A program made the position numbers and the translations under genes. A model generated the notes under the pieces. It was not told the origin of the DNA. It saw nothing but the letters and a program-made list of their open reading frames with translations, and did no database searches. From contig JAGSHD010000015.1 in assembly GCA_023954715.1 (NCBI GenBank), positions 59,772-123,771 on the forward strand: 64,000 nt of DNA, written 5' to 3'. Of the stretch, positions 1 through 64,000 are shown piece after piece. Numbering within the stretch: position 1 is the stretch's first letter; every line of letters starts with the position of its first letter. The stretch comes from Candidatus Cloacimonadota bacterium (GTDB lineage Bacteria; Muiribacteriota; UBA6191).

Positions 1-1661
1 AAGTTCAAAAATTTACTTGCAAGCTTTTTCTTTTCTTGTAAATCCAACAGAGTAAACAAATCTGTAAAATGAATTGATTTGCTAAGCTTTTCTTGTAAAA
101 AAATTATCGTAGCCTTTGAAAAATCAAAGTGATGTAAATCTAAATCTATTCTAAAAGAGAGTATAAGCCTATGAAACCAGATCAAGTCTTTTTCTAAAAT
201 TAACCAAGACCTTTTAAAGGCAGCCTCTTCTATCTTTGCATTATCTTCTTTAAGAATGCTCAAACTCTTTGCACTAAACAGTAAGGCTCGTCTATCTAAG
301 GTAAAGCTTTTTTGTTGTTTTTTACGAAATTTATGCATAAATCGTTGATAAACAGAGCTAGGTATTTGCTTTATCAAACTCTCATTTAAATATTGATAAT
401 ATTGAGCAATGATCAGTCGGCACGCAAAATGATAAGCCTTCGGAAAAAACACTTCAAACTCCCTAAAATTAAGAGAACTTTTTCGTAACTCAACAATTAG
501 TTCTGGAGTCAAATGCAAAGATGCCTCTCTCACAGACTGACTTAAAACTAGTGAGTCTTCAAACAGCTCTAGCTGTGAAACCTTTGATAGTTTTAATTGA
601 ATTTCTTGTTTTTTATTTTGTGGTAATACTCTTAAAAGCAATCGAATCAATCGCTCTTTTGAATCATCATTAATTAGTGACTTTATATGAGGATGAAACC
701 ATTTTTTATCATTTAACAAGTCTTGTTTACTATTGACAGAGACCTGATCTAAAAGCAATTGAAGCCTAGATAAGTGAGATATAAACTCTTTGTCATAATC
801 TGGATTAGAAAGTAATACACTTAACAACAGGCGACCTAGATGACTTCGATCTCCTTGTGTGGCAAAAAAGTCCTTATAATCTATTTTCATTTTGTCTAAT
901 TGTTTCAATAATTCAATACTCCTATCTTTAAGGGATGTGGACAAATACAATACCTTAAACAGGTTTTGTTTTTTATCTGTAAACCTTAAAATTGTATTGA
1001 TAGATTGTATTCTTTGCAGATCAGACTTTAAAACTGATAGAACCAAATGCATTGATAAATAAGCATGACGGCTAGAGTGCTTTTTTTGAGGAACATATTT
1101 TAAAAAAGGAGGTATCTGAGACTCTATTACCCTCAAATAAGCTTTAGGATAGCTTTCTAACAAAAAGGGAAGACTCTGATCTAAAACTCGCGTTACATTT
1201 CTAATCTCAATAAAAATTGATCTCATAACTTTAGAGTTACTATAGGTCTCCATTTTCTTAATTTGTTTTTCTATTAAAAAAGAGATATTTGATTGATCTA
1301 ATTTAAACAAGTCATCCAATGTTTTTTCATCTACTACAGCTTGATTAATAGTAAATCCTATGTCATAAGTAGTAAGTAACTCTAAAAGTCTTTCTATCTC
1401 TTTTGGCTTTTGTGACACCCAGTAAAAAAACAATTTCTTTATTGGTATTTTGTGAGAAGTTAAATAATTTAAAGATTTGATTTTTTGACTAGGGTTATTG
1501 CCTGTTAGGTTTGGATTTTTATCTAAATTAAGCTTTTCATAAAGAATAGGCTTATCTTCTTTTTGCTCAACTTCTTTGGATATATCAGAGAAGAAGTCAT
1601 CACTATAATTACAAGCTATAAAAACTATAAATATCAAAACTTTTAACATAAAAACTTTCAT
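1..1661 (-). CDS. Partial putative lipoprotein (C-terminus off the left edge), last gene of pseudopilin-like operon
   Basis: Manual minus-strand translation from CAT at 1659-1661: MKVFMLKVLIFIVFIACNYSDDFFSDISKEV..., open to window edge; lipobox-like FIAC; ATGA overlap with upstream ORF stop at 1658. Confidence 0.6.
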   Translation of the reverse strand, partial: MKVFMLKVLIFIVFIACNYSDDFFSDISKEVEQKEDKPILYEKLNLDKNPNLTGNNPSQKIKSLNYLTSHKIPIKKLFFYWVSQKPKEIERLLELLTTYDIGFTINQAVVDEKTLDDLFKLDQSNISFLIEKQIKKMETYSNSKVMRSIFIEIRNVTRVLDQSLPFLLESYPKAYLRVIESQIPPFLKYVPQKKHSSRHAYLSMHLVLSVLKSDLQRIQSINTILRFTDKKQNLFKVLYLSTSLKDRSIELLKQLDKMKIDYKDFFATQGDRSHLGRLLLSVLLSNPDYDKEFISHLSRLQLLLDQVSVNSKQDLLNDKKWFHPHIKSLINDDSKERLIRLLLRVLPQNKKQEIQLKLSKVSQLELFEDSLVLSQSVREASLHLTPELIVELRKSSLNFREFEVFFPKAYHFACRLIIAQYYQYLNESLIKQIPSSVYQRFMHKFRKKQQKSFTLDRRALLFSAKSLSILKEDNAKIEEAAFKRSWLILEKDLIWFHRLILSFRIDLDLHHFDFSKATIIFLQEKLSKSIHFTDLFTLLDLQEKKKLASKFLN

Positions 1662-3916
1662 TGATAAGAATTAAGCATAAACAACTGCTGAGTTTCATGA
1701 GAAATTGGGAATGTAGTGCTAGTGAGAGGGCTAACACTAGTAGGCCCATTATAATAAGCTCCTGTTATTTTATCCACAATTCGCCCTTCATCATCAATGA
1801 TAAATTTGTCAAGGTATGGGTTTTCTACTGGACCAATAGCTGGATTTACTAATGGTGAACTATAGAGGTTTGGATCAACGGTTAGAGGTATAGCAGGAGC
1901 ACCTCCTAAACCTTGAGTTGGATCACTTAAGTGCTGATTATCAGCTGCAGTTGCATTAGGATCATCACCATGTCCATCTGCATAGGTTTGAGCTGTCATC
2001 CTTCCCAAGTCTTTTGCGACGTCGGTCGGTGTTTTTGCAACAGCTGGGTCGACTTGTGCTGGAAATGATAAAGTTGGGGAAACTAAAGGTGGGCTATCCA
2101 TTCTAGGTATCTGCTCAATCTGATATCCATCATTATAAGGTTTTGCTCCCGTAGAGGGAACTTCATATTGTGCAACATTAAGTTCGTGCGCTAAATCTGG
2201 ATCTATATCGTTCTCTGGCTCTAAAATTGGAGTATGAGCATCTTCTGCATAAGCTTCTGGTATAACATCCTTAGTATTTAAAGTTACAGTATCATCAGGA
2301 CCAGCTTGAGGCGTCTCTAAATCGGATTCATTTTCACCATCATCCATATCTGGGCCCTCCCCTTTACCTTCTTCACAATTCTCTTTACCATCTACTGTAA
2401 GCGTAAACAAGCCACCATTTTGGCTGCAATGCTCTGCCCGAATTTCTCTAGCTTGTAAAATAGACCCATGTTGATTACATGATCCATCCTCTAGTGTCTC
2501 CCCGCCTATTTCAGCACACATAGCCTGTACACTTGGTTTTTCATTGTGATCTACGGCTGGGGTTATTACTATTTCATCCAAGTCGTCTGGCTCAGGAGCA
2601 TCTTCAGATTCTAACGGCTCCTCATCAACATCTAGTACTTCTCCTTCTAATGGGGGCGGAAAATCCAAGTTTACGGATAGAAATTGTTTATTATCATCAA
2701 TTTTCTTATTAGGTTTTCTATTTTGCGCTTTTAAATCATCCACAATATCTAGGGATAAAACATCTGCTAGCATCTTAACCTTAGTTTGAACTTTTTTACC
2801 TTCTTTATGAGACGAAGGCTCAGTAACTGTACTTAAATGCTGATCGATTTTATTAATAAAGCTATCAAAGCTATCCTTTGGCATTAACTTGCTTAGAGAA
2901 GTCATCAATTTAACAAACTCTAACACCGGCATTTCAACTTTTTGATTTAATTTTAAAAAACCGCTGTTGGAGGGACTTAAAATAACTGTTTGATGCTCGG
3001 CGTAGTTAGACTTAAAGCCTTGAATAAAGCTTTCTTTTAGAGAGTTTTCAATTTCTGCTTGGGAGGCTTGATTTACTTGAGAGTCTATCTCCTGAGATGA
3101 ATTTGCTAGCTGAAACGATTTTTGTTGTAATAAAACTTTTGAGAGACTAAGTGCCTGATCTTCACTTGAAAAACCAGATAAGTTTTTAGATAACTTATTA
3201 TTAGGCTTTAAGTTTTTCAATCTTTGACTGAATTTTATCTGCCTATCTATTTTTTGATTTACTCGGTTTAATGAGATTAAGTCATTCCATAAATTAGCTA
3301 AGTCAGGAGAGGCTAAGCTCCCCGAGAGAATCAAGTCTTTTTTAGACTTTAACCTTTCTAAAAATGAAGAGCTTTTAAAGTACTTTGCAAAGTTTTTATC
3401 TTCAGAGTAATCAAATAATTTATTAATATTAATAGACTTTTTTTCTTTTACTGTTAATTTTGCTTCTCCATTTTGCTTTTGATATGACATAGAAGAGCTC
3501 AACAATGTTACATCCTGCGCTTTACCTGATTTATTTGTAAAAACTCCTTTTATCAACATATCTAACTCAAATCCATTAGATTTATCTTTTAAATTAGATG
3601 AAATAAAATATTCAAAATACCCTTGATTATTACCCTCTGAATAATAAAAATCTTGCCTTCCGTTAGGAGACTTTTTAAAAAAAGGAAGTTTTTCAAACTT
3701 TAACTTAGAAAAAAGCCATTGAAATCCAGACTCCGCTATATAAAAAGAAGTTAGCTCTCTCTCTATTAAGTTATTTTGCTTTTGTTGATGATTTAAAATC
3801 GTAAAATGAACCACTCCAATTCCCATTGCCACCATTAAGGATACAGCTACAACAGGTATTATAAATCCACGACGACCCAACGAAATACTCATTTTTCTAA
3901 AGGTTAAACACATCAA
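1658..3916 (-). CDS. PilX/GspK-like prepilin-type protein with long acidic Pro-rich C-terminus
   Basis: N-term RRGFIIPVVAVSLMVAMGIGVVHFTIL prepilin-like segment followed by 'AESGFQWL'; operonic with two other prepilin-like ORFs. Confidence 0.6.
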   Translation of the reverse strand: MMCLTFRKMSISLGRRGFIIPVVAVSLMVAMGIGVVHFTILNHQQKQNNLIERELTSFYIAESGFQWLFSKLKFEKLPFFKKSPNGRQDFYYSEGNNQGYFEYFISSNLKDKSNGFELDMLIKGVFTNKSGKAQDVTLLSSSMSYQKQNGEAKLTVKEKKSININKLFDYSEDKNFAKYFKSSSFLERLKSKKDLILSGSLASPDLANLWNDLISLNRVNQKIDRQIKFSQRLKNLKPNNKLSKNLSGFSSEDQALSLSKVLLQQKSFQLANSSQEIDSQVNQASQAEIENSLKESFIQGFKSNYAEHQTVILSPSNSGFLKLNQKVEMPVLEFVKLMTSLSKLMPKDSFDSFINKIDQHLSTVTEPSSHKEGKKVQTKVKMLADVLSLDIVDDLKAQNRKPNKKIDDNKQFLSVNLDFPPPLEGEVLDVDEEPLESEDAPEPDDLDEIVITPAVDHNEKPSVQAMCAEIGGETLEDGSCNQHGSILQAREIRAEHCSQNGGLFTLTVDGKENCEEGKGEGPDMDDGENESDLETPQAGPDDTVTLNTKDVIPEAYAEDAHTPILEPENDIDPDLAHELNVAQYEVPSTGAKPYNDGYQIEQIPRMDSPPLVSPTLSFPAQVDPAVAKTPTDVAKDLGRMTAQTYADGHGDDPNATAADNQHLSDPTQGLGGAPAIPLTVDPNLYSSPLVNPAIGPVENPYLDKFIIDDEGRIVDKITGAYYNGPTSVSPLTSTTFPISHETQQLFMLNSYQ

Positions 3917-4373
3917 AAAACTCCACTAATGCACCATCTGGTTTTTTCATTCTTACTTTTAAATAAAGTTCTACTTGAGATTTACTCTTAGCTATAAATC
4001 GAATATAACTTAGATCAAATTTTTGTTGAGATGTCTTGACCAACAAAGTCTTTGTTCCATTTTTAGTTTTGAACAAACCTGTTTTTAAATCAAAACCCAG
4101 TAAAACAGGGATTTGTGACTTAGACTTCAAAAGCAAATATTTTGAATTATCATTAATTTTAGGGATTATAATCTCTTCAGATTGCTTCATCTCTTGTTGA
4201 ATAGCCTTAAAGACTCTCTTTATCATTGATAAGGCCATACCCTTTTCAACCATCTGAGAAGACTTTTTCTTGGTAGAGCTTGTCGAACCAAACACAATCG
4301 AAAAAATAAGACCTATAATTCCAACAATAATTGTAAGCTCTAATACCGTAAAACCCTTGCTTTGTCTTTTCAT
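3897..4373 (-). CDS. Type IV prepilin/pseudopilin-like protein
   Basis: KGFTVLELTIIVGIIGLIFSIVFG class III signal (GFTxLE). Confidence 0.75.
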   Translation of the reverse strand: MKRQSKGFTVLELTIIVGIIGLIFSIVFGSTSSTKKKSSQMVEKGMALSMIKRVFKAIQQEMKQSEEIIIPKINDNSKYLLLKSKSQIPVLLGFDLKTGLFKTKNGTKTLLVKTSQQKFDLSYIRFIAKSKSQVELYLKVRMKKPDGALVEFFDVFNL

Positions 4374-4882
4374 TGCTTATACCTAGATAAAAGCATATTC
4401 AATACAACTTTCCCTTTTTTATCATTATATATATTTTCATAAAAAACAGTGATTTCTAAGCGCTTAATGTTAGGGTTTTTCTCCATGGTAAGTACATCAT
4501 TTAATGATAAAGTAAAATAATAGTGCTTTAGCTCTTGTTTAAGCGTTGGGTACTCTGTCTCGTTGATCCCTGTCAAATCAAAATCCTTGAAAAAATCTGA
4601 TATAGGGTACTTCGAGTCTACTGCTACTCCCAAAGGCGTATCAGTCTCCAAATTATCAAAATCACCAGAGCTTTGAATCAAAGAAATTGATTTTTCGATG
4701 ATGCGCTTACCAATATAGTTAGCATAGGTCAAATTGACTAACTGAAATTGCCTTTTAGTATTATTTGAAAACAAACCAAATATAGGAAAAAATGCCGCCG
4801 ACATTATAACTACAGCGATTACCACTTCGAGTAAACTCAAGCCATGATTGGAGTATTTTATCTTTTTGTTTTGTAGTTTCAT
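4370..4882 (-). CDS. Type IV prepilin/pseudopilin-like protein (PilV/GspI-like)
   Basis: NHGLSLLEVVIAVVIMSAAFFPIFGLFSN prepilin signal; ATGA overlap with next ORF. Confidence 0.75.
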   Translation of the reverse strand: MKLQNKKIKYSNHGLSLLEVVIAVVIMSAAFFPIFGLFSNNTKRQFQLVNLTYANYIGKRIIEKSISLIQSSGDFDNLETDTPLGVAVDSKYPISDFFKDFDLTGINETEYPTLKQELKHYYFTLSLNDVLTMEKNPNIKRLEITVFYENIYNDKKGKVVLNMLLSRYKQ

Positions 4883-5110
4883 ATCTTTAATAAAAATTAA
4901 CTTTCTTCAATAGCATATTTATAATTTCATCGTTGATAAGACTATTTAACATATTTTTCAAATAATTTAGTATTTATTATCACATATTTTACATTAGATA
5001 ACTCTACAATTGTATCTTTTATATGATAAGTTTATCTGAGTAAATATTTTTACTAATAAACTTATTTTTATCTTCTAAAAAAATATACCTAAAATATATC
5101 TTTTCGCCCT

Positions 5111-7084
5111 ATGCAAAACAAAATCTTAACTGACATAGAAGACCCTGATGTAAACATACGTAGAGTCGCTATACGAGATCTTTTGAGTTCCAAACACCCG
5201 CAAAAAATAGAAATTTTAAAAAGACGATCTATCACAGAATCTGATGTCCAACTTAAATATGAACTGAAAAAGTATCTCAACGAGTACCTATCGATTCAAA
5301 AGAAAAAAACTCCTAATAAAAATATTAACGATATTCAAAAAGCACTAGATAGTGACAATATTGAGACAGTTTATAAAGCGTTTTCATATATCCTTAAGCA
5401 CAGACAAACCCAATTTTTGCCTCAAATGAAAGAAATCTCTAAAAAGAGAAATGACTCATTATTAAGAGCAAATATTGCTTCACTATTATCATTTACTGGA
5501 CAAGACAGCCTCAATGAATTACAAGAATTCCTAAAAGATGAGGACCCTAGGGTCATAGCCTGTGCTATTGACTCTCTAATGAATCTAGGCAGCACTAACG
5601 CACTTGCCAATGTAGTTGAGTTTGCATCTCATGAAGACCCTAGACTTAAATCAACGGCAATTAAAGCCCTACTTAAAAGAGGGGACGAATCCGCTTTTCA
5701 TTTGTTTGAGAAAATGGTCCAGTCTGAATACTCTTCGTATAGAGAATCCGTTGTTCACGCCTTGTGTGAAATCACCCATCCTAGAGCACTATTTCTTCTT
5801 GAAAAACTGCTAAAGGATGATGTTGAATCCATCCGATCTAAAGCGCTGATTGGAATTCAAAAGTTATGTGATAGTGGTGATTTAAAAGCCCAAAAAATAT
5901 TATCAGACAATCTACAATTTAAAGAAAAACTGACCTCAAATTTTGAAAATACAAGTTTAGAAATTGATACTCCGGCTGCGTTAAACTCCAATGATATATC
6001 CTTAAGAATGAACGCTTTAGTAGAAATCTCTAAGTCCGACCACACCAATGCGATCCATCAAATTATTGAAAGATTAAAAGTTGAAAAAGAGATTAAAGTT
6101 ATATCTTGTGCTTTAATCGCCTTAGCCAGAGTTAGTGGCCCGGATAAGCTTAAAATTCGCTTTTTCATGTCCTATTTATCTCATAAAGACCATCGAATTC
6201 GTGCTAGCTCCATAGAATGCCTATCTACTATGATAGCAGAAGAGCGAAAAGACTTTTTTTTAGCTTATTTAAACGATGAAAACAATCGAGTTATTGGTAA
6301 TGCTATTGTTGCTTTGTATAAATCCAATCGCTACTCAGAAGAGTTTTCGTATTTCGTTATTAAAGCGATTTTAGACTTATATAATCATCAAGATGAAAAC
6401 TTTAGTCTGACGGCCATATACTGTACAGGTATTTTACAATCAAAACAGCTCTTACCATCTTTAGTTAAAGTCGTTCAATCTGGAAATCAAAAACTAAAAG
6501 AAAAAGCTCTTGAAATTTTAAGTGATTGGGCATCAGAAGATAACGAAGCAAAGACTTACCTTGAAGAGTTTGAAAACTTCACCAAAGAAGAAGCCCCTAA
6601 CCCTCAAAAAAGTAAAGTAACAAGCAAAAATAAGGCACAAGCTAAAGTAAAACCAAAAGCTGTACAAACGAGTATCAAAACAAAGGTAAAGTCGACTCCT
6701 ACTCCAACACCAAAAAACCTAATCATTGCAACCCAAGCCTATATCATATTAGCAACGATCTATTCTTTTTATAGATGGTCCATGGTCCTACTATCAAATG
6801 AAGGAAACCTCTATGTCCGAATATTTTCTCTTGGTGGATTTTTACTCTGTGGAATTTGGATTCTATTAGGTGTTTTACTTCCTGTTTTAAGGAAAAATGG
6901 AAAAAATTATCTGTATGCAATAGTTTCTTTAGATTTTTTGTTTACCCTTACAGCTGGTATGCTAATTTTCGTATTAGAAGATGTTTTAGCCGGCTGTATT
7001 TTCATGTTTCATGGCTTTGGTTTTCTTGCTGTTTTATTTGCTTTTATACACCAGCTTCAAAAGTACAACAACTTCAAATCTTAA
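5111..7084 (+). CDS. HEAT-repeat protein with C-terminal transmembrane helices
   Basis: 657 aa with repeated 'L.D.d..Vr..Ai.aL..lg' helical repeats; C-terminal hydrophobic helices (LIIATQAYIILATIYSFY...). Confidence 0.75.
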   Translation: MQNKILTDIEDPDVNIRRVAIRDLLSSKHPQKIEILKRRSITESDVQLKYELKKYLNEYLSIQKKKTPNKNINDIQKALDSDNIETVYKAFSYILKHRQTQFLPQMKEISKKRNDSLLRANIASLLSFTGQDSLNELQEFLKDEDPRVIACAIDSLMNLGSTNALANVVEFASHEDPRLKSTAIKALLKRGDESAFHLFEKMVQSEYSSYRESVVHALCEITHPRALFLLEKLLKDDVESIRSKALIGIQKLCDSGDLKAQKILSDNLQFKEKLTSNFENTSLEIDTPAALNSNDISLRMNALVEISKSDHTNAIHQIIERLKVEKEIKVISCALIALARVSGPDKLKIRFFMSYLSHKDHRIRASSIECLSTMIAEERKDFFLAYLNDENNRVIGNAIVALYKSNRYSEEFSYFVIKAILDLYNHQDENFSLTAIYCTGILQSKQLLPSLVKVVQSGNQKLKEKALEILSDWASEDNEAKTYLEEFENFTKEEAPNPQKSKVTSKNKAQAKVKPKAVQTSIKTKVKSTPTPTPKNLIIATQAYIILATIYSFYRWSMVLLSNEGNLYVRIFSLGGFLLCGIWILLGVLLPVLRKNGKNYLYAIVSLDFLFTLTAGMLIFVLEDVLAGCIFMFHGFGFLAVLFAFIHQLQKYNNFKS

Positions 7085-7086
7085 AG

Positions 7087-8472
7087 TTATATTAACTTTT
7101 TTAATTTTGCTTCAATCTCTTTTACTGCAGGATGATTTTCTTCTAGCCCTACTTCGATCATTTGCAAAAGCCTTCTAGCATTTCTATTTTCATTTTTATC
7201 CATGTATATATTGGATAATGCTAACCCAGCATCTAAATACATGGGATTTAACTCTAGAGATTCTTTAAAGTTTTCTACTGCTTTATCCATATCTCCAAGA
7301 CTTTGATAACATAGACCTAGATAATAATATCCATCAGGGTAAGCCGGAGAAATGCTCAAACCTTTGTTTAACTCTTCTATAGCTTTTTCAATATTACTAC
7401 AATCATAGTACTCTTTTGCTAAATTTATATGAACTGAACCATAATCTGGCTCCATTCGTAAAATTTTAACTAAGCCTAATGCTGCTTCTTCAAAATATCC
7501 AACTTTTACAAACTCTAAGATATTTGCTAAGCCTATAAACTCCTTTTCTTGTAGTTTGACTACCTTATAAAAAGACTCATAAGCCTCTTCATATTGCTCT
7601 AAAAGTAGAAGGATTTTACCCATCTCATAGTGGGCTTCCACGTAAATCTCGTTTTTACTTAAAGACTTTTTTACACTTTGATAGGCTTCTTCAATTTTAC
7701 CCAATTTTCGTTGTAAAATACCAATTTTTAGTAAGATATCTGGGTAATCGTTTTCAAGATTAAGTTGCTCATAGTGTTTTAAAATCTCTTCTTCTAGCTT
7801 TTGAGAAGAGTCATCTAATCGAGCAATCATATTTTTGGAGCGAGCATCATTCGGTTTAATATCTAAGGCTCTTTGAAAATAAGACCTCGCCTCATCCACT
7901 TCATTTAAGTTGGCACAGCAACTACCTAAATTGCTTAATAACTGAAATGAGTTAGGTCGTAATTTTAAAGCAAACAAATATGATTTTTTTGCTTTCATAA
8001 AATACTGCATTTGAAAGCATATATTGCCATGAATAAAAAATGACTTTGCCCAATAAGGACGAATTTTTATCAATCTTTCTGCAATCTCTAATGACTTATC
8101 TTTTCTTTGTAACTCAAAGTTTGCTTGGATCAAAAACGTTAGAGCATCGGGGTCACTTTCTCTTTCAAATAACAAAGTATCTAAAAGATTTGTCGCTTCT
8201 TCGGATTTTCCTAGCTTGATAAAGTTTTGAAACTCTAATCTACTTTGCTCTACAACATTGATCAAATCTACATCTGCTTCACCACCAGGATCCATGCTAT
8301 CTAAAAAGCTTAATGTATTTAATTCTTGTCGCTCTGCAACATTGATATACATTTTTATATTAGGATAGTTTTTATCCATAGACTCAACAACAGTCCATCT
8401 TTTAATAGCCTCTTGAAAAAGCTCTTTTCTATATAAATCTAAACCTTCATGAAATAGTGCTTTAATATCCAT
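7087..8472 (-). CDS. Tetratricopeptide repeat protein
   Basis: Multiple TPR motifs (e.g. ALKLRPNSFQLLSNLGSCCANLNEVDEARSYFQRALDIKPND). Confidence 0.85.
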   Translation of the reverse strand: MDIKALFHEGLDLYRKELFQEAIKRWTVVESMDKNYPNIKMYINVAERQELNTLSFLDSMDPGGEADVDLINVVEQSRLEFQNFIKLGKSEEATNLLDTLLFERESDPDALTFLIQANFELQRKDKSLEIAERLIKIRPYWAKSFFIHGNICFQMQYFMKAKKSYLFALKLRPNSFQLLSNLGSCCANLNEVDEARSYFQRALDIKPNDARSKNMIARLDDSSQKLEEEILKHYEQLNLENDYPDILLKIGILQRKLGKIEEAYQSVKKSLSKNEIYVEAHYEMGKILLLLEQYEEAYESFYKVVKLQEKEFIGLANILEFVKVGYFEEAALGLVKILRMEPDYGSVHINLAKEYYDCSNIEKAIEELNKGLSISPAYPDGYYYLGLCYQSLGDMDKAVENFKESLELNPMYLDAGLALSNIYMDKNENRNARRLLQMIEVGLEENHPAVKEIEAKLKKLI

Positions 8473-8473
8473 A

Positions 8474-9739
8474 TTATGTCTTTCGTGGTTTTGGCTTTGC
8501 CGCTGGAAACAATATATTGTTTAAAATCAGTCGATATCCTGGTGAATTTTTATGTAATTTAAGATCTGTTGGAGGATCTGAAACCGCATGAGAAAAATCT
8601 TCTGGATCATGTCCACCATAAAAAGAAAAAGTGCCTTTTCCGAATCTACCGTGAATGTATTTGTAAACGTCTTTATCAATGGTTTTGCCTAGTTTAATCA
8701 CTGATGGCTTTAAGACTTTACCGCTAAATGATGTTGTTTGCCCTAAAAAACCTTTTACCACATGCCTATGGTTTTGATTTAACATGGCAGGAATCGGATC
8801 AAACTTTGCACTAAATTCAAATAATTCAAAGTCTTCGCGCTCAGGGTGAAATCTATTTTCATATAAAGAGACATCAATTGTTGAAAACTCATATACATTA
8901 GGATCTAAATCAAGTGTAAAATTTTCAAAGGCTAAAGTTTGACGAAAATCCAATCTTTTTTGGATGTTTTTTGAGATCGGTGTTCCATCTATTCTTGGAT
9001 CAACAATATCTAAACTTAACGATGCTAAACCAACATCAATGCTATCTGTTGCAGAGCACATAGCAAACATAAACCCACCTTTAGATACATACTCTTGTAC
9101 CATTTTAGCCACATCTCCAAACCAGGTTTGCACACTATTGTAACCAGCCTCTTTCGAAAGTTTTCTAAAAAGTTGGACTTTTTTTAAGTACCATGGAGCA
9201 TTTTTAAAAGAGCGATAGAACTTTCCGTACTGCCCACTAAAGTCTTCATGATGTAAATGCAACCAATCATAATCAAAGAGCTTACCAGCTAAAACTTCTT
9301 CATTCCATAGCTTGTCATAAGGTATTTTTGCATAGTTCATAACCAAGGTTACAGCATCGTCCCATGGGTCAGATGATTTTTGAGTGTAAACTGCAATTTT
9401 TGGAGCCTTCTCTAATTGAACCTTCCCCATGTTATTTTTTTCTATGATAGCGTCAATTTGTTGCTTTGTAGACTCATCAATAACTATTCCAGACACACCA
9501 TATAAAGTAGCCTGTAATAGGAGGTTTTCTGTGTAAGGCATTAAAAAGCTCCCACCCTTAAAGTTCAATAACCATTGTACTTTATGTGATTGCTCTAAAG
9601 CGAAATACGCCAGACCATACGCTCTTAGATGATCAGTTTGTGATTCGTCCATCTCTATCAAAAAATATTGATTTGTAAATGAGACCTGTATACTCAATAA
9701 CAAAAGTATTGGGTAAAGCACTCGTTTAAATAAGTTCAT
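8474..9739 (-). CDS. Conserved exported protein (resembles Bacteroidetes proteins often labelled asparagine synthetase B)
   Basis: N-term signal; 'MDESQTDHLRAYGLAYFALEQSHKVQWLLNFKGGSFLMPY' recalled as similar to that family; not verified. Confidence 0.45.
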   Translation of the reverse strand: MNLFKRVLYPILLLLSIQVSFTNQYFLIEMDESQTDHLRAYGLAYFALEQSHKVQWLLNFKGGSFLMPYTENLLLQATLYGVSGIVIDESTKQQIDAIIEKNNMGKVQLEKAPKIAVYTQKSSDPWDDAVTLVMNYAKIPYDKLWNEEVLAGKLFDYDWLHLHHEDFSGQYGKFYRSFKNAPWYLKKVQLFRKLSKEAGYNSVQTWFGDVAKMVQEYVSKGGFMFAMCSATDSIDVGLASLSLDIVDPRIDGTPISKNIQKRLDFRQTLAFENFTLDLDPNVYEFSTIDVSLYENRFHPEREDFELFEFSAKFDPIPAMLNQNHRHVVKGFLGQTTSFSGKVLKPSVIKLGKTIDKDVYKYIHGRFGKGTFSFYGGHDPEDFSHAVSDPPTDLKLHKNSPGYRLILNNILFPAAKPKPRKT

Positions 9740-10515
9740 TAAATATCCTGTGCAGAATTTTTTTCATTCTGACTGTCTTGTAATAGTAGTTTTGCTGCTA
9801 AAGCTATAGCTACAGCTTTAGGCCGCTTATCATTAAACTTTATACCAGCTGGACAATCTACCCGATCCACCTGATCTTGACTAAACCCTTGATTTAACAA
9901 ACGTTTTGTAAAAGTTTTCCATTTAGTTTGTGAACCAATTAATCCAATATAAGCTAAATCAGCTTTTAAGCATCTCTTGAGAATTTCAAAATCTAAGCCA
10001 TGATCGTGAGTCAAGATTATAACTTTCGATCTTGCTGGTAAATCATCTACTTCTGTTTCAGCACCATCAGACAATCGCTTTTCAACATTAGAAAAATTTT
10101 CTTTAAAAAATTGATCTTCTCTTGAATCAATCCAAACAATCTTATTTTGAAGGTCTTTCATTAATAATACGAGTTCTTTTCCGATGTGACCTGCTCCGAA
10201 AACGGCTAAGCTAGATGAGCTACCAATGATTGGTTCAAACATAATTTCAACACTGCCTCCACAACACTGTCCCAATTTTGCCCCTAAAGTAAACTCTCTA
10301 GTAAAACAAGCTTGGTTTCTTGTATCAATTAGCTCCCTTGAGAGCTCCATAGCTTTAAACTCTAAATGTCCGCCTCCTATACTTCCAATAATCGAATCTC
10401 TCAAAACAATCATTTTGGAAGCAATATTCCTAGGAGAAGAACCGTTAACTCTAATAATAGTAACCAAAACATGAGATTCATTATTTTGAGCTAACTGGTG
10501 TAATTTCAAATACAT
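9739..10515 (-). CDS. xdhC: XdhC/CoxI family xanthine dehydrogenase accessory protein
   Basis: GSSPRNIASKMIV, GSIGGGHLEFKAM, VFGAGHIGKELVLLM, YIGLIGSQTKWKTF motifs; adjacent to xdhAB. Confidence 0.9.
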   Translation of the reverse strand: MYLKLHQLAQNNESHVLVTIIRVNGSSPRNIASKMIVLRDSIIGSIGGGHLEFKAMELSRELIDTRNQACFTREFTLGAKLGQCCGGSVEIMFEPIIGSSSSLAVFGAGHIGKELVLLMKDLQNKIVWIDSREDQFFKENFSNVEKRLSDGAETEVDDLPARSKVIILTHDHGLDFEILKRCLKADLAYIGLIGSQTKWKTFTKRLLNQGFSQDQVDRVDCPAGIKFNDKRPKAVAIALAAKLLLQDSQNEKNSAQDI

Positions 10516-10533
10516 AATATTTATAAAACCTCT

Positions 10534-12828
10534 TTACATAGAATCTAAAGCTCGTAAAATCTCTTCTGGCGTAGCAGGAGCGTTTAACTTTACTTCTTTT
10601 TCGTAGTTTCCGTGTGATTTTATAGCATCTTTAATTGCATGCCAAACAGCCATACCATGCATAAAAGGAGGCTCTCCCACAGCTTTTGAAGAGTAAATTG
10701 TTTCTTCTTTACATTTATGGTTTTTTAATATTTCTACATTAAATACATCAGGGATATCTCTACTTACCGGAATCTTATAAGTAGAAGGAGCATGGGTTCT
10801 AAGAGAACCCTTGTCATCCCATTTCAGCTCTTCGTTAGTTAACCAACCCATGCCTTGTACAAAACCACCCTCAATTTGACCCATATCAATATTAGGACTT
10901 AATGATGCACCAACATCGTGTAAAATATCTGCTCTTGTCACCTTACACTCACCTGTCAATGTGTCTAAAAGTACTTCGGCAACACAAGCTCCGTAAGTAT
11001 AATAAAAGAAAGGACGACCTTTTGAAGTAGATCTATCATAATAAATTTTAGGAGTCTTATAAAAGCCTGTTGCAGACAATGATACTCTTGCAAAATATGC
11101 TTCACCGACTAATGCGTTAAAGGATATCTCATTATCGCCAGCATAGACCATATTGTTTTTAAAGGTAACCGATGACTGATCTACCTCGTACTTTTCAGCA
11201 GCAAACTTGATCAATCTTCTTTTTAATTTTTGTGCTCCATTTTGTGCCGCCATACCGTTTAAATCAGACCCTGAGGATGCAGCAGTTGCAGAAGTATTAG
11301 GAACCTTTTCAGTTGTAGTAGCAGTAATCTTTACTCGTGAAAGATCAACTTGAAACTCGGATGCAACTACTTGAGCTACTTTGGTAAATAACCCTTGTCC
11401 CATCTCTGTTCCACCATGATTTAAATGGATTGAACCGTCTGCATAAATATGAATCAACGCCCCAGCTTGATTTAAAAATGCTGTAGTAAAGGACACTCCA
11501 AACTTAGTTGGAACAAAAGAAATCCCTTTTTTGTAATACTTATTATTTTTATTATATTCTCGAATCTCATCATAACGCTTTTGATAATCAGAACTCACTT
11601 CTAATTGATCTGTGATTTCGTGGATAATATTATCTTCAATCGTTTGATGATATGGAGTTACATTTCTGTCTTCGGTACCATAATAGTTGAGTTTTCTTAC
11701 TTCATGCGGGTTTTTCTTTAATTTGTTAGAGATAACATCGATTACTTCTTCAATGATGAAAGATCCCTGTGGACCACCAAATCCTCTAAAAGCTGTATTA
11801 GAAACAGTATGGGTCTTACATGGAAATCCATTTATAGTAGCATCTTTTAAATAATACACACTATCAGAGAAAAATAAGGCTCTATCTAAAATAGAAGTTG
11901 AAAGGTCAGCAACATGACCACACTTAGAAGCAAGATTTAACTCAATCCCAGTAATTTCTCCCTCATTTGTGTAACCTACATCATAAGTAAAGTAAAAATC
12001 ATGACGTTTACCTGTGATGATCATATCTTCATCTCTACCTAATCGTAGTTTTACAGACTTTTTAGTCTTGTTAGCCAAAAGTGCTGCCATACATGCAATA
12101 TTTGCCGGTTGAGTCTCTTTTCCACCAAAACCTCCACCCATTCGTCGCACTTCAACGACAACGGAGTGTTTTGCCAAATTCAAAAAACGAGCAACCATTT
12201 TTTGAACTTCAGCAGGGTGCTGAGTAGAACTATAAACCTTCATGTCATCATCTTCTAGTGGATGAGCTACACAAATCTGGCCTTCTAGATAAAAGTGATC
12301 TTGACCTCCTAAGTCAATTTCACCCTGTAATCGATTGGCAGCATTTGCCAAAGCTTTTTTAGAATCTCCAATTTGTAAGGAATGTGGTTCGGCTACGAAG
12401 TGCTTTTTTTCTAAGGCTTCTCGTACATCTAAAATAGGAGTAAGAATTTCGTACTCTACTTTTACCAAATGACTTGCTTCTCTTGCCAACTCTCTGGTTT
12501 GAGCTGCAATAATAACCACTGGTTGCCCTACATATTCAACAAGTTCTTCAGCTAATACTGGCTCATTTGGAAAAATTGGGCCCACATCGTTCGTGCCCAA
12601 AATATCTTTAGCACTTAAAACAGCTTCAACACCTTCGAAGCTCTCGGCTCTCTTTATATTTATACTTTTAATCTTTGCATGAGCATGAGGACTAGTAACT
12701 ACCCACGTATGAAGACAATTTGGTAGCTCTGGTAAATCGTCTGTATATACAGCCTCTCCAGTAACATGTTTATGAGCACTATCATGAACTACATAAGCTC
12801 CAACTCCAGAAATTTCTTTATCACTCAT
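10534..12828 (-). CDS. xdhB: Xanthine dehydrogenase molybdopterin-binding subunit
   Basis: VGAYVVHDSAHKHVTGEAVYTDDLPELPNCLH, RMGGGFGGKETQ, FRGFGGPQG motifs. Confidence 0.95.
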   Translation of the reverse strand: MSDKEISGVGAYVVHDSAHKHVTGEAVYTDDLPELPNCLHTWVVTSPHAHAKIKSINIKRAESFEGVEAVLSAKDILGTNDVGPIFPNEPVLAEELVEYVGQPVVIIAAQTRELAREASHLVKVEYEILTPILDVREALEKKHFVAEPHSLQIGDSKKALANAANRLQGEIDLGGQDHFYLEGQICVAHPLEDDDMKVYSSTQHPAEVQKMVARFLNLAKHSVVVEVRRMGGGFGGKETQPANIACMAALLANKTKKSVKLRLGRDEDMIITGKRHDFYFTYDVGYTNEGEITGIELNLASKCGHVADLSTSILDRALFFSDSVYYLKDATINGFPCKTHTVSNTAFRGFGGPQGSFIIEEVIDVISNKLKKNPHEVRKLNYYGTEDRNVTPYHQTIEDNIIHEITDQLEVSSDYQKRYDEIREYNKNNKYYKKGISFVPTKFGVSFTTAFLNQAGALIHIYADGSIHLNHGGTEMGQGLFTKVAQVVASEFQVDLSRVKITATTTEKVPNTSATAASSGSDLNGMAAQNGAQKLKRRLIKFAAEKYEVDQSSVTFKNNMVYAGDNEISFNALVGEAYFARVSLSATGFYKTPKIYYDRSTSKGRPFFYYTYGACVAEVLLDTLTGECKVTRADILHDVGASLSPNIDMGQIEGGFVQGMGWLTNEELKWDDKGSLRTHAPSTYKIPVSRDIPDVFNVEILKNHKCKEETIYSSKAVGEPPFMHGMAVWHAIKDAIKSHGNYEKEVKLNAPATPEEILRALDSM

Positions 12829-14263
12829 AATGAACCACTCCTGTATCTTCTAATTGATTTGTAGAAACTAAATAAAACTTTTTCAAAAGATTAGACGAAA
12901 CCTTGGTTCGATACCAGGCACTTCCACGAAAGTCACTCATGGGAGTAAATTCTTCTTGCAAAAGCTTTTCTGCCTGCTCTACTGTTTCTTCTGTCCACTG
13001 CTTTCCTGTTAAAAATCCTTCTGTGTTTTTTGCTCGAATTGGAGTGGCAGCCATACCACCAAATGCAATTTTCACTTCTTTTACAATAGAATCATCAAAC
13101 TCTACACAAAAGGCACCACAACACGTTGAAATATCTTGATCAAATCTCTTAGATATCTTAAAGACCTCGAATGTTTGCTTCTCTTTTAATTTAGGGATTT
13201 TAATACTCAACAAAACTTCTTCTTCATGAAGGGTTGTTTTTCTGTAGTCTACAAATAAATCACTGATCAATACTTCTCGCTCACCATTTAAAGAAGCCAA
13301 AGTAACTGATGCTCCTAAAGCCATCAATGCAGGAGAAGAGTCTCCAATAGGAGAGGCGTTCATTATGTTTCCACCCATGCTCCCTGAATTTCTGATTTGA
13401 GTTGACCCTAGTCTCAACACCATCTTATACAAAGACGGGAAGTTATTTTCGAAGTGTGGTAAAAGATCCGTATAAGATACTGCTGCTCCAAAACTCAATT
13501 GATCCTCGGTTTCAGTGACATCTTTTAACTCACTGACATTACCAAGTAATATGATTTCAGATAAAACCTGAAAGTGCTTAGATATCATTAAACCAAGGTC
13601 AGTTCCCCCTGCTAATAAACGTGCATCTGGATATTTTTGTCTTAACTCTAGCAAGGACTCTAAAGAATCTGGAATAAAAAAGGTTGTGCCTTCGGATCGG
13701 AATGTTAGAAGTCCACCTTTGACTATAGATAACAGCAAAGTTTTAGTTTCTTCTTTTTTGTCTTCAAAATGATCTCCAGAAAACTGAATCGATGCTGCAG
13801 CATCAATGATTGGGCGATATCCGGTACATCTACATAAATTTCCTGCCAACTGATTATGGATTTCATTAACAGTAAAACTTTTTTGCATATGATACATAGC
13901 AAATAGAGCCATTATGAAACCTGGAGTACAAAATCCACATTGAGACCCATGAAAGTCCACCATTGCTTGTTGAACAGGATGAAGCTTATTTTGATACTTT
14001 AAGCCTTCAACTGTAATTAATTGTTTTCCATGTAAGCTGCCTACAAACAAAATACATGAGTTGATTGCTTTGTAGCTGAGTTCGCCGTTGACTATCTCAA
14101 CTAACACTACGCTACACGCACCACAATCACCTTCTGCACAACCTTCTTTAGTGCCCATAATGGATTGCTTTTCTCGTAAATATTGCAATACGGTCATCGA
14201 AGGGTTGATATCTCTTAGAGATATAAGCTCCTGATTCAGTAAAAATTGAATTGAATCAACCAT
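12821..14263 (-). CDS. xdhA: Xanthine dehydrogenase small subunit (2Fe-2S + FAD)
   Basis: GCAEGDCGACSVVL, CGFCTPGFIM, NLCRCTGYRPI, LLAGGTDLGL, GSMGGNI motifs. Confidence 0.95.
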   Translation of the reverse strand: MVDSIQFLLNQELISLRDINPSMTVLQYLREKQSIMGTKEGCAEGDCGACSVVLVEIVNGELSYKAINSCILFVGSLHGKQLITVEGLKYQNKLHPVQQAMVDFHGSQCGFCTPGFIMALFAMYHMQKSFTVNEIHNQLAGNLCRCTGYRPIIDAAASIQFSGDHFEDKKEETKTLLLSIVKGGLLTFRSEGTTFFIPDSLESLLELRQKYPDARLLAGGTDLGLMISKHFQVLSEIILLGNVSELKDVTETEDQLSFGAAVSYTDLLPHFENNFPSLYKMVLRLGSTQIRNSGSMGGNIMNASPIGDSSPALMALGASVTLASLNGEREVLISDLFVDYRKTTLHEEEVLLSIKIPKLKEKQTFEVFKISKRFDQDISTCCGAFCVEFDDSIVKEVKIAFGGMAATPIRAKNTEGFLTGKQWTEETVEQAEKLLQEEFTPMSDFRGSAWYRTKVSSNLLKKFYLVSTNQLEDTGVVHYE

Positions 14264-14500
14264 TGTGTTCCTTTCTCATTATTTATCTATGATCTTGTAC
14301 TACAAATGCAAATGCCAAAAATGCTTAAAAATCTAATTGTAGACCTTACATATAATATATCTATTTTTTTTACATAAAAAGTATACACGGATTGTACATT
14401 AAAACGGACCTGAGGACAAAAATGTAATCCTTGTTTCTATAAAAAAATAAAAAAAACTTCAACACCAATAATTCAAAATGAGTAAGACACAATAATTACT

Positions 14501-14537
14501 AGATATATTTAGTGATATATTTAGTGATATATTTAGA
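14501..14537. repeat. Short tandem repeat, 12-bp unit AGTGATATATTT (about 2.5-3 copies)
   Basis: agatatattt agtgatatattt agtgatatattt read directly. Confidence 0.8.
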
Positions 14538-14565
14538 TTCAAAAAGACATAAATTTAGAATTTTA

Positions 14566-14696
14566 GTAACTATTCAGCTATAATTTTTCAATTTGCTTAC
14601 AAAGCTTGAATACATCTAGGTACATCAATAAAGCATAAACTGCGAAAAACTTGTATGCTGCTATCCTTTTATCAAAGAGACCACCCGAATAATTAC
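14566..14696 (+). mobile_element. MITE-like element copy 1 (131 bp, internally deleted)
   Basis: Starts GTAACTATTCAGCT, ends CGAATAATTAC (rc GTAATTATTCG); flanks GAATTTTA / AAATTTTA (7/8 match, TSD-like). Confidence 0.75.
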
Positions 14697-14928
14697 AAAT
14701 TTTATATCAATAGCTAACTATAGGTTTCAACTAAAAGTACATTCATTAAATATGCTTCTTTACCTTTTTTTACTTATAAATTATTAATTGAATTGCATAT
14801 AAATCGATTATGATGATATACTTGTCTAATTAGTCTGCAAAATAGACTGCACTATGGGGGTGTTTGCTTTGATTTTACTAAACGAAATCACTGCTAAACA
14901 ATAATATAATCTAACTTTCAGGGGTTAT

Positions 14929-17796
14929 TTGGTCATGCGATCTTTCATTTTAATTTGTTTTTTTCTATGTACTTATCAGTTGGGTGCCGGTATTGATAAA
15001 GGTTCTGTTGCCTTTATCCAAGGACGAGCTTTCATTGAACGAGGGATAAAAACCTTGCCTGCTAAAATTGGATCTATCTTAAAAGTAGGCGATAAAGTTA
15101 ACGTTGAAGAAGGATCTCAAGTCTCTATTGAACTTTTTGGTTCGGGCTTAATTAAGATCACTGAAAAAACTTCCTTTCAAATCCCTGAAACAGAAGCTGG
15201 ATCAGAAAGAACAGGAAAAATCTCACTATTCTTTGGTGGATTGTGGGTTAAAGCAAAAAAGCTTCTTAAAGGTGAGTCATTTGAAATTAAAACCCCAACA
15301 GCAACAGCGGGTGTCCGTGGTACAGAATACGGTGCAGGATATGATCCAGATAGTGGTGAAACCAGCGTTGATGTAGCTGAAGGTGAAGTCTACGCAGCCG
15401 ATGGTGATGGTAACGAGCAAACAATTACAGAAGGATTTAGCTACACAGCTGACTCATCTGGTGGTAGTGAGCCAACATATAACCCTGAAAAAGTTACTAG
15501 AAAACAATCAAAAGCAGCCTCTACTCCAAACAATAACTCTCAAAATGCAAGACGAGCAGCTAAGCAAGCACAGACTCAGGCCAAGAAAAAAATCCAAGCT
15601 GCAAAAAAGAGAGGACAAAATCAAGCAGCACGTAAAAAGGCTATGCAAAAAAGAAAGAAAGCAGCTACTAGAGCTAAAAAAGCCAAAGAAGCCCAAAGAA
15701 AAAGCGCTGCTGCTAAAAAGAAAAAAGAGTTAGAGTTGAAAAAGAAGAAAAAAGCCGCTGCTAAAGCAAAGGCAAAGGCTGCTGCGAAAGCAAAGGCAAA
15801 AGCAAAGGCTGCCGCAAAGGCTAAAGCTGCTGCCGCTGCTAAAGCTAAGGCCGCCGCAAAAGCAAAGGCTGCCGCTCAAGCTAAAGCCAAGGCAGCAGCT
15901 GCTGCAAAGGCAAAAGCCGCTGCCGCCGCAAAATCAAAAGCTGCTGCCGCTGCTAAAGCAAAGGCCGCTGCTCAAGCGAAAGCTAAAGCTGCCGCTGCCT
16001 CCAAAGCTAAAGCCGCTGCTGCTGCAAAGGCACAAGCAGCCGCAAAAGCAGCTCAGGCAAAAGCAGCTGCACAAGCAAAAGCCGCACAACAAGCGAAAGC
16101 AGCACAACAAGCTAAAGTAGCCGCACAGGCTAAAGCAGTTCAACAAGCTAAAGCCGCAGCAGAAGCTAAAGCTACGGCTCAAGCAGCAGCAAAAGCAGCC
16201 GCACAAGCAAAGGCTGCAGCTGCTGAAAAAGCTACAGCACAAGCTGCTGCACAAGCAAAAGCCGCAGAAGCTAAAGCTGCTGCAAGCGCTCAAGCCGCTG
16301 CAAAAGCACAAGCAACAGCACAAGCTGCTGCACAAGCTCAAGCTCAAGCAACAGCACAAGCTGCCGCAAAAGCACAAGCAGAAGCATCTGCAGAAGTAGC
16401 CGCAAAAGCTGGAGCTGAGGCTGCTGCAAAAGCTGAAGCTGAAGCTACAGCAAAAACTCAAGCGGAAGCTACCGCAAAAGCAGGAGCAGAAGCTGCTGCA
16501 CAATCTCAAGAAGAGGCTGTTACAAAAGCAGGAGCTGAAGCCGAAGCTGCCGCAAAAGCCGTAGAAGAAGCAGTTGATGCTGCCAAAGCCGGTGCTGAAG
16601 CTGAATCTGGAGTAGAAGCCGCTGAAGCAGCAGCAGAAAAAGCTGGTACTGAGGCAGAGGCCGCCGCCGCAGCTGCAGAAGCTGCAGCAGAGGCCGTAGA
16701 AAGTGGAGATACATCTGAAGCTGAAGCTGCCGCAGCTGAAGCCGCTGAAGCAGCAGCCATTGCCGCAGCTGAAGCCGCTGAAGAAGCAGCTCGAATTGCC
16801 GCAGAAGAAGAAGCACTTCGTTTACAAGAGCAAATCGATGAAGCAGAAGCCCTTAGAAAACAAACAATTCTCGAAGTAATCGAAGTCATTGAAGCTAGAA
16901 ATACAGCAATGACAGCATACAATACACAAGTTGAAACATTACTTATCGAAGATGGAGTGCCACCAGAGCAAAAGCTAGCCCAATTACTTACTATTATCCC
17001 TAGTAGCAATACTCTTGAAATTAATGATGCTCAAGCAATTAAAGATCAATTAGATGATGTAAATGCTACAGCCGAGCAGTTGGCAAGAGTAGACGCTCTG
17101 ATTCTAGAGCAAGAAACACTTGTAAGTTCTGTTTTAAATACCTCTCAAAATTTAGCATCTATGCTGTATGAAGATGTAACACAAAGAAAAGAAGAATTTA
17201 ACTCCATCCAAAACGAAATTAATCAAATTGTAGCTAACCAAAACATGGATCTAAGCATAAAAAGAGAAGAAATCGCTTTCTTAAAAACTAGAGCACAAGA
17301 AATCAGTGATAAAGTTAATCCAGATACCTTTAATTTAGAAAAACAAGCTATTACAGCCCTATTTTCTCTCGCTCCTAGTGAGTTACCGATTAGTGAAGAA
17401 GACTTTAACCTGTTCTCCCCTTCTGAGTTGAACAACATCAATACAGCAATCCAAAACATTGAGATCGCTGATGTCATTATTGATTTCGAATCAATTCTAA
17501 GCCCATCATTACAACGATCTAGTAAATTAGTTGTACCTGTAAAGTATGGAGCTAAGAGTTATAAAATAAAAGTAGACAGAAAATCTTTAAAAGATCATAA
17601 GTTAGTGCAACAAATTATTGAAAATGAGTTAAAACTTCAAATTGCAAGAGACAAAAATCTTCTAGATGAGCAATTTAGAGCACAAGAACTAAAAAGACTA
17701 AAAGAGCAAAGCAACAGAGAAAAGAGAGAGAGCGACTACAATCCTGCAACGGCTACTAGAGACGGCCAAGGAGTTTTCTTACCAGTAGGATACTAA
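14929..17796 (+). CDS. FecR-domain exported protein with very long Ala/Lys-Gln-Glu low-complexity rod (probable ATG at 14935)
   Basis: N-terminal signal; FecR-like segment 'KISLFFGGLWVKAKKLLKGESFEIKTPTATAGVRGTEYGAGYDPDSGETSVDVAEGEVYA'; SD AGGGG at 14920-14924; C-terminal globular part. Confidence 0.8.
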   Translation: MVMRSFILICFFLCTYQLGAGIDKGSVAFIQGRAFIERGIKTLPAKIGSILKVGDKVNVEEGSQVSIELFGSGLIKITEKTSFQIPETEAGSERTGKISLFFGGLWVKAKKLLKGESFEIKTPTATAGVRGTEYGAGYDPDSGETSVDVAEGEVYAADGDGNEQTITEGFSYTADSSGGSEPTYNPEKVTRKQSKAASTPNNNSQNARRAAKQAQTQAKKKIQAAKKRGQNQAARKKAMQKRKKAATRAKKAKEAQRKSAAAKKKKELELKKKKKAAAKAKAKAAAKAKAKAKAAAKAKAAAAAKAKAAAKAKAAAQAKAKAAAAAKAKAAAAAKSKAAAAAKAKAAAQAKAKAAAASKAKAAAAAKAQAAAKAAQAKAAAQAKAAQQAKAAQQAKVAAQAKAVQQAKAAAEAKATAQAAAKAAAQAKAAAAEKATAQAAAQAKAAEAKAAASAQAAAKAQATAQAAAQAQAQATAQAAAKAQAEASAEVAAKAGAEAAAKAEAEATAKTQAEATAKAGAEAAAQSQEEAVTKAGAEAEAAAKAVEEAVDAAKAGAEAESGVEAAEAAAEKAGTEAEAAAAAAEAAAEAVESGDTSEAEAAAAEAAEAAAIAAAEAAEEAARIAAEEEALRLQEQIDEAEALRKQTILEVIEVIEARNTAMTAYNTQVETLLIEDGVPPEQKLAQLLTIIPSSNTLEINDAQAIKDQLDDVNATAEQLARVDALILEQETLVSSVLNTSQNLASMLYEDVTQRKEEFNSIQNEINQIVANQNMDLSIKREEIAFLKTRAQEISDKVNPDTFNLEKQAITALFSLAPSELPISEEDFNLFSPSELNNINTAIQNIEIADVIIDFESILSPSLQRSSKLVVPVKYGAKSYKIKVDRKSLKDHKLVQQIIENELKLQIARDKNLLDEQFRAQELKRLKEQSNREKRESDYNPATATRDGQGVFLPVGY

Positions 17797-17820
17797 TCCA
17801 CTCTCCTTATTTTCACCATC

Positions 17821-17852
17821 AAAAAAGCCTCGTATAATTACGAGGTTTTTTG
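17821..17852 (+). terminator. Rho-independent terminator after FecR gene
   Basis: CCTCGTA-TAAT-TACGAGG followed by T6. Confidence 0.85.
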
Positions 17853-18227
17853 CTACTAGTGCTAATCTAATTTAAGGCTTAGATTGTTAACTGCCTATTT
17901 TAAATACCATTACAAGCTTAAAACGTAATTTTTTAGGTAGTCATCTATTCAAGTAGAAAACTATATTTAGTACTTTAGACAGAATAACGAAACTTACCCA
18001 TCCAGAATTGACTTTTCTACTGTATGGCAGACCAAAAAGTTTGAAAAGGTTTATCAAAACTACATTTTAAGCCTAATAGATATCATGAGAAATACAAAGC
18101 CTATATCAATGGATTTTATCTTGTTAATACTATTGAGCACGCTCAAAAAGAATTTGTAGGAGTTACAAACTAAATTTAACAAAAGATTACGCCTCGAAAC
18201 AACAAAGCCAACGATTAACCAAAATAC

Positions 18228-19487
18228 TTATTTTTTAGATGAGACGATATCTTTAGTCATGTCTTGCATTTGTTTTGACTCGTAAGACTGTGGAGAGACA
18301 CCCTTAAGAAGCTTTAAAGGTAAATGAGTACACTTAGCTGCTATTGAGTTACCTAGTCGCTTAATTAGCTCTTCTTTACAATCATCTTCAGCGTTAAGGA
18401 TTTTATGAATAGCCCTTTCTACCTCTTTTTGAACCAGAGATGCTTTCCATTGTTCAATATCTTTTATCAAGGGCACCAGACTTTGCTCGTTTTTCCATTG
18501 AGATAGAGAGTCCATCTCTTCGCCTATTATCTCGTAGATCGAGCTTTTTTGTGCATTTCGCTCTTCGATGTTTTGATGAACGACACTCTTTAAGTCTTCA
18601 ATATCAAACAAATAGACACCTTGATGGTCTGCTAACTTAGGATCTAGAGTTCGAGGCATACTAATATCAATAAAAAATAATGGCTCAAACTTTCGTTTTT
18701 TCATCAAGCCTTTAATATGCTCCTCTGAAACAATATAGTCTGAAACACTAACTGCTGATATGACAACATCAACCTCTAAGATACATTGCTCTAATTTATC
18801 CAAAGAAATAGGCTGAGTATCAATACTTTGAGCTACTTCTTCAGCTTTAGATAATGTACGGTTCATCAAATAAGATTTTTGAATTCCGGCATCTACTAAG
18901 TGCTTTAGTGCTAATTTTCCCATCTCTCCAGCACCAAGAATCAATGCCTTTTTTTGGTAGAGGTCACCAAAAACCTTTTTGGCAAGTTCAACAGAAGCTT
19001 GAGATATAGATACAGCACCCCTAGAAATAGAAGTTTCGGTTCGTACTCGTTTACCAACTTTTACAGCTAATTCAAAAAGTCGATTTAAATACTTATCCGT
19101 CCAACCCAACTCTTTAGCGCTAAGGTAAGCCTTACGAACTTGAGATAATATTTGGTTTTCACCAATAACTACAGAATCTAAACTAGATACCACTTCTAAC
19201 AAGTGCTTCACACAATCGTTATTTTTTTTGAGGTAGAACCATTGTTCAAACTCTTTGATAGTTAAGTTAAACAAAGAAATAAAGCGATTTTTAAGCTCTT
19301 CTGCGGAATCCTTTGTTGAAACTAGGTAACACTCTAGTCGATTACATGTTTGAATAACGACAACTTCTGAATAGATATCCTCTACTGCTGAGACAAATTG
19401 ACTTTTTCTCTCTTCTGTAAAAAATAAAGAATCAAGTTTGTCAATACCACCTGAATGGTGATTCATCCCTATCATGCAATATATCAT
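18228..19487 (-). CDS. hemA: Glutamyl-tRNA reductase
   Basis: MIGMNHHSGGIDKLDSLFF, QTCNRLECYLV, EVVSSLDSVVIGENQILSQVRKAY, LILGAGEMG motifs. Confidence 0.95.
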   Translation of the reverse strand: MIYCMIGMNHHSGGIDKLDSLFFTEERKSQFVSAVEDIYSEVVVIQTCNRLECYLVSTKDSAEELKNRFISLFNLTIKEFEQWFYLKKNNDCVKHLLEVVSSLDSVVIGENQILSQVRKAYLSAKELGWTDKYLNRLFELAVKVGKRVRTETSISRGAVSISQASVELAKKVFGDLYQKKALILGAGEMGKLALKHLVDAGIQKSYLMNRTLSKAEEVAQSIDTQPISLDKLEQCILEVDVVISAVSVSDYIVSEEHIKGLMKKRKFEPLFFIDISMPRTLDPKLADHQGVYLFDIEDLKSVVHQNIEERNAQKSSIYEIIGEEMDSLSQWKNEQSLVPLIKDIEQWKASLVQKEVERAIHKILNAEDDCKEELIKRLGNSIAAKCTHLPLKLLKGVSPQSYESKQMQDMTKDIVSSKK

Positions 19488-19489
19488 AT

Positions 19490-20320
19490 CTAATACCTGT
19501 GAAATCCAAACATAGCAAACACAACAACTAATTGTATCAAATAAGACAAAATGGCAATTATGGATAAACGCTTACCAAGTTTACCTTGATATGCCCTTAT
19601 CTGAAAATAAATCACATACGCCAACCAAGGCAAAAGGATGATTCCTTCATGACCATTACCAGAAAAAAGTTTCATACCCTTGCCGTGATAATGGACAACA
19701 CCGCTCAAAATAGACAGTGTTAAAAAAATAAAGCCTAATAGCGTTGACCCATAAGTCATTCCATCTAAAGTCTTCAAATCTGGTAATCTATGAAACCAAA
19801 AATCAAAACTTTTATTTTTCAATCTTGAATTTTGAGTTAAATAAAAGATCGACGATACAAAAGATACAGTAAGCAATGATAGTGCCAGAAATGAAAAAAC
19901 AGAATAAAAGTGAATCGAATCCGGAGATAAACTATGAAAATCCGCTAAACCAGATTTAGAAGATATACCCATAAATAAAAATAATAAGGGGATCAATAGA
20001 TAAAAAAAGCCAACATACTTAACTTTATATTTATGTCGGTACATCAAATAAACAACCGCTACTATAAAATAGATTAATGTTAAAAAAGGAAAATGATTGA
20101 AGTCTAAGCCTGCGTCATAAGTGCTAGCTACATAATCGCCTATGGATATCAAATGACACAAGATACCCAATTGCAAAATAAAAGAGCCAATCAGGTCTAA
20201 CTTTTCATCCTTATTCACAAAGGAAAACAAGTAAACACCAGCAGCTAAAAAATATAGTATCACTGTTATTTTCAAGAAAAATAAAGAAAACATAATTAAA
20301 ACTGAACTTGCTTCAGTCAA
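19490..20320 (-). CDS. CcsA/HemX-like cytochrome c assembly family membrane protein
   Basis: Multi-TM protein; 'LDGMTYGSTLLGFIFLTLSILSGVVHYHGKGMKL...LPWLAYVIYFQIRAYQGKLGKRL'; directly follows hemA start region. Confidence 0.75.
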   Translation of the reverse strand: MTEASSVLIMFSLFFLKITVILYFLAAGVYLFSFVNKDEKLDLIGSFILQLGILCHLISIGDYVASTYDAGLDFNHFPFLTLIYFIVAVVYLMYRHKYKVKYVGFFYLLIPLLFLFMGISSKSGLADFHSLSPDSIHFYSVFSFLALSLLTVSFVSSIFYLTQNSRLKNKSFDFWFHRLPDLKTLDGMTYGSTLLGFIFLTLSILSGVVHYHGKGMKLFSGNGHEGIILLPWLAYVIYFQIRAYQGKLGKRLSIIAILSYLIQLVVVFAMFGFHRY

Positions 20321-20611
20321 TCCCTCTTAGTCATTTATAATTTATACTAGTTTATAAGCAATTCTTAGTCCCAATTATATTGAGTTGATTTGAAATAGTA
20401 CAAAATTTATGCGTCAGTATATACATTTTTACAGAAAGGGTTTTAATTTGTCCGATTTCGAGTCACAATTATAAGAAATTATTCTTTGAGTAGTCACTCA
20501 ACACACCAGTTTATCTTTAGCTATCTAGAAGTCCAAAGCCATAAGTCTAGACTAAAAATATAATTGAATAAGTTTCTTTACTTGCACGATAAATATACGT
20601 AAAATACTAAC

Positions 20612-21115
20612 ATGGAAAAACATGCTTATGCTCAACAGTTGATGGTCCCTGAAATAGACGATCAAGCCAATCAATATCAAAACTCTATTCATTTTTTAGA
20701 TGAAATAATGCCACTCTTAGAAAAACTTAGAGAGGATTTCCCATATCAATACCAAAGCTTTATCGATCAATGGAGCAAGTCCCGAATCATAAAGAAGAGT
20801 AATCGGTTCCAAGATACATTAGAGTACTTTTTAGTATTTTTAAAGCATAGCTTCGGAATGAATTTTCACATCATTGAAGAAGAAGACATGTATCACATTG
20901 AGTCCATGGATTGCCCTCTAATTCAATTACAAAGGCAAAATCGTGAAGTCAGTGAGTTAGAGCGAAAAACTCTTTGTTTTCATTGCTCAGAGTTCCATAT
21001 TATAAAATTTTTAAGACACCACCAAGTATCATACCGCTTAACCCTCTTTCCATCAGGCTGCCAAATACAAGTAGAAAACCCAAGAGAAGAACAACAAAAC
21101 CCCTTGTTCTACTAA
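20612..21115 (+). CDS. Hypothetical protein with CxxC
   Basis: 167 aa ORF, 'MDCPLI...KTLCFHCSEFH...FPSGCQI' conserved-looking Cys pattern; no family recognised. Confidence 0.5.
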   Translation: MEKHAYAQQLMVPEIDDQANQYQNSIHFLDEIMPLLEKLREDFPYQYQSFIDQWSKSRIIKKSNRFQDTLEYFLVFLKHSFGMNFHIIEEEDMYHIESMDCPLIQLQRQNREVSELERKTLCFHCSEFHIIKFLRHHQVSYRLTLFPSGCQIQVENPREEQQNPLFY

Positions 21116-21191
21116 AAGTAGCCCCCAAGAACAGCAAGAAAAGACTCCACAACAAAACAAGCTTTTGAAAAACAAGTAAAGCTATAAATAA

Positions 21192-21214
21192 GAATTCAAG
21201 CCAAGCAAGAATTC
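21192..21214. repeat. Small hairpin repeat B1
   Basis: GAATTC-AAGCCAAGCAA-GAATTC. Confidence 0.6.
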
Positions 21215-21239
21215 CCCATCCAACTTCAACAAAAAGAAA

Positions 21240-21262
21240 GTGTTCAAGCGAAGCAAGAACAC
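21240..21262. repeat. Small hairpin repeat B2
   Basis: GTGTTC-AAGCGAAGCAA-GAACAC; same core as B1 with compensating stem. Confidence 0.6.
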
Positions 21263-21283
21263 AAACCCCCATAACGCAAAAAA

Positions 21284-21382
21284 GATCTCATATGAAGGAA
21301 GTATTTTGGTTTACTCATTTTCGACGTGTACTAGTGTACACAAGAAAATGAAGTAAGCCAAAAGACGAGTTCAGATGAGATC
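21284..21382 (+). repeat. REP-like long hairpin repeat, copy 1
   Basis: Nested inverted repeats GATCTCAT...ATGAGATC, TTTTGGTTTACT(C)ATTTTC...GAAAATGAAGTAAGCCAAAA, GTGTAC-TAGT-GTACAC. Confidence 0.8.
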
Positions 21383-21394
21383 GTAAACAAGAAC

Positions 21395-22450
21395 CTAGTT
21401 TACGGTGCGGACATACACTGGTAAGTTATCTGATTCAGATAACTCAGTCGCAGCTTCAAGAGCCTTTCTACGAGTAGCGTAGTTACCAACTAATACCTTG
21501 TATAAAGTTTTAGAGCCCTTGTGAGTTACCTCAACATCTGAGTTAAAACCTTTTTTGAACATAGAGTCTCTAAGAGCCTGAGCATTATCTTCTCGTAAAA
21601 ATGATCCTATTTGAATCGTAAATTGAATCATTGCCGCTCTTGTTCTGAAGTTTTCAACAGAAGGTAAAGCAGCTGGGTTTTTAGCTTTATCAATTTGAAC
21701 TTGTTTATCGATATTTTCAATATCGCCTTGAGTCAGAATACTAAACTTAGCTTTTGTGTTTCTGAGACTTAAGTAGCTCTCAAGCTTAGCCAAGTCACTT
21801 TGATCTAAAGGTGAACCTAAATAAACACCATAAACATCATTAAACAATACCAAATCGAATTGAATATCTAAGTCTCCAAAATCCATTTGCTTCATTGCAT
21901 CAAATGCCTCTTGTCTAGTAGCAAAAGTTGTGGCAAGCTTCAACTGAAAAACTTCAGTATTTACAGCATCATTTACCTCTAACTGAGTTGACATAGGGGC
22001 ATCCAAAAAGCTCTCTGTAACATTAACACCAGTATTTGCTGTTTGCTTCACGACGACATCAGGTACAACCATGTTTATATCTGTATTATCTTCTAGAACA
22101 GAATCGGGAATATCAACAATTGGCGACTCAGTTACTTCTACCAATGGTGTCTCAGTGACATTGTCACCTAAAACACCATCTTCAAGATTTACCATGAAGT
22201 TTTCATCTGCTCCTGCATCTGAAATAACCACAGTACCCGCATCATCTTGAGATGAGTCCAAAATCATTTCGGAGGAAGATACATCAAACTCTCTATCAAC
22301 TGCACTAAACTGATTGGCTTTAAAAAAACTCTCAAAAGTAAATAACGCAAGATAAAACAGCAAGCATGCTATGATCAGCCATGCCATTAAAGATATTAAC
22401 TTATCTTGTGTTTCTGGTATTGTATCAAGAGTTTCTAGTGGTTCTTCCAT
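21395..22450 (-). CDS. SPOR-domain membrane protein
   Basis: N-terminal TM (LISLMAWLIIACLLFYLALFTFE); C-term 'IQFTIQIGSFLREDNAQALRDSMFKKGFNSDVEVTHKGSKTLYKVLVGNYATRRKALEAA' SPOR. Confidence 0.85.
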   Translation of the reverse strand: MEEPLETLDTIPETQDKLISLMAWLIIACLLFYLALFTFESFFKANQFSAVDREFDVSSSEMILDSSQDDAGTVVISDAGADENFMVNLEDGVLGDNVTETPLVEVTESPIVDIPDSVLEDNTDINMVVPDVVVKQTANTGVNVTESFLDAPMSTQLEVNDAVNTEVFQLKLATTFATRQEAFDAMKQMDFGDLDIQFDLVLFNDVYGVYLGSPLDQSDLAKLESYLSLRNTKAKFSILTQGDIENIDKQVQIDKAKNPAALPSVENFRTRAAMIQFTIQIGSFLREDNAQALRDSMFKKGFNSDVEVTHKGSKTLYKVLVGNYATRRKALEAATELSESDNLPVYVRTVN

Positions 22451-22576
22451 CTTTATTCCTATAATATTGAACTATTTTAAAGTCAGACCGAAACAGCCTT
22501 TTCGAAAAGACTATGAATCTTGCGTAAATATACCAAAAAAGACAAAATCATACAAGAAAGAACAAAAATTGTCCTA

Positions 22577-23197
22577 TTATCTTTCTTGCTGCATTCTTAC
22601 CACAAGCTCTTGAGCCTTTGGACCATCTAAACTCTCTAAGATTTTACCGAGAGTTTTAGGCTTCATACGCTTTAAAATTTGAAAAGACTCGTCAGCTCCC
22701 CCTAAATTTATAATTTCAGCAGCTTTTTGAGCATCCATTTTTGAATATGTAATTGCTAGTGTATCTAAACGCGCTTCGAGTTCAGCGTTTCTCGCTATAG
22801 CTCTTTGCTCTGCAAGTTTCTTTTCATTGTCTTTAAAACGCTTTACTTTACCATCGAAAGTAGTTTTCTCTTCTTCATGAATTTTAAACAAGTTTTCAAG
22901 CTTTTGTTTTTCTTCATGAATTTTCAAAGACTCTAGCTTTACTCTTTGAAGCAGCTCTTCAACATATTTCTCTTTATCAGTTAGCAGGGCCTGTTGCCTA
23001 TCTCTTGGAGACATAGAACTTACTTTAGCTCCCTGTAAGTATTTCTTTCCAATACTAGAGTTTTTTATCACATCAGGAAACTTACTTTTTAAATCTACGA
23101 ACCCCATATAATCGCTCATAATTAATATTACAATAGAAAGAATAGCAATTACTACACTCAAAAATATCATCATTATTTTTTCAACAAAACTACCCAT
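22577..23197 (-). CDS. MotE/YlxF-like flagellar protein (MgtE-N/FliG-like fold, coiled coil)
   Basis: N-term TM, coiled coil, C-term 'MDAQKAAEIINLGGADESFQILKRMKPKTLGKILESLDGPKAQELVVRM'; follows fliJ. Confidence 0.75.
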   Translation of the reverse strand: MGSFVEKIMMIFLSVVIAILSIVILIMSDYMGFVDLKSKFPDVIKNSSIGKKYLQGAKVSSMSPRDRQQALLTDKEKYVEELLQRVKLESLKIHEEKQKLENLFKIHEEEKTTFDGKVKRFKDNEKKLAEQRAIARNAELEARLDTLAITYSKMDAQKAAEIINLGGADESFQILKRMKPKTLGKILESLDGPKAQELVVRMQQER

Positions 23198-23640
23198 TAT
23201 TTACCCCGCTTAGCTCTTAAGATTAAGCTTATATCATCAATCTGTTCTTGCTCAAAAAGTAAGCGTTCTTTTTTATATTCTCGTATTGCCTTTTCTTCTA
23301 GCTTTTCGTAAATTTTCACTTCTTTTACAGCCTCTTCTAAAAGTCTTTCGGCATATTTTACAGCACCGTATGCATCTTGCAGTTTTAACTCTTGAGATAC
23401 AATCTTATAGTCTACCCCATCTTCATAGGCCTTGGCATGTTCTGCCCTATGAAAATCTAACTCTTGTTTAAATTTTATTATACAATCTCTAACCGATCTT
23501 TTTTCATCATGCAAAACTTTTAAGTTTTTTTGTTCTTCTTCAAACTTTTTTTGACTCTCAAACAAAAAATCCTTTTGCTCATCTACTTTACGCTCTTTCA
23601 ACTTTTTCACAACAGCCAAACGAAATGTAAATTTTTTCAT
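23197..23640 (-). CDS. fliJ: Flagellar export protein FliJ
   Basis: 147 aa coiled coil 'FTFRLAVVKKLKERKVDEQKDFL' directly after fliI. Confidence 0.85.
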   Translation of the reverse strand: MKKFTFRLAVVKKLKERKVDEQKDFLFESQKKFEEEQKNLKVLHDEKRSVRDCIIKFKQELDFHRAEHAKAYEDGVDYKIVSQELKLQDAYGAVKYAERLLEEAVKEVKIYEKLEEKAIREYKKERLLFEQEQIDDISLILRAKRGK

Positions 23641-24947
23641 TGTAGAGCCTCTGCTAATTGTCTTTGCATCTCATCGAATGATACATATTCATGAGTACCC
23701 TGTTTTAAAAACGCATTGATTTGATCAATTTTTGCAATAGCCATATCTGTTTTAGCATTAGAACCCGCTTGATATGCCCCAATATCAATTAAGTCCTTAC
23801 TTTTTTCATAGTTGGCTAATAGTTCACGTAATTGAATTTGTAGCTCCCTATGACGATCATCAGAAATAGTCAGCATAAGTCGAGATACAGACTCCATAAC
23901 GTTAATAGCAGGGAAATGCCCTTGATGGGCTAAGTCTCTAGACATAACAATATGTCCATCTAACAAACCTCTAACAGCATCTGCTACTGGTTCATCCATA
24001 TCTCCACCTTCTACTAAAACTGTATAGATTCCAGTGATTGAACCATGTTGGTTGGTACCAGCTCTTTCAAACAGTCTAGGCATTAATGCAAAAACTGATG
24101 CTGGGTATCCTCGATTTGTTGGCGTCTCATCTGCTGCCAATCCTACTTCTCTTTGAGCCAAGGCAAATCGTGTTACAGAATCCATCATTAGCATTACATT
24201 TTTACCTTGATCTCTAAAATACTCTGCAATTGCAGTAGCAACGAATGCTCCCTTGAGTCTCACAATTGCCGGCTCAGATGACGTCGCAATCACTAATACA
24301 GATCGCTTCATACCTTCTTCACCAAGAGCCTCTTCTATAAACTCTCTTACTTCTCTCCCTCTTTCCCCAATTAAAGCAATTACATTAACCTCAGCTGCAG
24401 TATTTCTAGCAATCATACCCATTAAAGTTGATTTACCAACCCCAGAACCGGCAAACACCCCTACTCTTTGTCCTGTTCCACAAGTAATACAACTATCTAT
24501 GGAGCGAACTCCCATGGGCAAAACATCTCTGATGCTCGGTCTAGACATGGGGTTTGGAGGATCATTATCGACCTCATAATATTGAGTGGTTTTTATTTCG
24601 CCTAGTCCGTCGATAGCTTTACCTAATGGGTCCATAACTCGACCTAACACTTGTGGCCCAACCTTAACTCTCAAACTTTGACCAGAAGCCATTACTTTAG
24701 AGCCTGGGGCAATCCCCATAATAGGCCCATAAGGCATTAACTTTACTAACTCTTCTTTAAAACCGATGACCTCTGCTGTAATCTGCTCTCCATCTTTACC
24801 GATAATGTAGCAAATTTCACCCAATGAAACTTCAGGTCCAATAGATTCAATCAAAAGCCCAGTGACTCGATGGATTTTTCCAATTCCACTCACTAAGCGC
24901 GCCGCATCAATGCGTTCGTATAATCCCTCCCAATAAGCTTCATTCAT
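23637..24947 (-). CDS. fliI: Flagellum-specific ATPase FliI
   Basis: GVFAGSGVGKSTLMGMIARN Walker A; LIGERGREVREFIEE; PTNRGYPASVFALMPRLFERAG. Confidence 0.97.
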   Translation of the reverse strand: MNEAYWEGLYERIDAARLVSGIGKIHRVTGLLIESIGPEVSLGEICYIIGKDGEQITAEVIGFKEELVKLMPYGPIMGIAPGSKVMASGQSLRVKVGPQVLGRVMDPLGKAIDGLGEIKTTQYYEVDNDPPNPMSRPSIRDVLPMGVRSIDSCITCGTGQRVGVFAGSGVGKSTLMGMIARNTAAEVNVIALIGERGREVREFIEEALGEEGMKRSVLVIATSSEPAIVRLKGAFVATAIAEYFRDQGKNVMLMMDSVTRFALAQREVGLAADETPTNRGYPASVFALMPRLFERAGTNQHGSITGIYTVLVEGGDMDEPVADAVRGLLDGHIVMSRDLAHQGHFPAINVMESVSRLMLTISDDRHRELQIQLRELLANYEKSKDLIDIGAYQAGSNAKTDMAIAKIDQINAFLKQGTHEYVSFDEMQRQLAEALQ

Positions 24948-25761
24948 CAGGAAATAACTCCTTATTTAGAAGAAGCATTTGATTTTGAACTGACGAGTCT
25001 ACTGAACCTGTTTCGGATTCTAAAATACAGCCACCCCGATTCATGTTTAAATTAGGGACAAGCTCCACTTGAGTTGTTGGATGAAACAAACGTTTAAAAT
25101 CTTCTTCTTTACATTTGATAGCATCATAATCTTCTTGGGCTACGATCACTTTTAAATGATTAGCACGACTTAACTCTTTTAAGCCCTTTCGGATATTATT
25201 GTAAACATAATCCAATGTGTGCTTAGGAAGCTCGCCTAAAATCTTTTCGCTATACTTTCTGACATATTTGAATATGAATTCCTCTTGATTTGCTAAAAAT
25301 TGCTCTCTCTCAGCTAAAATCTGTTCACTAACGCTAGAAAGATTTTCGATCATATTTGTAAACTGTTTCAGCCCATCTGCATAACCAGCGTTATACCCCT
25401 CTTCTTGCCCTCTAGTAGATGCAGTGTCGTATAACTCTTGCGTTTGAGTTGTGAGATTGGCTAAATCTGCCTTTTTGGCTGCAAGCTCTTCTTGAAACTT
25501 TGCTTCAACTGCTTCTATTTCAGCTTCTTTGTGCTGCATAAAAACATCAGCTTGCGTCTGTGCTTCTAATATTAGAATTTCAGCTTCTCGCTTGGTGTCT
25601 TCACGAAGTTTATCAGACTCTAATTTTAGATTTTCTAAAGCAAGCTCTGAACTTTTGACAGCTTTATCTTGTAGAACTTCAGCTGTTGACTTAATTCGTT
25701 GCTCAATCTGCCATTCATCTCTTATGGATTGAATGGCATCTATTAGTTCATTGTGACTCAT
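24940..25761 (-). CDS. fliH: Flagellar assembly protein FliH
   Basis: Position upstream of fliI; long coiled coil plus 'ILESETGSVDSSVQNQMLLLNKEL' FliH/YscL C-term. Confidence 0.88.
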   Translation of the reverse strand: MSHNELIDAIQSIRDEWQIEQRIKSTAEVLQDKAVKSSELALENLKLESDKLREDTKREAEILILEAQTQADVFMQHKEAEIEAVEAKFQEELAAKKADLANLTTQTQELYDTASTRGQEEGYNAGYADGLKQFTNMIENLSSVSEQILAEREQFLANQEEFIFKYVRKYSEKILGELPKHTLDYVYNNIRKGLKELSRANHLKVIVAQEDYDAIKCKEEDFKRLFHPTTQVELVPNLNMNRGGCILESETGSVDSSVQNQMLLLNKELFPDE

Positions 25762-25830
25762 CTTAAACCTATACCCGACAAATTAGTCAGAATGCTTGAA
25801 TAAAACCAAGTGGTATATTCCTAAAAATAT

Positions 25831-26056
25831 GTAACTATTCAATTATAATTTTTCAATTTCCTAGTAAAGATTGATTACACCTAGCTTTTTGATCATTATA
25901 ATATTTTATATTTACAGCTTTTGAAGTGCAGTGAACTACTCGAAAAAAGCTTTAAAAACAAAAGAGATAGTGAGCTAAACCGCATTAATAAAGTAAAACC
26001 TACGATAAATTTGTATGTTCCTCGCCTTTTATCGAAGAGACCAGCTCAATACTTAC
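25831..26056 (+). mobile_element. MITE-like element copy 2 (226 bp) between fliF and fliH
   Basis: Starts GTAACTATTCAATTATAATTTTTC, ends CTCAATACTTAC (rc GTAAGTATTGAG); flanks AAAAATAT / AAAAATAA; internal similarity to copy 3. Confidence 0.85.
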
Positions 26057-26109
26057 AAAAATAACAAGTACTTACTATTATATCTTATCAGATTAAATAA
26101 AACTCAATT

Positions 26110-27666
26110 CTAGTAATAACTTTCATCAAACATAATGGTACGAATAATTTTAACTAAGGTCTCTGGCTCTTCTCTTGCTGTTTCCATGAGAAGTCTTTCA
26201 CGTTCGTTTTTCTCTCTTTGCTCAACAGTTAGAACTTCTTCTTCTGTTTCAGATTGCTCTTCAATAGACCTTTGAGCCATTTCAAGCATTTCAGAACGTT
26301 TCTTTCTACTGAATATTCGATACTCACGTAAGGCCCCTAACATTAATGCTAGAATCCCACAAATAATACCTGCAGTGAAAGCTTTAGCTTCAAAGGCTCT
26401 TAATTTAGTATCCTCACGACTCTTTCGCTCTTGGGCGATTCGGTTAAATACAAAAGCAGCAACCGAAATTTTATCTTTTCTAGCCTCATCAAAACCTACA
26501 GAAGCGGACACTAAATTAACAATAGTATCTTTTACTTCATCTGTTAGTTGCTTATCCGTCAAAACTTCGGAGTTTATCACAACCGAAACCGTCATTCTCT
26601 TAACCGTACCCAAAGCCTTTTTGATCACTTGAGATCTTTGCTTATATGCATAGTTGATCCGTGCTTCTTTCATTTTAGAAAAAGAAGTTGTTAGCTCAGG
26701 TGCTTGATAACCTGGGATATTACTTGTTGTCCCTGGTACAGCTTTTGGATCTTTTGTAGAGTTTTCACTTTCTTTGAGCTCCTCAGATATCTTCACCCCT
26801 TGATCTTCTCCAGCTACTGGTGGAGCTAGCTCTTTGGATTCTTCTGAAACTGTATCGAAATTAAGCTCTAAACTTACCTCTACATTTACGTTTTTCTCTC
26901 CGTAAATTTCTGCTAATGACTTTTGAGCCTTTCTTTTTAAATCCTTTTCTTTTTTTGCTGTTAAGTCATGATGAGTAACATTTTTATCTTTTTCATGAAT
27001 CAAAGTAATTAAGTCTCGACCCTTATCGTCACTAATATGAATATTTGATTCTTTTAGCCCCAAAACAGAGTTTTTAACTAAATTTATCATTGTTTTTACT
27101 TGAGCTACTTTAATATCAGCAAGAGGGTCCTCTAACTGAATCAAGACAGAAACAGTAGTTTCTTTTTGATCTACAGAAAACAAAGTGGCTTCTGCCCTTT
27201 GAATATGAACTTTAGCGTATTCTATATTGCGATAATGCATTATAGTTTTAGCTAAGGCCCCCTCTTTTGCACGGTTAATTTTTACGTCTAATTCTTTTTC
27301 AGTTAAACCAAAAGAAGAGTTCGCATCTAAAATTTCTGTGTAGTCTAAAACAGCATTAGGAAGTGCTTTTGCTTCAGCCAAGGCTAAATGAGCTTGTTCT
27401 CTCTTATCTCGAACAACAGAGATTACATGCCCTCCATCACTTGATTTAGCTTTAAACCCAAGTTCTTTTAACTTTGATTTTACAGCCAAAGCTTCTCTTT
27501 TATCTTTTATGTACTGAAAAATTGGAACGTATTCTTCACTTGAATATAAAGAAATAAACAAAGTTAAGATAATGAGTATAGAAAAGAAACCTACTGACGA
27601 ACCTATTTTTTGCTTGGTCGAAAGTTTTGCCCATGCGCTTTTTATATTAGCAATTTGATCATTCAT
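26110..27666 (-). CDS. fliF: Flagellar M-ring protein FliF
   Basis: Two TM segments; 'YAKVHIQRAEATLFSVDQKETTVSVLIQLEDP'; 'YAYKQRSQVIKKALGTVKRMTVSVVINSEVL'; C-term ETLVKIIRTIMFDES. Confidence 0.95.
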   Translation of the reverse strand: MNDQIANIKSAWAKLSTKQKIGSSVGFFSILIILTLFISLYSSEEYVPIFQYIKDKREALAVKSKLKELGFKAKSSDGGHVISVVRDKREQAHLALAEAKALPNAVLDYTEILDANSSFGLTEKELDVKINRAKEGALAKTIMHYRNIEYAKVHIQRAEATLFSVDQKETTVSVLIQLEDPLADIKVAQVKTMINLVKNSVLGLKESNIHISDDKGRDLITLIHEKDKNVTHHDLTAKKEKDLKRKAQKSLAEIYGEKNVNVEVSLELNFDTVSEESKELAPPVAGEDQGVKISEELKESENSTKDPKAVPGTTSNIPGYQAPELTTSFSKMKEARINYAYKQRSQVIKKALGTVKRMTVSVVINSEVLTDKQLTDEVKDTIVNLVSASVGFDEARKDKISVAAFVFNRIAQERKSREDTKLRAFEAKAFTAGIICGILALMLGALREYRIFSRKKRSEMLEMAQRSIEEQSETEEEVLTVEQREKNERERLLMETAREEPETLVKIIRTIMFDESYY

Positions 27667-27688
27667 TGAAAATTATCCTATTGCTAAA

Positions 27689-28003
27689 TTATAGACGTGT
27701 TGAAGAAATATCTCGATATGCTTCCATGATCTTCTTGCGAAGTGACATCATGGTTTTCATTGCCAGTCCAGCTCGCTCTGATGCAATCATAACATCATGA
27801 ACATTCTCGACTTCTCCCATCAAAAACTTTTTGGTAATGTCTTTGGACTGCATAGACAAGTCATTGGTATCATCCACTGCTTGCTCCATATAATCTGCAA
27901 AGTTACCAACAGCTTTATCTACTGGATTTTTTGGTTTCATGCTAACGCTATCTTCAAAAGAAGACACCATTCGTTCATTTATCTTTAAAAAGTCAAGGCT
28001 CAC
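27689..28003 (-). CDS. fliE: Flagellar hook-basal body protein FliE
   Basis: 'KKFLMGEVENVHDVMIASERAGLAMKTMMSLRKKIMEAYRDI'. Confidence 0.93.
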   Translation of the reverse strand: MSLDFLKINERMVSSFEDSVSMKPKNPVDKAVGNFADYMEQAVDDTNDLSMQSKDITKKFLMGEVENVHDVMIASERAGLAMKTMMSLRKKIMEAYRDISSTRL

Positions 28004-28018
28004 TAGTAGCTACTCCTT

Positions 28019-28462
28019 CTACCCCTGACCGATAGATAGAGCAGAATTAAATATCTGCTTGGAGGTTGATAAAGCGGTAACATTGGCTTCGTAGGCTCGA
28101 GAGGCGGTAATCATATCTACCATCTCTTTCACGACATTCACATTTGGTAAATCTACATATCCTTTCTCATTTGCATGAGGATGACTTGGGTCATAGATAG
28201 TTTTAAATTTAGATTTATCTTCTAGAATCTCGGCAACACGTACTCCAGAACCATTAAATGATTCGCCTTTGTTTGCTTTTTCGATTTTCTCCATTTCCTT
28301 GTTAAAGACTGCTTCAAATACAGGTAACTGTCTTCGGTAAGGGTTTCCATCATTGGTTTTTGTGGTATTTACATTGGCAATATTATTGGATATGATATCC
28401 ATTCTAAGTCGCTCTGCTGTCAACCCGGATGCTGCTATGTCAAATGATCTAAAAACTGTCAT
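28019..28462 (-). CDS. flgC: Flagellar basal-body rod protein FlgC
   Basis: 'SFDIAASGLTAERLRMDIISNNIANVNTT'; 'YVDLPNVNVVKEMVDMITASRAYEANVTAL'. Confidence 0.96.
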   Translation of the reverse strand: MTVFRSFDIAASGLTAERLRMDIISNNIANVNTTKTNDGNPYRRQLPVFEAVFNKEMEKIEKANKGESFNGSGVRVAEILEDKSKFKTIYDPSHPHANEKGYVDLPNVNVVKEMVDMITASRAYEANVTALSTSKQIFNSALSIGQG

Positions 28463-28472
28463 AATTTAATCC

Positions 28473-28886
28473 CTACTCTGCTTGGAGAATTTCTTTGAAT
28501 CCATTAAAGTAACTATTAATCTTTTGTGTGTACATCTGATATTTTAAACCATTTTTGGCCATTTCAGCCATTTCAATATCAACGTCTACACTTGATTTGT
28601 CATTACGATAATAGGTTTCTTCTTGAGTAACCAATCTAGGAGTTAAACTTTCAAAATCTTGTCGACCAAATGCTATATGTCTTGGGTTAGCACGCTTTGC
28701 TTTGAAGCCAGTCTTATCTATTGCTTCCCGGAGTTCTTTCTCAAAATCAGCAGTATCTCTACGCTTATATCCCGGTGTGTTTACATTAGATAAGTTGTTT
28801 ACCAAAAGATTATGACGAAATGCCGCATGATCAGCGGATCTTGTCATCATGGACAAATAGTTATTTGATGTCATTGATTTAATCAT
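28473..28886 (-). CDS. flgB: Flagellar basal-body rod protein FlgB
   Basis: 'RHNLLVNNLSNVNTPGYKRRDTADFEKELREAI'; adjacent to flgC. Confidence 0.95.
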   Translation of the reverse strand: MIKSMTSNNYLSMMTRSADHAAFRHNLLVNNLSNVNTPGYKRRDTADFEKELREAIDKTGFKAKRANPRHIAFGRQDFESLTPRLVTQEETYYRNDKSSVDVDIEMAEMAKNGLKYQMYTQKINSYFNGFKEILQAE

Positions 28887-28904
28887 TTTTCTCTCCTGGT
28901 TTAC

Positions 28905-28932
28905 TTATCGACCAAGCTTCACTAAAACATTA
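28905..28932 (-). promoter_or_regulatory. Possible FliA (sigma28)-type promoter for flgB
   Basis: Minus strand TAATGTTT-N12-GTCGATAA vs consensus TAAAGTTT-N11-GCCGATAA, followed by SD CCAGGAG and flgB ATG. Confidence 0.35.
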
Positions 28933-29376
28933 ACATAAAATGCACTTTTTTGCACTTTTTTGTTAGTCTTTGTACTTTTTTGTTTATTTTTGGAGGAAAT
29001 ATTTTTAATCAATTCTGAACTTTAAAAGTCCAAATCTCAATTTTTCAATCAAATTTTATGGCTTTTTAGTGTTGTATTTAATACATATAAAGCCTCAACT
29101 TAAATCAAATATACCTAGCCTGACTAAAAAAGTTATATTTAGATCCCTCCGCTATAGTCTGAATAAGCTCATAATAATTGTTGTAACATACAATCTACTG
29201 AACAAATAAAACCCCATGTTGATGGGCTTTGTATTTTTCATGATCCTGTTTGAAGGGGAAAGATTTTGAAAACTTAAGTCTTTGATTAATACAAATATAG
29301 AGTCTTTATATTTGGAGGGAATATATGATAGGGCTACTTAGTATATTGAAGTAGCTCATACTCCAAGTAAATAATT

Positions 29377-29694
29377 TTAGTCTTTTTGTAAATCAGGCAG
29401 AGAGATTGAATCTAGGTTTTCTATCTCTTCTTTTGAAAAGCTATCTACTTTTTGCAGTGCTCCCGAACTTTGCACAAACAGATAATACTTGCCACAGGAG
29501 TCCACTAAGTACATCGTTGTATTGGTATCAAAGCTTTGCTTTTTAACAACGTTAAACAACTCTCCGCTACCAGTAGCAATAAAGTTTGGATATTTTTTTA
29601 AATACTTACTCAAAAAAATAAACAAAGAAATTACTACAAACAAACCAAAAGCAATTCGTAAATATGTATTGGGATCAGAAATGATGTCTGGCAT
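29377..29694 (-). CDS. fliO: FliO/FliZ-like flagellar biosynthesis protein
   Basis: Short single-TM protein after fliM-fliY; 'LYVVDSCGKYYLF'-like FliO pattern (MYLVDSCGKYYLFVQSSG). Confidence 0.7.
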   Translation of the reverse strand: MPDIISDPNTYLRIAFGLFVVISLFIFLSKYLKKYPNFIATGSGELFNVVKKQSFDTNTTMYLVDSCGKYYLFVQSSGALQKVDSFSKEEIENLDSISLPDLQKD

Positions 29695-29766
29695 AAATTT
29701 ACTCTATAATCTCAAAAACTTAGTGTAAGACAGATTTATATAGTATTCTTTTTATCCCTATAATGC

Positions 29767-29800
29767 AAAAAAGGGTTTTGAAATTTCAAAACCCTTTTTT
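29767..29800. terminator. Bidirectional intrinsic terminator between fliY/N and fliO
   Basis: Perfect palindrome AAAAAAGGGTTTTGAAATTTCAAAACCCTTTTTT. Confidence 0.8.
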
Positions 29801-29808
29801 AAAAACAA

Positions 29809-31149
29809 CTATTGTTTACCTGCAGCTGCGTTTAATCTATCCATTGGATTCACAATGGATGTGATTCTGATACCAAAGTTTTCATCGATAATCACAACTT
29901 CACCACGAGCAATCAATTTGCCCTGTACATATAATTCAACAGCTTCTCCAGCCTGTTTGTTTAATTCAACAATAGAACCATTAACTAACTCTAAAATACC
30001 ACCAATAGGCATCCTAGCTCTACCCAGCTCTACCGTAACTTGTAAACAAACGTCCTTCAAAAGCTCCATGTTCCCCATTTGACCGGTACCCATGCCATAA
30101 GGTGAGATCGGAGCAAATTGCCATGGACTATAAGACATATTTGCTGAATTTTGATTCGGAGCCGCACCCATATTTGGAGGAGTTTGTCCCATACCCGGCA
30201 TTTGACCCATTCCTGGCATCTGACCCATACCAGGCTGTTGTTGCATTTGTTGCATCATCATTTGCTGCTGTTGCATCATTTGCGCCATTTGAGGATCCAT
30301 ACCTGGCATTTGTCCCATAGCTGGATTTTGCCCCATGGCTGGGTTTTGTCCCATAGCTGGGTTTTGTCCCATATTTGGAGTTGGAGCTTGCTCTGCAGCA
30401 GGAGTAGCTTGAGGAGCTGGACTTTCTGCTGCACTACTTGCACCATCATCATCAAATGACGCACTAGGGTCTTTCGTCTTTAGAAATACTTTCGCTAATT
30501 CTTTGGACATGACATATTTGAAGTTTGCAGTATTGTCTCCCACCGTAAAGTCATAATCAATACACACAATATCATCCTGCTTTAGCATGCCTGCTTCAGA
30601 TGGAATATCATCGTCCGTCAAAATACATGCAGCGGGTGGAGTATTTTGAATATCTTTTCCTAAGTTTTGTGTTAATGCAGGAACCACTTTTCCCAAGAGG
30701 CCATTAAAACAATCAGTGATTGCTGAGATAGCCAAGTCATCAAAATCAAAAGAAGGATCTTCGTCCCACTCACCACTCATCATAATGGATGCAATCATTG
30801 CACCGGTCAAACTAGGAATTACAATTCCAGCTTTTCCATCAGAATAATCTGTAGCAATAAATAAGTGCTCCGTACTGCTAATAGATTGCATGACATCAGC
30901 AGAAGACAGACAAGTTGCTTTACCATTTGTTAATGCCACTTCTTCATTGACATATTGAGATAATATAGGAATTTCTTTTTTTACTGTTGCATCAGATAGC
31001 TCCAATAAAATTCGCATTTGCTCTGCCGTAAAGTAACCACCAGAGCCATCCCCGCCGTCATCTCCACCATCTTCAATATCATCGAGACCGAAATCGCCTT
31101 GCAATAGTGCATCAATCTCATCTTGTGAAAGCATATTTTCATCGCTCAT
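29809..31149 (-). CDS. fliY: FliY/FliN flagellar motor switch protein with Gln/Met/Pro tandem repeat linker
   Basis: 'MLSQDEIDALL' N-term, CheC-like middle, C-term FliN 'LLKDVCLQVTVELGRARMPIGGILELVNGSIVELNKQAGEAVELYVQGKLIARGEVVIIDENFGIRI'. Confidence 0.92.
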   Translation of the reverse strand: MSDENMLSQDEIDALLQGDFGLDDIEDGGDDGGDGSGGYFTAEQMRILLELSDATVKKEIPILSQYVNEEVALTNGKATCLSSADVMQSISSTEHLFIATDYSDGKAGIVIPSLTGAMIASIMMSGEWDEDPSFDFDDLAISAITDCFNGLLGKVVPALTQNLGKDIQNTPPAACILTDDDIPSEAGMLKQDDIVCIDYDFTVGDNTANFKYVMSKELAKVFLKTKDPSASFDDDGASSAAESPAPQATPAAEQAPTPNMGQNPAMGQNPAMGQNPAMGQMPGMDPQMAQMMQQQQMMMQQMQQQPGMGQMPGMGQMPGMGQTPPNMGAAPNQNSANMSYSPWQFAPISPYGMGTGQMGNMELLKDVCLQVTVELGRARMPIGGILELVNGSIVELNKQAGEAVELYVQGKLIARGEVVIIDENFGIRITSIVNPMDRLNAAAGKQ

Positions 31150-32149
31150 TGATTTCGTCCTCTCTACTTAAAACGTGGGTGATTGTCACGGCCATTTTTT
31201 TGCCCGATACTCCCGGTAACCCTTTAAATTTAGTTTTATTATCTATAATCAATTTCAACTCATCATTTGGTTTACTATCTAACTTAACCACATCACCAAC
31301 TTGAATATTTAATAGTTCGTTATATGTTAATTCAGATTTGCCTAGGACAACTTGTAAATTGTCGTCCATTCTTCTTATCATTCCATCAATTAACTCTTCG
31401 TGCTCTTCAACACTCTCAGATCTTTGCACCATATAAAACTGGGATGCCGAAAGCTTGCTCGCTATCGGCTCCAAAGCAAAGTATGGAATACAAAGGTTCA
31501 TGATCCCTTCAACATTATTGATCGAAACCTCAAAAGTTATCAATAACACCATATCGTTTGGAGGCACAATTTGCGTAAAACTTGGGTTAGACTCAAACTG
31601 AGAAAATTGAGGTTCTAAAGGAACTACATGGGACCAAGCCTCGTTTAGTTCTTGTAAAATTCTCAACATAATCTTATTTAAAACAGCTTCTTCAATATCA
31701 GATAGCTTTCTTTTTTCTTGTTTACTATCTCCTTGGCCTCCAAGAAGTCGATCTAAAATTGCAAAAGACAACTCTAGATTCATTTCAAATATAGCTTTCC
31801 CTTCTAGGGTTCCTAGATTAAAAATACATAAAAGGGAAGGATTATCTACGGATCGAATGTACTCTTCGTAGGTAATTTGATCCTGAGAAGCGATTCTCAT
31901 GTTTACGATATACCGCAATGACGTAGAAAAAAACGTGGTAATTGCACGAGTAAAGTTTTCATGAATATGCTGTAATGTTCTTAGCTGATCTTTCGCAAAA
32001 CGTGTTTGACGTTTAAAGTCATACATTTTGATTTTGTATTTGCTAAGGGCATTGCCACTGTCGCCACCGGAATCATCCTCATCGGAATCTACATTTAGTG
32101 ATTGAAGTAATGAGTCTATGTCCGTCTGTGATAATAAATCATCAGCCAT
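31139..32149 (-). CDS. fliM: Flagellar motor switch protein FliM
   Basis: 'LLSQTDIDSLL', 'YDFKRQTRFAKDQLRTLQHIHENFTRAITTFFST'. Confidence 0.96.
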   Translation of the reverse strand: MADDLLSQTDIDSLLQSLNVDSDEDDSGGDSGNALSKYKIKMYDFKRQTRFAKDQLRTLQHIHENFTRAITTFFSTSLRYIVNMRIASQDQITYEEYIRSVDNPSLLCIFNLGTLEGKAIFEMNLELSFAILDRLLGGQGDSKQEKRKLSDIEEAVLNKIMLRILQELNEAWSHVVPLEPQFSQFESNPSFTQIVPPNDMVLLITFEVSINNVEGIMNLCIPYFALEPIASKLSASQFYMVQRSESVEEHEELIDGMIRRMDDNLQVVLGKSELTYNELLNIQVGDVVKLDSKPNDELKLIIDNKTKFKGLPGVSGKKMAVTITHVLSREDEINER

Positions 32150-32158
32150 TTGTGTCTC

Positions 32159-32716
32159 CTATAAACTCATAAATAACAGTTTGGTCACATGAACCTCTGT
32201 TACTCTTCCTTGCTCTTCTTTTACTTCCATATCTCTCTCAAGAATTGCATTTATAATTTCTTTCAACTCTTCTCCAAGTAATTTTCGTTGAAAAGAGTAA
32301 ATAATATCTGATCTAGTTTTTTCTGAAAAATAAGCCAATATTCGATCAATTAGCGGTGCTGCAAACTCCGGAGCCGAAATAATAGCCTCTAGTGCCCCAT
32401 TAGAAATACCCACATTGAGCCGAATCTGGGCCGAATACGAACTCTGATCCTCACCCTTTTTGATGTAAACCATGAAACTCTTATCTTTTGAGTCTGCTCC
32501 AACTAAAACCATTTTGACAGTTTTCTTTTCTTCTTCAAACTGCACTTCATTGGTTTGGTTTTTTCTATTGATTACATTATTGGTAACTTTAGTAGCAGTA
32601 AGCATACTTACAATGATTAAGATAAGACAGACTACTAGCGCAAAGAGTCCCATTACTATTTTGGAAGATCCACTGGATTTGGATTCTTCTTCTATGTCTC
32701 CGACTTCATCAGCCAT
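32159..32716 (-). CDS. fliL: FliL family flagellar basal body-associated protein (copy adjacent to fliM)
   Basis: TM plus 'VHVTKLLFMSL' terminal strand; adjacent to fliM. Confidence 0.75.
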   Translation of the reverse strand: MADEVGDIEEESKSSGSSKIVMGLFALVVCLILIIVSMLTATKVTNNVINRKNQTNEVQFEEEKKTVKMVLVGADSKDKSFMVYIKKGEDQSSYSAQIRLNVGISNGALEAIISAPEFAAPLIDRILAYFSEKTRSDIIYSFQRKLLGEELKEIINAILERDMEVKEEQGRVTEVHVTKLLFMSL

Positions 32717-32883
32717 TTTTTCTCCTATCTTTTTCGCTATCGTCTCATTTTCACTCCAAGTAAATAGTCTTACAAAATTTAGATTAAATGAATCTTTTTT
32801 GTATTCCTTTTGAAATATCTAGTCTTCATTGTAAAATGCTCGGAAAGCTAAACCTCATATTCAATTTTACACTGATCTACAGG

Positions 32884-32962
32884 ACCTTGAAAAGTGAAAG
32901 CACCTGTATTATTAGTGCAATAACAGATTTTATCTTGAAGCCGTATTGTAGATTTTCAAGGT
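32884..32962 (+). promoter_or_regulatory. Structured 5' UTR of mog (closing stem ACCTTGAAAA/TTTTCAAGGT)
   Basis: Perfect 10-bp inverted repeat 884-893/953-962 enclosing smaller inverted repeats, 24 nt before mog ATG. Confidence 0.45.
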
Positions 32963-32986
32963 AAACAACATCTAACAGGAGTCTTT

Positions 32987-33523
32987 ATGACTAAAAAAAT
33001 TATAGTCGGAATTATTACCGCATCGGATAGAGCATCAAAAGGAATATACGAAGATCTAAGTGGACCTGCCATCATAGAAGTGCTTACAGAGTACATCGCA
33101 TCAGATTTTGAGCATATTATTAAAGTTATACCCGATGAAGAAGATCAAATCGAACAAGCCATGATCGAACTTGTAGATCAAAACGAATGCTGCTTGGTCG
33201 TTACTACGGGAGGCACAGGCCCAGCACTTCGCGATGTAACACCAGAGGTAACAGAGAGAGTCTGTCAAAAGATGATGCCTGGTTTTGGGGAATTAATGAG
33301 ACAAACATCCCTGCAATACGTACCAACAGCCATTTTATCTAGACAAACCGCAGGAATCCGAGGAAACGCCTTAATCCTAAACCTACCCGGTAAACCAAAG
33401 TCAATTAGGGAGTGCCTAGAAGCAGTTTTCCCAGCCATCCCCTACTGCATAGACCTAATAGAAGGCCCCTACATAGAAGCCGACGAAAGCCACATAAAAG
33501 CCTTCCGCCCAAAAAAGAAATAA
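32987..33523 (+). CDS. mog: Molybdopterin adenylyltransferase MogA
   Basis: 'ITASDRASKGIYEDLSGPA', 'VVTTGGTGPALRDVTPE', 'MPGFGELMRQTSLQYVPTAILSRQTAGIRGNALILNLPGKPKSIRECLE'. Confidence 0.93.
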   Translation: MTKKIIVGIITASDRASKGIYEDLSGPAIIEVLTEYIASDFEHIIKVIPDEEDQIEQAMIELVDQNECCLVVTTGGTGPALRDVTPEVTERVCQKMMPGFGELMRQTSLQYVPTAILSRQTAGIRGNALILNLPGKPKSIRECLEAVFPAIPYCIDLIEGPYIEADESHIKAFRPKKK

Positions 33524-33647
33524 ACAAATATAATCAGTATTTTTTTCTTTACGAAGTCTATAATTATCACCCGTAAATCTAATGATGTTACGATATTTTT
33601 GTGCTACAATTTTATTGATTTAAAACACATATACAAAATGAGGACAA

Positions 33648-34223
33648 ATGTCAGACCATGATCTTAGCCACCAAGAATTGCTGCATTTGCTTACTGAACA
33701 TAACAATTATCTTGATAAAACAAATGAGTATAATGGTAAGAAACTTTCACTAAAAAGTGCATCAATATATGAGCTCAATCTATCTGGCTCAAACCTCAAT
33801 TCAGCAGTTTTTGAATTCTGCTTGTTTGACACTGCAAACTTTAGCCGTTGCTCTTTTATAAACTCTACTTTTTCCTTTGCAATTTTACATAAAGTAGTTT
33901 TTTCTCATGGAGACTTTTCAGGAGCAATTTTAAGTGCAAATTGCACTTCATGCAATTTTGATAATTGTATTTTTGATGAATCAACATCTTTCGAACTGTT
34001 CTCTGTTGATTATGAAACATACTCAAAATCAAAATGGGAGCCAAAGTTTATCTTAGATATATATAATAAGGGTGCCTCTATCTGTACCAAGCTCGAAAGC
34101 CTTTTGATTGAGCACTTTGGCGAAAATGTAATCATTAAAAGTGAAAAAGAATTGCCAATAAAAAAGGATTTATTAACTGAAGAAGAAAAAGCACAACTAT
34201 TAAATGGAGACTTTCTTCTATAA
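33648..34223 (+). CDS. Pentapeptide-repeat protein
   Basis: 'LYELNLSGSNLNSAVFEFCLFDTANFSRCSFINSTFSFAIL...FSGAILSANCTSCNFDNCIF' pentapeptide periodicity. Confidence 0.75.
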   Translation: MSDHDLSHQELLHLLTEHNNYLDKTNEYNGKKLSLKSASIYELNLSGSNLNSAVFEFCLFDTANFSRCSFINSTFSFAILHKVVFSHGDFSGAILSANCTSCNFDNCIFDESTSFELFSVDYETYSKSKWEPKFILDIYNKGASICTKLESLLIEHFGENVIIKSEKELPIKKDLLTEEEKAQLLNGDFLL

Positions 34224-34291
34224 CTCTATAGACCTAGATATCTTCTATGCTTAAAAGGTCCGCCACAAACCAGGTTACAGAAGATGAGTGG

Positions 34292-34354
34292 ATTTTACTT
34301 CACTTGTTTTCGAATAGTACATCCTGTACTAGAGAAAACAAAGAGAAGCAAAAT
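34292..34354 (-). repeat. REP-like long hairpin repeat, copy 2 (opposite orientation to copy 1)
   Basis: ATTTTaCTTCaCTTGTTTTC-gaa-TAGTACA-tcc-TGTACTA-ga-GAAAACAAAGaGAAGcAAAAT; alignable on minus strand to 21284-21382. Confidence 0.75.
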
Positions 34355-34396
34355 ACGCCATCAGCCGTGACCGCATAAAAAGAAATCATCCACAGA

Positions 34397-34417
34397 ATCG
34401 AAATTGCTTCGCTCGAT
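34397..34417. repeat. Small hairpin repeat B3
   Basis: ATCGAAATTGCTTCGCTCGAT; minus strand shares AGCGAAGCAA core with B2. Confidence 0.45.
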
Positions 34418-34463
34418 ACACTACTTGCAAGCAGAGAAACACAACCAAATCCAATAAACTAAC

Positions 34464-35042
34464 CTAAATGTTGGGGAAGAAATATTTGGTAAACTGCACT
34501 TCTACAATCTTAACCTTATCTCCCGTCAGCCCTCGTCGACGCAATACCTTATTTAAATCGGAAATCAAAACACTTTTTCCTGTTTCATCAGGGTCTTGGA
34601 TTATTTCTAAAATCTCTCCTTGTGACTTAGTAGATAGAAATCTTAATACAACAGAACAAAGAGGCGTCATTGCTAAATTAAACTCTTCTGGTGCATCTTC
34701 TTGATTGATCCCTAAATACATTGAAAATTGAAGCGCTCGATCATCGGATCGGATGGTAGACATAAAAGGAGCTGGTTTTGCTGATCCAGACGAAAGAAGT
34801 GGAATATAAGCCTTTGCTCGATCAAGTGTTGTCATATCAACAGCAGCTTCTTCTCCCTCTTCTTTTGTTGCAGCATCTCCCCCAGAAAACATCAAAACTA
34901 CAATTAAAATAATAACTACTACAATTGCACCGATTCCACCGAGGACTTTTTTATCCTTCCAATCTATATTTTGTAGCTTATCTTTAAATCCAGCGGCGCT
35001 TTCTTCAGGACTTGCTTCAATTTTTTCATCTTCATCTTCCAT
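34464..35042 (-). CDS. fliL: FliL family protein (second copy, adjacent to motB)
   Basis: TM plus 'RDDRALQFSMYLGINQEDAPEEFNLAMTPLCSVVLRFLSTKSQGEI...VKIVEVQFTKYFF'. Confidence 0.7.
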   Translation of the reverse strand: MEDEDEKIEASPEESAAGFKDKLQNIDWKDKKVLGGIGAIVVVIILIVVLMFSGGDAATKEEGEEAAVDMTTLDRAKAYIPLLSSGSAKPAPFMSTIRSDDRALQFSMYLGINQEDAPEEFNLAMTPLCSVVLRFLSTKSQGEILEIIQDPDETGKSVLISDLNKVLRRRGLTGDKVKIVEVQFTKYFFPNI

Positions 35043-35055
35043 GATATACCTCTAT

Positions 35056-36285
35056 TTATGGCTTTTTGAACATTCTTACTTCAAGTCGCCTATTGTCTCT
35101 TAACTCTATTTGATTATGCCTATATTGATACTTCGGCTGATATGCCCCAAAACTAACCAATGAAAAACGAGCTGGATTAAAATCTTCTGTTTCATCTAAC
35201 AAAAAGCTCAATACACTTAAGGCTCTTGCACCAGCAAGGTTCCAAGTATCTTTATAGTTTAAGTTATTTGGTAAGTAAAAATCTGTATGCGATTCAATTT
35301 GAAAGAAAGTATTTTCTTTCTCTTTGTATTTATCCAAAAATATTTTATAAATCTTTTCTTTAGCTTCTTCTTTCAATTCAGTGGAGTTTTCTTCAAACAA
35401 CAAATCATCTGAAAAGTGAAACACTGCATAGTTTAAGTCATGGGAAGTATTAAATACTATCCCAGATAATGTAGCATGCTCCTCCATTGTTCGTTCTTTG
35501 ACTGTAGGGTCTTGAAAGTCATGATTTTTATCTTCAGAACGAAAGTTTTGTTTATCTTGATGATTCTTTTTTGGCTTTGACTTACCCGATAATTTATCCT
35601 TTGATTTTTGCTGCCCTGTATTGTCGTCTAAATTTTGATCTCTACCTGCACTAATATCAATTTTTGAGGCATCGGAACGATTTGGATCATAATTTTCTCC
35701 TTGTGACCTCATAGGATTCATTTTTTTCATAGCATACTCTTGCTCTGTTTTCTTTTCAGGACTTCCACCAGAGTAATTTTGTTGTTCTGCTTGTGCTCTT
35801 GGAATTTCTTCACTGTCACTATCATCTTTAATTTTGGATGTATTTTGAAAGGATTCTTTCATAAAAGACTGGGGCTTTTCTAAATCTTTTACAATCTCTT
35901 CTACTTCATTTTTTTCTGCTGAAACGAGCTTTAATGCTTTTGACGCAGCACGCTTAGCGGCATAGAGCATTTCTAGTTTTTCTTTGGGTGGTTTTTTCTT
36001 TTTAACTTCTATCAACACTTTAGCAACAGCAGAATCAAAAGAGCTATCTGTTTTTTTAGGTGGTTTTCTAGCTGAACCAGTACCCATAGTAGTGGAGGTA
36101 CCTGATAAGACACCAAAAGCTCCTCTCATACTTTCTTTTAAGGATTCAAACTTCTTAGTCTCCATAGTTGAAAAAGAAAACAGCAATACAAAAAAACACA
36201 ACAAAAGTGTCATCAGATCACCGTAGGTAACCATCCAATCAGGAGCCCCCATAGGAGGGCATTCTGGGCACTTTTTCTCTCCCAT
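35056..36285 (-). CDS. motB: MotB/PomB-like stator protein (paralog 2)
   Basis: 'KCPECPPMGAPDWMVTYGDLMTLLLCFFVLLFSFSTM' plug/TM; C-term OmpA-like 'IESHTDFYLPNNLNYKDTWNLAGARALSVL'. Confidence 0.93.
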   Translation of the reverse strand: MGEKKCPECPPMGAPDWMVTYGDLMTLLLCFFVLLFSFSTMETKKFESLKESMRGAFGVLSGTSTTMGTGSARKPPKKTDSSFDSAVAKVLIEVKKKKPPKEKLEMLYAAKRAASKALKLVSAEKNEVEEIVKDLEKPQSFMKESFQNTSKIKDDSDSEEIPRAQAEQQNYSGGSPEKKTEQEYAMKKMNPMRSQGENYDPNRSDASKIDISAGRDQNLDDNTGQQKSKDKLSGKSKPKKNHQDKQNFRSEDKNHDFQDPTVKERTMEEHATLSGIVFNTSHDLNYAVFHFSDDLLFEENSTELKEEAKEKIYKIFLDKYKEKENTFFQIESHTDFYLPNNLNYKDTWNLAGARALSVLSFLLDETEDFNPARFSLVSFGAYQPKYQYRHNQIELRDNRRLEVRMFKKP

Positions 36286-37607
36286 TATTCGCTCCTAATC
36301 AAGTTCACAACGATTCGATTATCTTCTCCATGAGCCTCTCTATCTTCTCCCTGATCTCGTAACTTGATATTTCTAGAGACAGAAGCTCCCCAAGCAACTG
36401 CAGCAAAACTAGAAGGAGATAATTTATGAAAAGTGTTTAAATAATGAGTGATAAAAGCTACTGACTGTTTCATAGTCAATTCTCTATTATCATTGTAGTT
36501 TTCTGGTTCAGAGGTATCTGTATGAGCCTCAACTTGTATATAACCTTCTGCCAATTGCTCATCCATTTTTAACATATATCGATTAATTCTCATTGCGATA
36601 TTGGGTTTTAATCTAGATGATTTAGGATAAAATAACTCTTTAGTATTAATGGTAAACAAATGAACAACACCACGATTAGAGTCTGATTGTGAATCTTTCA
36701 CTTGTCCAGAAACGTTTAAGCTTTCTGTATCAGAAACTACTTTTTTAGGAACAGGAAAATCAAATCTTTTTTTTGCTCCCTTACCTTCTACAGCATCCAT
36801 TCTCTTGTGGTTTTTTAAGTTTTCTCCTGTTAGGGAATCCTTATCTTCATTTTCTCCTGGATTACCTACCAAGGATTGATTTCTACCTTGATTTTTTCTG
36901 GAACGAGAGGCATCTCCCCTTTTTTGAGAAAACTGATCTCCACGGGCTAGCTTGACATCAGCAGGTGCTTTTTCTTCTAGATTGCTCTCTTTATCTTTTA
37001 AATTTAGTGCCAAACGGCCCTGTAGATCTGATAAATCTGTTTTTGTACTTCGAATAACTTTATCGCTATCGGACGGATCTGCATCAGGATCAATCAATTT
37101 TGATCGAAACTGCTCTTCTCTTTCTGCCTCATTCTTTTCTTTGGAGCGATCTACATCATTGTCTTGGGCTTTTTCTTGTACAGTTTCAGAAAGATACTCT
37201 AAATTTTCAATCGCTACAGTACTTTGAATTTTATCGATTTCTTCTTCGATCAATCCAACGGCATCTTCCGCTTGTTGCGTCATGGAGTTTAGATACACTA
37301 TCTGCTCGAATGGAAATTTATCTGATTTAGCTTTTAATACTTTTTCAACAGCATTATCAAAAAGTTTTGAAGACCATTTTTGGGTTTGGCGAGAGATTCC
37401 TTTTCCCTCCATTGCATTGTGTCCGCCTAACATCCCAAAGGCACCTACAAAGGACTCCTTTAAGGATTCAAACATAATTTTATCCATGCTTGAAAACGAA
37501 AACAACAACACAAAAAAACAAAGCAAAAGGGTCATCAAATCCCCGTAAGTCACCATCCAATCTGGTGCTCCGGTAGGAGGACATTCTGGACACTTATCTT
37601 TTCCCAA
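36285..37607 (-). CDS. motB: MotB/PomB-like stator protein (paralog 1)
   Basis: 'KCPECPPTGAPDWMVTYGDLMTLLLCFFVLLFSFSSM'; C-term 'VEAHTDTSEPENYNDNRELTMKQSVAFI'. Confidence 0.93.
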   Translation of the reverse strand: MGKDKCPECPPTGAPDWMVTYGDLMTLLLCFFVLLFSFSSMDKIMFESLKESFVGAFGMLGGHNAMEGKGISRQTQKWSSKLFDNAVEKVLKAKSDKFPFEQIVYLNSMTQQAEDAVGLIEEEIDKIQSTVAIENLEYLSETVQEKAQDNDVDRSKEKNEAEREEQFRSKLIDPDADPSDSDKVIRSTKTDLSDLQGRLALNLKDKESNLEEKAPADVKLARGDQFSQKRGDASRSRKNQGRNQSLVGNPGENEDKDSLTGENLKNHKRMDAVEGKGAKKRFDFPVPKKVVSDTESLNVSGQVKDSQSDSNRGVVHLFTINTKELFYPKSSRLKPNIAMRINRYMLKMDEQLAEGYIQVEAHTDTSEPENYNDNRELTMKQSVAFITHYLNTFHKLSPSSFAAVAWGASVSRNIKLRDQGEDREAHGEDNRIVVNLIRSE

Positions 37608-38405
37608 TTATTCTTCCTCATCATCTGAACCAAATGAGTTTCTGTCACCTGGAGGTAAAAATGATTTAAGTTTTTCTTCAACAATACGGGGGTTATCCCC
37701 TTGTTGGATTGATAAAATTCCTTCAATTGCAATTGTATATACCATAACTTCAATGGCCGCTTTTTGCTCTAAGTTTCCTTCCATAGGAATAGTAAAAAGA
37801 TTAGAAACCACAGCCCCATAAAACGTAGTAATCAACGCTACAGCCATAGATGGACCTAGGGTGGCCGGATCATCTAACTTAGCAAGCATGTTTACCAGTC
37901 CAACTAGTGTACCAATCATTCCAAATGCAGGGGCAAAGGTAGACATACATCCAATAAGATCTTTACCCTTTTTGTGACGAGCATCCATTTGCTCTACTTC
38001 TGATTCTAAGATATATCGAACCAAATCCCCTTCTGTTCCATCAATAACTAATTGAATTCCTTTTCTCACAAAGGGATTTTCAACCTTATCCATATCTTCT
38101 TCTAGAGATAATAGTCCTTCTTTACGAGCTTTTTCTGCAAAATCAATCAAAACTCGAATAATTGAAATGGCTTCTAAGTCTCCAATACGAAAAGCAACTT
38201 TAACTACTTTAGGTATTTGTTTTGCTTCTTCGAAAGTAAAGTTTACAAAAATAGTCGCAAAAGTCCCTCCAATTACAATTTCTAGTGAAGGGGGATCAAA
38301 AAAACCAAGTAACTTTAATGGCTCTAAAAAGTGATTTGAAATCGCAGAAGCAATAAAGAGAAATCCTAAGAAATATCCAAATGCGGTACCCGTATCAGTC
38401 TTCAT
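37608..38405 (-). CDS. motA: MotA/PomA-like stator protein
   Basis: 'IVIGGTFATIFVNFTF', 'CMSTFAPAFGMIGTLVGLVNMLAKLDDPATLGPSMAVALITTFYGAVVSNLFTIPMEGNL'. Confidence 0.96.
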   Translation of the reverse strand: MKTDTGTAFGYFLGFLFIASAISNHFLEPLKLLGFFDPPSLEIVIGGTFATIFVNFTFEEAKQIPKVVKVAFRIGDLEAISIIRVLIDFAEKARKEGLLSLEEDMDKVENPFVRKGIQLVIDGTEGDLVRYILESEVEQMDARHKKGKDLIGCMSTFAPAFGMIGTLVGLVNMLAKLDDPATLGPSMAVALITTFYGAVVSNLFTIPMEGNLEQKAAIEVMVYTIAIEGILSIQQGDNPRIVEEKLKSFLPPGDRNSFGSDDEEE

Positions 38406-38622
38406 CTATTCTCCTAGCCACTGGATTAAATCTACTTTGAATCAACCTCTTATATTCAAGCACTTTCTCTATTACTTCTTCTATAGACTCTGCTACGAGG
38501 TATTTTTCACCGGTACTTAAAGAGATCATAGTATCCGGCGTAGACTCTACTATTTGAATAAATTCAGCATTCAAAAAATATCTATCTGTCTTCTTTTTAT
38601 TTAATTTGTGAACACAAATCAT
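38395..38622 (-). CDS. flbD: FlbD-like flagellar protein (start re-assigned to MICVHKL...)
   Basis: 'MICVHKLNKKKTDRYFLNAEFIQIVESTPDTMISLSTGEKYLVAESIEEVIEKVLEYKR'; ORF-track start at 38712 appears too long. Confidence 0.85.
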   Translation of the reverse strand: MICVHKLNKKKTDRYFLNAEFIQIVESTPDTMISLSTGEKYLVAESIEEVIEKVLEYKRLIQSRFNPVARRIDED

Positions 38623-38771
38623 CTCAACCTCAAAAAGAACCAAGTAATTGGTACATACAAAATTCGTCTCCATTGCAATAAACCTGTGAACTATCTCAAG
38701 ATTCTTTTGCAACGCAAGAATAAAACAACCCGTAAATTCAGGTGATTTTATTAATTTTTATGTTTATCGGC

Positions 38772-39092
38772 CTATTCGTCAGAACTTGAGACTGATTGAG
38801 AGTCTTTTAACTCTTGAATCATGGTTTTTAACTCATCAATATCACTTTTTGTAGCTAAATCAAGCTCACCGGCTAGACTGGAAAATTTTTCTTTGAGACT
38901 TTCTTCATAGTCTTTAAAAGTATTCAAAGCTCTATTGGACATTTCATCTACTAATAAGGCTCTTTGTTCATTTTGAGCATTTCCACTACGAATCATTTCA
39001 TCTACGAAATCTTCTGTAACTTCTTTTGCAAGCATTGCAGACCCCATACCAAAACCTAGTAAATCCTTAAATGTATTTTTCATCCTCATCAC
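38772..39092 (-). CDS. Phasin-like small coiled-coil protein
   Basis: 'MKNTFKDLLGFGMGSAMLAKEVTEDFVDEMIRSG...SSLAGELDLATKSDIDELKTMIQEL' granule-associated-like pattern. Confidence 0.5.
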   Translation of the reverse strand: MMRMKNTFKDLLGFGMGSAMLAKEVTEDFVDEMIRSGNAQNEQRALLVDEMSNRALNTFKDYEESLKEKFSSLAGELDLATKSDIDELKTMIQELKDSQSVSSSDE

Positions 39093-39319
39093 CTTTTAAC
39101 CTAAATATAATTGTTTTCTGACTCTAAATTTAAAACGTTGCATAAGCAATAAACCCTTTTTATCTAAACTTTAGTCAAATAATAGGAGTTTTAATCAATA
39201 TTGACATAAATTAAGTCAGATACAAAAGCTTTAGCCCCCTAATTATATAACGATTGACTTTCTATTTCTATAGATGAGACTAGGAGAATATCAGAGGATA
39301 TTTTAAATGATATAGAAAA

Positions 39320-40366
39320 CTATGACGAGCTAGCTAATTTTTCAATCTCACTTACAAACTCATCTACATCATCTGTTGTGGTATCAAAGGAGCACATGAA
39401 ACGCACTGTATTATCTAACTCATCCCAAACATAATAAAAGAAGCCTAAATCCCATAGGATTTGATTCCAGGCTTTGGGTATATTTACAAAAACTGCGTTA
39501 GACTCTACTCTATACTTAATTGAAACACCTGAAATATCAGTAAGTTTTTGGGCTAAGTAATCTGCCATGTTATTAGAGTTAGTTGCGTTTTTAGTCCACA
39601 TGTCACTACTTAAAAAGTAATCAAATTGTGCCGCAATATATCGCATTTTAGAAAACAACTGTGACGACTGCTTACGGATATACTTTTTAAATCTAAAATC
39701 TGCGTGTTTTGCAAAAACAATCGCCTCTCCCATCATCAACCCATTTTTCGTCCCGCCAAAAGACAAAATATCAGCACCAGTTTTAACAAACATTTCATGA
39801 GCTGACATACCTGTTTTTACTAAGGCGTTACTAAACCTTGCTCCATCTATATGTAAAAACATATCATATTGTTTCGCAATATCAGATAAAGCTTTGATTT
39901 CATCAAAAGTATACACTGTACCCAACTCTGTAGCTTGAGTAATGGAAATCACCTTTGGTTGAACGTGGTGCTCAAAACCTATTGCATGAACCTCCCCCAA
40001 AATTTGCTGAGGAGTAATTTTTCCCTGATCATGAACCAAAGGAATCAGTTTTACGCCCGCTATTTTTTCTGGAGCTCCGCACTCATCTACATTGATATGG
40101 CTTAAGTTTGAGCACAATACACCATGAAAACTGTGACACATATTTTGTAAAGAAACAATATTTGCACCAGTGCCATTAAACACAAATTGTACATCCACCT
40201 TAGATTCAAAAAAGTCTTGAAATGTTTTTTTTGCTTTAGCTGAATAATCATCATCACCATAAGCAATCTGATGTCCAACATTTACACTTTTTATCGCCTC
40301 AAAAATTTCTGGGGAAACTCCAGAGTTATTGTCACTAGCAAATGTTTTTAGTCTGTTTTTTTTCAT
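39320..40366 (-). CDS. ltaE: Low-specificity L-threonine aldolase family
   Basis: 'FASDNNSGVSPEIFEAI', 'SITQATELGTVYTFDEIKAL', 'LHIDGARFSNALV', 'LSFGGTKNGLMMGEAIV'. Confidence 0.9.
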   Translation of the reverse strand: MKKNRLKTFASDNNSGVSPEIFEAIKSVNVGHQIAYGDDDYSAKAKKTFQDFFESKVDVQFVFNGTGANIVSLQNMCHSFHGVLCSNLSHINVDECGAPEKIAGVKLIPLVHDQGKITPQQILGEVHAIGFEHHVQPKVISITQATELGTVYTFDEIKALSDIAKQYDMFLHIDGARFSNALVKTGMSAHEMFVKTGADILSFGGTKNGLMMGEAIVFAKHADFRFKKYIRKQSSQLFSKMRYIAAQFDYFLSSDMWTKNATNSNNMADYLAQKLTDISGVSIKYRVESNAVFVNIPKAWNQILWDLGFFYYVWDELDNTVRFMCSFDTTTDDVDEFVSEIEKLASSS

Positions 40367-40388
40367 AAAAAGCCTTAGTTAAATAGAA

Positions 40389-41495
40389 TTAAACTTCATA
40401 CATGAGGTAAAAAATTCCTCCAAAAAACAACCCTACTAATAAATTTATTAATTTTACTTTTAAAAAGTCACTCCTAGAGTGGGCTAACAAAGGAATTAAA
40501 CCATGACCATCTTGCACAATAGAAGATGTTAAAATAATAGAAAAGCCTACTTTGTTTTCTAAGAATAAAGTTAAAAATATTAAATGTGGCCCTGACTCGG
40601 GAACCATACCCAACAATCCTGAGACAAACAATACTACCATAGGATGTTTAGTGATCAGCTCTTGAAGGTATTGCCATTCAAAGGTTAAGTGAATAATACT
40701 AAAAGCAGCTATAGTCCAAAGAAAGATTCTAGGCAGATGAGCTTTTACAATATGTTTTAAGAAGTGCTCTTGCAAAAAATGAGACGGGGACTCAATGATA
40801 ATGATTGAGCCAAAAACTAAAATTAAACCCAAAAAAACTTTTGCAAAGACACTGCTTTCGTGCCCTAATACACCTTCAATTTGTAGATAACAAAATGCAA
40901 TCAAAACAGCCAAAAGAGAGAAACGTAAGAAAAACTCCTTGCTCCAATCCGTTTTAATGCGAGATTTATCAAAAAACTTCCATGATTCTTCGCCATGATG
41001 TAACTCTAAATGACAGGGGTCTGAGTTTTGATCGCTCCCTAGAAGTAAATCAGTTAGCCATCCCACAAAAATTGATAAGAAAAAAAGCCCTAGTGTCATT
41101 TGAAAGGCTAACTCTGGAGCCCTAGCAAAAAACACATAAGCCTCATCTCCACTAGTTACAATCGCTGTAGTGACCAATGCTCCTAGTCCAATAAGACCAT
41201 GACTATAAAAAGTTACAACTATAAAAGTCCCAAAGCATCCTGGAGTAGCTCCTAGTAAAGCACATAAAATATATTGCTTCCATTTAGAGCCTTTAAACAC
41301 CCCTTCTAAATGACCTTTTGAGCGAACATGAAGATACTCTACTAATAGCATCATGAACAAAACCATTAAAGCGATAATAATGGAGTGCTCTAATATCTCT
41401 AATGCAGGTGAAAATATCTGATTAGATGCTTCAGAAGTATGCTGTAGATGATTATGGGCATCATGTAAATGATTGTGGTGATGTAGATCGTTCAT
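40389..41495 (-). CDS. ArsP_2-type 10-TM putative heavy-metal (manganese) exporter
   Basis: His-rich N-term; 'ALLGATPGCFGTFIVVTFYSHGLIGLGALVTTAIVTSGDEAYVFFARAP', 'GMVPESGPHLIFLTLF...SSIVQDGHGLIPLLAHSR'. Confidence 0.75.
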   Translation of the reverse strand: MNDLHHHNHLHDAHNHLQHTSEASNQIFSPALEILEHSIIIALMVLFMMLLVEYLHVRSKGHLEGVFKGSKWKQYILCALLGATPGCFGTFIVVTFYSHGLIGLGALVTTAIVTSGDEAYVFFARAPELAFQMTLGLFFLSIFVGWLTDLLLGSDQNSDPCHLELHHGEESWKFFDKSRIKTDWSKEFFLRFSLLAVLIAFCYLQIEGVLGHESSVFAKVFLGLILVFGSIIIIESPSHFLQEHFLKHIVKAHLPRIFLWTIAAFSIIHLTFEWQYLQELITKHPMVVLFVSGLLGMVPESGPHLIFLTLFLENKVGFSIILTSSIVQDGHGLIPLLAHSRSDFLKVKLINLLVGLFFGGIFYLMYEV

Positions 41496-41822
41496 GTTTA
41501 TAAATTGATAAAAGAGATTAAAGTCGAAATATACCTAATGCTACTTCATTTGTCCCTTTTCGGTTCATATCAAAACGAACAGCTTTATAATATTTAAATT
41601 CATAACCCCCGTGACAGCAAAAGAAGGACAAGCTGATCTATTTCTGAATTGCTCAAATAATACAATTTAAACTACTATTTGAGTATTCACACTTCTAAAT
41701 CTGTTTCATAAGTCTAAGCTAATACCGTCTATTTGCACTTGCTTTTTGCAGTACTAGCAAAAACTCACTAAAATCAAGTTAAAAATCCTCTGAAAATACC
41801 TATAATAAATGGTCTTGCACAC

Positions 41823-41852
41823 TTGACATTACTTATTTTTCACTGTTACAAT
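41823..41852 (+). promoter_or_regulatory. Sigma70-type promoter of candidate sRNA
   Basis: TTGACA (41823-41828), 18-bp spacer, TACAAT (41847-41852). Confidence 0.65.
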
Positions 41853-41859
41853 GTAAATG

Positions 41860-41946
41860 GATAGTTAATTCTACTCCACATAGTTGATCGTGATTTCTGG
41901 GTTCCCCCACCCCCCCATACCCAATGTCACGATCAACTTTTTTTTA
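41860..41946 (+). ncRNA. Candidate sRNA with 12-bp terminator stem and C-tract loop
   Basis: Promoter just upstream; AGTTGATCGTGA(882-893)/TCACGATCAACT(927-938) then T8; loop TTCCCCCACCCCCCCATACC. Confidence 0.65.
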
Positions 41947-41989
41947 TGTCTAAGTGTTTTACTCCCTTATATTTTTTGTTAAGATATTT

Positions 41990-42216
41990 GTAACTATTCA
42001 GCTATAATTTTTCAATTTATTCACAAAGGTTGATTACAAATAGGTTTTTGATCATTGTTATATTTTGCATTTACAGCTTTTGAAGTGTAGTGAACTACTC
42101 GAAAAAAGCTTTAGATACAAAAGATGATTATGAGCTAAACCGCATCATTAAAGAAAAAAATGCGAAAAAATTGTATGCTCTTCGCCTTTTATCGAAGAGA
42201 TAACCTGAATAATTAC
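41990..42216 (+). mobile_element. MITE-like element copy 3 (227 bp) with perfect 8-bp TSD AGATATTT
   Basis: GTAACTATTCAG.../...CTGAATAATTAC TIRs; AGATATTT immediately on both sides. Confidence 0.9.
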
Positions 42217-42302
42217 AGATATTTTTAATATAACAAATACGCTCTTACAATCATTCAACCATAGCAACGATATTTCAAGATCTAATTCTTAGGAGAGTTT
42301 CA

Positions 42303-44624
42303 TTGAAAGCTTCAACAAATAAAGACTCATCAAACAAAGATATTTTAGCCGTTGCCAAAGAAGAGCCATCCACATTAAAAACGAAACCTAGATGCACAAC
42401 AGCAGGAGGACTACCTGCTATCTTTTCAACCTTTAAGCAAATTAGGGCCGAAACAGGAGTCATTAAAGGAATTCAACTCTTGTTAAAAGCAAACCAAAGC
42501 TGTGGTTTTGACTGCCCTGGTTGCGCCTGGCCTGATCCAAAACATGATGATAAGGCTATAACAGAGTTTTGTGAAAATGGAGTCAAAGCTATTGCTGAAG
42601 AAGCAAGTTTCAAACGAGTTAACAAAGACTTTTTCAAACACTACTCTGTCGCAGAATTGAGCCACAAGTCAGATATTTGGTTAAGTAAACAAGGCCGCTT
42701 GACTGAACCAATGATATTAAAAGAAGGCTCTACCCACTATGAACCTATCTCCTGGGATGAAGCCTATAATTTGATAGCAAAGAAATTAAACTCCTTAAAT
42801 AATCCCGATGAAGCTATCTTTTATACTTCAGGAAGAGCCAGTAATGAAGCTGCATTTTTATACCAATTATTTGTAAGAGAATTTGGAACCAATAATCTAC
42901 CCGATTGCTCTAACTTGTGCCACGAATCTAGTGGTCAAGCTCTCATGGAAACAATTGGAATAGGAAAAGGCACAGTAACTCTAGAAGATTTCCCAAAAGC
43001 AGATCTTATAATTGTGTTTGGACAAAACCCTGCTACAAATCACCCTAGAATGCTCTCATCCTTAGAAGAAGCAAAACTCAATGGTACAAAAATTGTCAGT
43101 GTTAACCCATTGAATGAAGCTGGGTTAGACCGTTTCAAACACCCTCAGAATGTGCTTGGACTCTTTGGAAAGGGACAAAAAATAGCTAACTTAAAACTAA
43201 ATATTAAAATCAATGGAGATGCTGCTTTAATCAAAGGTACAATCAAGCTCATGCTAGATCAGGAGAAAATAGCCCCTGGCACTATTTTTAATCTAGAGTT
43301 TATAAAAAAATATACCCAAGGATTTGATGAATTTATCAGTCTAATAGAAAAAACCACGTGGGAGGATATCCTTAGTCAAACAGGTCTACAAATGCAACAA
43401 ATCGAAGAGTTTGCTAAACTCTGTATAAACTCAAACGCATCGATTGCCTGTTGGGCTATGGGTTTAACCCAGCATGAAAATGGGGTAGCGGCCATTCAAG
43501 AAATAGTCAATTTGTTGCTTCTTGGAGGACATTTGGGGCGAGAGGGCGCTGGTGTATGTCCTGTACGTGGTCACTCTAATGTACAGGGTGATCGAACCAT
43601 GGGAATTTGGGAAAAGCCCAGAGAGCAGTTTTTACAAAAGTTAGAACAAGAGTTCCAACTAAGCTTCAATCGAAAAAATGGATACAATGCAGTAGAAGCA
43701 ATTCAAGCCATGTTAGATAAAAAATCAAAGGTCTTTATAGCTTTAGGAGGCAACTTTTTATCTGCTGCTCCAGATACTCTAGCTACTGCACAAGCATTCA
43801 ACAATTGTAATTTAACTGTACAAATTTCTACAAAGCTCAACCGATCCCATTTAATTACTGGAAAAACTGGCCTCCTTCTTCCCTGTTTAGGCAGAACAGA
43901 TTTAGATCTTCAAAAAAATGTGAAACAATTTGTTACCGTAGAAAACTCAATGGGAATCGTACATCGATCTGCTGGTAACTTTACTCCACCTTCACAGCAC
44001 TTAAAAAGTGAAGTGGAGATTGTGAGTAAAATTGCCCAAGCCACTAAGAAAAATTCACCGATTCAATGGCAATGGCTTAGTGAAGACTACCACAGAATTA
44101 GAGACTCAATTTCACGAGTAATACCAGGTTTTGAAAACTATAATGAACGAGTGTATGACAAAGATGGCTTTGATCTCCCAAACCCACCTAAAGATAACCT
44201 TACTTTTACTACACCATCCAAAAAGGCCTGTTTCACCGCACATGATCTTCCTAAACTTAAAATAGAAAAAGATCAATTTATCATGATGACTATACGTACC
44301 CACGATCAGTTCAATACTACAATATATGGTATGGATGATAGATACAGAGGTATATTTAATGATCGAAGAGTAATCTTAGTTAATCCTGAAGATTTAAAAA
44401 ACTTAGGTTTAAAAAATAAAGATATCGTAGATATTACGAGCCATCACAAAGGTAAAACAAGAGAAGTAAAAAGGTTCACAGCAATTTTATACGATATACC
44501 AAAAGGTTGCGTTGCTACTTACTTCCCTGAAGCCAATCCATTGGTACCTTTAGATCAATATGCAAAAGGTAGTATGACCCCCTGTTATAAGTCTGTAATT
44601 GTTAGCTTTAAAGCTACTAGCTAG
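42303..44624 (+). CDS. FdhF/YdeP family molybdopterin oxidoreductase
   Basis: 'AGGLPAIFSTFKQIRAETGVIKGIQLLLKANQSCGFDCPGCAWPDPKHDDKAITEFCENGVKAIAEEA'; 'GREGAGVCPVRGHSNVQGDRTMGIWE'. Confidence 0.93.
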   Translation: MKASTNKDSSNKDILAVAKEEPSTLKTKPRCTTAGGLPAIFSTFKQIRAETGVIKGIQLLLKANQSCGFDCPGCAWPDPKHDDKAITEFCENGVKAIAEEASFKRVNKDFFKHYSVAELSHKSDIWLSKQGRLTEPMILKEGSTHYEPISWDEAYNLIAKKLNSLNNPDEAIFYTSGRASNEAAFLYQLFVREFGTNNLPDCSNLCHESSGQALMETIGIGKGTVTLEDFPKADLIIVFGQNPATNHPRMLSSLEEAKLNGTKIVSVNPLNEAGLDRFKHPQNVLGLFGKGQKIANLKLNIKINGDAALIKGTIKLMLDQEKIAPGTIFNLEFIKKYTQGFDEFISLIEKTTWEDILSQTGLQMQQIEEFAKLCINSNASIACWAMGLTQHENGVAAIQEIVNLLLLGGHLGREGAGVCPVRGHSNVQGDRTMGIWEKPREQFLQKLEQEFQLSFNRKNGYNAVEAIQAMLDKKSKVFIALGGNFLSAAPDTLATAQAFNNCNLTVQISTKLNRSHLITGKTGLLLPCLGRTDLDLQKNVKQFVTVENSMGIVHRSAGNFTPPSQHLKSEVEIVSKIAQATKKNSPIQWQWLSEDYHRIRDSISRVIPGFENYNERVYDKDGFDLPNPPKDNLTFTTPSKKACFTAHDLPKLKIEKDQFIMMTIRTHDQFNTTIYGMDDRYRGIFNDRRVILVNPEDLKNLGLKNKDIVDITSHHKGKTREVKRFTAILYDIPKGCVATYFPEANPLVPLDQYAKGSMTPCYKSVIVSFKATS

Positions 44625-44817
44625 CATCAAAGCTAACAAAGCTTTTCACTTATTTTCAAAAAGTTAGTAGCATTGACTGACCTGTGACTAAATTATAGAA
44701 CCATTTTTAACCTCCAGATTAGATCACAACTTGTATATATTAAAAATTAAGATAACATTCGCTATCAAAATCTATTGATGTTTAATAGACTATTTTTTAA
44801 TAACTGGAGACTTTACA

Positions 44818-46008
44818 ATGAATTTAAACATGAGTAAAATAATTATTTACACCCTATTAAGCACTCTGTTGATCACACAATCAGAATGTAAAAAACACAG
44901 CTATAACACCTATGAAACAATGAAAAAAGCTTCTTTCCAACGAAGTTCGTCTTTCAAAAATAATCAAGGAAAACTTCTATTTTTTGGAATGAAAGAATGG
45001 TTTACCAACGGTCAAGATCAAATTTTTCTGTATATCAAAGATGATAATAATTGGACGAAAATCAAAACTTTTGATCGATTTGATCTCATCAAAAATGGAG
45101 AAAGACTTCCAGAAGGACCAGAAGATGGGGGTGGAACAACAATAAGGAAACGACCGGCTATATTAAGCACTTACTTCGAACTATTTGATTACCCAGCTGG
45201 TACCTACACTTTTGGTCTAACATATAGAGACAAAGGTGTTGTGAACGAAAAGTTCTTAAGCGACTTCTATGTAGTTTTCGAAGACTTTGAAGTCAAGTCT
45301 GGAAAGATCAATTTAATAAGTAAAATGTGGAATGAAGCACATACTATTAAAAACTGGCTGCCAAATAGTAACGACTATTTAAAAGTTTTTCACACATACT
45401 TTCATAAGCTACTTCCACACATAGCAAATCCTCTTCCTGTAGAGAGCCCAGAACACTCGATCAAAATTAGTTTTGACATGGATTACAAAGAGAAAAGTAT
45501 TTTAGCTGTACCCAGAGTCTATCTAACAAGTGTTCAACTGATTGAAGATGGCAATAAAGAAATAAATGGTCAAGTAGTCTATTCTAGGATTTCAACTCAT
45601 GGTTCAAATAACCCATTCATTGGTAGGTTTGTTAAGAAATTTACTCATATATATTATGACACCTATTTTAATAAAAGCTCGCTGCTCTCGAATAAGTGCT
45701 ATGACCTAAAAATCAAAGGTTATATGATGTGGGATAAAGACGGTCGAAGAGACGAAGAAAAAGAAAAAACTTATTTTGACAATGATGGAGAGTTTACTTA
45801 CAAAAAAGCCTACTGTACGAATGCCACTAAAACAAATGATATCACCTTAAAGATTAATCGAACCAAGCATCAAACCTGGGAGCTGACTGGCTCAAAGAAA
45901 AGTAAAAAAAAGAGAGTAATAAAAAAGAAAAAAGTATCGAAACCAATAACAAAAAAGAAATCTACTTATGACCCTAATTGGTGGAGAAAACTAAAAAAAG
46001 ACAAATAA
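44818..46008 (+). CDS. Hypothetical exported protein with Lys-rich C-terminus
   Basis: N-terminal signal peptide-like segment, SD-like TGGAG upstream, 396 aa; terminator follows. Confidence 0.6.
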   Translation: MNLNMSKIIIYTLLSTLLITQSECKKHSYNTYETMKKASFQRSSSFKNNQGKLLFFGMKEWFTNGQDQIFLYIKDDNNWTKIKTFDRFDLIKNGERLPEGPEDGGGTTIRKRPAILSTYFELFDYPAGTYTFGLTYRDKGVVNEKFLSDFYVVFEDFEVKSGKINLISKMWNEAHTIKNWLPNSNDYLKVFHTYFHKLLPHIANPLPVESPEHSIKISFDMDYKEKSILAVPRVYLTSVQLIEDGNKEINGQVVYSRISTHGSNNPFIGRFVKKFTHIYYDTYFNKSSLLSNKCYDLKIKGYMMWDKDGRRDEEKEKTYFDNDGEFTYKKAYCTNATKTNDITLKINRTKHQTWELTGSKKSKKKRVIKKKKVSKPITKKKSTYDPNWWRKLKKDK

Positions 46009-46040
46009 GTCAGTTTAGATTTACATCTTATAACATTAAC

Positions 46041-46074
46041 TCCCCACTGATATACATTGGTGGGGAATTTTTTG
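46041..46074 (+). terminator. Rho-independent terminator
   Basis: TCCCCAC...GTGGGGA then T6. Confidence 0.8.
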
Positions 46075-46079
46075 CTTCA

Positions 46080-46256
46080 TCAAGCCTTAAAATCAAAATT
46101 ATGACCTAAGTGATCACTTTTTACAGAAGCAGAAGCTTCTTTGACAGCTGATGCTTTTTGTTCTTGAGTTTTAAGGTCGTCGCCTATATTGGTTTTAGCT
46201 ACTTTTGGTGAGTTTAGATTTGATTGAACTTTTGGTGTATTTGAGTGTACATGCAT
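46080..46256 (-). CDS. Small protein MHVHSNTPKV... (58 aa; start shortened from ORF track)
   Basis: Strong SD ATGGAGGTAATC immediately before ATG (MHVHSN). Confidence 0.55.
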   Translation of the reverse strand: MHVHSNTPKVQSNLNSPKVAKTNIGDDLKTQEQKASAVKEASASVKSDHLGHNFDFKA

Positions 46257-46328
46257 GATTACCTCCATGCAATATTTATGTTTATATGGAAGTTAGTCTG
46301 CATCTGCTCTATATCCTTACAAATATTT

Positions 46329-47144
46329 TTACTTTAACCGTCCACTAATTTTTGGGCGATATTTAGTCTCCAAGTGTTCACCTAAAACTTGAAAGCAAAA
46401 TACAGTTAGTGCAATTGCAGTAGCCGGATATAAAGACACTAAAAAGTTTGCTCCAATAAACTGCTTACCACCATAAACCATTGCTCCCCATGACAGAGCA
46501 TCTTCTCCCCCACCTAACCCTAAAAAGTTTAAAGTAGACTCTGCTAAAATCATCATTCCTGTTCTTAGGCTAAATAAAATAATCAAAGGAGAGATTACGT
46601 TTGGCAATATATGCTTGAAGAATATTCTAAAGTCAGACGCCCCCAAAGAATAGGCTACTAATACAAAGTCTCTATTTTTTATTTCTAACAAGTAAGCCCG
46701 TATCAGCCTACCATTTGCAGCCCATCCAGACAGTACTAACGCAGTAACGATGGTTAAAAATCCACCGTCACTCCTTGCTGAAATCAATATAGCAAGTAAC
46801 AAGGGAGGAAAAATTTGAAAGGTATCTACAATTTGTAAATATACATTATTAATAAAGTCTCCTCGAAACAAGACATATCCAGACAGCAGTAAAGGTATTA
46901 GCAAAGTTAAAAAACTCACTAACATACCAGAGAGGATAGTATACCGAGTTGCAAATATTAATCGAGACCAAATATCGCGACCTAACCAGTCACAACCTAA
47001 AATATGTTCACTATTTGCCTCTAGAAGGATTAAATCCAAGTTTTGAAGTGATGGGTCCTGTGCAGTAAACAAATTAGGAGCTATTGCAACTAATATCAAT
47101 AGAATCAAAAAGAAAAAACTAAATATAAATAAAAACTTTTTCAT
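46329..47144 (-). CDS. Oligopeptide/dipeptide ABC transporter permease (OppC/DppC-like)
   Basis: 'ILGCDWLGRDIWSRLIFATRYT', 'AYSLGASDFRIFFKHILPNVISPLII', 'ESTLNFLGLGGGEDALSWGAMV'. Confidence 0.9.
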   Translation of the reverse strand: MKKFLFIFSFFFLILLILVAIAPNLFTAQDPSLQNLDLILLEANSEHILGCDWLGRDIWSRLIFATRYTILSGMLVSFLTLLIPLLLSGYVLFRGDFINNVYLQIVDTFQIFPPLLLAILISARSDGGFLTIVTALVLSGWAANGRLIRAYLLEIKNRDFVLVAYSLGASDFRIFFKHILPNVISPLIILFSLRTGMMILAESTLNFLGLGGGEDALSWGAMVYGGKQFIGANFLVSLYPATAIALTVFCFQVLGEHLETKYRPKISGRLK

Positions 47145-47145
47145 T

Positions 47146-48066
47146 TCAGTTTTCTTCTTTGAGTCTAGGATCTATCCAAGAGTATGTTAAATCTAAGATT
47201 AGGTTTATAAAAATTACGAATAGACAAGTAACGTATACTGTAGCTAAGATTATATTATAATCTCTTGAGTTAATACCCTGTAAGATATAAGTCCCTATTC
47301 CTTTATAAGAAAAAATAGTCTCTGCAACTACAGCTCCCGTCATTAACTGAGAAAACTCTAGCGCTATAATTGTAACAATAGGAATCAAGGCATTGCGTAA
47401 TGCGTGATGAATCAATACATAATTAGGTGATAACCCCTTAGACATTGCCACTTGTACAAACGGGGACTGTAAGGCCTCTTCTATTCGAGATTGAACTAAT
47501 CGCTGTAAGAAAGCTGCTGGACGTAAACCAATGGTAAAAGCAGGCAATATCAAATGAACAAAAGTATCACTACCAGAGGCTGGGAGTATCGATAACTGTA
47601 ATGAAAAAACAATCATCAAAACTAGGCCAAACCAAAATACAGGTGTAGACATAAACATTGCTGTTATCAATTTGAATAATTGATCTAAAAACGAGCCTGA
47701 AAAAAGAGCTCCTAACAATCCTAAACCAAGCCCTAATGATAGAAATATAATCACTGCAAATACAGTCAACTGAAAGGTATTATAAACTCTAATTGCTATT
47801 TCATCATTAATATTTTCGCCAGTTATCTTACTTTTTCCAAAGTCAAACAACAGCAACTTTTTACCATAAGACAGAAATTGCTGAACGTTGAACACTGAAA
47901 TTTTTTCAGATTTTAGTTTTATATTTAGCTCTTCTTGAGAAATCCCTTTATCGTACTTGGAAAATATAGGGTTTCCAGGAATAGATGCCATTACAAAATA
48001 AGTCAGAATTACCACACCAACCACAGTGCTTAAAACTCGAAGTAATGGCTTGTATAACAAACGCAT
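47146..48066 (-). CDS. Oligopeptide/dipeptide ABC transporter permease (OppB/DppB-like)
   Basis: 'AMSKGLSPNYVLIHHALRNALIPIVTIIALEFSQLMTGAVVAETIFSYKGIGTYILQGINSRDYNIILA'. Confidence 0.9.
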   Translation of the reverse strand: MRLLYKPLLRVLSTVVGVVILTYFVMASIPGNPIFSKYDKGISQEELNIKLKSEKISVFNVQQFLSYGKKLLLFDFGKSKITGENINDEIAIRVYNTFQLTVFAVIIFLSLGLGLGLLGALFSGSFLDQLFKLITAMFMSTPVFWFGLVLMIVFSLQLSILPASGSDTFVHLILPAFTIGLRPAAFLQRLVQSRIEEALQSPFVQVAMSKGLSPNYVLIHHALRNALIPIVTIIALEFSQLMTGAVVAETIFSYKGIGTYILQGINSRDYNIILATVYVTCLFVIFINLILDLTYSWIDPRLKEEN

Positions 48067-48071
48067 AAGGC

Positions 48072-49874
48072 TTATTTTTCAGATATATCAAGTACAGCCA
48101 TAAAAGCTTCTTGAGGAACTTCTACGCTTCCGATCATTTTCATACGTTTTTTACCCTTCTTTTGCTTTTGAAGGAGCTTTTTCTTACGGGAGATATCTCC
48201 ACCATAACATTTAGCTAAAACGTTTTTACGAAGGGCTTTAACGCTTGTTCTTGAGATTACTCTAGATCCAATCATAGCCTGTATAGCAACTTCAAATTGA
48301 TGTCTTGGAATTAAATCTTTTAAACGAACTGTCAGCTCTCGACCACGATAAAAAGCCTTATCTTTAGGTACAATCATTGTAAAAGCATCCACAGCGTCTC
48401 CACCGATGGCGATTTCCATTTTAACTAACTGTCCCCGTTTATACTCAGAAAAATCATACTCAACCGAAGCATAACCTTGAGTACAGGACTTTAAGCGATC
48501 ATAAAAATCAACGATCATTTCACTCAAAGGCATAGAATATTTTAAGATTACTCGCGTTTTATCCAAATACTCCATATCAGAGTAAGTTGCTCGCTTTTCT
48601 TCACATAGAGACATTACAGATCCTGTATACTCTTTAGGCATATAGATGCTCATATCAATATATGGCTCTTCAATGTATTCAAATAAGTTTGGCTCTGGTA
48701 GTTTTGATGGATTGTCTATATCAATGACATCTCCTGATACCATGTGAACTCTATAAACTACAGATGGTGCAGTAGCAACTAAATCTAAATCAAACTCTCT
48801 CTCTAATCGATCTTGAATCACATCCGAATGAAGCAATCCCAAAAAACCACAACGAAAACCAAAACCAAGTGCTACTGATGTATCTGGCTCATAAGAAATA
48901 GATGAGTCATTTAATTGCATTTTTTCAAGAGCAGCTTTTAGGTCTTCGTAATCATCAGATGACACAGGATACAAACCACAATAAACCATTTGTTTTACTG
49001 GCTTGAACCCCTTTAAGGGCTCAATACATGGAGACTCAGCCGATGTTACTGTATCTCCAATAGAGACCTCTCCTAAAGATTTAATAGATGCTGTAAAATA
49101 GCCTACTTGCCCACCCATCAAAGAGTCAACTTTTGACTCAGCGGGAGTAAAGACCCCTAGCTCTGCAACATCAAAGGTATTGCCAGTAGCCATCATTTTA
49201 ATTTTGCTACCCTTTTTTATCTCACCATCAAACACTCTGATGTAGATGATTACTCCTCGATAAGACTCAAACTTAGCGTCAAACACTAAAGCCTTTAATG
49301 GAGCATCCTCAACAACCTCTGGTGGAGGGAAAGCTTCGTGGATTTTTTCTAATAAATCATCAATACCAATCCCATTTTTTGCAGAAATCGGGACTACATC
49401 TGCCGCATCTATACCTAAAACTTCTTCGATTTCTTCTGCAACTTCATCAGGTCTTGCTGCTGGTAAATCAATTTTATTTACTACGGGTAAAATATCTAAG
49501 TCATTATCTAAAGCCAAATACATATTTGCCATAGTTTGAGACTCTAAGCCTTGAGCTGCATCTACCACTAAAATTGCTCCGTCACAAGCTGCTAATGCTC
49601 TAGAGACTTCATAAGTGAAATCAACGTGACCAGGAGTATCAATTAAATAGTAATAATACGTTTCTCCATTTTTAGCTTTATATAAACATTCAACTGCTTG
49701 AGATTTAATAGTAATGCCACGTTCTCTTTCAATATCCATTGAATCTAAAAGCTGCTCTTTCATTAGACGATCAGCTACTGTGCCTGTAGAATTCATAATT
49801 CTGTCAGCTAAGGTAGATTTACCATGATCAATGTGCGCTATAATTGAAAAAATTCTTATATTTTCTTGTTTCAT
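48072..49874 (-). CDS. lepA: Elongation factor 4 (LepA); start re-assigned to MKQENIRIF
   Basis: '[22 protein letters not shown]', '[16 protein letters not shown]', C-term '[25 protein letters not shown]'. Confidence 0.97.
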
Positions 49875-50102
49875 AAATTTTGCTTGGTATGTAAAAATGC
49901 ATGTTGTAGAGGTTTCACAAAAGAGCTTTTTATAAAAACTCCTAAAAGAGACCAAATTAGGTCTTAAAACCTAGCGAATAATACTATTAGAGCCTGATTT
50001 GATCAAGAGATTCCCAATTTAATCCTGAGTAAACATTAACTTAAGTTAGAAAATCTTATCCCCAAAGAGATTTAAATGGATGTTATATGCAACGAAGTTA
50101 AG

Positions 50103-50837
50103 TTAATTTTTAAGAAAACGAGGCCTTTGTTTTGTCACAATCCGCCAAAAAAACAAAGGGTTTCCGATAAAATATCTAGTAAATAATCGTTTTGGCTCAA
50201 GTAAAAAGCGAAACAACCATTCCAATTTAAAAACAACCATCCACTCAGGGGCACGTCTAACTTCTTTGGAAAGATAGTCAAAAACAGCACCTCCACTCAA
50301 ATAAACTCCAGTAACACCGTCCATTTTCAATTGTCTAATGGTTTGCTCCTGTAAAGGCATTCCCATCCCAAACAAGATTATCTGAGGATTGGCCCGTTCT
50401 ATTGCTTTTTTTATTGTGGAATAATTTTCAAAGCCATTTAATGCCCCACTTAAGTTAATGTTAGGCCAAGTAGTTTGTACCGTATCCACTGCTTTTTCTA
50501 AAATTTGAGGGGTAGATCCCACAAAAAAAATCCGATAGCCTCTATCAGCGCAATACGGTAAAAACTTTTGCATCCAATCAGCGTAAGTTATTTTATATGG
50601 AATATTTGCACCTAGATAATTTGCTGCAACACGAACCCCTTCTCCATCACAAAAAACACACTCCGCAGACTTTAAAATTTCAAAAAGCTCTGAATTATCA
50701 TAAATTAAATTCATTGCATGAATATTCACATTCAACACTTCAATTGCTTTATCCATATCTACCGATTTAGAAATAAAGTGATGTAAGTTATCAAAGGTCC
50801 ATTCCTCAATATTTATACCCATTAATTCAAAACTCAC
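50103..50837 (-). CDS. WecG/TagA/CpsF family glycosyltransferase
   Basis: 'VNIHAMNLIYDNSEL', 'CDGEGVRVAANYLG', 'ILFGMGMPLQEQTI', 'GVYLSGGAVFDYLSKEVRRAPEWMVVFKLEWLFRFLLEPKRLFTRYFIGNPLF'. Confidence 0.9.
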   Translation of the reverse strand: MSFELMGINIEEWTFDNLHHFISKSVDMDKAIEVLNVNIHAMNLIYDNSELFEILKSAECVFCDGEGVRVAANYLGANIPYKITYADWMQKFLPYCADRGYRIFFVGSTPQILEKAVDTVQTTWPNINLSGALNGFENYSTIKKAIERANPQIILFGMGMPLQEQTIRQLKMDGVTGVYLSGGAVFDYLSKEVRRAPEWMVVFKLEWLFRFLLEPKRLFTRYFIGNPLFFWRIVTKQRPRFLKN

Positions 50838-50972
50838 TCGATTCTCCCGTCTTGTAAATAGATTATAGTTTTTTAAATGATAAGTAAAACTACTTTTATA
50901 AATATTTAAAATTACTTATTTTTTGAATAAAATTAGTCGAATCCATTTAATAACCCTTAAAGAGGAGAAATA

Positions 50973-51362
50973 ATGAAAAATAGCAACGCATTTCTAAAAC
51001 AATCATCTGAATTAGAAGGTCTTATAAATAAAGATGATTACAGTGTTACAGAACTAGAAACCATTTTGAATCTTAAAGCTCACACGATAGAAAAGTATTG
51101 CTCTCAATTTAAAGAAGTTTTATCAAGCCATGAAAAGTTCACCCAAAAAGATATTCAGACATTACTACTTATTGAATCGATGAAGAATAGTGGTCTCAAT
51201 TTATCGCAAATCACAAACAAAATTTGTGAATATCATCAATTGTTAAAACAAACTTTAAATGGAACGAGTCATAATCCTATTAAAAGTTTAGAAAGCTACC
51301 CTAGAGCCTCCGGACTAAAAAGGCCCTTATTTAAAGGCTCTAAGTCCGACCTAATTCTGTAG
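50973..51362 (+). CDS. MerR-like HTH-domain small protein
   Basis: 'DDYSVTELETILNLKAHTIEKYCSQFKEV...FTQKDIQTLLLIESMKNSGLNLSQI'; AGAGGAG SD. Confidence 0.55.
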   Translation: MKNSNAFLKQSSELEGLINKDDYSVTELETILNLKAHTIEKYCSQFKEVLSSHEKFTQKDIQTLLLIESMKNSGLNLSQITNKICEYHQLLKQTLNGTSHNPIKSLESYPRASGLKRPLFKGSKSDLIL

Positions 51363-51493
51363 GTTGCTATGAACTGGCGCGCTCAATTAGCTAGCTTTTT
51401 ACAAGAATTTTCTTCGAATAACAACGCTAGCAAAGGGCTTTTCGATAAAAAATAAGTAAATAAATCAGTCTACCCTTGACATTTTAATCTATA

Positions 51494-52114
51494 GTGATTA
51501 GCATCATCGTCATGTATCTTACACAAGAAAATACCAAAATTAGGGCGAAAGGGAAGCTCAACATCTTTAATGCATCACTTGAGCTTTTTGTAGAAAAGGG
51601 AATAAAAGCGACTTCTGTACGTGATATTTCTAAAATTTCTGGATTTACTAATCCAGCTTTATACTCGCATTTTAAGTCTAAAGATGATCTTTCGTATCAC
51701 CTTTACTTAACCGTGTTTAATGTTATAAAGCCTGACTTAGTAAAAATATTAAATCCTTCTCAGGACGCAGAAACAATTTTTAGAAACATTGCAAGAGATG
51801 TCTTATATAATTCCTTCCACCAAGCTGACTTTAGAAACGCTTATCTATATCTCTATGAGAATGCTTTAACATTCTACGATAGAATAAAAGAGGAAGAAAA
51901 GGAGAATCCTTTAGATATGTGGCTCGAAGTTGTCGACTCCAAAAAAGAAGAAGGGTCTATTCGATCTGGCAATACTATGTTTCAAACCTTAGCTATTCAT
52001 GGCTTCATGGTTCATATTTTAAGACATATAACAATGTATGAAAATGAACTAAGCTACGATGATGTATGCTTAGAGTTCGAATCTTATGTTAAAAGGAGTC
52101 TGTTAAAGGACTAA
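51494..52114 (+). CDS. TetR family transcriptional regulator
   Basis: 'IFNASLELFVEKGIKATSVRDISKISGFTNPALYSHFKSKDDL'. Confidence 0.93.
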   Translation: MISIIVMYLTQENTKIRAKGKLNIFNASLELFVEKGIKATSVRDISKISGFTNPALYSHFKSKDDLSYHLYLTVFNVIKPDLVKILNPSQDAETIFRNIARDVLYNSFHQADFRNAYLYLYENALTFYDRIKEEEKENPLDMWLEVVDSKKEEGSIRSGNTMFQTLAIHGFMVHILRHITMYENELSYDDVCLEFESYVKRSLLKD

Positions 52115-52115
52115 G

Positions 52116-53411
52116 ATGAAACGGGAAACCAGCATAACTTTAACCCTTGTCATAATCTTATTGGCAGGGGGTTTTTTTATACGACAAAAATTTAGCTCGC
52201 ACAAAACTAACATCAATCGAACGGATAAAGAAAAAATTGAGGTTAGCTATAGAACCGTACGTGTTAAACACAAAAGTCTGAATAACCAGTACCAAAGTTA
52301 CGGATCAGTTGTTGCGCTTAAAACAATACAACTGAATTCTTTAACTACCGGCAAAATTATTCATACTCATGATAATTTCATCGAAGGTGGGCTGATCCAC
52401 AAAGGTGAGATCATTCTTTCTGTTGATACTGTAAAACTTAAAATTCACGAGAAGAAACTCTTAAACGAACTCTCTGCAAAAAAAATTCAAGAAGAAAAAA
52501 TAAAGCAAAACGCCAGTAATCTATTGGACTCGATCTCGATTGCTAAGGCAAATCTTCAAATCAGTCAAAATGAGTTGAATCGATCAAAAGTAATGCTTTC
52601 TGAAAAAACAATTTCAGCCCAAAGCAATGAAGCAGCTCTTTTAAAGTTTCAGAATCAAAAAGCGACTCTTACACAATTAGAAAATCAACAAAAACTGTTG
52701 CCCCATGATTTAGATAGCATTCAAAATCAAGTAGAGGCAATACTACTTCAACTCCAAGAAACTAGAGTAGATATAAATCGTAGCTCAATAAAAGCACCTT
52801 TTACACTACGAATCACCAATACCCATGTTAATCTTGGCCAGTTTGTAGCCCCAAACACCCCACTTGCTGAAGCTTATGATGCTCAAAGACTAGACCTTGC
52901 CATAGAGGTACCCTCTTCTCAAACTTCATGGTTAATTGAAACCCAAAATAAATCCATAGCTGATGTCGACGAAGCCAACTTCAACAGTTTAAAGTTACCA
53001 CAAAACACAATTGAATGGATTTCTCCTCAAGTGACTGGTAAATTTCGAGCTAAAAACGTTAGACTATCATCTGCCTTTGACACCCAAACCAGAAACCTAA
53101 AGCTCTTTATGGAGCTCGAGCCTAAACTTCTTTTAAACTCCCCTTTAATCTTACCTGGATCCTTTGCTAAAGTAACTCTTGAAGGCAAACAACTTAAAAA
53201 TGTTGTCTCTATTCCAACTATGAGTATTTATGATAACCAAGTACAGGTAGTTCGAGATGGTAAAGTCAGCAAAAAAAGTGTAGAAATTGTCAAATCTAAT
53301 GGTACAGACACTTTTGTAAAAAACACTTTTTCACTCAAGGATGAGATTTTACTAAGGTTTAGAGAGACCCTTGAAGATGGTTCATCGGTTCTATCTGTTC
53401 CACAGGAGTAA
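52116..53411 (+). CDS. RND efflux periplasmic adaptor (HlyD/AcrA-like)
   Basis: 'YGSVVALKTIQLNSLTTGKIIHTHDNFIEGGLIHKGEIILSVD', 'INRSSIKAPFTLRITNTHVNLGQFVAPNTPLAEAYD'. Confidence 0.88.
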   Translation: MKRETSITLTLVIILLAGGFFIRQKFSSHKTNINRTDKEKIEVSYRTVRVKHKSLNNQYQSYGSVVALKTIQLNSLTTGKIIHTHDNFIEGGLIHKGEIILSVDTVKLKIHEKKLLNELSAKKIQEEKIKQNASNLLDSISIAKANLQISQNELNRSKVMLSEKTISAQSNEAALLKFQNQKATLTQLENQQKLLPHDLDSIQNQVEAILLQLQETRVDINRSSIKAPFTLRITNTHVNLGQFVAPNTPLAEAYDAQRLDLAIEVPSSQTSWLIETQNKSIADVDEANFNSLKLPQNTIEWISPQVTGKFRAKNVRLSSAFDTQTRNLKLFMELEPKLLLNSPLILPGSFAKVTLEGKQLKNVVSIPTMSIYDNQVQVVRDGKVSKKSVEIVKSNGTDTFVKNTFSLKDEILLRFRETLEDGSSVLSVPQE

Positions 53412-53414
53412 ATA

Positions 53415-56400
53415 ATGATCAAACAGGCCATTAAAAACCCTGTAGCAAGCAATCTAATTATGATTGTTATTTTAGCTTGGGGTATTAGTTCATTTTTAAC
53501 AATACCAAGAGAGACTTTTCCTGAGTTTACCTTCGATGTTATATTTATCGACACGATCTATCAAGGAGCAAGCCCTGATGAAATCGAAGAAAGCATAACA
53601 ACAAAGATCGAGGAGTCATTGAGCTCATTAAGTGGAATAGAAGAGATCTCTTCTACTTCATCGGAGGGCTTTTCAAGAGTTGTTATTCAAGTAAACCCAA
53701 GCTATAAAACAATAAAAGTAAAAGATGATATTGAGAGAGAAATCGCTCAAATTGTAACCTTCCCAAGAGAGGCCGAACGTACTAAAGTTTACGAACTAAC
53801 CAGAAAGCGCCCCGCCATTTATGTTGCATTAAGTGGGAACATAAGCGAAGAACTCCTAAAAGAAGAAGCGGACAATATAAAAGATGAACTACTATCAAAC
53901 CCCCAGTTTTCTTTAATAGAGTTTTTATCCACTAAACAAAGAGAGATTTCTATTGAAGTAGATGAGATGAAACTGTCTCAATATAATCTTACCTACTCAC
54001 AGATTTCGCAAGCCATTAGAAACAACTCTTTAAACCTGCCTGGTGGGTCCATGAAAACCAATCATGGTGAGATTCTTGTTCGGACAATGAACCAAAAATA
54101 TACCAAAGAAGATTTTGAAAACATCCCAATTATTCAAAGTAAAACGGGTACAAACATATTGTTAAAAGATATTGCCACGATTGTAGACTCCTTTCGAGAC
54201 TTACGTCAAAAAAACCTACTCGATGGAGTTCCTTGTTATGTATTTCAAATCTATAAAACTGGCAATCAAAACATCATCACCCTGGCTGATGCTGCTATAA
54301 AATACGTAGAAGAAAAGCAAAAGGTATTACCTAAAAAACTCAAACTAATCACTTGGGGAAACCAGGCCACTATGGTTAAAGGACGTCTAGACCTACTAAC
54401 TAAAAACGGTAAAATGGGGTTGATCCTTGTTTTTATTAGTCTTGCCATATTTATGGAGTTGCGATTGGCAATGTTTGTGTCTTTGGGTATCCCTATTTCA
54501 TTTTTAGGAACCTTCGTTTTTATGGATTATTTTGGGCATAGTTTAAATATGTTGAGTATGTTTGCCATGATATTGGTCCTCGGGATTATTGTAGATGATG
54601 CTGTTGTTATATCTGATTCTATTTATCAAAAGATAAAAAAGGGACTCCCCCCTCAACAAGCCGCACTAGAAGGAACCCAAGAAGTCTTTTTACCTGTTTT
54701 AGCCTCTATCGCAACAACAGTGGTTGCGTTTATGCCTCTTTGGTTTGTATCGGGAGTAATGGGTAAATTTTTTGCTATTTTACCCTTCGTAGTAATTATT
54801 TCATTGCTTATCTCTTTGTTTGAGTCACTTTATATTTTGCCTGGTCATTTAGCACATCATGTAACTGCCATCGACCAAAAAACAATGTTAAGCCGAGTAC
54901 AAATTAAAATTCAAAATAGCTTAGACTATTTTATAAAAAACCAATACTCGAGTACCATCGCTATGGTCTTACGCTATAGATATGTAGGAGCTACTTTTGC
55001 TTTTATGTCTATTTTTATCGCAGTATCAATGATTCAATTTGGTATTGTCAGACAAGGACAATTCCCTAAAACCGATACAGATTTGTTACAAGCTTCTATT
55101 TCTTTTCCTACGGGTACTGAGTTTGAGTACACTGAAAAACACATTCAATATATGACCAATGCGCTTTTAAGAGCTCAAAAAATACTAAAAGAAAAAGCAA
55201 CACCAGAACAAACCTTTCCTTTTATAAAACATATCTACTCTTCGGTTGGTGGCACTGATACCGGTCGAGGCAGTATGCGGGTAGAGCTTATTAAAGCTGA
55301 AAAAAGAAATATTTACTACGAAGTCATAAAAAGAGAGTGGGAAAAACAAATTGGTACCATCAAAACTGCTAAAAGTGTAGTTGTAGATACCCAAAGTCAT
55401 GGCCCTGGGGGGAAAGCCATTGAAATCCAAGTCAAAGCACATGATTTTAATGTACTGACTCAAGCGCGAGATGCACTTAAAAATGAACTAAAGTTATATG
55501 GAAGTGTGACCAATATAAACGACAACTTTCAAGAAGGAAAACTAGAAGCAAGATTAAAATTAAAACCTCTAGCACAAGCTCTAGGATTTCAGCTCGCTGA
55601 TGTATCTACTCAAATTAGACAAGTTTATTTTGGTGAACAAAGCTTAAGAATTCAAAGAAACAAAGATGATATTAGGGTTTATATTCGTCAAAGTAAAGAC
55701 TCTCGTAATAGCTTAGACTCTGTACTAAATCTTAAAATTAGAACAAAAGATAATAAAGAAGTCCTTTTCTCAGATATTGCCTACTTTGATTTTAAACGAG
55801 GATATAGCGTCATCAATCATGATGATCGCTTTCGAGAGATTACCGTAAGTGCAGATTTAGACTCTAAAGGTGAAACAACCAGTGAAATTCTAAGAGATCT
55901 TGAGAAAAAGTTTTTACCTCAATTAAAGGCAAAGTTTCCTAAAATACAAATCGCCTATAAAGGCCAAGAAAAAGAAACAAAAAAGTCCAACGCATCTTTG
56001 TTAAGAGGCTTTATTGTTGCCATGTTTGTAGTATTTACAATCTTGGCCACTATGTTTAAGTCTTATGTACAACCATTCATTATAATGTTTGCCATCCCTT
56101 TTGGATTTGTAGGTGTAGTTATCGGCCACTGGGCTATGGGAATGAAGCTCACCATGATGTCTATGTTTGGTTTAGTAGCCCTTGCTGGGATTGTAGTTAA
56201 CAACTCTCTATTATTAATCGATGTTATGAACAAAAAAGTCCGCTCAGGATCTACTGTTTTTAAAGCTGCTATAATTGCTGGTCAAGACCGATTTACGGCT
56301 ATTTTATTAACCTCTGTTACTACTTTTTTAGGAGTAGCTCCAATGTTGTTAGAGCAATCAATTCAAGCTCAATTTTTAAAACCAACAGCATTGTCCCTAG

Positions 56401-56555
56401 CATCTGGTCTACTTGTATCTATGGTATTCACACTATTATTTATACCTTCGTTATATGTAATTTTGTATGATTTTTATAGTGGAGTAGCTAGCTTTTATCG
56501 TGGAAAAGCAATTTCTAGAGAGTCTATTATTCGAGCTAGTGATTTTTCAGAATAA
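53415..56555 (+). CDS. RND efflux permease (AcrB/MexB superfamily)
   Basis: 12-TM RND pattern; 'MILVLGIIVDDAVVISDSIY', 'GLVALAGIVVNNSLLLIDVMN'. Confidence 0.95.
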   Translation: MIKQAIKNPVASNLIMIVILAWGISSFLTIPRETFPEFTFDVIFIDTIYQGASPDEIEESITTKIEESLSSLSGIEEISSTSSEGFSRVVIQVNPSYKTIKVKDDIEREIAQIVTFPREAERTKVYELTRKRPAIYVALSGNISEELLKEEADNIKDELLSNPQFSLIEFLSTKQREISIEVDEMKLSQYNLTYSQISQAIRNNSLNLPGGSMKTNHGEILVRTMNQKYTKEDFENIPIIQSKTGTNILLKDIATIVDSFRDLRQKNLLDGVPCYVFQIYKTGNQNIITLADAAIKYVEEKQKVLPKKLKLITWGNQATMVKGRLDLLTKNGKMGLILVFISLAIFMELRLAMFVSLGIPISFLGTFVFMDYFGHSLNMLSMFAMILVLGIIVDDAVVISDSIYQKIKKGLPPQQAALEGTQEVFLPVLASIATTVVAFMPLWFVSGVMGKFFAILPFVVIISLLISLFESLYILPGHLAHHVTAIDQKTMLSRVQIKIQNSLDYFIKNQYSSTIAMVLRYRYVGATFAFMSIFIAVSMIQFGIVRQGQFPKTDTDLLQASISFPTGTEFEYTEKHIQYMTNALLRAQKILKEKATPEQTFPFIKHIYSSVGGTDTGRGSMRVELIKAEKRNIYYEVIKREWEKQIGTIKTAKSVVVDTQSHGPGGKAIEIQVKAHDFNVLTQARDALKNELKLYGSVTNINDNFQEGKLEARLKLKPLAQALGFQLADVSTQIRQVYFGEQSLRIQRNKDDIRVYIRQSKDSRNSLDSVLNLKIRTKDNKEVLFSDIAYFDFKRGYSVINHDDRFREITVSADLDSKGETTSEILRDLEKKFLPQLKAKFPKIQIAYKGQEKETKKSNASLLRGFIVAMFVVFTILATMFKSYVQPFIIMFAIPFGFVGVVIGHWAMGMKLTMMSMFGLVALAGIVVNNSLLLIDVMNKKVRSGSTVFKAAIIAGQDRFTAILLTSVTTFLGVAPMLLEQSIQAQFLKPTALSLASGLLVSMVFTLLFIPSLYVILYDFYSGVASFYRGKAISRESIIRASDFSE

Positions 56556-56772
56556 AAAACACAACTTTTTTAGAACAAAACTCAAGCTACACTTGAACTT
56601 AAATTTCATCTTAGTTAATATCTTCTTTTGTTGATGAATACAAAACCTACAAGCTTTTCAGAAAAGACAAGTTGAGTAAGTCAATTCATCCAAAAACTAC
56701 AAAAATTAACCCTTAGGTATAGTTCAAAAATAAATTGCTATTATCAGCTTTTTTCACATTAAGGACACTAAC

Positions 56773-59763
56773 ATGCAAGAACAAATCGATAAAACATTAG
56801 GTTATAACCCTAACTCTTTACCAAGAGAACTAAACAAATATTATCAATCTGCTAGCCAACAAGACATCGATGAGATGCTTGAAACCCTCAAGTTAGACTC
56901 ATTGGAGCATATTTTTGCTGATATTAGTGATGATTGTAGATTAAATAACTTTTCTACAGAACCTTGTTTAGATTATTTAGACAATAAAAGGTTACAAGAA
57001 GAAATCGCCTTAGAAAACAATGTAATGACTTCTTTTTTAGGTAATACTCTACCACAATATAAAGTCCCTGAGGTTGTATCTTCGGTCTGTGGTATCCGTG
57101 GCTTAACAACAGCCTACACTCCATATCAGCCAGAACGATCTCAAGGCACACTTATGACCCTTTGGATTTATCAATCCTTATTGGCAACATTAACCGGCTT
57201 TGAAGCAATTAATGCCTCAATGTATGATCGATCTACTTGTTTATATGAAGCAATCAATTGTGCTAAGAGACTACAAAAGAAATCAACAAAAGTTTTAATC
57301 GTAGATACTATCTACTTACAAGACCTAGAAGTTGTTGAAACTCTAGCCAAAGAAACAGGCCTAGAAATAGAGATTATTAAGAGCTCACCTGAGAGTGGGT
57401 TAATTGACCCATCACAAGTTGAAAAACTACTTCAGGTAGAAGACCATGGCTATTGTGCTATTGTCTTTCCACAAATTAATCGTTTTGGACTACTTGAAGA
57501 TGTACACAAATTAAGTGATCTATCTCATCAGTACAATGTACAATCCATCGCAATTATTGATCCAATGACAATTGCCAATGAAGGACTTGTTCCACCATCT
57601 CAATTCGGTGAAAATGGAGCCCACATGATTGTTGGTGAAGGCCAACATTTAGCTCTAGCTGCCAACTTTGGAGGCCCAGGTTTAGGCATCTTTGGGATTC
57701 GGTTCAATGAAAACAACAAAAATGCCATCCGATCCACAGCCGGCCGATACGTAGGACATGCTTTTGATGAAAGCGGTAAACCTTGTAAGCTACTTGTTTT
57801 ATCAACAAGAGAGCAGCATATTAAAAAAGACAAAGCTACTTCTAATATTTGTTCAAACCAGTCCTTTGTGGCTAGTATAGCAGGAGCTGGTATTTTAGCT
57901 CGTGGTGAAGCTGGGATGCAAAAAGCATGTAAGACTAGTAAATCCAATGCTCAAAAGGCATTTAATTTTTTAACTTCATTAGAAGGTATCAAAGCTGCTT
58001 TTACTTCTTCATTTTTTAATGAATTTGTTTTAGAGCTAGATTGTGATTTAAATGACTTAATTCATCAAGCAAGAGCTGAAAAACTACAAATTGGAAGTAA
58101 CCTATCTGATGAATTACCACAATTTAAAAGTGCATTAAAATTAGCCTTTACTGATCTACAAAGTGATGAAGATCTAAAGCAATTGTTTGATTTTTTCTCA
58201 AAAAGATTTCAGCCTAAAGAGCAAGGACAGTCAAATACTATCTCTAGTGATTTGTTACGGCAGGACAAGGTAGGATTACCTAACTTCACAGAAGATCAAA
58301 TCCTAAAATATTATATTGAGTTAGGTCAACAAAACGTCTCACCAGATGACAATCTTTATCCATTAGGGTCATGTACAATGAAGTATAACCCTTATCTAAA
58401 TGATTATGCTGCTGGGCTTAGAGGCTTTCAAGACATGCATCCCGAGTCTCACCCTGAAGACTCCCAAGGATGTTTAAAAGTAATCTATAAACTTCAAGAG
58501 TGCTTTAAAGACATCACTGGATTAAGTGCCGTAACCACTCAACCTATGGCAGGAGCGCAAGGTGAGCTAGTAGGAATCAAAATGTTTCAAGCTTATCACA
58601 AGGATCATAGTGATACTGACAGAGATATTTTAATTATTCCTAAGTCCTCTCATGGTACAAACTTCGCTACAGCTACAATGGCTGGTTTTATTCCAAAGAA
58701 AAACGGAGTTAAAAGCGGTATCCAATACTTAAAAGCTACTCCTGCTGGAGAAATGGACTTAGATCACTTAAAAGAATTAATAGCAGAGTTTGGCCCACGT
58801 ATCTCTGGAGTCATGGTTACCAACCCTAATACTTCAGGTGTCATGGAAAACAAGTTTAAAGCTATGGCTAAATTAATCCATGATATAGGTGGTTTAGTTT
58901 ATATGGATGGTGCCAACATGAACGCAATTGCAGGTTGGGTAGACTTATCTAAACTTGGAGTTGATGCTGTTCATAATAATTTACACAAAACATGGTCTAT
59001 ACCTCATGGTGGAGGAGGCCCTGGAGACGCTATTGTGGCTGTAAGTGATAAATTAGTTGATTACCTACCAGGTTCTCAAGTAGTAATAGAAAACTCACTT
59101 TATAAAGCCACAAAGCCTAGTAAGTCAATTGGATCTTTTCATAGACACTTTGGTAACTTTGCCCATAAAGTTAGATGCTACACCTATCTAAGAGCATTAG
59201 GCCCTGAAGGAATTAAAAAGATGTCTGCTGTATCAGTATTATCTGCTAGATATTTGTTACATCATTTAAAAGATACTTATCCAATTTTACCTCAAAATCA
59301 AGACTTGCCAAGAATGCACGAATTTATCTTAACTCTGCAAGATGAGCTTTTTGAAGCAATTGAAAAGGCTGGTACAAAAAAGGCTTTAGCTGTATCTAGA
59401 GTTGGTAAGCTATTTTTAGACTTTGGTCTACACGCACCAACAATCGCTTGGCCAGAAACTTATGGTCTAATGGTTGAACCAACAGAGAGTTTTAGCAAAG
59501 CCGAGCTAGATCGATTTATTGAAGTGGTGAAAGAGATTCATCATCTAGTATCTACTCGACCCGAGATTTTAACTACTGTACCGCATTTTACGCCAGTACA
59601 AAGAATCAAAGATGTAGAAGCCAATAAAAACTTAAAACTATCTGAGAAGATTAATGAGTTTGAACCGATTTTATCTAATCGTATCTCACCTGAGATTTTA
59701 GCTAATCTAAGTGTTCAAGATATCTCCAAAAAGATTATCGAAGCGCACGAAGCAAGCAAATAA
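56773..59763 (+). CDS. gcvP: Glycine dehydrogenase (decarboxylating), GcvPA-GcvPB fusion type
   Basis: N-half: 'VSSVCGIRGLTTAYTPYQPERSQGTL'; C-half: 'NLYPLGSCTMKYNPYLNDY', 'VYMDGANMNAIAGWVDLSKLGVDAVHNNLHKTWSIPHGGGGPG'. Confidence 0.93.
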   Translation: MQEQIDKTLGYNPNSLPRELNKYYQSASQQDIDEMLETLKLDSLEHIFADISDDCRLNNFSTEPCLDYLDNKRLQEEIALENNVMTSFLGNTLPQYKVPEVVSSVCGIRGLTTAYTPYQPERSQGTLMTLWIYQSLLATLTGFEAINASMYDRSTCLYEAINCAKRLQKKSTKVLIVDTIYLQDLEVVETLAKETGLEIEIIKSSPESGLIDPSQVEKLLQVEDHGYCAIVFPQINRFGLLEDVHKLSDLSHQYNVQSIAIIDPMTIANEGLVPPSQFGENGAHMIVGEGQHLALAANFGGPGLGIFGIRFNENNKNAIRSTAGRYVGHAFDESGKPCKLLVLSTREQHIKKDKATSNICSNQSFVASIAGAGILARGEAGMQKACKTSKSNAQKAFNFLTSLEGIKAAFTSSFFNEFVLELDCDLNDLIHQARAEKLQIGSNLSDELPQFKSALKLAFTDLQSDEDLKQLFDFFSKRFQPKEQGQSNTISSDLLRQDKVGLPNFTEDQILKYYIELGQQNVSPDDNLYPLGSCTMKYNPYLNDYAAGLRGFQDMHPESHPEDSQGCLKVIYKLQECFKDITGLSAVTTQPMAGAQGELVGIKMFQAYHKDHSDTDRDILIIPKSSHGTNFATATMAGFIPKKNGVKSGIQYLKATPAGEMDLDHLKELIAEFGPRISGVMVTNPNTSGVMENKFKAMAKLIHDIGGLVYMDGANMNAIAGWVDLSKLGVDAVHNNLHKTWSIPHGGGGPGDAIVAVSDKLVDYLPGSQVVIENSLYKATKPSKSIGSFHRHFGNFAHKVRCYTYLRALGPEGIKKMSAVSVLSARYLLHHLKDTYPILPQNQDLPRMHEFILTLQDELFEAIEKAGTKKALAVSRVGKLFLDFGLHAPTIAWPETYGLMVEPTESFSKAELDRFIEVVKEIHHLVSTRPEILTTVPHFTPVQRIKDVEANKNLKLSEKINEFEPILSNRISPEILANLSVQDISKKIIEAHEASK

Positions 59764-59764
59764 A

Positions 59765-59800
59765 AAACCTAGCCTACCAATTATTGGTAGGCTTTTTTTT
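59765..59800 (+). terminator. Rho-independent terminator after gcvP
   Basis: AGCCTACC-AATTATT-GGTAGGCT then T8. Confidence 0.88.
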
Positions 59801-59803
59801 GGT

Positions 59804-60751
59804 ATGACCAAGACTCAAAAATACTTTACACTAACCAACCTAGTAGAGGTTCTGACTGCGATTTTATTGCTCCAAAATCTCCTGTCCTACTTTCCACAAA
59901 TTTACTTTGGATTTGAACTGTTAAGCCATTTTCGTCCACAATATTGTTTTTTATCTCTTCTGTCTTCCATATATTTTTTAATAGTGAAACAAAAGTTGTG
60001 GAGCAGTCTATGCTTAATCTGCCTATCTATAAACCTATTCTCGATTTTACCAATTTACTTAGAACATCATCCTCAAACACCAGTTAAAACACCTACTCTG
60101 ATATCTGCTATGTCTATAAATGTTTTAGCTTTGAATCAAAACAAAAAAGCTGTCATAGATTTAATTAAAGCCAAAAACCCCACTTTAATCTCTCTTCAGG
60201 AAGTCAATAACAGTTGGGACAAGTCTCTTGTAGTTCTTGATAAAACATATCCTTACAAACTAGTAATCCCCCAAGAGGATAATTTTGGAATAGCACTATT
60301 TAGCCAACTTCCACTTACAGAAAGTAAAGTTATTACATATACAAAAAACTCAGGACCAAGTATTACTGCAAAAATTGAATTCCAAAACACGAATATTGAT
60401 ATACTAGTAACTCACCCTAGGCCACCGATAAACAAAATGCAATTTGATCAAAGAAACCAACACATTATAAACCTCTCTCGGTCCATTTCAATCAATTCTA
60501 ATACTATTTTAATGGGAGACCTAAACGTAAGTATGTGGTCCCCCTATTATAAGCCTTTAGGACAAATTGCAGGTTTAACTAATAGTAGACAAGGCTTTGG
60601 AGTTTTTCCTACTTGGCCAATGCACCTACCATTATTACAGATTCCTATTGATCATATTCTTGTATCGTCTAAATTTAAAATCCTAAAAACAGAAAGACTT
60701 AAACATATTGGGTCAGATCATTTACCTATATATTGTGAATTGGAAATTTAA
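59804..60751 (+). CDS. Endonuclease/exonuclease/phosphatase family protein, membrane-anchored N-term (start re-assigned)
   Basis: 'NPTLISLQEVNNSWD', 'MGDLNVSMWSPYYKPL', 'PIDHILVSSKFKI...HIGSDHLPIYCEL' EEP motifs. Confidence 0.85.
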   Translation: MTKTQKYFTLTNLVEVLTAILLLQNLLSYFPQIYFGFELLSHFRPQYCFLSLLSSIYFLIVKQKLWSSLCLICLSINLFSILPIYLEHHPQTPVKTPTLISAMSINVLALNQNKKAVIDLIKAKNPTLISLQEVNNSWDKSLVVLDKTYPYKLVIPQEDNFGIALFSQLPLTESKVITYTKNSGPSITAKIEFQNTNIDILVTHPRPPINKMQFDQRNQHIINLSRSISINSNTILMGDLNVSMWSPYYKPLGQIAGLTNSRQGFGVFPTWPMHLPLLQIPIDHILVSSKFKILKTERLKHIGSDHLPIYCELEI

Positions 60752-60832
60752 AACTGTATCAATAATTAATATTTGTTTAACACTCAACTACTATAATGTT
60801 AATCATTACCTACATTGTATATAATTTATTTC

Positions 60833-61107
60833 TCAAAATGAAAAGACAGGACTCATAGTTACTTGAGTATCTTTCTTTTTTACACCAATTGGCGAATTGC
60901 TGTCATACTCTTGAGTTAAGCTAAATTTTATACTGGTGTCTTCGCTTAATCTTGCTTGCATATATGCAAGTAAGAAAACCCTATGATCACCCTTATCAGC
61001 AATTTTAGGTATACAAAGAAGGTTATAGCCAAGGCATACACTTTTTTTTGAACCTAAATCTAGGATTGCCCAGCGATAACTTATGATAGATCCACCAACA
61101 TAAAATT
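60833..61107 (-). pseudogene. C-terminal remnant of DUF481-like outer-membrane beta-barrel protein
   Basis: Minus-strand frame: ...LDLGSKKSVCLGYNLLCIPKIADKGDHRVFLLAYMQARLSEDTSIKFSLTQEYDSNSPIGVKKKDTQVTMSPVFSF*; no start codon/N-terminal half. Confidence 0.45.
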
Positions 61108-61182
61108 AGATATGGAAGATGGGTATAGAGAGATATTAGCTTTACAGCTTATAATATAAAAAAAGCTGAACCACTATTTAAA

Positions 61183-62847
61183 CTAATCCGTCTTAAATTT
61201 ATTCAACTCTTCACGCAACTGTTCAGCAAATTCATTAATCGTAGTACTTGCTTTTACTATCTCATCTACTTCAAAAACATACTCTTTATTTATCTCATTA
61301 ACACTCTCAATTTGGGAAATCAATTTAAGAGTATTTTTAGCAACTGCCTCACTATTAGCAAAACTATCTTCAACTATTTGAGTGCTACTTGTCATGATGT
61401 TAGATGTGGATACAATCGCATCTTCTACATCTGATGATAAACTTGTCAATTTATTTATATTGTCTATGTTGTCATTCATTTCCACTGAAATAGCTAAAAT
61501 AGATTCGACAATATTACTAATGATTTCATCTATTTCTACTAAGCTACTTTGACTTCGATTCGCTAAGTTTTTCACCTCTTCTGATACTACGGCAAATCCT
61601 AAGCCATGTCTTCCTGCTCTTGCTGCTTCAATTGCTGCATTTAAAGCCAATAAATTAGTCTGATGAGCAATCGAACTAATTACTGCTAGAACACTTTTAA
61701 CTTGCTCTGTATCTCCGGATAGCTTATTTAATTTTTTTGAAAATTCTAATTCTAGTTTTGCATTTGATTGAACCCCCTTAGCCAAATCCAACACGTTAGA
61801 TTTTGCCATATCAAGAGTTTGATTTGCACTAAAGATATTATCTCGTGCTTGTTGTGATGTGACCACTAAGTCTTCAAGAGTCTCTTGAATCACTTCAGCT
61901 TCTTGACTTACATTAACTAAAGTTGAGATACTTTGATCCACTCCCCTTTCAATAATACCAGCCGTATTCACTAGTGATGAAGCAATTTCTGTATTTTTAA
62001 AGCTAGAATCCTTAACATCTATAATAGTGTGTTGGACCTTCTCGATAAACAAGTTAACTTCATGACTTGCTTTGCCAATTTCATCTGTACTATTAACAGG
62101 TAATCTGGTAGTCAAATCTCCTTCACTGGATGCCAATACATTTGAGGTTTCTTCTAAAGTATGAATTGGGTTCAATACTATTTTTTTTATCAGAACTAAC
62201 AATACTCCACAAAGTACACCACCTATAATAAAAATTACTAATAAATTGTATATACCAATTTCTTTAATTTTTTCAAACTTTTCTTGGAGCGGAATATAAA
62301 TATTTAATGATCCTAATAATTTATGATCAGAAACCGGAATAGAATGACATTCTGCACAACCGGGATGAGCGTCACTATATAGAGGAATTGAACGACGATA
62401 CATATTATCCGTAACATCTTCTGTAAAAGTTTTTCCTTTTAAGAAGTCTCGTAATGACTCCATTTCAAAGCTTGTTTCAGCCTTGGTTGCAATACCACCA
62501 AAAGACCTTACTTTTAATAGTTTTTTATCGGTAACTAACCTGATTCGGGTCTTATCCTTACCAAAGTCATGAATAATGGCTGAATCAACAGCAATAATCG
62601 TTCTTATCCAATCATCGTGCACTTCTTTTTTCTCAAGTTTAGTTTTTGCGGCGTTAAATTCTTTATGAAACTTGACGGTAGAAACAACAAACATTTGTAC
62701 CGATCGACCAATCAAATCTGCGGCACTAGCTTTGACATCGTTCATCATATTATTTTGTAAACTATAACTAAAAAAGAAGGCTATAACTACTAGCCCAATT
62801 ATTCCAGTTGCTGTAAGTAGTAAAAAAATTTTCTTAGAGATATTCAT
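61183..62847 (-). CDS. Methyl-accepting chemotaxis protein with CxxCH (c-heme-type) periplasmic sensor
   Basis: Sensor '[32 protein letters not shown]'; HAMP; signalling tip '[45 protein letters not shown]'. Confidence 0.93.
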
Positions 62848-63113
62848 ATAGTACCTATTATCAAGACAAACATTAACGTTTTTTGACCAACTATAATATA
62901 GTTGATCACTTCATCTTAGCAGCCTAATCTTAACCCGACAAGTAATCAAACTATATAAATCACACCATGAAAAGTAATCCCAATAAAGCTATCGAATGCT
63001 TCTTAATAAAGGCTTTAAGATATATTTATTTCTTAAGACTTAACTCTTCTCTGCCAATTTAGATTGTTAAGCTTAAGAAGTTCTATGGTCAATAAAAAAC
63101 AAATCATTATACG

Positions 63114-63147
63114 CAAAAACCCCCTCAAACGTGAGTTTGAGGGGGTT
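63114..63147 (-). terminator. Rho-independent terminator of minus-strand ncRNA candidate
   Basis: Minus strand: CCCCCTCAAAC-TCAC-GTTTGAGGGGG-TTTTTGCG (11-bp stem). Confidence 0.9.
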
Positions 63148-64000
63148 ATAAAAGCTTTGAAAGCTGTCCCGAAATCAAGTCGGAGCCCTAACGTTTTTCC
63201 ATCCTTTAGAGTTTAAGGATTACTCCTTAGCTTGCTCTTATGCGATTCAGATGATTTATAGAGTTTTTAGTTTTAACAATATCTAGTTACCTAAATCCCA
63301 ATCTGTGGTTTGTACCACTCTTTGGTCTTTTTGCTAAAGCCTACTCACAAGTTACCCTGCTCGTCCTCTTTTAACCTTACTGGTCACTCTAGAGTATAAC
63401 CCCTAAAAGCTGTCTCCTGATTTCCCAGAATCTCTCGTCTCCGAAAGTCTCTTTCTTTAACCAATCCTCAAAGTATTGCTACTCTTTTAGATCAAGCCTC
63501 CGTCTCAGACAGCATCACTACTCCCTAAAACCAATCTGTCGATTATGCCCTTGTTGCCAAGTACATAAGGCTGGTCATCAGTCTACGCTGACCCTTTCTT
63601 TGGGCTCATGCCGGTTTCCCTCTAATCTGGCGTTTCAGGTGATCTTGCTTGTCTTGCGACTCCTAATCTCACTTTCGAGACCATTATCTACTTTCACAGT
63701 AGCCTATGGCTTTTCCAAATCAGATCCTTTGACATACAGATCTCGGTCTCCCGCTATCCTTAAGTCCAGTTCCGACTTCAACCTTTACTCTTGAAGACTT
63801 CCCCTTACTAAGCTGTGTCCTTTGTTTCCAAAGAATAATTCCGATCTTGCCTTCTCTCAAGACTTCATCGGTTTCGATCTTAGTAAATCCCTAGCGCTTA
63901 AAAGGTTACCCTTCTAACTAAGCTGGTTTCTCCTACAATTGTTTTGGCTTTTCTTGAATTACTGTTGTGATCTTAGTCTACTTCTAAACTGTACCTTCAT
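63114..64000 (-). ncRNA. Candidate large structured ncRNA (5' end beyond window)
   Basis: About 885 nt without a coding ORF on the minus strand, elevated GC versus flanks, many small hairpins incl. GNRA-type loops, ends at intrinsic terminator. Confidence 0.6.

Follow-up and report, generated by a model that had tools for sequence, protein, structure and literature searches.

The flagellar cluster described here has no fliG between fliF and fliH, and a dispersed repeat occupies the place, which raises the question of whether the gene was lost or has moved and whether the repeat took part in its departure. The window, the whole stretch of 64,000 nucleotides that was analysed, carries on its minus strand the order flgB-flgC-fliE-fliF-[25762-26109]-fliH-fliI-fliJ-motE-like, and the 348-bp gap in this order contains no fliG and has insufficient room for one. 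The gap has a GC content of 27.6%, compared with 35.2% for the window. FliF scores 189.5 bits against TIGR00206, above the cut-off, and retains an alignable C-terminal tail. On all these points, namely the gene order, the coordinates, the gap without fliG and the C-terminal segment of FliF, an earlier note on this DNA described the locus correctly.

The gene is relocated and not lost, so of the two fates that the earlier note left side by side only the former stands. A search of the window genome for FliG domains, which that note had proposed, finds a FliG_C match on contig C31 (144458-144778, E=3.9e-45). The C31 FliG has 337 aa and matches FliG_N, FliG_M and FliG_C with 125.8, 118 and 157 bits, all above cut-off, and the NCBI equivalog model TIGR00207 with 418.5 bits (cut-off 226.7). 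Its alignment with the solved FliG of 1lkv spans 231 residues (E=8.8e-81), and the NMSKRA and DE...GPVR stretches, inspected for the charged residues of the torque face in the C-terminal domain, are retained in it. The protein is an intact, three-domain FliG, and its sequence suggests that it works as one. FliF, FliM, FliN, MotA, FlhA and nine flagellin matches are found in the same genome. Since an intact FliG is encoded elsewhere in the genome, no substitute for it is needed, and the idea that a MotE/MgtE-N-like or other protein must replace it falls.

The relocated gene lies in a block formed by dnaN, two HEAT genes, an lptD-like gene, fliG, infA and tilS, and it starts 13 bp downstream of the lptD-like gene. 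The latter encodes 656 aa with an LptD/OstA-like layout, from which the name lptD is our own reading, and its Pfam LptC-related match is exactly at the cut-off. A copy of the repeat found in the fliF-fliH gap is located 13 bp past the stop codon of fliG (L012 9014-9409), where it is interrupted by a member, of about 170 bp, of another dispersed repeat family. No copy is present in the 13-bp spacer between the lptD-like gene and fliG.

Table 1. Features of the fliF-fliH slot, of the repeat family that it contains and of related flagellar proteins. Positions without a contig or locus are those of the window.
Feature	Position	Strand	Remarks
fliF, 518 aa	26110..27666	-	Upstream side of old fliG slot; TIGR00206, Pfam YscJ_FliF and YscJ_FliF_C
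fliF-fliH gap without fliG	25762..26109		348 bp; orthologous spacers 25 bp (NORP72) and 11 bp (G002)
fliH, 273 aa	24940..25761	-	Downstream side of old fliG slot; Pfam PF02108, 52.6 bits
MITE in gap, 226 bp	25831..26056		About 40 genome copies, terminal inverted repeats, 8-bp target duplications
Left terminal inverted repeat, GTAACTATTCAA	25831..25842	+
Right terminal inverted repeat, CTCAATACTTAC as + strand	26045..26056	-
Left target duplication, AAAAATAT	25823..25830		7/8 match with right copy
Right target duplication, AAAAATAA	26057..26064		7/8 match with left copy
Second full-length MITE copy in window	41990..42216		Perfect 8-bp target duplication, 84% identity
MITE copy with internal deletion	14566..14699		blastn pieces 14566-14619 and 14623-14699
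MotA-like/FliG_C protein, window genome	C31:74131-75177 (L003 1486-2532)	-
MotA-like/FliG_C proteins, NORP72 (n=3)	L116 1572-2582; L117 1740-2870; L118 1657-2787
Extra FliG_C proteins of family f7, examples	G017:C66:7401-7712; G023:C1:7311-7625
Flagellin matches, window genome, examples	C3:25520-31973; C31:57221-65836

The timing of the move is given by the relatives. The family sample is made of four MAGs, which are the window genome (G000), NORP72 (G001, same genus), G002, which belongs to another genus, and G003. NORP72 has been grouped in one genus with a MAG that is assigned to the candidate phylum UBP17 (PMC9426571). The block of NORP72, dnaN-HEAT-HEAT-lptD-fliG-infA-tilS, has the order of the window genome, and the FliG proteins of the two genomes are 95.8% identical. 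In G002 and G003 fliG also directly follows the lptD-like gene, and the spacer between these two genes measures 12-20 bp in all four genomes. NORP72 and G002 have no fliG between fliF and fliH, which are separated by only 25 bp in the former and 11 bp in the latter; in G003 fliF was not found. Outside the family the gene remains near its usual neighbour, within about 2 kb of fliF and on the same strand in 27 of the 27 other phylum genomes that have both genes, according to our own count from the search tables. Six of these 27 genomes were read, and all six have fliF-fliG, with fliH next in each of the five where the contig reaches that far. The fliF-fliH slot is a common position of fliG and not a requirement for FliG identity; in the window genome fliG is not the gene between fliF and fliH.

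The 226-bp repeat of the slot is a genuine MITE because it has inverted-repeat ends, 8-bp duplications and about 40 essentially intergenic copies. When 23 copies are aligned together with the DNA that flanks them, the ends come out at exactly 25831 and 26056, which confirms the limits given by the earlier note. The ends are imperfect 12-bp inverted repeats (GTAAYTATTCAG); in the consensus, GTAACTATTCAG and CTGAATAATTAC, they are complementary at 11 of 12 positions, and the slot copy is less perfect. The 8-bp flanks of a copy match each other at 84% of positions versus 42% for flanks taken from different copies, and among lengths from 3 to 12 the match peaks only at 8. Perfect 8-bp target duplications are seen in half of the copies (10/20), while the slot copy has 7/8. 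The search of the window genome lists 50 matches, about 40 of which are substantial copies, and the copies are essentially intergenic in the 20 regions checked. Bacterial MITEs such as MITEAba12 (PMC6382973) are alike in being short, non-coding and intergenic, with terminal inverted repeats and target duplications.

In G001, G002 and G003 no MITE was found except for one weak 30-bp match in G001. There is no trace of it in the fliF-fliH spacer of NORP72 and none beside the fliG of that genome, which is separated from infA by 88 bp. As for its origin, the GTAA ends and 8-bp duplications recall IS66, and judged by its ends the MITE is perhaps IS66-derived. As a candidate source, however, IS66 did not hold, with no match to its transposase (PF03050) in the window genome, an absence that is not final in a genome 86% complete. 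Mobilisation of a MITE would require a transposase acting in trans; no partner element came to light. A transcriptional role for the MITE was likewise not retained, since its fold is unexceptional (z -1.33), its promoter-like matches do not exceed chance and a search for terminator-like sites in it gave none. The second dispersed family, with elements of about 170 bp, has 43 matches in the genome. One of them is the element that interrupts the MITE copy located after fliG (L012, about 9087-9252), and a short piece of another lies between fliO and flgB (window, about 29196-29244).

Very probably, then, fliG moved once, in the ancestor of the family, to the lptD-like gene, and the MITE of the slot arrived later, as an unrelated event restricted to the window lineage. 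A single move in the family ancestor is inferred as the simplest and most likely history, because the relocation is common to the family and the other genomes of the phylum keep fliG beside fliF. The insertion of the MITE into the slot most likely postdates the split of the window lineage from NORP72, at a time when the spacer was already without fliG, because the element is not found in the relatives and the spacer of NORP72 is clean. Points against this history, besides the replacement by a foreign fliG discussed below, are the notable coincidence that a MITE copy also stands 13 bp past the stop codon of fliG at its new place, and the representation of the family by four MAGs only, in one of which (G003) no fliF was detected.

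That coincidence speaks for a possibility raised by the earlier note, namely that fliG left by recombination involving the element. In such a scenario copies flanking fliG would have recombined, excised the gene, left one copy in the slot and carried fliG to another copy elsewhere, and copies do stand both in the old slot and just downstream of the gene. The relocation is however shared by NORP72, G002 and G003, where fliG is missing from the slot or follows the lptD-like gene and the MITE is not found. Relatives that lack fliG in the slot without any MITE are what the earlier note itself had named as refuting its proposal. The 7/8 duplications around the slot copy fit a fresh transposition and not recombination between two copies, and there is no copy between the lptD-like gene and fliG. 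The clean junctions of NORP72 rule out a MITE-mediated transfer of fliG, which would survive only if ancestral copies had later been removed precisely in every other lineage and is refuted otherwise; its likelihood is extremely small. Taken as a pair the two insertions look suggestive; the relatives show, however, that the move required neither. A misassembly that falsely connected fliF to fliH at the repeat and dropped fliG from this place could be suspected, since the assembly is a draft of 38 contigs and the junction is a dispersed repeat. Its probability is practically negligible, because NORP72 and G002, two other MAGs that have no repeat there, show the same order of genes on both sides of the gap; moreover, the sole full-length fliG sits in a block conserved with NORP72.

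The original fliG might also have been lost and the present gene gained beside the lptD-like gene by horizontal transfer. The position of fliG outside the flagellar cluster agrees with such a gain, as does the identity of FliG to proteins of other families (51-60%), which is higher than that of FliF (27-31%). These values nevertheless resemble those of FliI (53-57%), FliG being generally a slowly changing protein, and the family stays together in each of the three trees, built for FliG, FliI and FliF from in-phylum sequences, without misplacement. Gain by transfer is for these reasons judged very unlikely. Since the trees cover sequences of this phylum only, replacement by a foreign fliG retains a small probability.

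The favoured history, a move in the family ancestor followed by the MITE, would have proceeded as follows. The gene fliG would have left the fliF-fliH slot and settled directly downstream of the lptD-like outer-membrane gene, and the short residual spacer would later have received a MITE by transposition, while the same MITE family would have inserted independently just downstream of the relocated gene. FliG is probably translated from the transcript of the lptD-like gene, because 12-20 bp separate the two genes in each of the four genomes, which suggests co-transcription. Transcription from fliF through the MITE to fliH is plausible because the element has neither a terminator-like site nor an unusual fold, and the MITE may therefore have little effect on fliH and the later genes. 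It seems unlikely that the lptD-fliG pairing was itself selected, with the supply of FliG tied to envelope growth and not to the flagellar regulon; if it were, the torque-ring protein would be made from a transcript of outer-membrane biogenesis.

Other proteins with a FliG_C domain were encountered in these genomes. In the genus of the window genome, soluble proteins of 336-376 aa join a segment similar to the cytoplasmic loop of MotA to a FliG_C domain. The forms of NORP72 at L117 and L118 have between these parts a FliN/FliM N-terminal motif, LSQKEIDGLLQGNFGLDG, which is almost identical to the N-terminal sequence of the FliN/FliY-type protein of the window, LSQDEIDALLQGDFGLDD. The MotA cytoplasmic loop and FliG_C contact each other in the motor. 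These proteins could possibly act as a motor clutch, brake or decoy. They are the most curious by-product of this analysis and may outweigh the relocation of fliG in interest. The window genome also encodes, outside its flagellar clusters, a 249-aa protein (C9:12312-13061; L002 1270-2019, minus strand) in which FliG_C is followed by an apparent C-terminal transmembrane segment, and G003 has a FliG_C protein of 244 aa (L119 2953-3687). In family f7 a second FliG_C protein of about 150 aa directly follows fliG in many genomes. Most of the nine flagellin N-domain matches of the window genome belong to open frames about 900 aa long, and several are arranged in tandem.

Three genomes of a sister family of the same class, f2 (G004-G006; L066, L067, L068), have fliF-fliH-fliI-fliJ without fliG. 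No flagellin was found in the three; FlhA and one FliM/N-like protein are present in G004 and G006. A weak Pfam match of the FliF tail to FliG_C, which could hint at a FliF-FliG fusion, was obtained in one genome only (E=2.8e-5), and a profile comparison of the FliF tails with FliG was not significant. The system of G004-G006 may be an export apparatus other than a flagellum, or else a flagellum in reduced form.

Rhizobia also have fliG apart from fliF, beside flhB, fliN and fliM. Changes in flagellar gene order are already known, as in Arcobacter, in which these genes are "shuffled across the genome" (PMC9321776), core genes leaving their usual neighbours while the gene set is kept. Unlike in Arcobacter, here only fliG has left, the remaining operon order is intact and the gene has a fixed place after the lptD-like gene throughout the family. 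Searches of the literature found no publication that deals with where fliG lies in this lineage. The case is an ordinary relocation together with an ordinary MITE, and with it a claim that might have been made, of a flagellum lacking FliG, falls away. It also illustrates cleanly how two events at the same spot can look linked and yet be separated in time, and the lptD-fliG block is usable as a marker for this little-studied lineage.

Follow-up and report, generated by a model that had tools for sequence, protein, structure and literature searches.

The question raised by this locus is whether the intergenic DNA between a permease gene and a molybdopterin oxidoreductase gene encodes a stand-alone small RNA (sRNA) with a C-rich loop, as claimed in the initial annotation, and which mRNA such an RNA would control. 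The locus was analysed within a window of 64 kb, i.e., the whole stretch of DNA under study, and coordinates given without a prefix are window positions. The genome of the window is designated G000; G001 (MAG NORP72, NVVD01000001.1, NCBI label Candidatus Cloacimonadota bacterium NORP72) was the only congener compared.

Anatomy of the Predicted sRNA Gene

Promoter scanning, folding and inspection of the sequence revealed the following elements.

41823..41828, + strand: −35 hexamer TTGACA (promoter scan), identical in G001
41847..41852, + strand: −10 hexamer TACAAT, preceded by TGT (extended −10), at a spacer of 18 nt (promoter scan); TAAAAT in G001 at the same 18-nt spacing
41859..41945, + strand: predicted sRNA of ~87 nt, its start (41859 or 41860) placed from the −10 hexamer; backed by a fold z-score of −7.8 and by ~96% identical columns with G001
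41859..41877, + strand: 5′ hairpin GGAUAGUUAAUUCUACUCC of the predicted sRNA (fold; comparison with G001)
41882..41894, + strand: 5′ arm of the 13-pair terminator stem; the last pair is U-G here and C-G in G001
41898..41902, + strand: UGGGU arm of a nested stem (fold)
41903..41918, + strand: sRNA loop UCCCCCACCCCCCCAU, the proposed seed for pairing with G-runs (sequence and fold); C5-A-C6 in G001
41919..41923, + strand: ACCCA arm of the nested stem (fold)
41926..41938, + strand: 3′ arm of the terminator stem (fold)
41938..41945, + strand: T8 tract of the intrinsic terminator (read from the sequence)

The annotated TTGACA-18-TACAAT promoter, nested TGGGT/ACCCA stem, loop and T8 tract were thus all recovered where they had been placed. 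The promoter reached a consensus score of 11/12, had the TG of an extended −10 element, and was the top site of the promoter scan between 40000 and 44000. The terminator hairpin (AGTTGATCGTGA/TCACGATCAACT) is composed of 12 perfect base pairs, in line with the 12-bp stem described before, or of 13 if the G-U pair is counted, and a T8 tract follows it. Across the whole window, the + strand holds no other perfect 12-bp hairpin ahead of a T-tail; in Markov sequence, ~0.1 such hairpins would be expected per strand. With a T run extending to 41945, the transcript would measure about 86–87 nt, agreeing with the ~86 nt and the start at ~41860 given initially. Folding of the predicted sRNA yielded z-scores between −6.9 and −7.8, with none of 200 shuffled sequences being equally stable, and left a C-run unpaired inside the hairpin loop, as is characteristic of anti-Shine-Dalgarno sRNAs with C-rich loops. 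The G001 homolog was likewise strongly folded.

The absence of an ORF held up, insofar as no credible frame was found in the sRNA; the longest on the + strand encodes 32 aa, starts with TTG and runs through the terminator. The Rfam search suggested in the initial annotation was run and returned no family at the gathering threshold across the whole window, while a lax threshold gave only weak chance-level matches on the opposite strand, far below the cut-off. Judged by covariance models at the gathering score, the sRNA does not appear to belong by descent to RepG, 6C or another Rfam family.

Conservation in the Congener and in the Phylum

The sRNA is single-copy in G000 and has one homolog in G001, which is syntenic, lying between the genes of an ArsP_2-type permease and an FdhF/YdeP-family oxidoreductase. 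About 96% of the transcript columns agree; in the promoter, the −35 hexamer is identical and the −10 hexamer differs by one base, with the 18-nt spacing kept, and the C-tract reads C5-A-C7 in G000 and C5-A-C6 in G001. Loop and promoter, whose conservation in relatives had been proposed as a check, are therefore both retained in the congener. All differences in the 5′ hairpin are on its 3′ side and leave the UAG/CUA and GG/CC pairs in place, and the lone difference within the terminator stem, C-G to U-G, is tolerable in RNA. The genes flanking the sRNA are 72–74% identical to their G001 counterparts, and the remaining intergenic DNA could not be aligned. Where the 64 kb could be aligned, 80-nt windows had a mean identity to G001 of 76% and a 99th percentile of 91%; of those reaching 92% or more, the sRNA was the sole place that is not an ORF.

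The simplest reading of this conservation would be a single transcription unit under strong selection. Having a promoter and an intrinsic terminator of its own, lacking an ORF and being conserved as a unit apart from its flanks, the locus has the general features of an sRNA gene, and on sequence evidence the stand-alone C-rich-loop sRNA claimed initially appears well supported. It had been cautioned that the C-tract might be a sequencing or assembly artefact; this was rejected because C5-A-C6 is present at the same place in an independent MAG.

That the conserved unit is a DNA element, namely an inverted-repeat protein site and not an RNA gene, would accord with the perfect, palindromic and almost invariant inverted repeat. 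We consider this very improbable, given the correctly spaced, conserved promoter hexamers, the T8 tail and the conserved asymmetric loop; moreover, the single stem difference (U-G versus C-G) leaves the bases paired in RNA while destroying the symmetry of the DNA. An i-motif/G-quadruplex reading of the C/G-tract was likewise dismissed, the four-tract GGG pattern, by eye, seeming to be lost with C6 in G001.

In a wider search, a covariance model built from the two sequences was run on 40 genomes of the phylum and matched G000 and G001 only; the sRNA was not found in the other 38, two of which are of the same family. No plasmid match was obtained. A pattern match on a viral contig (L060) was taken as chance, since the surrounding hairpin differs and matching stem and promoter are lacking. 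A second exact GGGGGTGGGGG site in G000 (C6:91071) is antisense within a coding gene, and no paralog of the sRNA was found. The sRNA thus seems to represent a family that is new by descent and, as far as the compared genomes show, confined to one genus, while by kind it would belong to the known regulators with C-rich loops. The co-conservation is based on two genomes and counts as one evolutionary comparison, because only these two carry the sRNA.

Genomic Neighbourhood of the Predicted sRNA Gene

The following features border the sRNA gene in the window.

40389..41495, − strand: ArsP_2/arsenic-efflux-type permease, divergent upstream neighbour (annotation search)
41981..42225, no strand assigned: MITE separating sRNA and YdeP-family gene, outside the sRNA; length ~245 bp, with ~40 copies in G000
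42303..44624, + strand: FdhF/YdeP-family molybdopterin oxidoreductase, downstream neighbour (TIGR01701, E 2e-277), with a TTG start behind AGGAG

Both the mobile MITE and the YdeP-type molybdoenzyme named initially are accordingly real. The MITE ends in imperfect terminal repeats of 21 bp and has a long inverted repeat in its interior; no copies were found in G001 to G003 (the congener and two genomes of the same family), and only in the G000 species does it separate the sRNA from the oxidoreductase gene. The sRNA 5′ end (41858–41867) is complementary to the left end of the MITE (41991–42000) over 10 nt including one G-U pair, which is likely chance, since this part of the sRNA is retained in G001, for which no MITE copy was found. 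Another dispersed repeat of about 50 nt, at 29193–29247, matches three separate places on the congener's contig.

The concern that the hairpin might merely terminate a longer upstream transcript was dispelled: the upstream gene runs in the opposite direction, and no + strand ORF of at least 60 aa is present between 37549 and 42302.

The main rival to a trans-acting sRNA is a cis-acting leader, in which the promoter would drive the YdeP-family gene, the hairpin would be an attenuator or leaky terminator with read-through setting expression, and the short RNA would be the terminated leader. In both species, the element precedes the orthologous oxidoreductase gene in the same order and orientation, the G001 terminator ends roughly 65 nt before the oxidoreductase ATG, and a consensus scan revealed no other promoter on that strand in between, although promoters that are not of the sigma70 type would be missed by such scans. 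In G000, however, the MITE of about 245 bp now lies between hairpin and gene and offers a promoter-like site of 10/12 at its left end (41979–42008; promoter scan). Further, the 5′ part of about 23 nt contains, by eye, no conserved competitor to undo the 13-pair stem, and a conserved loop of C residues is not needed for an attenuator. RNAalifold and minimum free energy folding gave the terminator form alone, with no alternative antiterminator pairing evident by eye. We regard a leader function as unlikely to be the main explanation, and note that the trans and cis roles are not exclusive.

A Candidate Target with a G8 Ribosome-Binding Site

Since a loop of C residues should meet runs of G, all GGGGGGG sequences in both genomes were listed; the pattern search for targets of the trans-acting sRNA comprised perfect runs of at least seven G (G7+) and ATG-linked GGGGKGG sites in G000 and G001. 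When the G7+ runs were read in context one by one, most proved to overlap coding genes in sense or antisense orientation. In each genome, exactly one run occupies the position of a plausible ribosome-binding site, ahead of an ATG that opens a reading frame; the genes concerned are orthologs.

G000:C35:152095-152303: candidate target gene, encoding a 65-aa Cys-rich protein; G8 run at 152095, AAGGGGGGGGACGTTTATG
G001:C17:8766-8972: ortholog of the candidate target; G8 run at 8965, TATGGGGGGGGAGCGTTTATG

The 65-aa protein carries CxCG ... CxxC, is 92% identical between G000 and G001, and has no Pfam or NCBIfam family. In both genomes, a BMC shell protein and an adjacent RnfC/Complex I 51K-like protein are encoded beside the candidate target gene (L152 8469-10333, L153 5747-7653). 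Cys-rich proteins of 60–100 aa sharing a LELRxC motif form a family without Pfam entry, with three paralogs per genome in the genus.

LELRxC Cys-rich family members: L206 1476-1698; L209, L211 (G000); L207, L210, L212 (G001); L208 (G002)

The duplex predicted for loop and target has an energy of −18.8 kcal/mol in G000 and −19.6 kcal/mol in G001. None of 68 background starts in G000 (mean about −4.4, sd about 2.8, minimum −14.8 kcal/mol) and none of 127 in G001 (mean about −4.2, sd about 2.8, minimum −14.0 kcal/mol) reached the value of the target. In G001, the target sequence GUAUGGGGGG is a perfect 10-nt complement of CCCCCCAUAC in the sRNA. Two-strand folds showed a gain of only about 4.5–4.8 kcal/mol over separate folding, such folds being unable to represent a loop-only (kissing) contact. 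The G8 start thus provides, in both species, a conserved candidate target elsewhere in the genome to which the sRNA is predicted to be complementary.

A G-run at the start codon is absent from both paralogs of the gene in each of G000 and G001, as well as from the G002 relative, in which no sRNA was detectable. The upstream neighbour of the candidate target gene, which we take to be an S1-like protein in G001 and an ABC-type permease in G000, differs between the two species; hence, the G8 run outlasted a change of neighbourhood. Being near a conserved start region, it may nevertheless have been kept for ribosome binding only. The sequence GGGGTGGCGG, common to L144 and L112, was rejected as a target, as it represents a coding motif (WGGGP) inside the gene and not at its start.

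The pairing of the C-rich loop with G-rich Shine-Dalgarno regions, as proposed initially, has thereby gained one specific candidate common to both species, but a general excess of sites was not seen: GGGGKGG-N(1-12)-ATG occurred 33 times in G000 and 27 times in G001, versus 53 and 41 times, respectively, in reversed controls. A broad anti-Shine-Dalgarno role is consequently not supported; the sRNA more likely has a small set of targets than a global function. The sRNA could instead act in trans mainly on other partners, either several mRNAs with shorter G-runs or a poly-C RNA-binding protein, the G8 gene being incidental. The C-rich-loop sRNAs 6C and RNAIII do act on several mRNAs (PMC10470900, PMC2837412), and GGGGG-N(3-11)-ATG sites number 254 in G000 and 184 in G001; GGGGKGG, however, is not enriched near ATG, and in each genome only the G8 gene stands out as an outlier. 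This makes other main targets rather improbable.

Proposed Mode of Action

Our preferred reading, to which we assign a probability of about 0.6, is a genus-specific, independently transcribed sRNA of ~87 nt that represses the gene of the 65-aa Cys-rich protein in trans via pairing of its loop with G8. The sRNA would be made from its own promoter, its terminator hairpin presenting the C-rich loop. This loop would dock on the accessible G8 tract serving as ribosome-binding site of the Cys-rich protein gene and block binding of the 30S subunit, so that translation would not start. Hfq, which is encoded in both G000 and G001, may assist the pairing. The comparison of the two species shows that the sRNA gene has kept its anatomy, with promoter, loop and terminator, and that orthologous genes bear the G-run at their start; production of the sRNA, pairing and repression we infer from sequence. 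Since the C-run fits the G8 at the ribosome-binding site in both species, the sRNA probably switches the gene off.

If true, the sRNA would represent a new family in a marine lineage that is uncultured and for which no described sRNA was found, and would come with a specific candidate target.

Comparison with Known Systems

RepG of Helicobacter pylori is an intergenic sRNA whose C/U-rich terminator loop base-pairs with a homopolymeric run of G located in the 5′ UTR of a single mRNA (PMC8295292). The predicted sRNA shares with it the intergenic location and, in the predicted pairing, the use of a C-rich terminator loop against a homopolymeric G-run. In contrast to RepG, where the G-run is further upstream, the run of eight G in both species is at the ribosome-binding site; the loop is C5-A-C6/7 instead of C/U-rich, and the host encodes Hfq. 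No sequence relation to RepG was detected in the Rfam search.

In the mycobacterial 6C/B11 sRNA, a loop with an unpaired C-run contacts the G6 tract of a target 5′ UTR, and repression was shown by compensatory mutation (PMC10470900). An unpaired C-run loop facing a G-tract is also predicted here, but 6C/B11 has two C-rich loops whereas the present sRNA has one loop with two C-tracts and no Rfam match. Staphylococcus aureus RNAIII and sRNAs with UCCC motifs dock with C-rich hairpin loops on Shine-Dalgarno regions (PMC2837412), similar to the contact predicted in this study; RNAIII, unlike the present sRNA, is long and multi-domain and has several targets; the related sRNAs rely on short UCCC motifs.

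We tentatively suggest, giving this slightly less than even odds, a RepG-like, genus-specific sRNA with one dedicated target, in which C-loop and G8 have been kept as a matched pair, as a further, unrelated origin of G-run control. If true, this suggests that the control of homopolymeric G-runs by C-rich loops has arisen independently of RepG and 6C/B11. Among the systems compared, the sRNA would most likely work like Helicobacter RepG or mycobacterial 6C/B11.

Follow-up and report, generated by a model that had tools for sequence, protein, structure and literature searches.

At the right edge of the window (the whole 64,000-nucleotide stretch of DNA analysed here, positions 59772-123771 of contig 13 in a 38-contig MAG) we identified a giant structured RNA not described before, of which the window contains the 3' 886 nt of one copy. 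Ribosomal RNAs aside, it ranks with the largest structured RNAs of bacteria. Comparison of its copies shows that this RNA exists and folds, and it almost certainly represents a genuine, hitherto unknown class of structured ncRNA gene. Overall, the data are probably best explained by giant structured RNA genes of a new class, which stand alone and whose product acts as an assembled structural RNA. Very few structured RNAs of more than 500 nt are known from bacteria, and all of them have proved surprising. The initial annotation had predicted a giant structured ncRNA with its own terminator on the minus strand at this edge, representing either a new class or a divergent member of a large ncRNA class. 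The RNA, its strand and its terminator are borne out, whereas the copy in the window turned out to be incomplete; the proposed class is supported by pervasive covariation, conserved GNRA loops and lack of coding capacity. Beyond that prediction, the RNA belongs to a dispersed multicopy family of ~1.07 kb, which evolves concertedly and is found in one genus only in the collections searched.

The window copy and its fold

The features relevant to the RNA are the following:

63115..64000, minus strand: RNA gene copy G0C13, 3' 886 nt (82-88% identity to complete copies of the same genome, and covariation)
63114..63147, minus strand: intrinsic terminator, with an 11-bp stem CCCCCTCAAAC-TCAC-GTTTGAGGGGG at 63120-63145, then a T run
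63168..63185, minus strand: hairpin CUCCGA-CUUGAUU-UCGGG (helix 53), with the 7-nt loop CUUGAUU invariant in 16/16 copies
63590..63604, minus strand: hairpin CCC-AAAGAAA-GGG (helix 31), with the loop AAAGAAA invariant in 11/11 copies
63490..63608, minus strand: central domain, basis of covariance model R1 (119 nt)
63569..63779, minus strand: central multibranched domain, basis of covariance model R2 (211 nt)
63777..63951, minus strand: multibranched domain, basis of covariance model R3 (174 nt)
61183..62847, minus strand: methyl-accepting chemotaxis protein gene (HAMP + MCPsignal), the downstream neighbour, lying past the terminator and judged to be outside the RNA gene

The contig terminates at window position 64000, most likely because the RNA element is repeated in the genome. 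The window copy has a total length of ~1,065 nt, of which the 5' ~180 nt, along with the upstream element, fall past the contig end and are seen only in other copies; homologous copies provided the full length (~1.07 kb), the extension past 64000 that had been recommended. The RNA region has a GC content of 41.6% versus 35.2% for the whole window, and a recount of the line 63601-63660 agrees with the 32/60 GC reported earlier.

A MAFFT alignment built from sequence only (A3), with 20 copies or fragments from two species, yielded after pruning an RNAalifold consensus of 318 pairs in 54 helices, with 98.0% of the cells paired across the 318 bp. It contains 92 two-sided compensatory pairs as against 43.3 +/- 4.2 in shuffles (0/500 reach the observed value) and 13-21 when the partner was slid by 1-3 columns, although this last control is by itself optimistic, the consensus structure having been derived from the same copies. 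Column-shuffled alignments are free of this bias because they were refolded from scratch, and they gave 21.6 +/- 2.7 two-sided pairs versus 94 in the real alignment, and an RNAalifold energy of -222 +/- 6 versus -436 kcal/mol (z about -33). At the level of the aligned sequences, the 92 compensatory pairs show that selection acts on the RNA fold across the copies, and the proposed check for homologues and covariation thus came out in favour of the RNA. The sense strand has an RNAalifold energy of -436 as against -323 for the antisense, G-U cells number 511/3,934 in the minus-strand (sense) reading, and single-sequence folding gives z = -5.6 for the minus versus -2.4 for the plus strand; on these folding models, the RNA strand is the minus strand of the window.

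Nine to ten hairpins bear GNRA loops, whose letters vary between copies (GCAA, GUAA, GUGA, GCGA and so on) with the GNRA pattern being kept. Several such tetraloops had been pointed out in the initial annotation, and all eight of the stem-loops that it named were recovered on the minus strand, for example AAGGA-GTAA-TCCTT at 63215-63228 and CTTTG-GAAA-CAAAG at 63820-63833. The two invariant loops listed above are both unpaired, and the 5' and 3' regions are joined by long-range helices that close the fold. As 96-99% of the pairs are kept in every copy with at least 100 scorable pairs, the copies look functional, with no obvious pseudogenes among them. A search for pseudoknots and loop-loop interactions in the 20 rows from two species, a sample of limited resolution for tertiary or intermolecular contacts, gave two short helices without covariation versus one in a parallel control, and no intermolecular covariation was found. 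Two copies of the second species (L074 and L075) have a common 40-nt insert in the apical loop of helix 36 (alignment A3 columns 675-718), which holds a short hairpin of its own (TCCATTAACATGGA) and takes the place of a GNRA loop.

Every complete copy is closed by an intrinsic terminator in the same position, corresponding to the 11-bp terminator already predicted in the window; its stem (helix 54) covaries, with two-sided changes at 6/16 pairs. Upstream of the RNA there is an A/T-rich tract and a conserved block of the form TTGAC(T/A)...TGGCACTAT, beyond which similarity ceases (nine copies); three copies of the second species have TTGCAT...TGGCATATT in place of the TTGAC form. Scanned for the sigma-70 consensus, the upstream region gave no site, so that this block is a putative promoter by its conservation in the nine copies. 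No conserved ORF was found across the copies: no frame is open, each sense frame contains 16-38 stops, the longest open stretches differ between copies, and the indels between them are mostly of 1-2 nt and mostly not in threes. Within 63115-64000 the longest minus-strand ORF has 46 aa, in line with the earlier observation that none reaches 60 aa. A decayed protein gene or an assembly artefact has a negligible probability. Both genomes are MAGs and many copies lie at contig ends, as an artefact might produce, but two different MAGs also have complete copies in the interior of contigs, the longest of 738 kb, flanked on either side by host genes; these contig-internal copies, along with the lack of any open or conserved frame, refute both ideas.

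Copy number, evolution and distribution

The last 901 bases of the window match 13 places in their own genome (the window copy included) with 83-100% identity. This source genome (G000) contains three complete copies (contigs 4, 6 and 11), the near-complete window copy and contig-end fragments, together presenting ten distinct 3' ends, and a congener (G001), the MAG 'Candidatus Cloacimonadota bacterium NORP72' (NVVD01), contains six complete copies and at least 6 further 3' ends. Counted by 3' ends there are at least 10 copies in the source genome and at least 12 in NORP72, numbers which are minima because both genomes are incomplete MAGs (completeness 86% and 95%, the 95% genome having 9% contamination). 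NORP72 is assigned to the GTDB phylum UBP17 and derives from a sample from a depth of ~4,484 m at the Mid-Atlantic Ridge (PMC9426571). With the first conserved helix and the T run of the terminator taken as limits, the complete copies are 1,065-1,112 nt long, with 74-93% identity among them; complete and near-complete copies number ten. One complete copy of 1,065 nt occupies L009 10004-11068.

On contig 11 of the source genome and contig 31 of NORP72 the RNA is situated directly upstream of the same orthologous gene, and three further loci share the same gene neighborhood in both species, with intervening genes gained or rearranged. At all four of these loci the matching copies are 64-77% identical between the species, and paralogues within a genome are 88-99% identical, the closest paralogue of each of these copies reaching 92-99%. 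In the 5' half the copies group by species, and in the 3' half some types span the species. As read from the aligned copies, this is the pattern that concerted evolution through gene conversion and mosaic exchange leaves, as in rRNA genes. Other copies are not at matching places in the two species, which points to copy turnover too; an orthologous empty site marking an insertion boundary was sought and none was usable, because the neighbouring gene content differs as well.

Covariance models R1 and R2 detected the RNA in 2/43 genomes of the phylum, and R3 in the same two only of 40 searched, weak chance matches aside. These two genomes constitute one genus, and two further genomes of the same family lack the RNA with all three models. 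An exact conserved 19-mer was found in NORP72 only among 85,488 GTDB r220 species genomes, there was no match in phage records (50,697) and plasmids (72,556), and IMG/VR viral contigs had no real match, these being searches with exact patterns and blastn, which overlook divergent relatives. In the collections searched the RNA is restricted to one genus. Two sets of candidates were rejected as chance matches, namely nine IMG/VR contigs with an 18-mer of the 5' domain, which falls within an apparent protein gene of related viruses and is extended neither by model R2 nor by BLAST, and a weak R3 match in a further genome (G016, E = 0.03), which sits inside a 524-aa ORF.

Relationship to known large RNAs and possible role

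None of the 4,227 Rfam families matched the window at gathering score, and no large-RNA, rRNA, RNase P or intron family matched a complete copy up to E = 10; given this lack of matches, the RNA is not recognisable as OLE, ROOL, GOLLD or HEARO. The matches seen at loose thresholds were discarded, being short, low-scoring, mostly in the terminator region and all below gathering. Tests for rRNA, RNase P and tmRNA (Rfam or ARAGORN) and for group II introns (domain V and D1-D4 models) were likewise negative, as the initial annotation had anticipated, and neither a match to an ordinary family, nor an absence of covariation, nor a decayed protein gene, the outcomes it had named as speaking against its proposal, was encountered.

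The RNA is of the same kind as OLE, ROOL, GOLLD and HEARO in being very large (>500 nt), ornate, with a covariation-supported structure, non-coding and provided with its own terminator, but differs from these in size, chromosomal multicopy state and concerted evolution. GOLLD is often >800 nt, ornate and non-coding, combines a variable 5' region with better conserved parts, and forms an RNA-only nanocage (PMC12286853). Our RNA is similarly very large, ornate and non-coding, with a variable 5' region and better conserved parts elsewhere, the cage being a feature of GOLLD. Unlike GOLLD, which is found in phages and prophages and often near tRNA islands, it is chromosomal and multicopy, has no phage, plasmid or viral match, and has no tRNA in nine flanking loci. 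ROOL can match 16S rRNA in abundance and is without a known protein partner (PMC12286853). The RNA described here is likewise long, ornate and stand-alone, with no protein partner known; unlike ROOL (659 nt in the cryo-EM study, and carried by phages and prophages near tRNA islands) it shows no such carriage, and it has no Rfam match. OLE is an RNA of ~600 nt that occurs mostly in Bacillota (PMC12054373); the two RNAs share a chromosomal location in free-living bacteria, large size and a conserved ornate fold, but OLE works with OLE-associated proteins, whereas the present RNA has ten or more copies per genome and no Rfam match. As in rRNA gene families, these are multicopy structured RNA genes homogenised within a genome by concerted evolution; unlike rRNA genes they match no rRNA model and are stand-alone genes with their own terminators, found in one genus.

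OLE, ROOL and GOLLD self-assemble without protein. Such self-assembling ornate RNAs are the best analogue because the present RNA bears some ten GNRA loops that could dock, and pairing between its 5' and 3' parts closes the fold; a high gene dosage with homogenised copies would be expected if many interchangeable subunits were needed, as with rRNA. We propose that each copy may be transcribed independently at a high level, with the transcript itself as the product, needed as many interchangeable molecules. The RNA would then fold, and A-minor/GNRA contacts would serve to assemble it into a large particle, either a homo-oligomer or one that includes protein, for which OLE, ROOL and GOLLD provide the precedent of oligomeric assembly by large ornate bacterial RNAs (PMC12286853). 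By this analogy, there is an even chance that the RNA acts as an assembled, abundant structural particle. That such a particle is RNA-only is a tentative idea, as an ornate fold does not imply RNA-only assembly given that OLE acts with proteins. It is similarly speculative that a chromosomal rRNA-like multigene family supplies this uncultured deep-sea genus with an abundant RNA-only particle, whether a cage or another homo-oligomer, as one of its house-keeping components.

The main rival is the RNA of a ribonucleoprotein, such as a ribosome-associated or stress/dormancy particle, which like OLE would need one or more host proteins. OLE functions in a ribonucleoprotein and has been linked to the ribosomal protein bS21/RpsU, pull-downs showed GOLLD bound to ribosomes (PMC12286853), and the invariant unpaired loops CUUGAUU and AAAGAAA are as might be expected of binding sites; however, no protein gene consistently adjoins the copies in the flanks examined, and we consider this reading possible but doubtful. 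Returning to the preferred assembled structural RNA, a class of ~1.07 kb without Rfam relatives combines rRNA-like gene dosage with concerted evolution, which points less to a phage gene than to a component that the cell makes in bulk. If the RNA-only version is true, then, leaving aside phages, prophages and OLE of the Bacillota type, this would to our knowledge be the first such RNA, and one of the largest. With a covariation-tested structure and ten complete or near-complete variants, the RNA can be taken directly into in vitro transcription, mass photometry and cryo-EM, and it offers a direct test of whether cages are a common form among the large RNAs found in nature, a question raised in PMC12286853.

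Genomic surroundings and mobile elements

The genes neighbouring the copies are unrelated, coding for a chemotaxis receptor, an EamA transporter, a GST, RtcR, an AlkB-like oxygenase, a glycosyltransferase, a response regulator and others. At several loci, including the chemotaxis receptor gene of the window, a same-strand gene begins 25-270 bp past the terminator, which might suggest a family of long cis-regulatory leaders for downstream genes. This is very improbable: the downstream genes are unrelated and several are convergent, a strong terminator ends the RNA in all copies, and a length of 1 kb far exceeds that of known leaders. One copy adjoins an rtcR gene in both species (L012 1-4918, L079 1-6714; RtcR was confirmed by Pfam), and the two genes after it may be an rtcBA RNA-repair operon; the location of these possible RNA-repair genes beside a giant RNA is probably a coincidence. 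On contig 3 of the source genome (L017 1168-6000) an open frame of >1,600 aa, consisting of ~225-bp (75-aa) repeats and continuing past the end of L017, is situated near an RNA 3' end.

The dispersed multicopy state and the large GNRA-rich fold would also befit a large ribozyme or retroelement RNA, for example a degenerate group II-like one spreading in the genome, and a group II intron indeed lies directly behind one copy. Nevertheless this origin is improbable: the RNA itself has no Rfam intron match and ends in its own terminator, the nearest flanking genes that were tested include no reverse transcriptase, the identity between complete copies of one genome is mostly 74-93%, unlike that of recent near-identical insertions, one locus adjoins the same orthologous gene in both species, and the intron is a separate element. 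This intron (RF02001, RF01998; L011 8994-9266, minus strand, contig 11 of the source genome) is positioned just downstream of the terminator of the copy, and at the orthologous locus of NORP72 the space is too small to accommodate it. The intron resembles a group IIC-type insertion behind the terminator, separate from the RNA; group IIC introns are known to abut terminators.

A non-autonomous, MITE-like mobile DNA element, the internal structure of which would be incidental, could account for the dispersal and for the copies at non-matching positions in the two species. It is strongly disfavoured by the selection on the fold seen in the compensatory pairs, and highly unlikely also in that the ends are a promoter-like block and a terminator, with no terminal inverted repeats apparent, and in that the MITE-like repeats present in this genome are of a quite different appearance.

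The window also contains another repeat, intergenic and dispersed, which is probably a MITE-like element, at 14561-14698, 25821-26058 and 41987-42217. It is ~140-240 nt long; its ends (GTAACTATTCAG ... CTGAATAATTACAA) are imperfectly inverted copies of each other, the part between them varies, and it also occurs in L014 (1601-1770, 7684-7923 and 9502-9639), L011 (11185-11320), L012 (9599-9799), L016 (3893-4086) and L009 (18936-18997).
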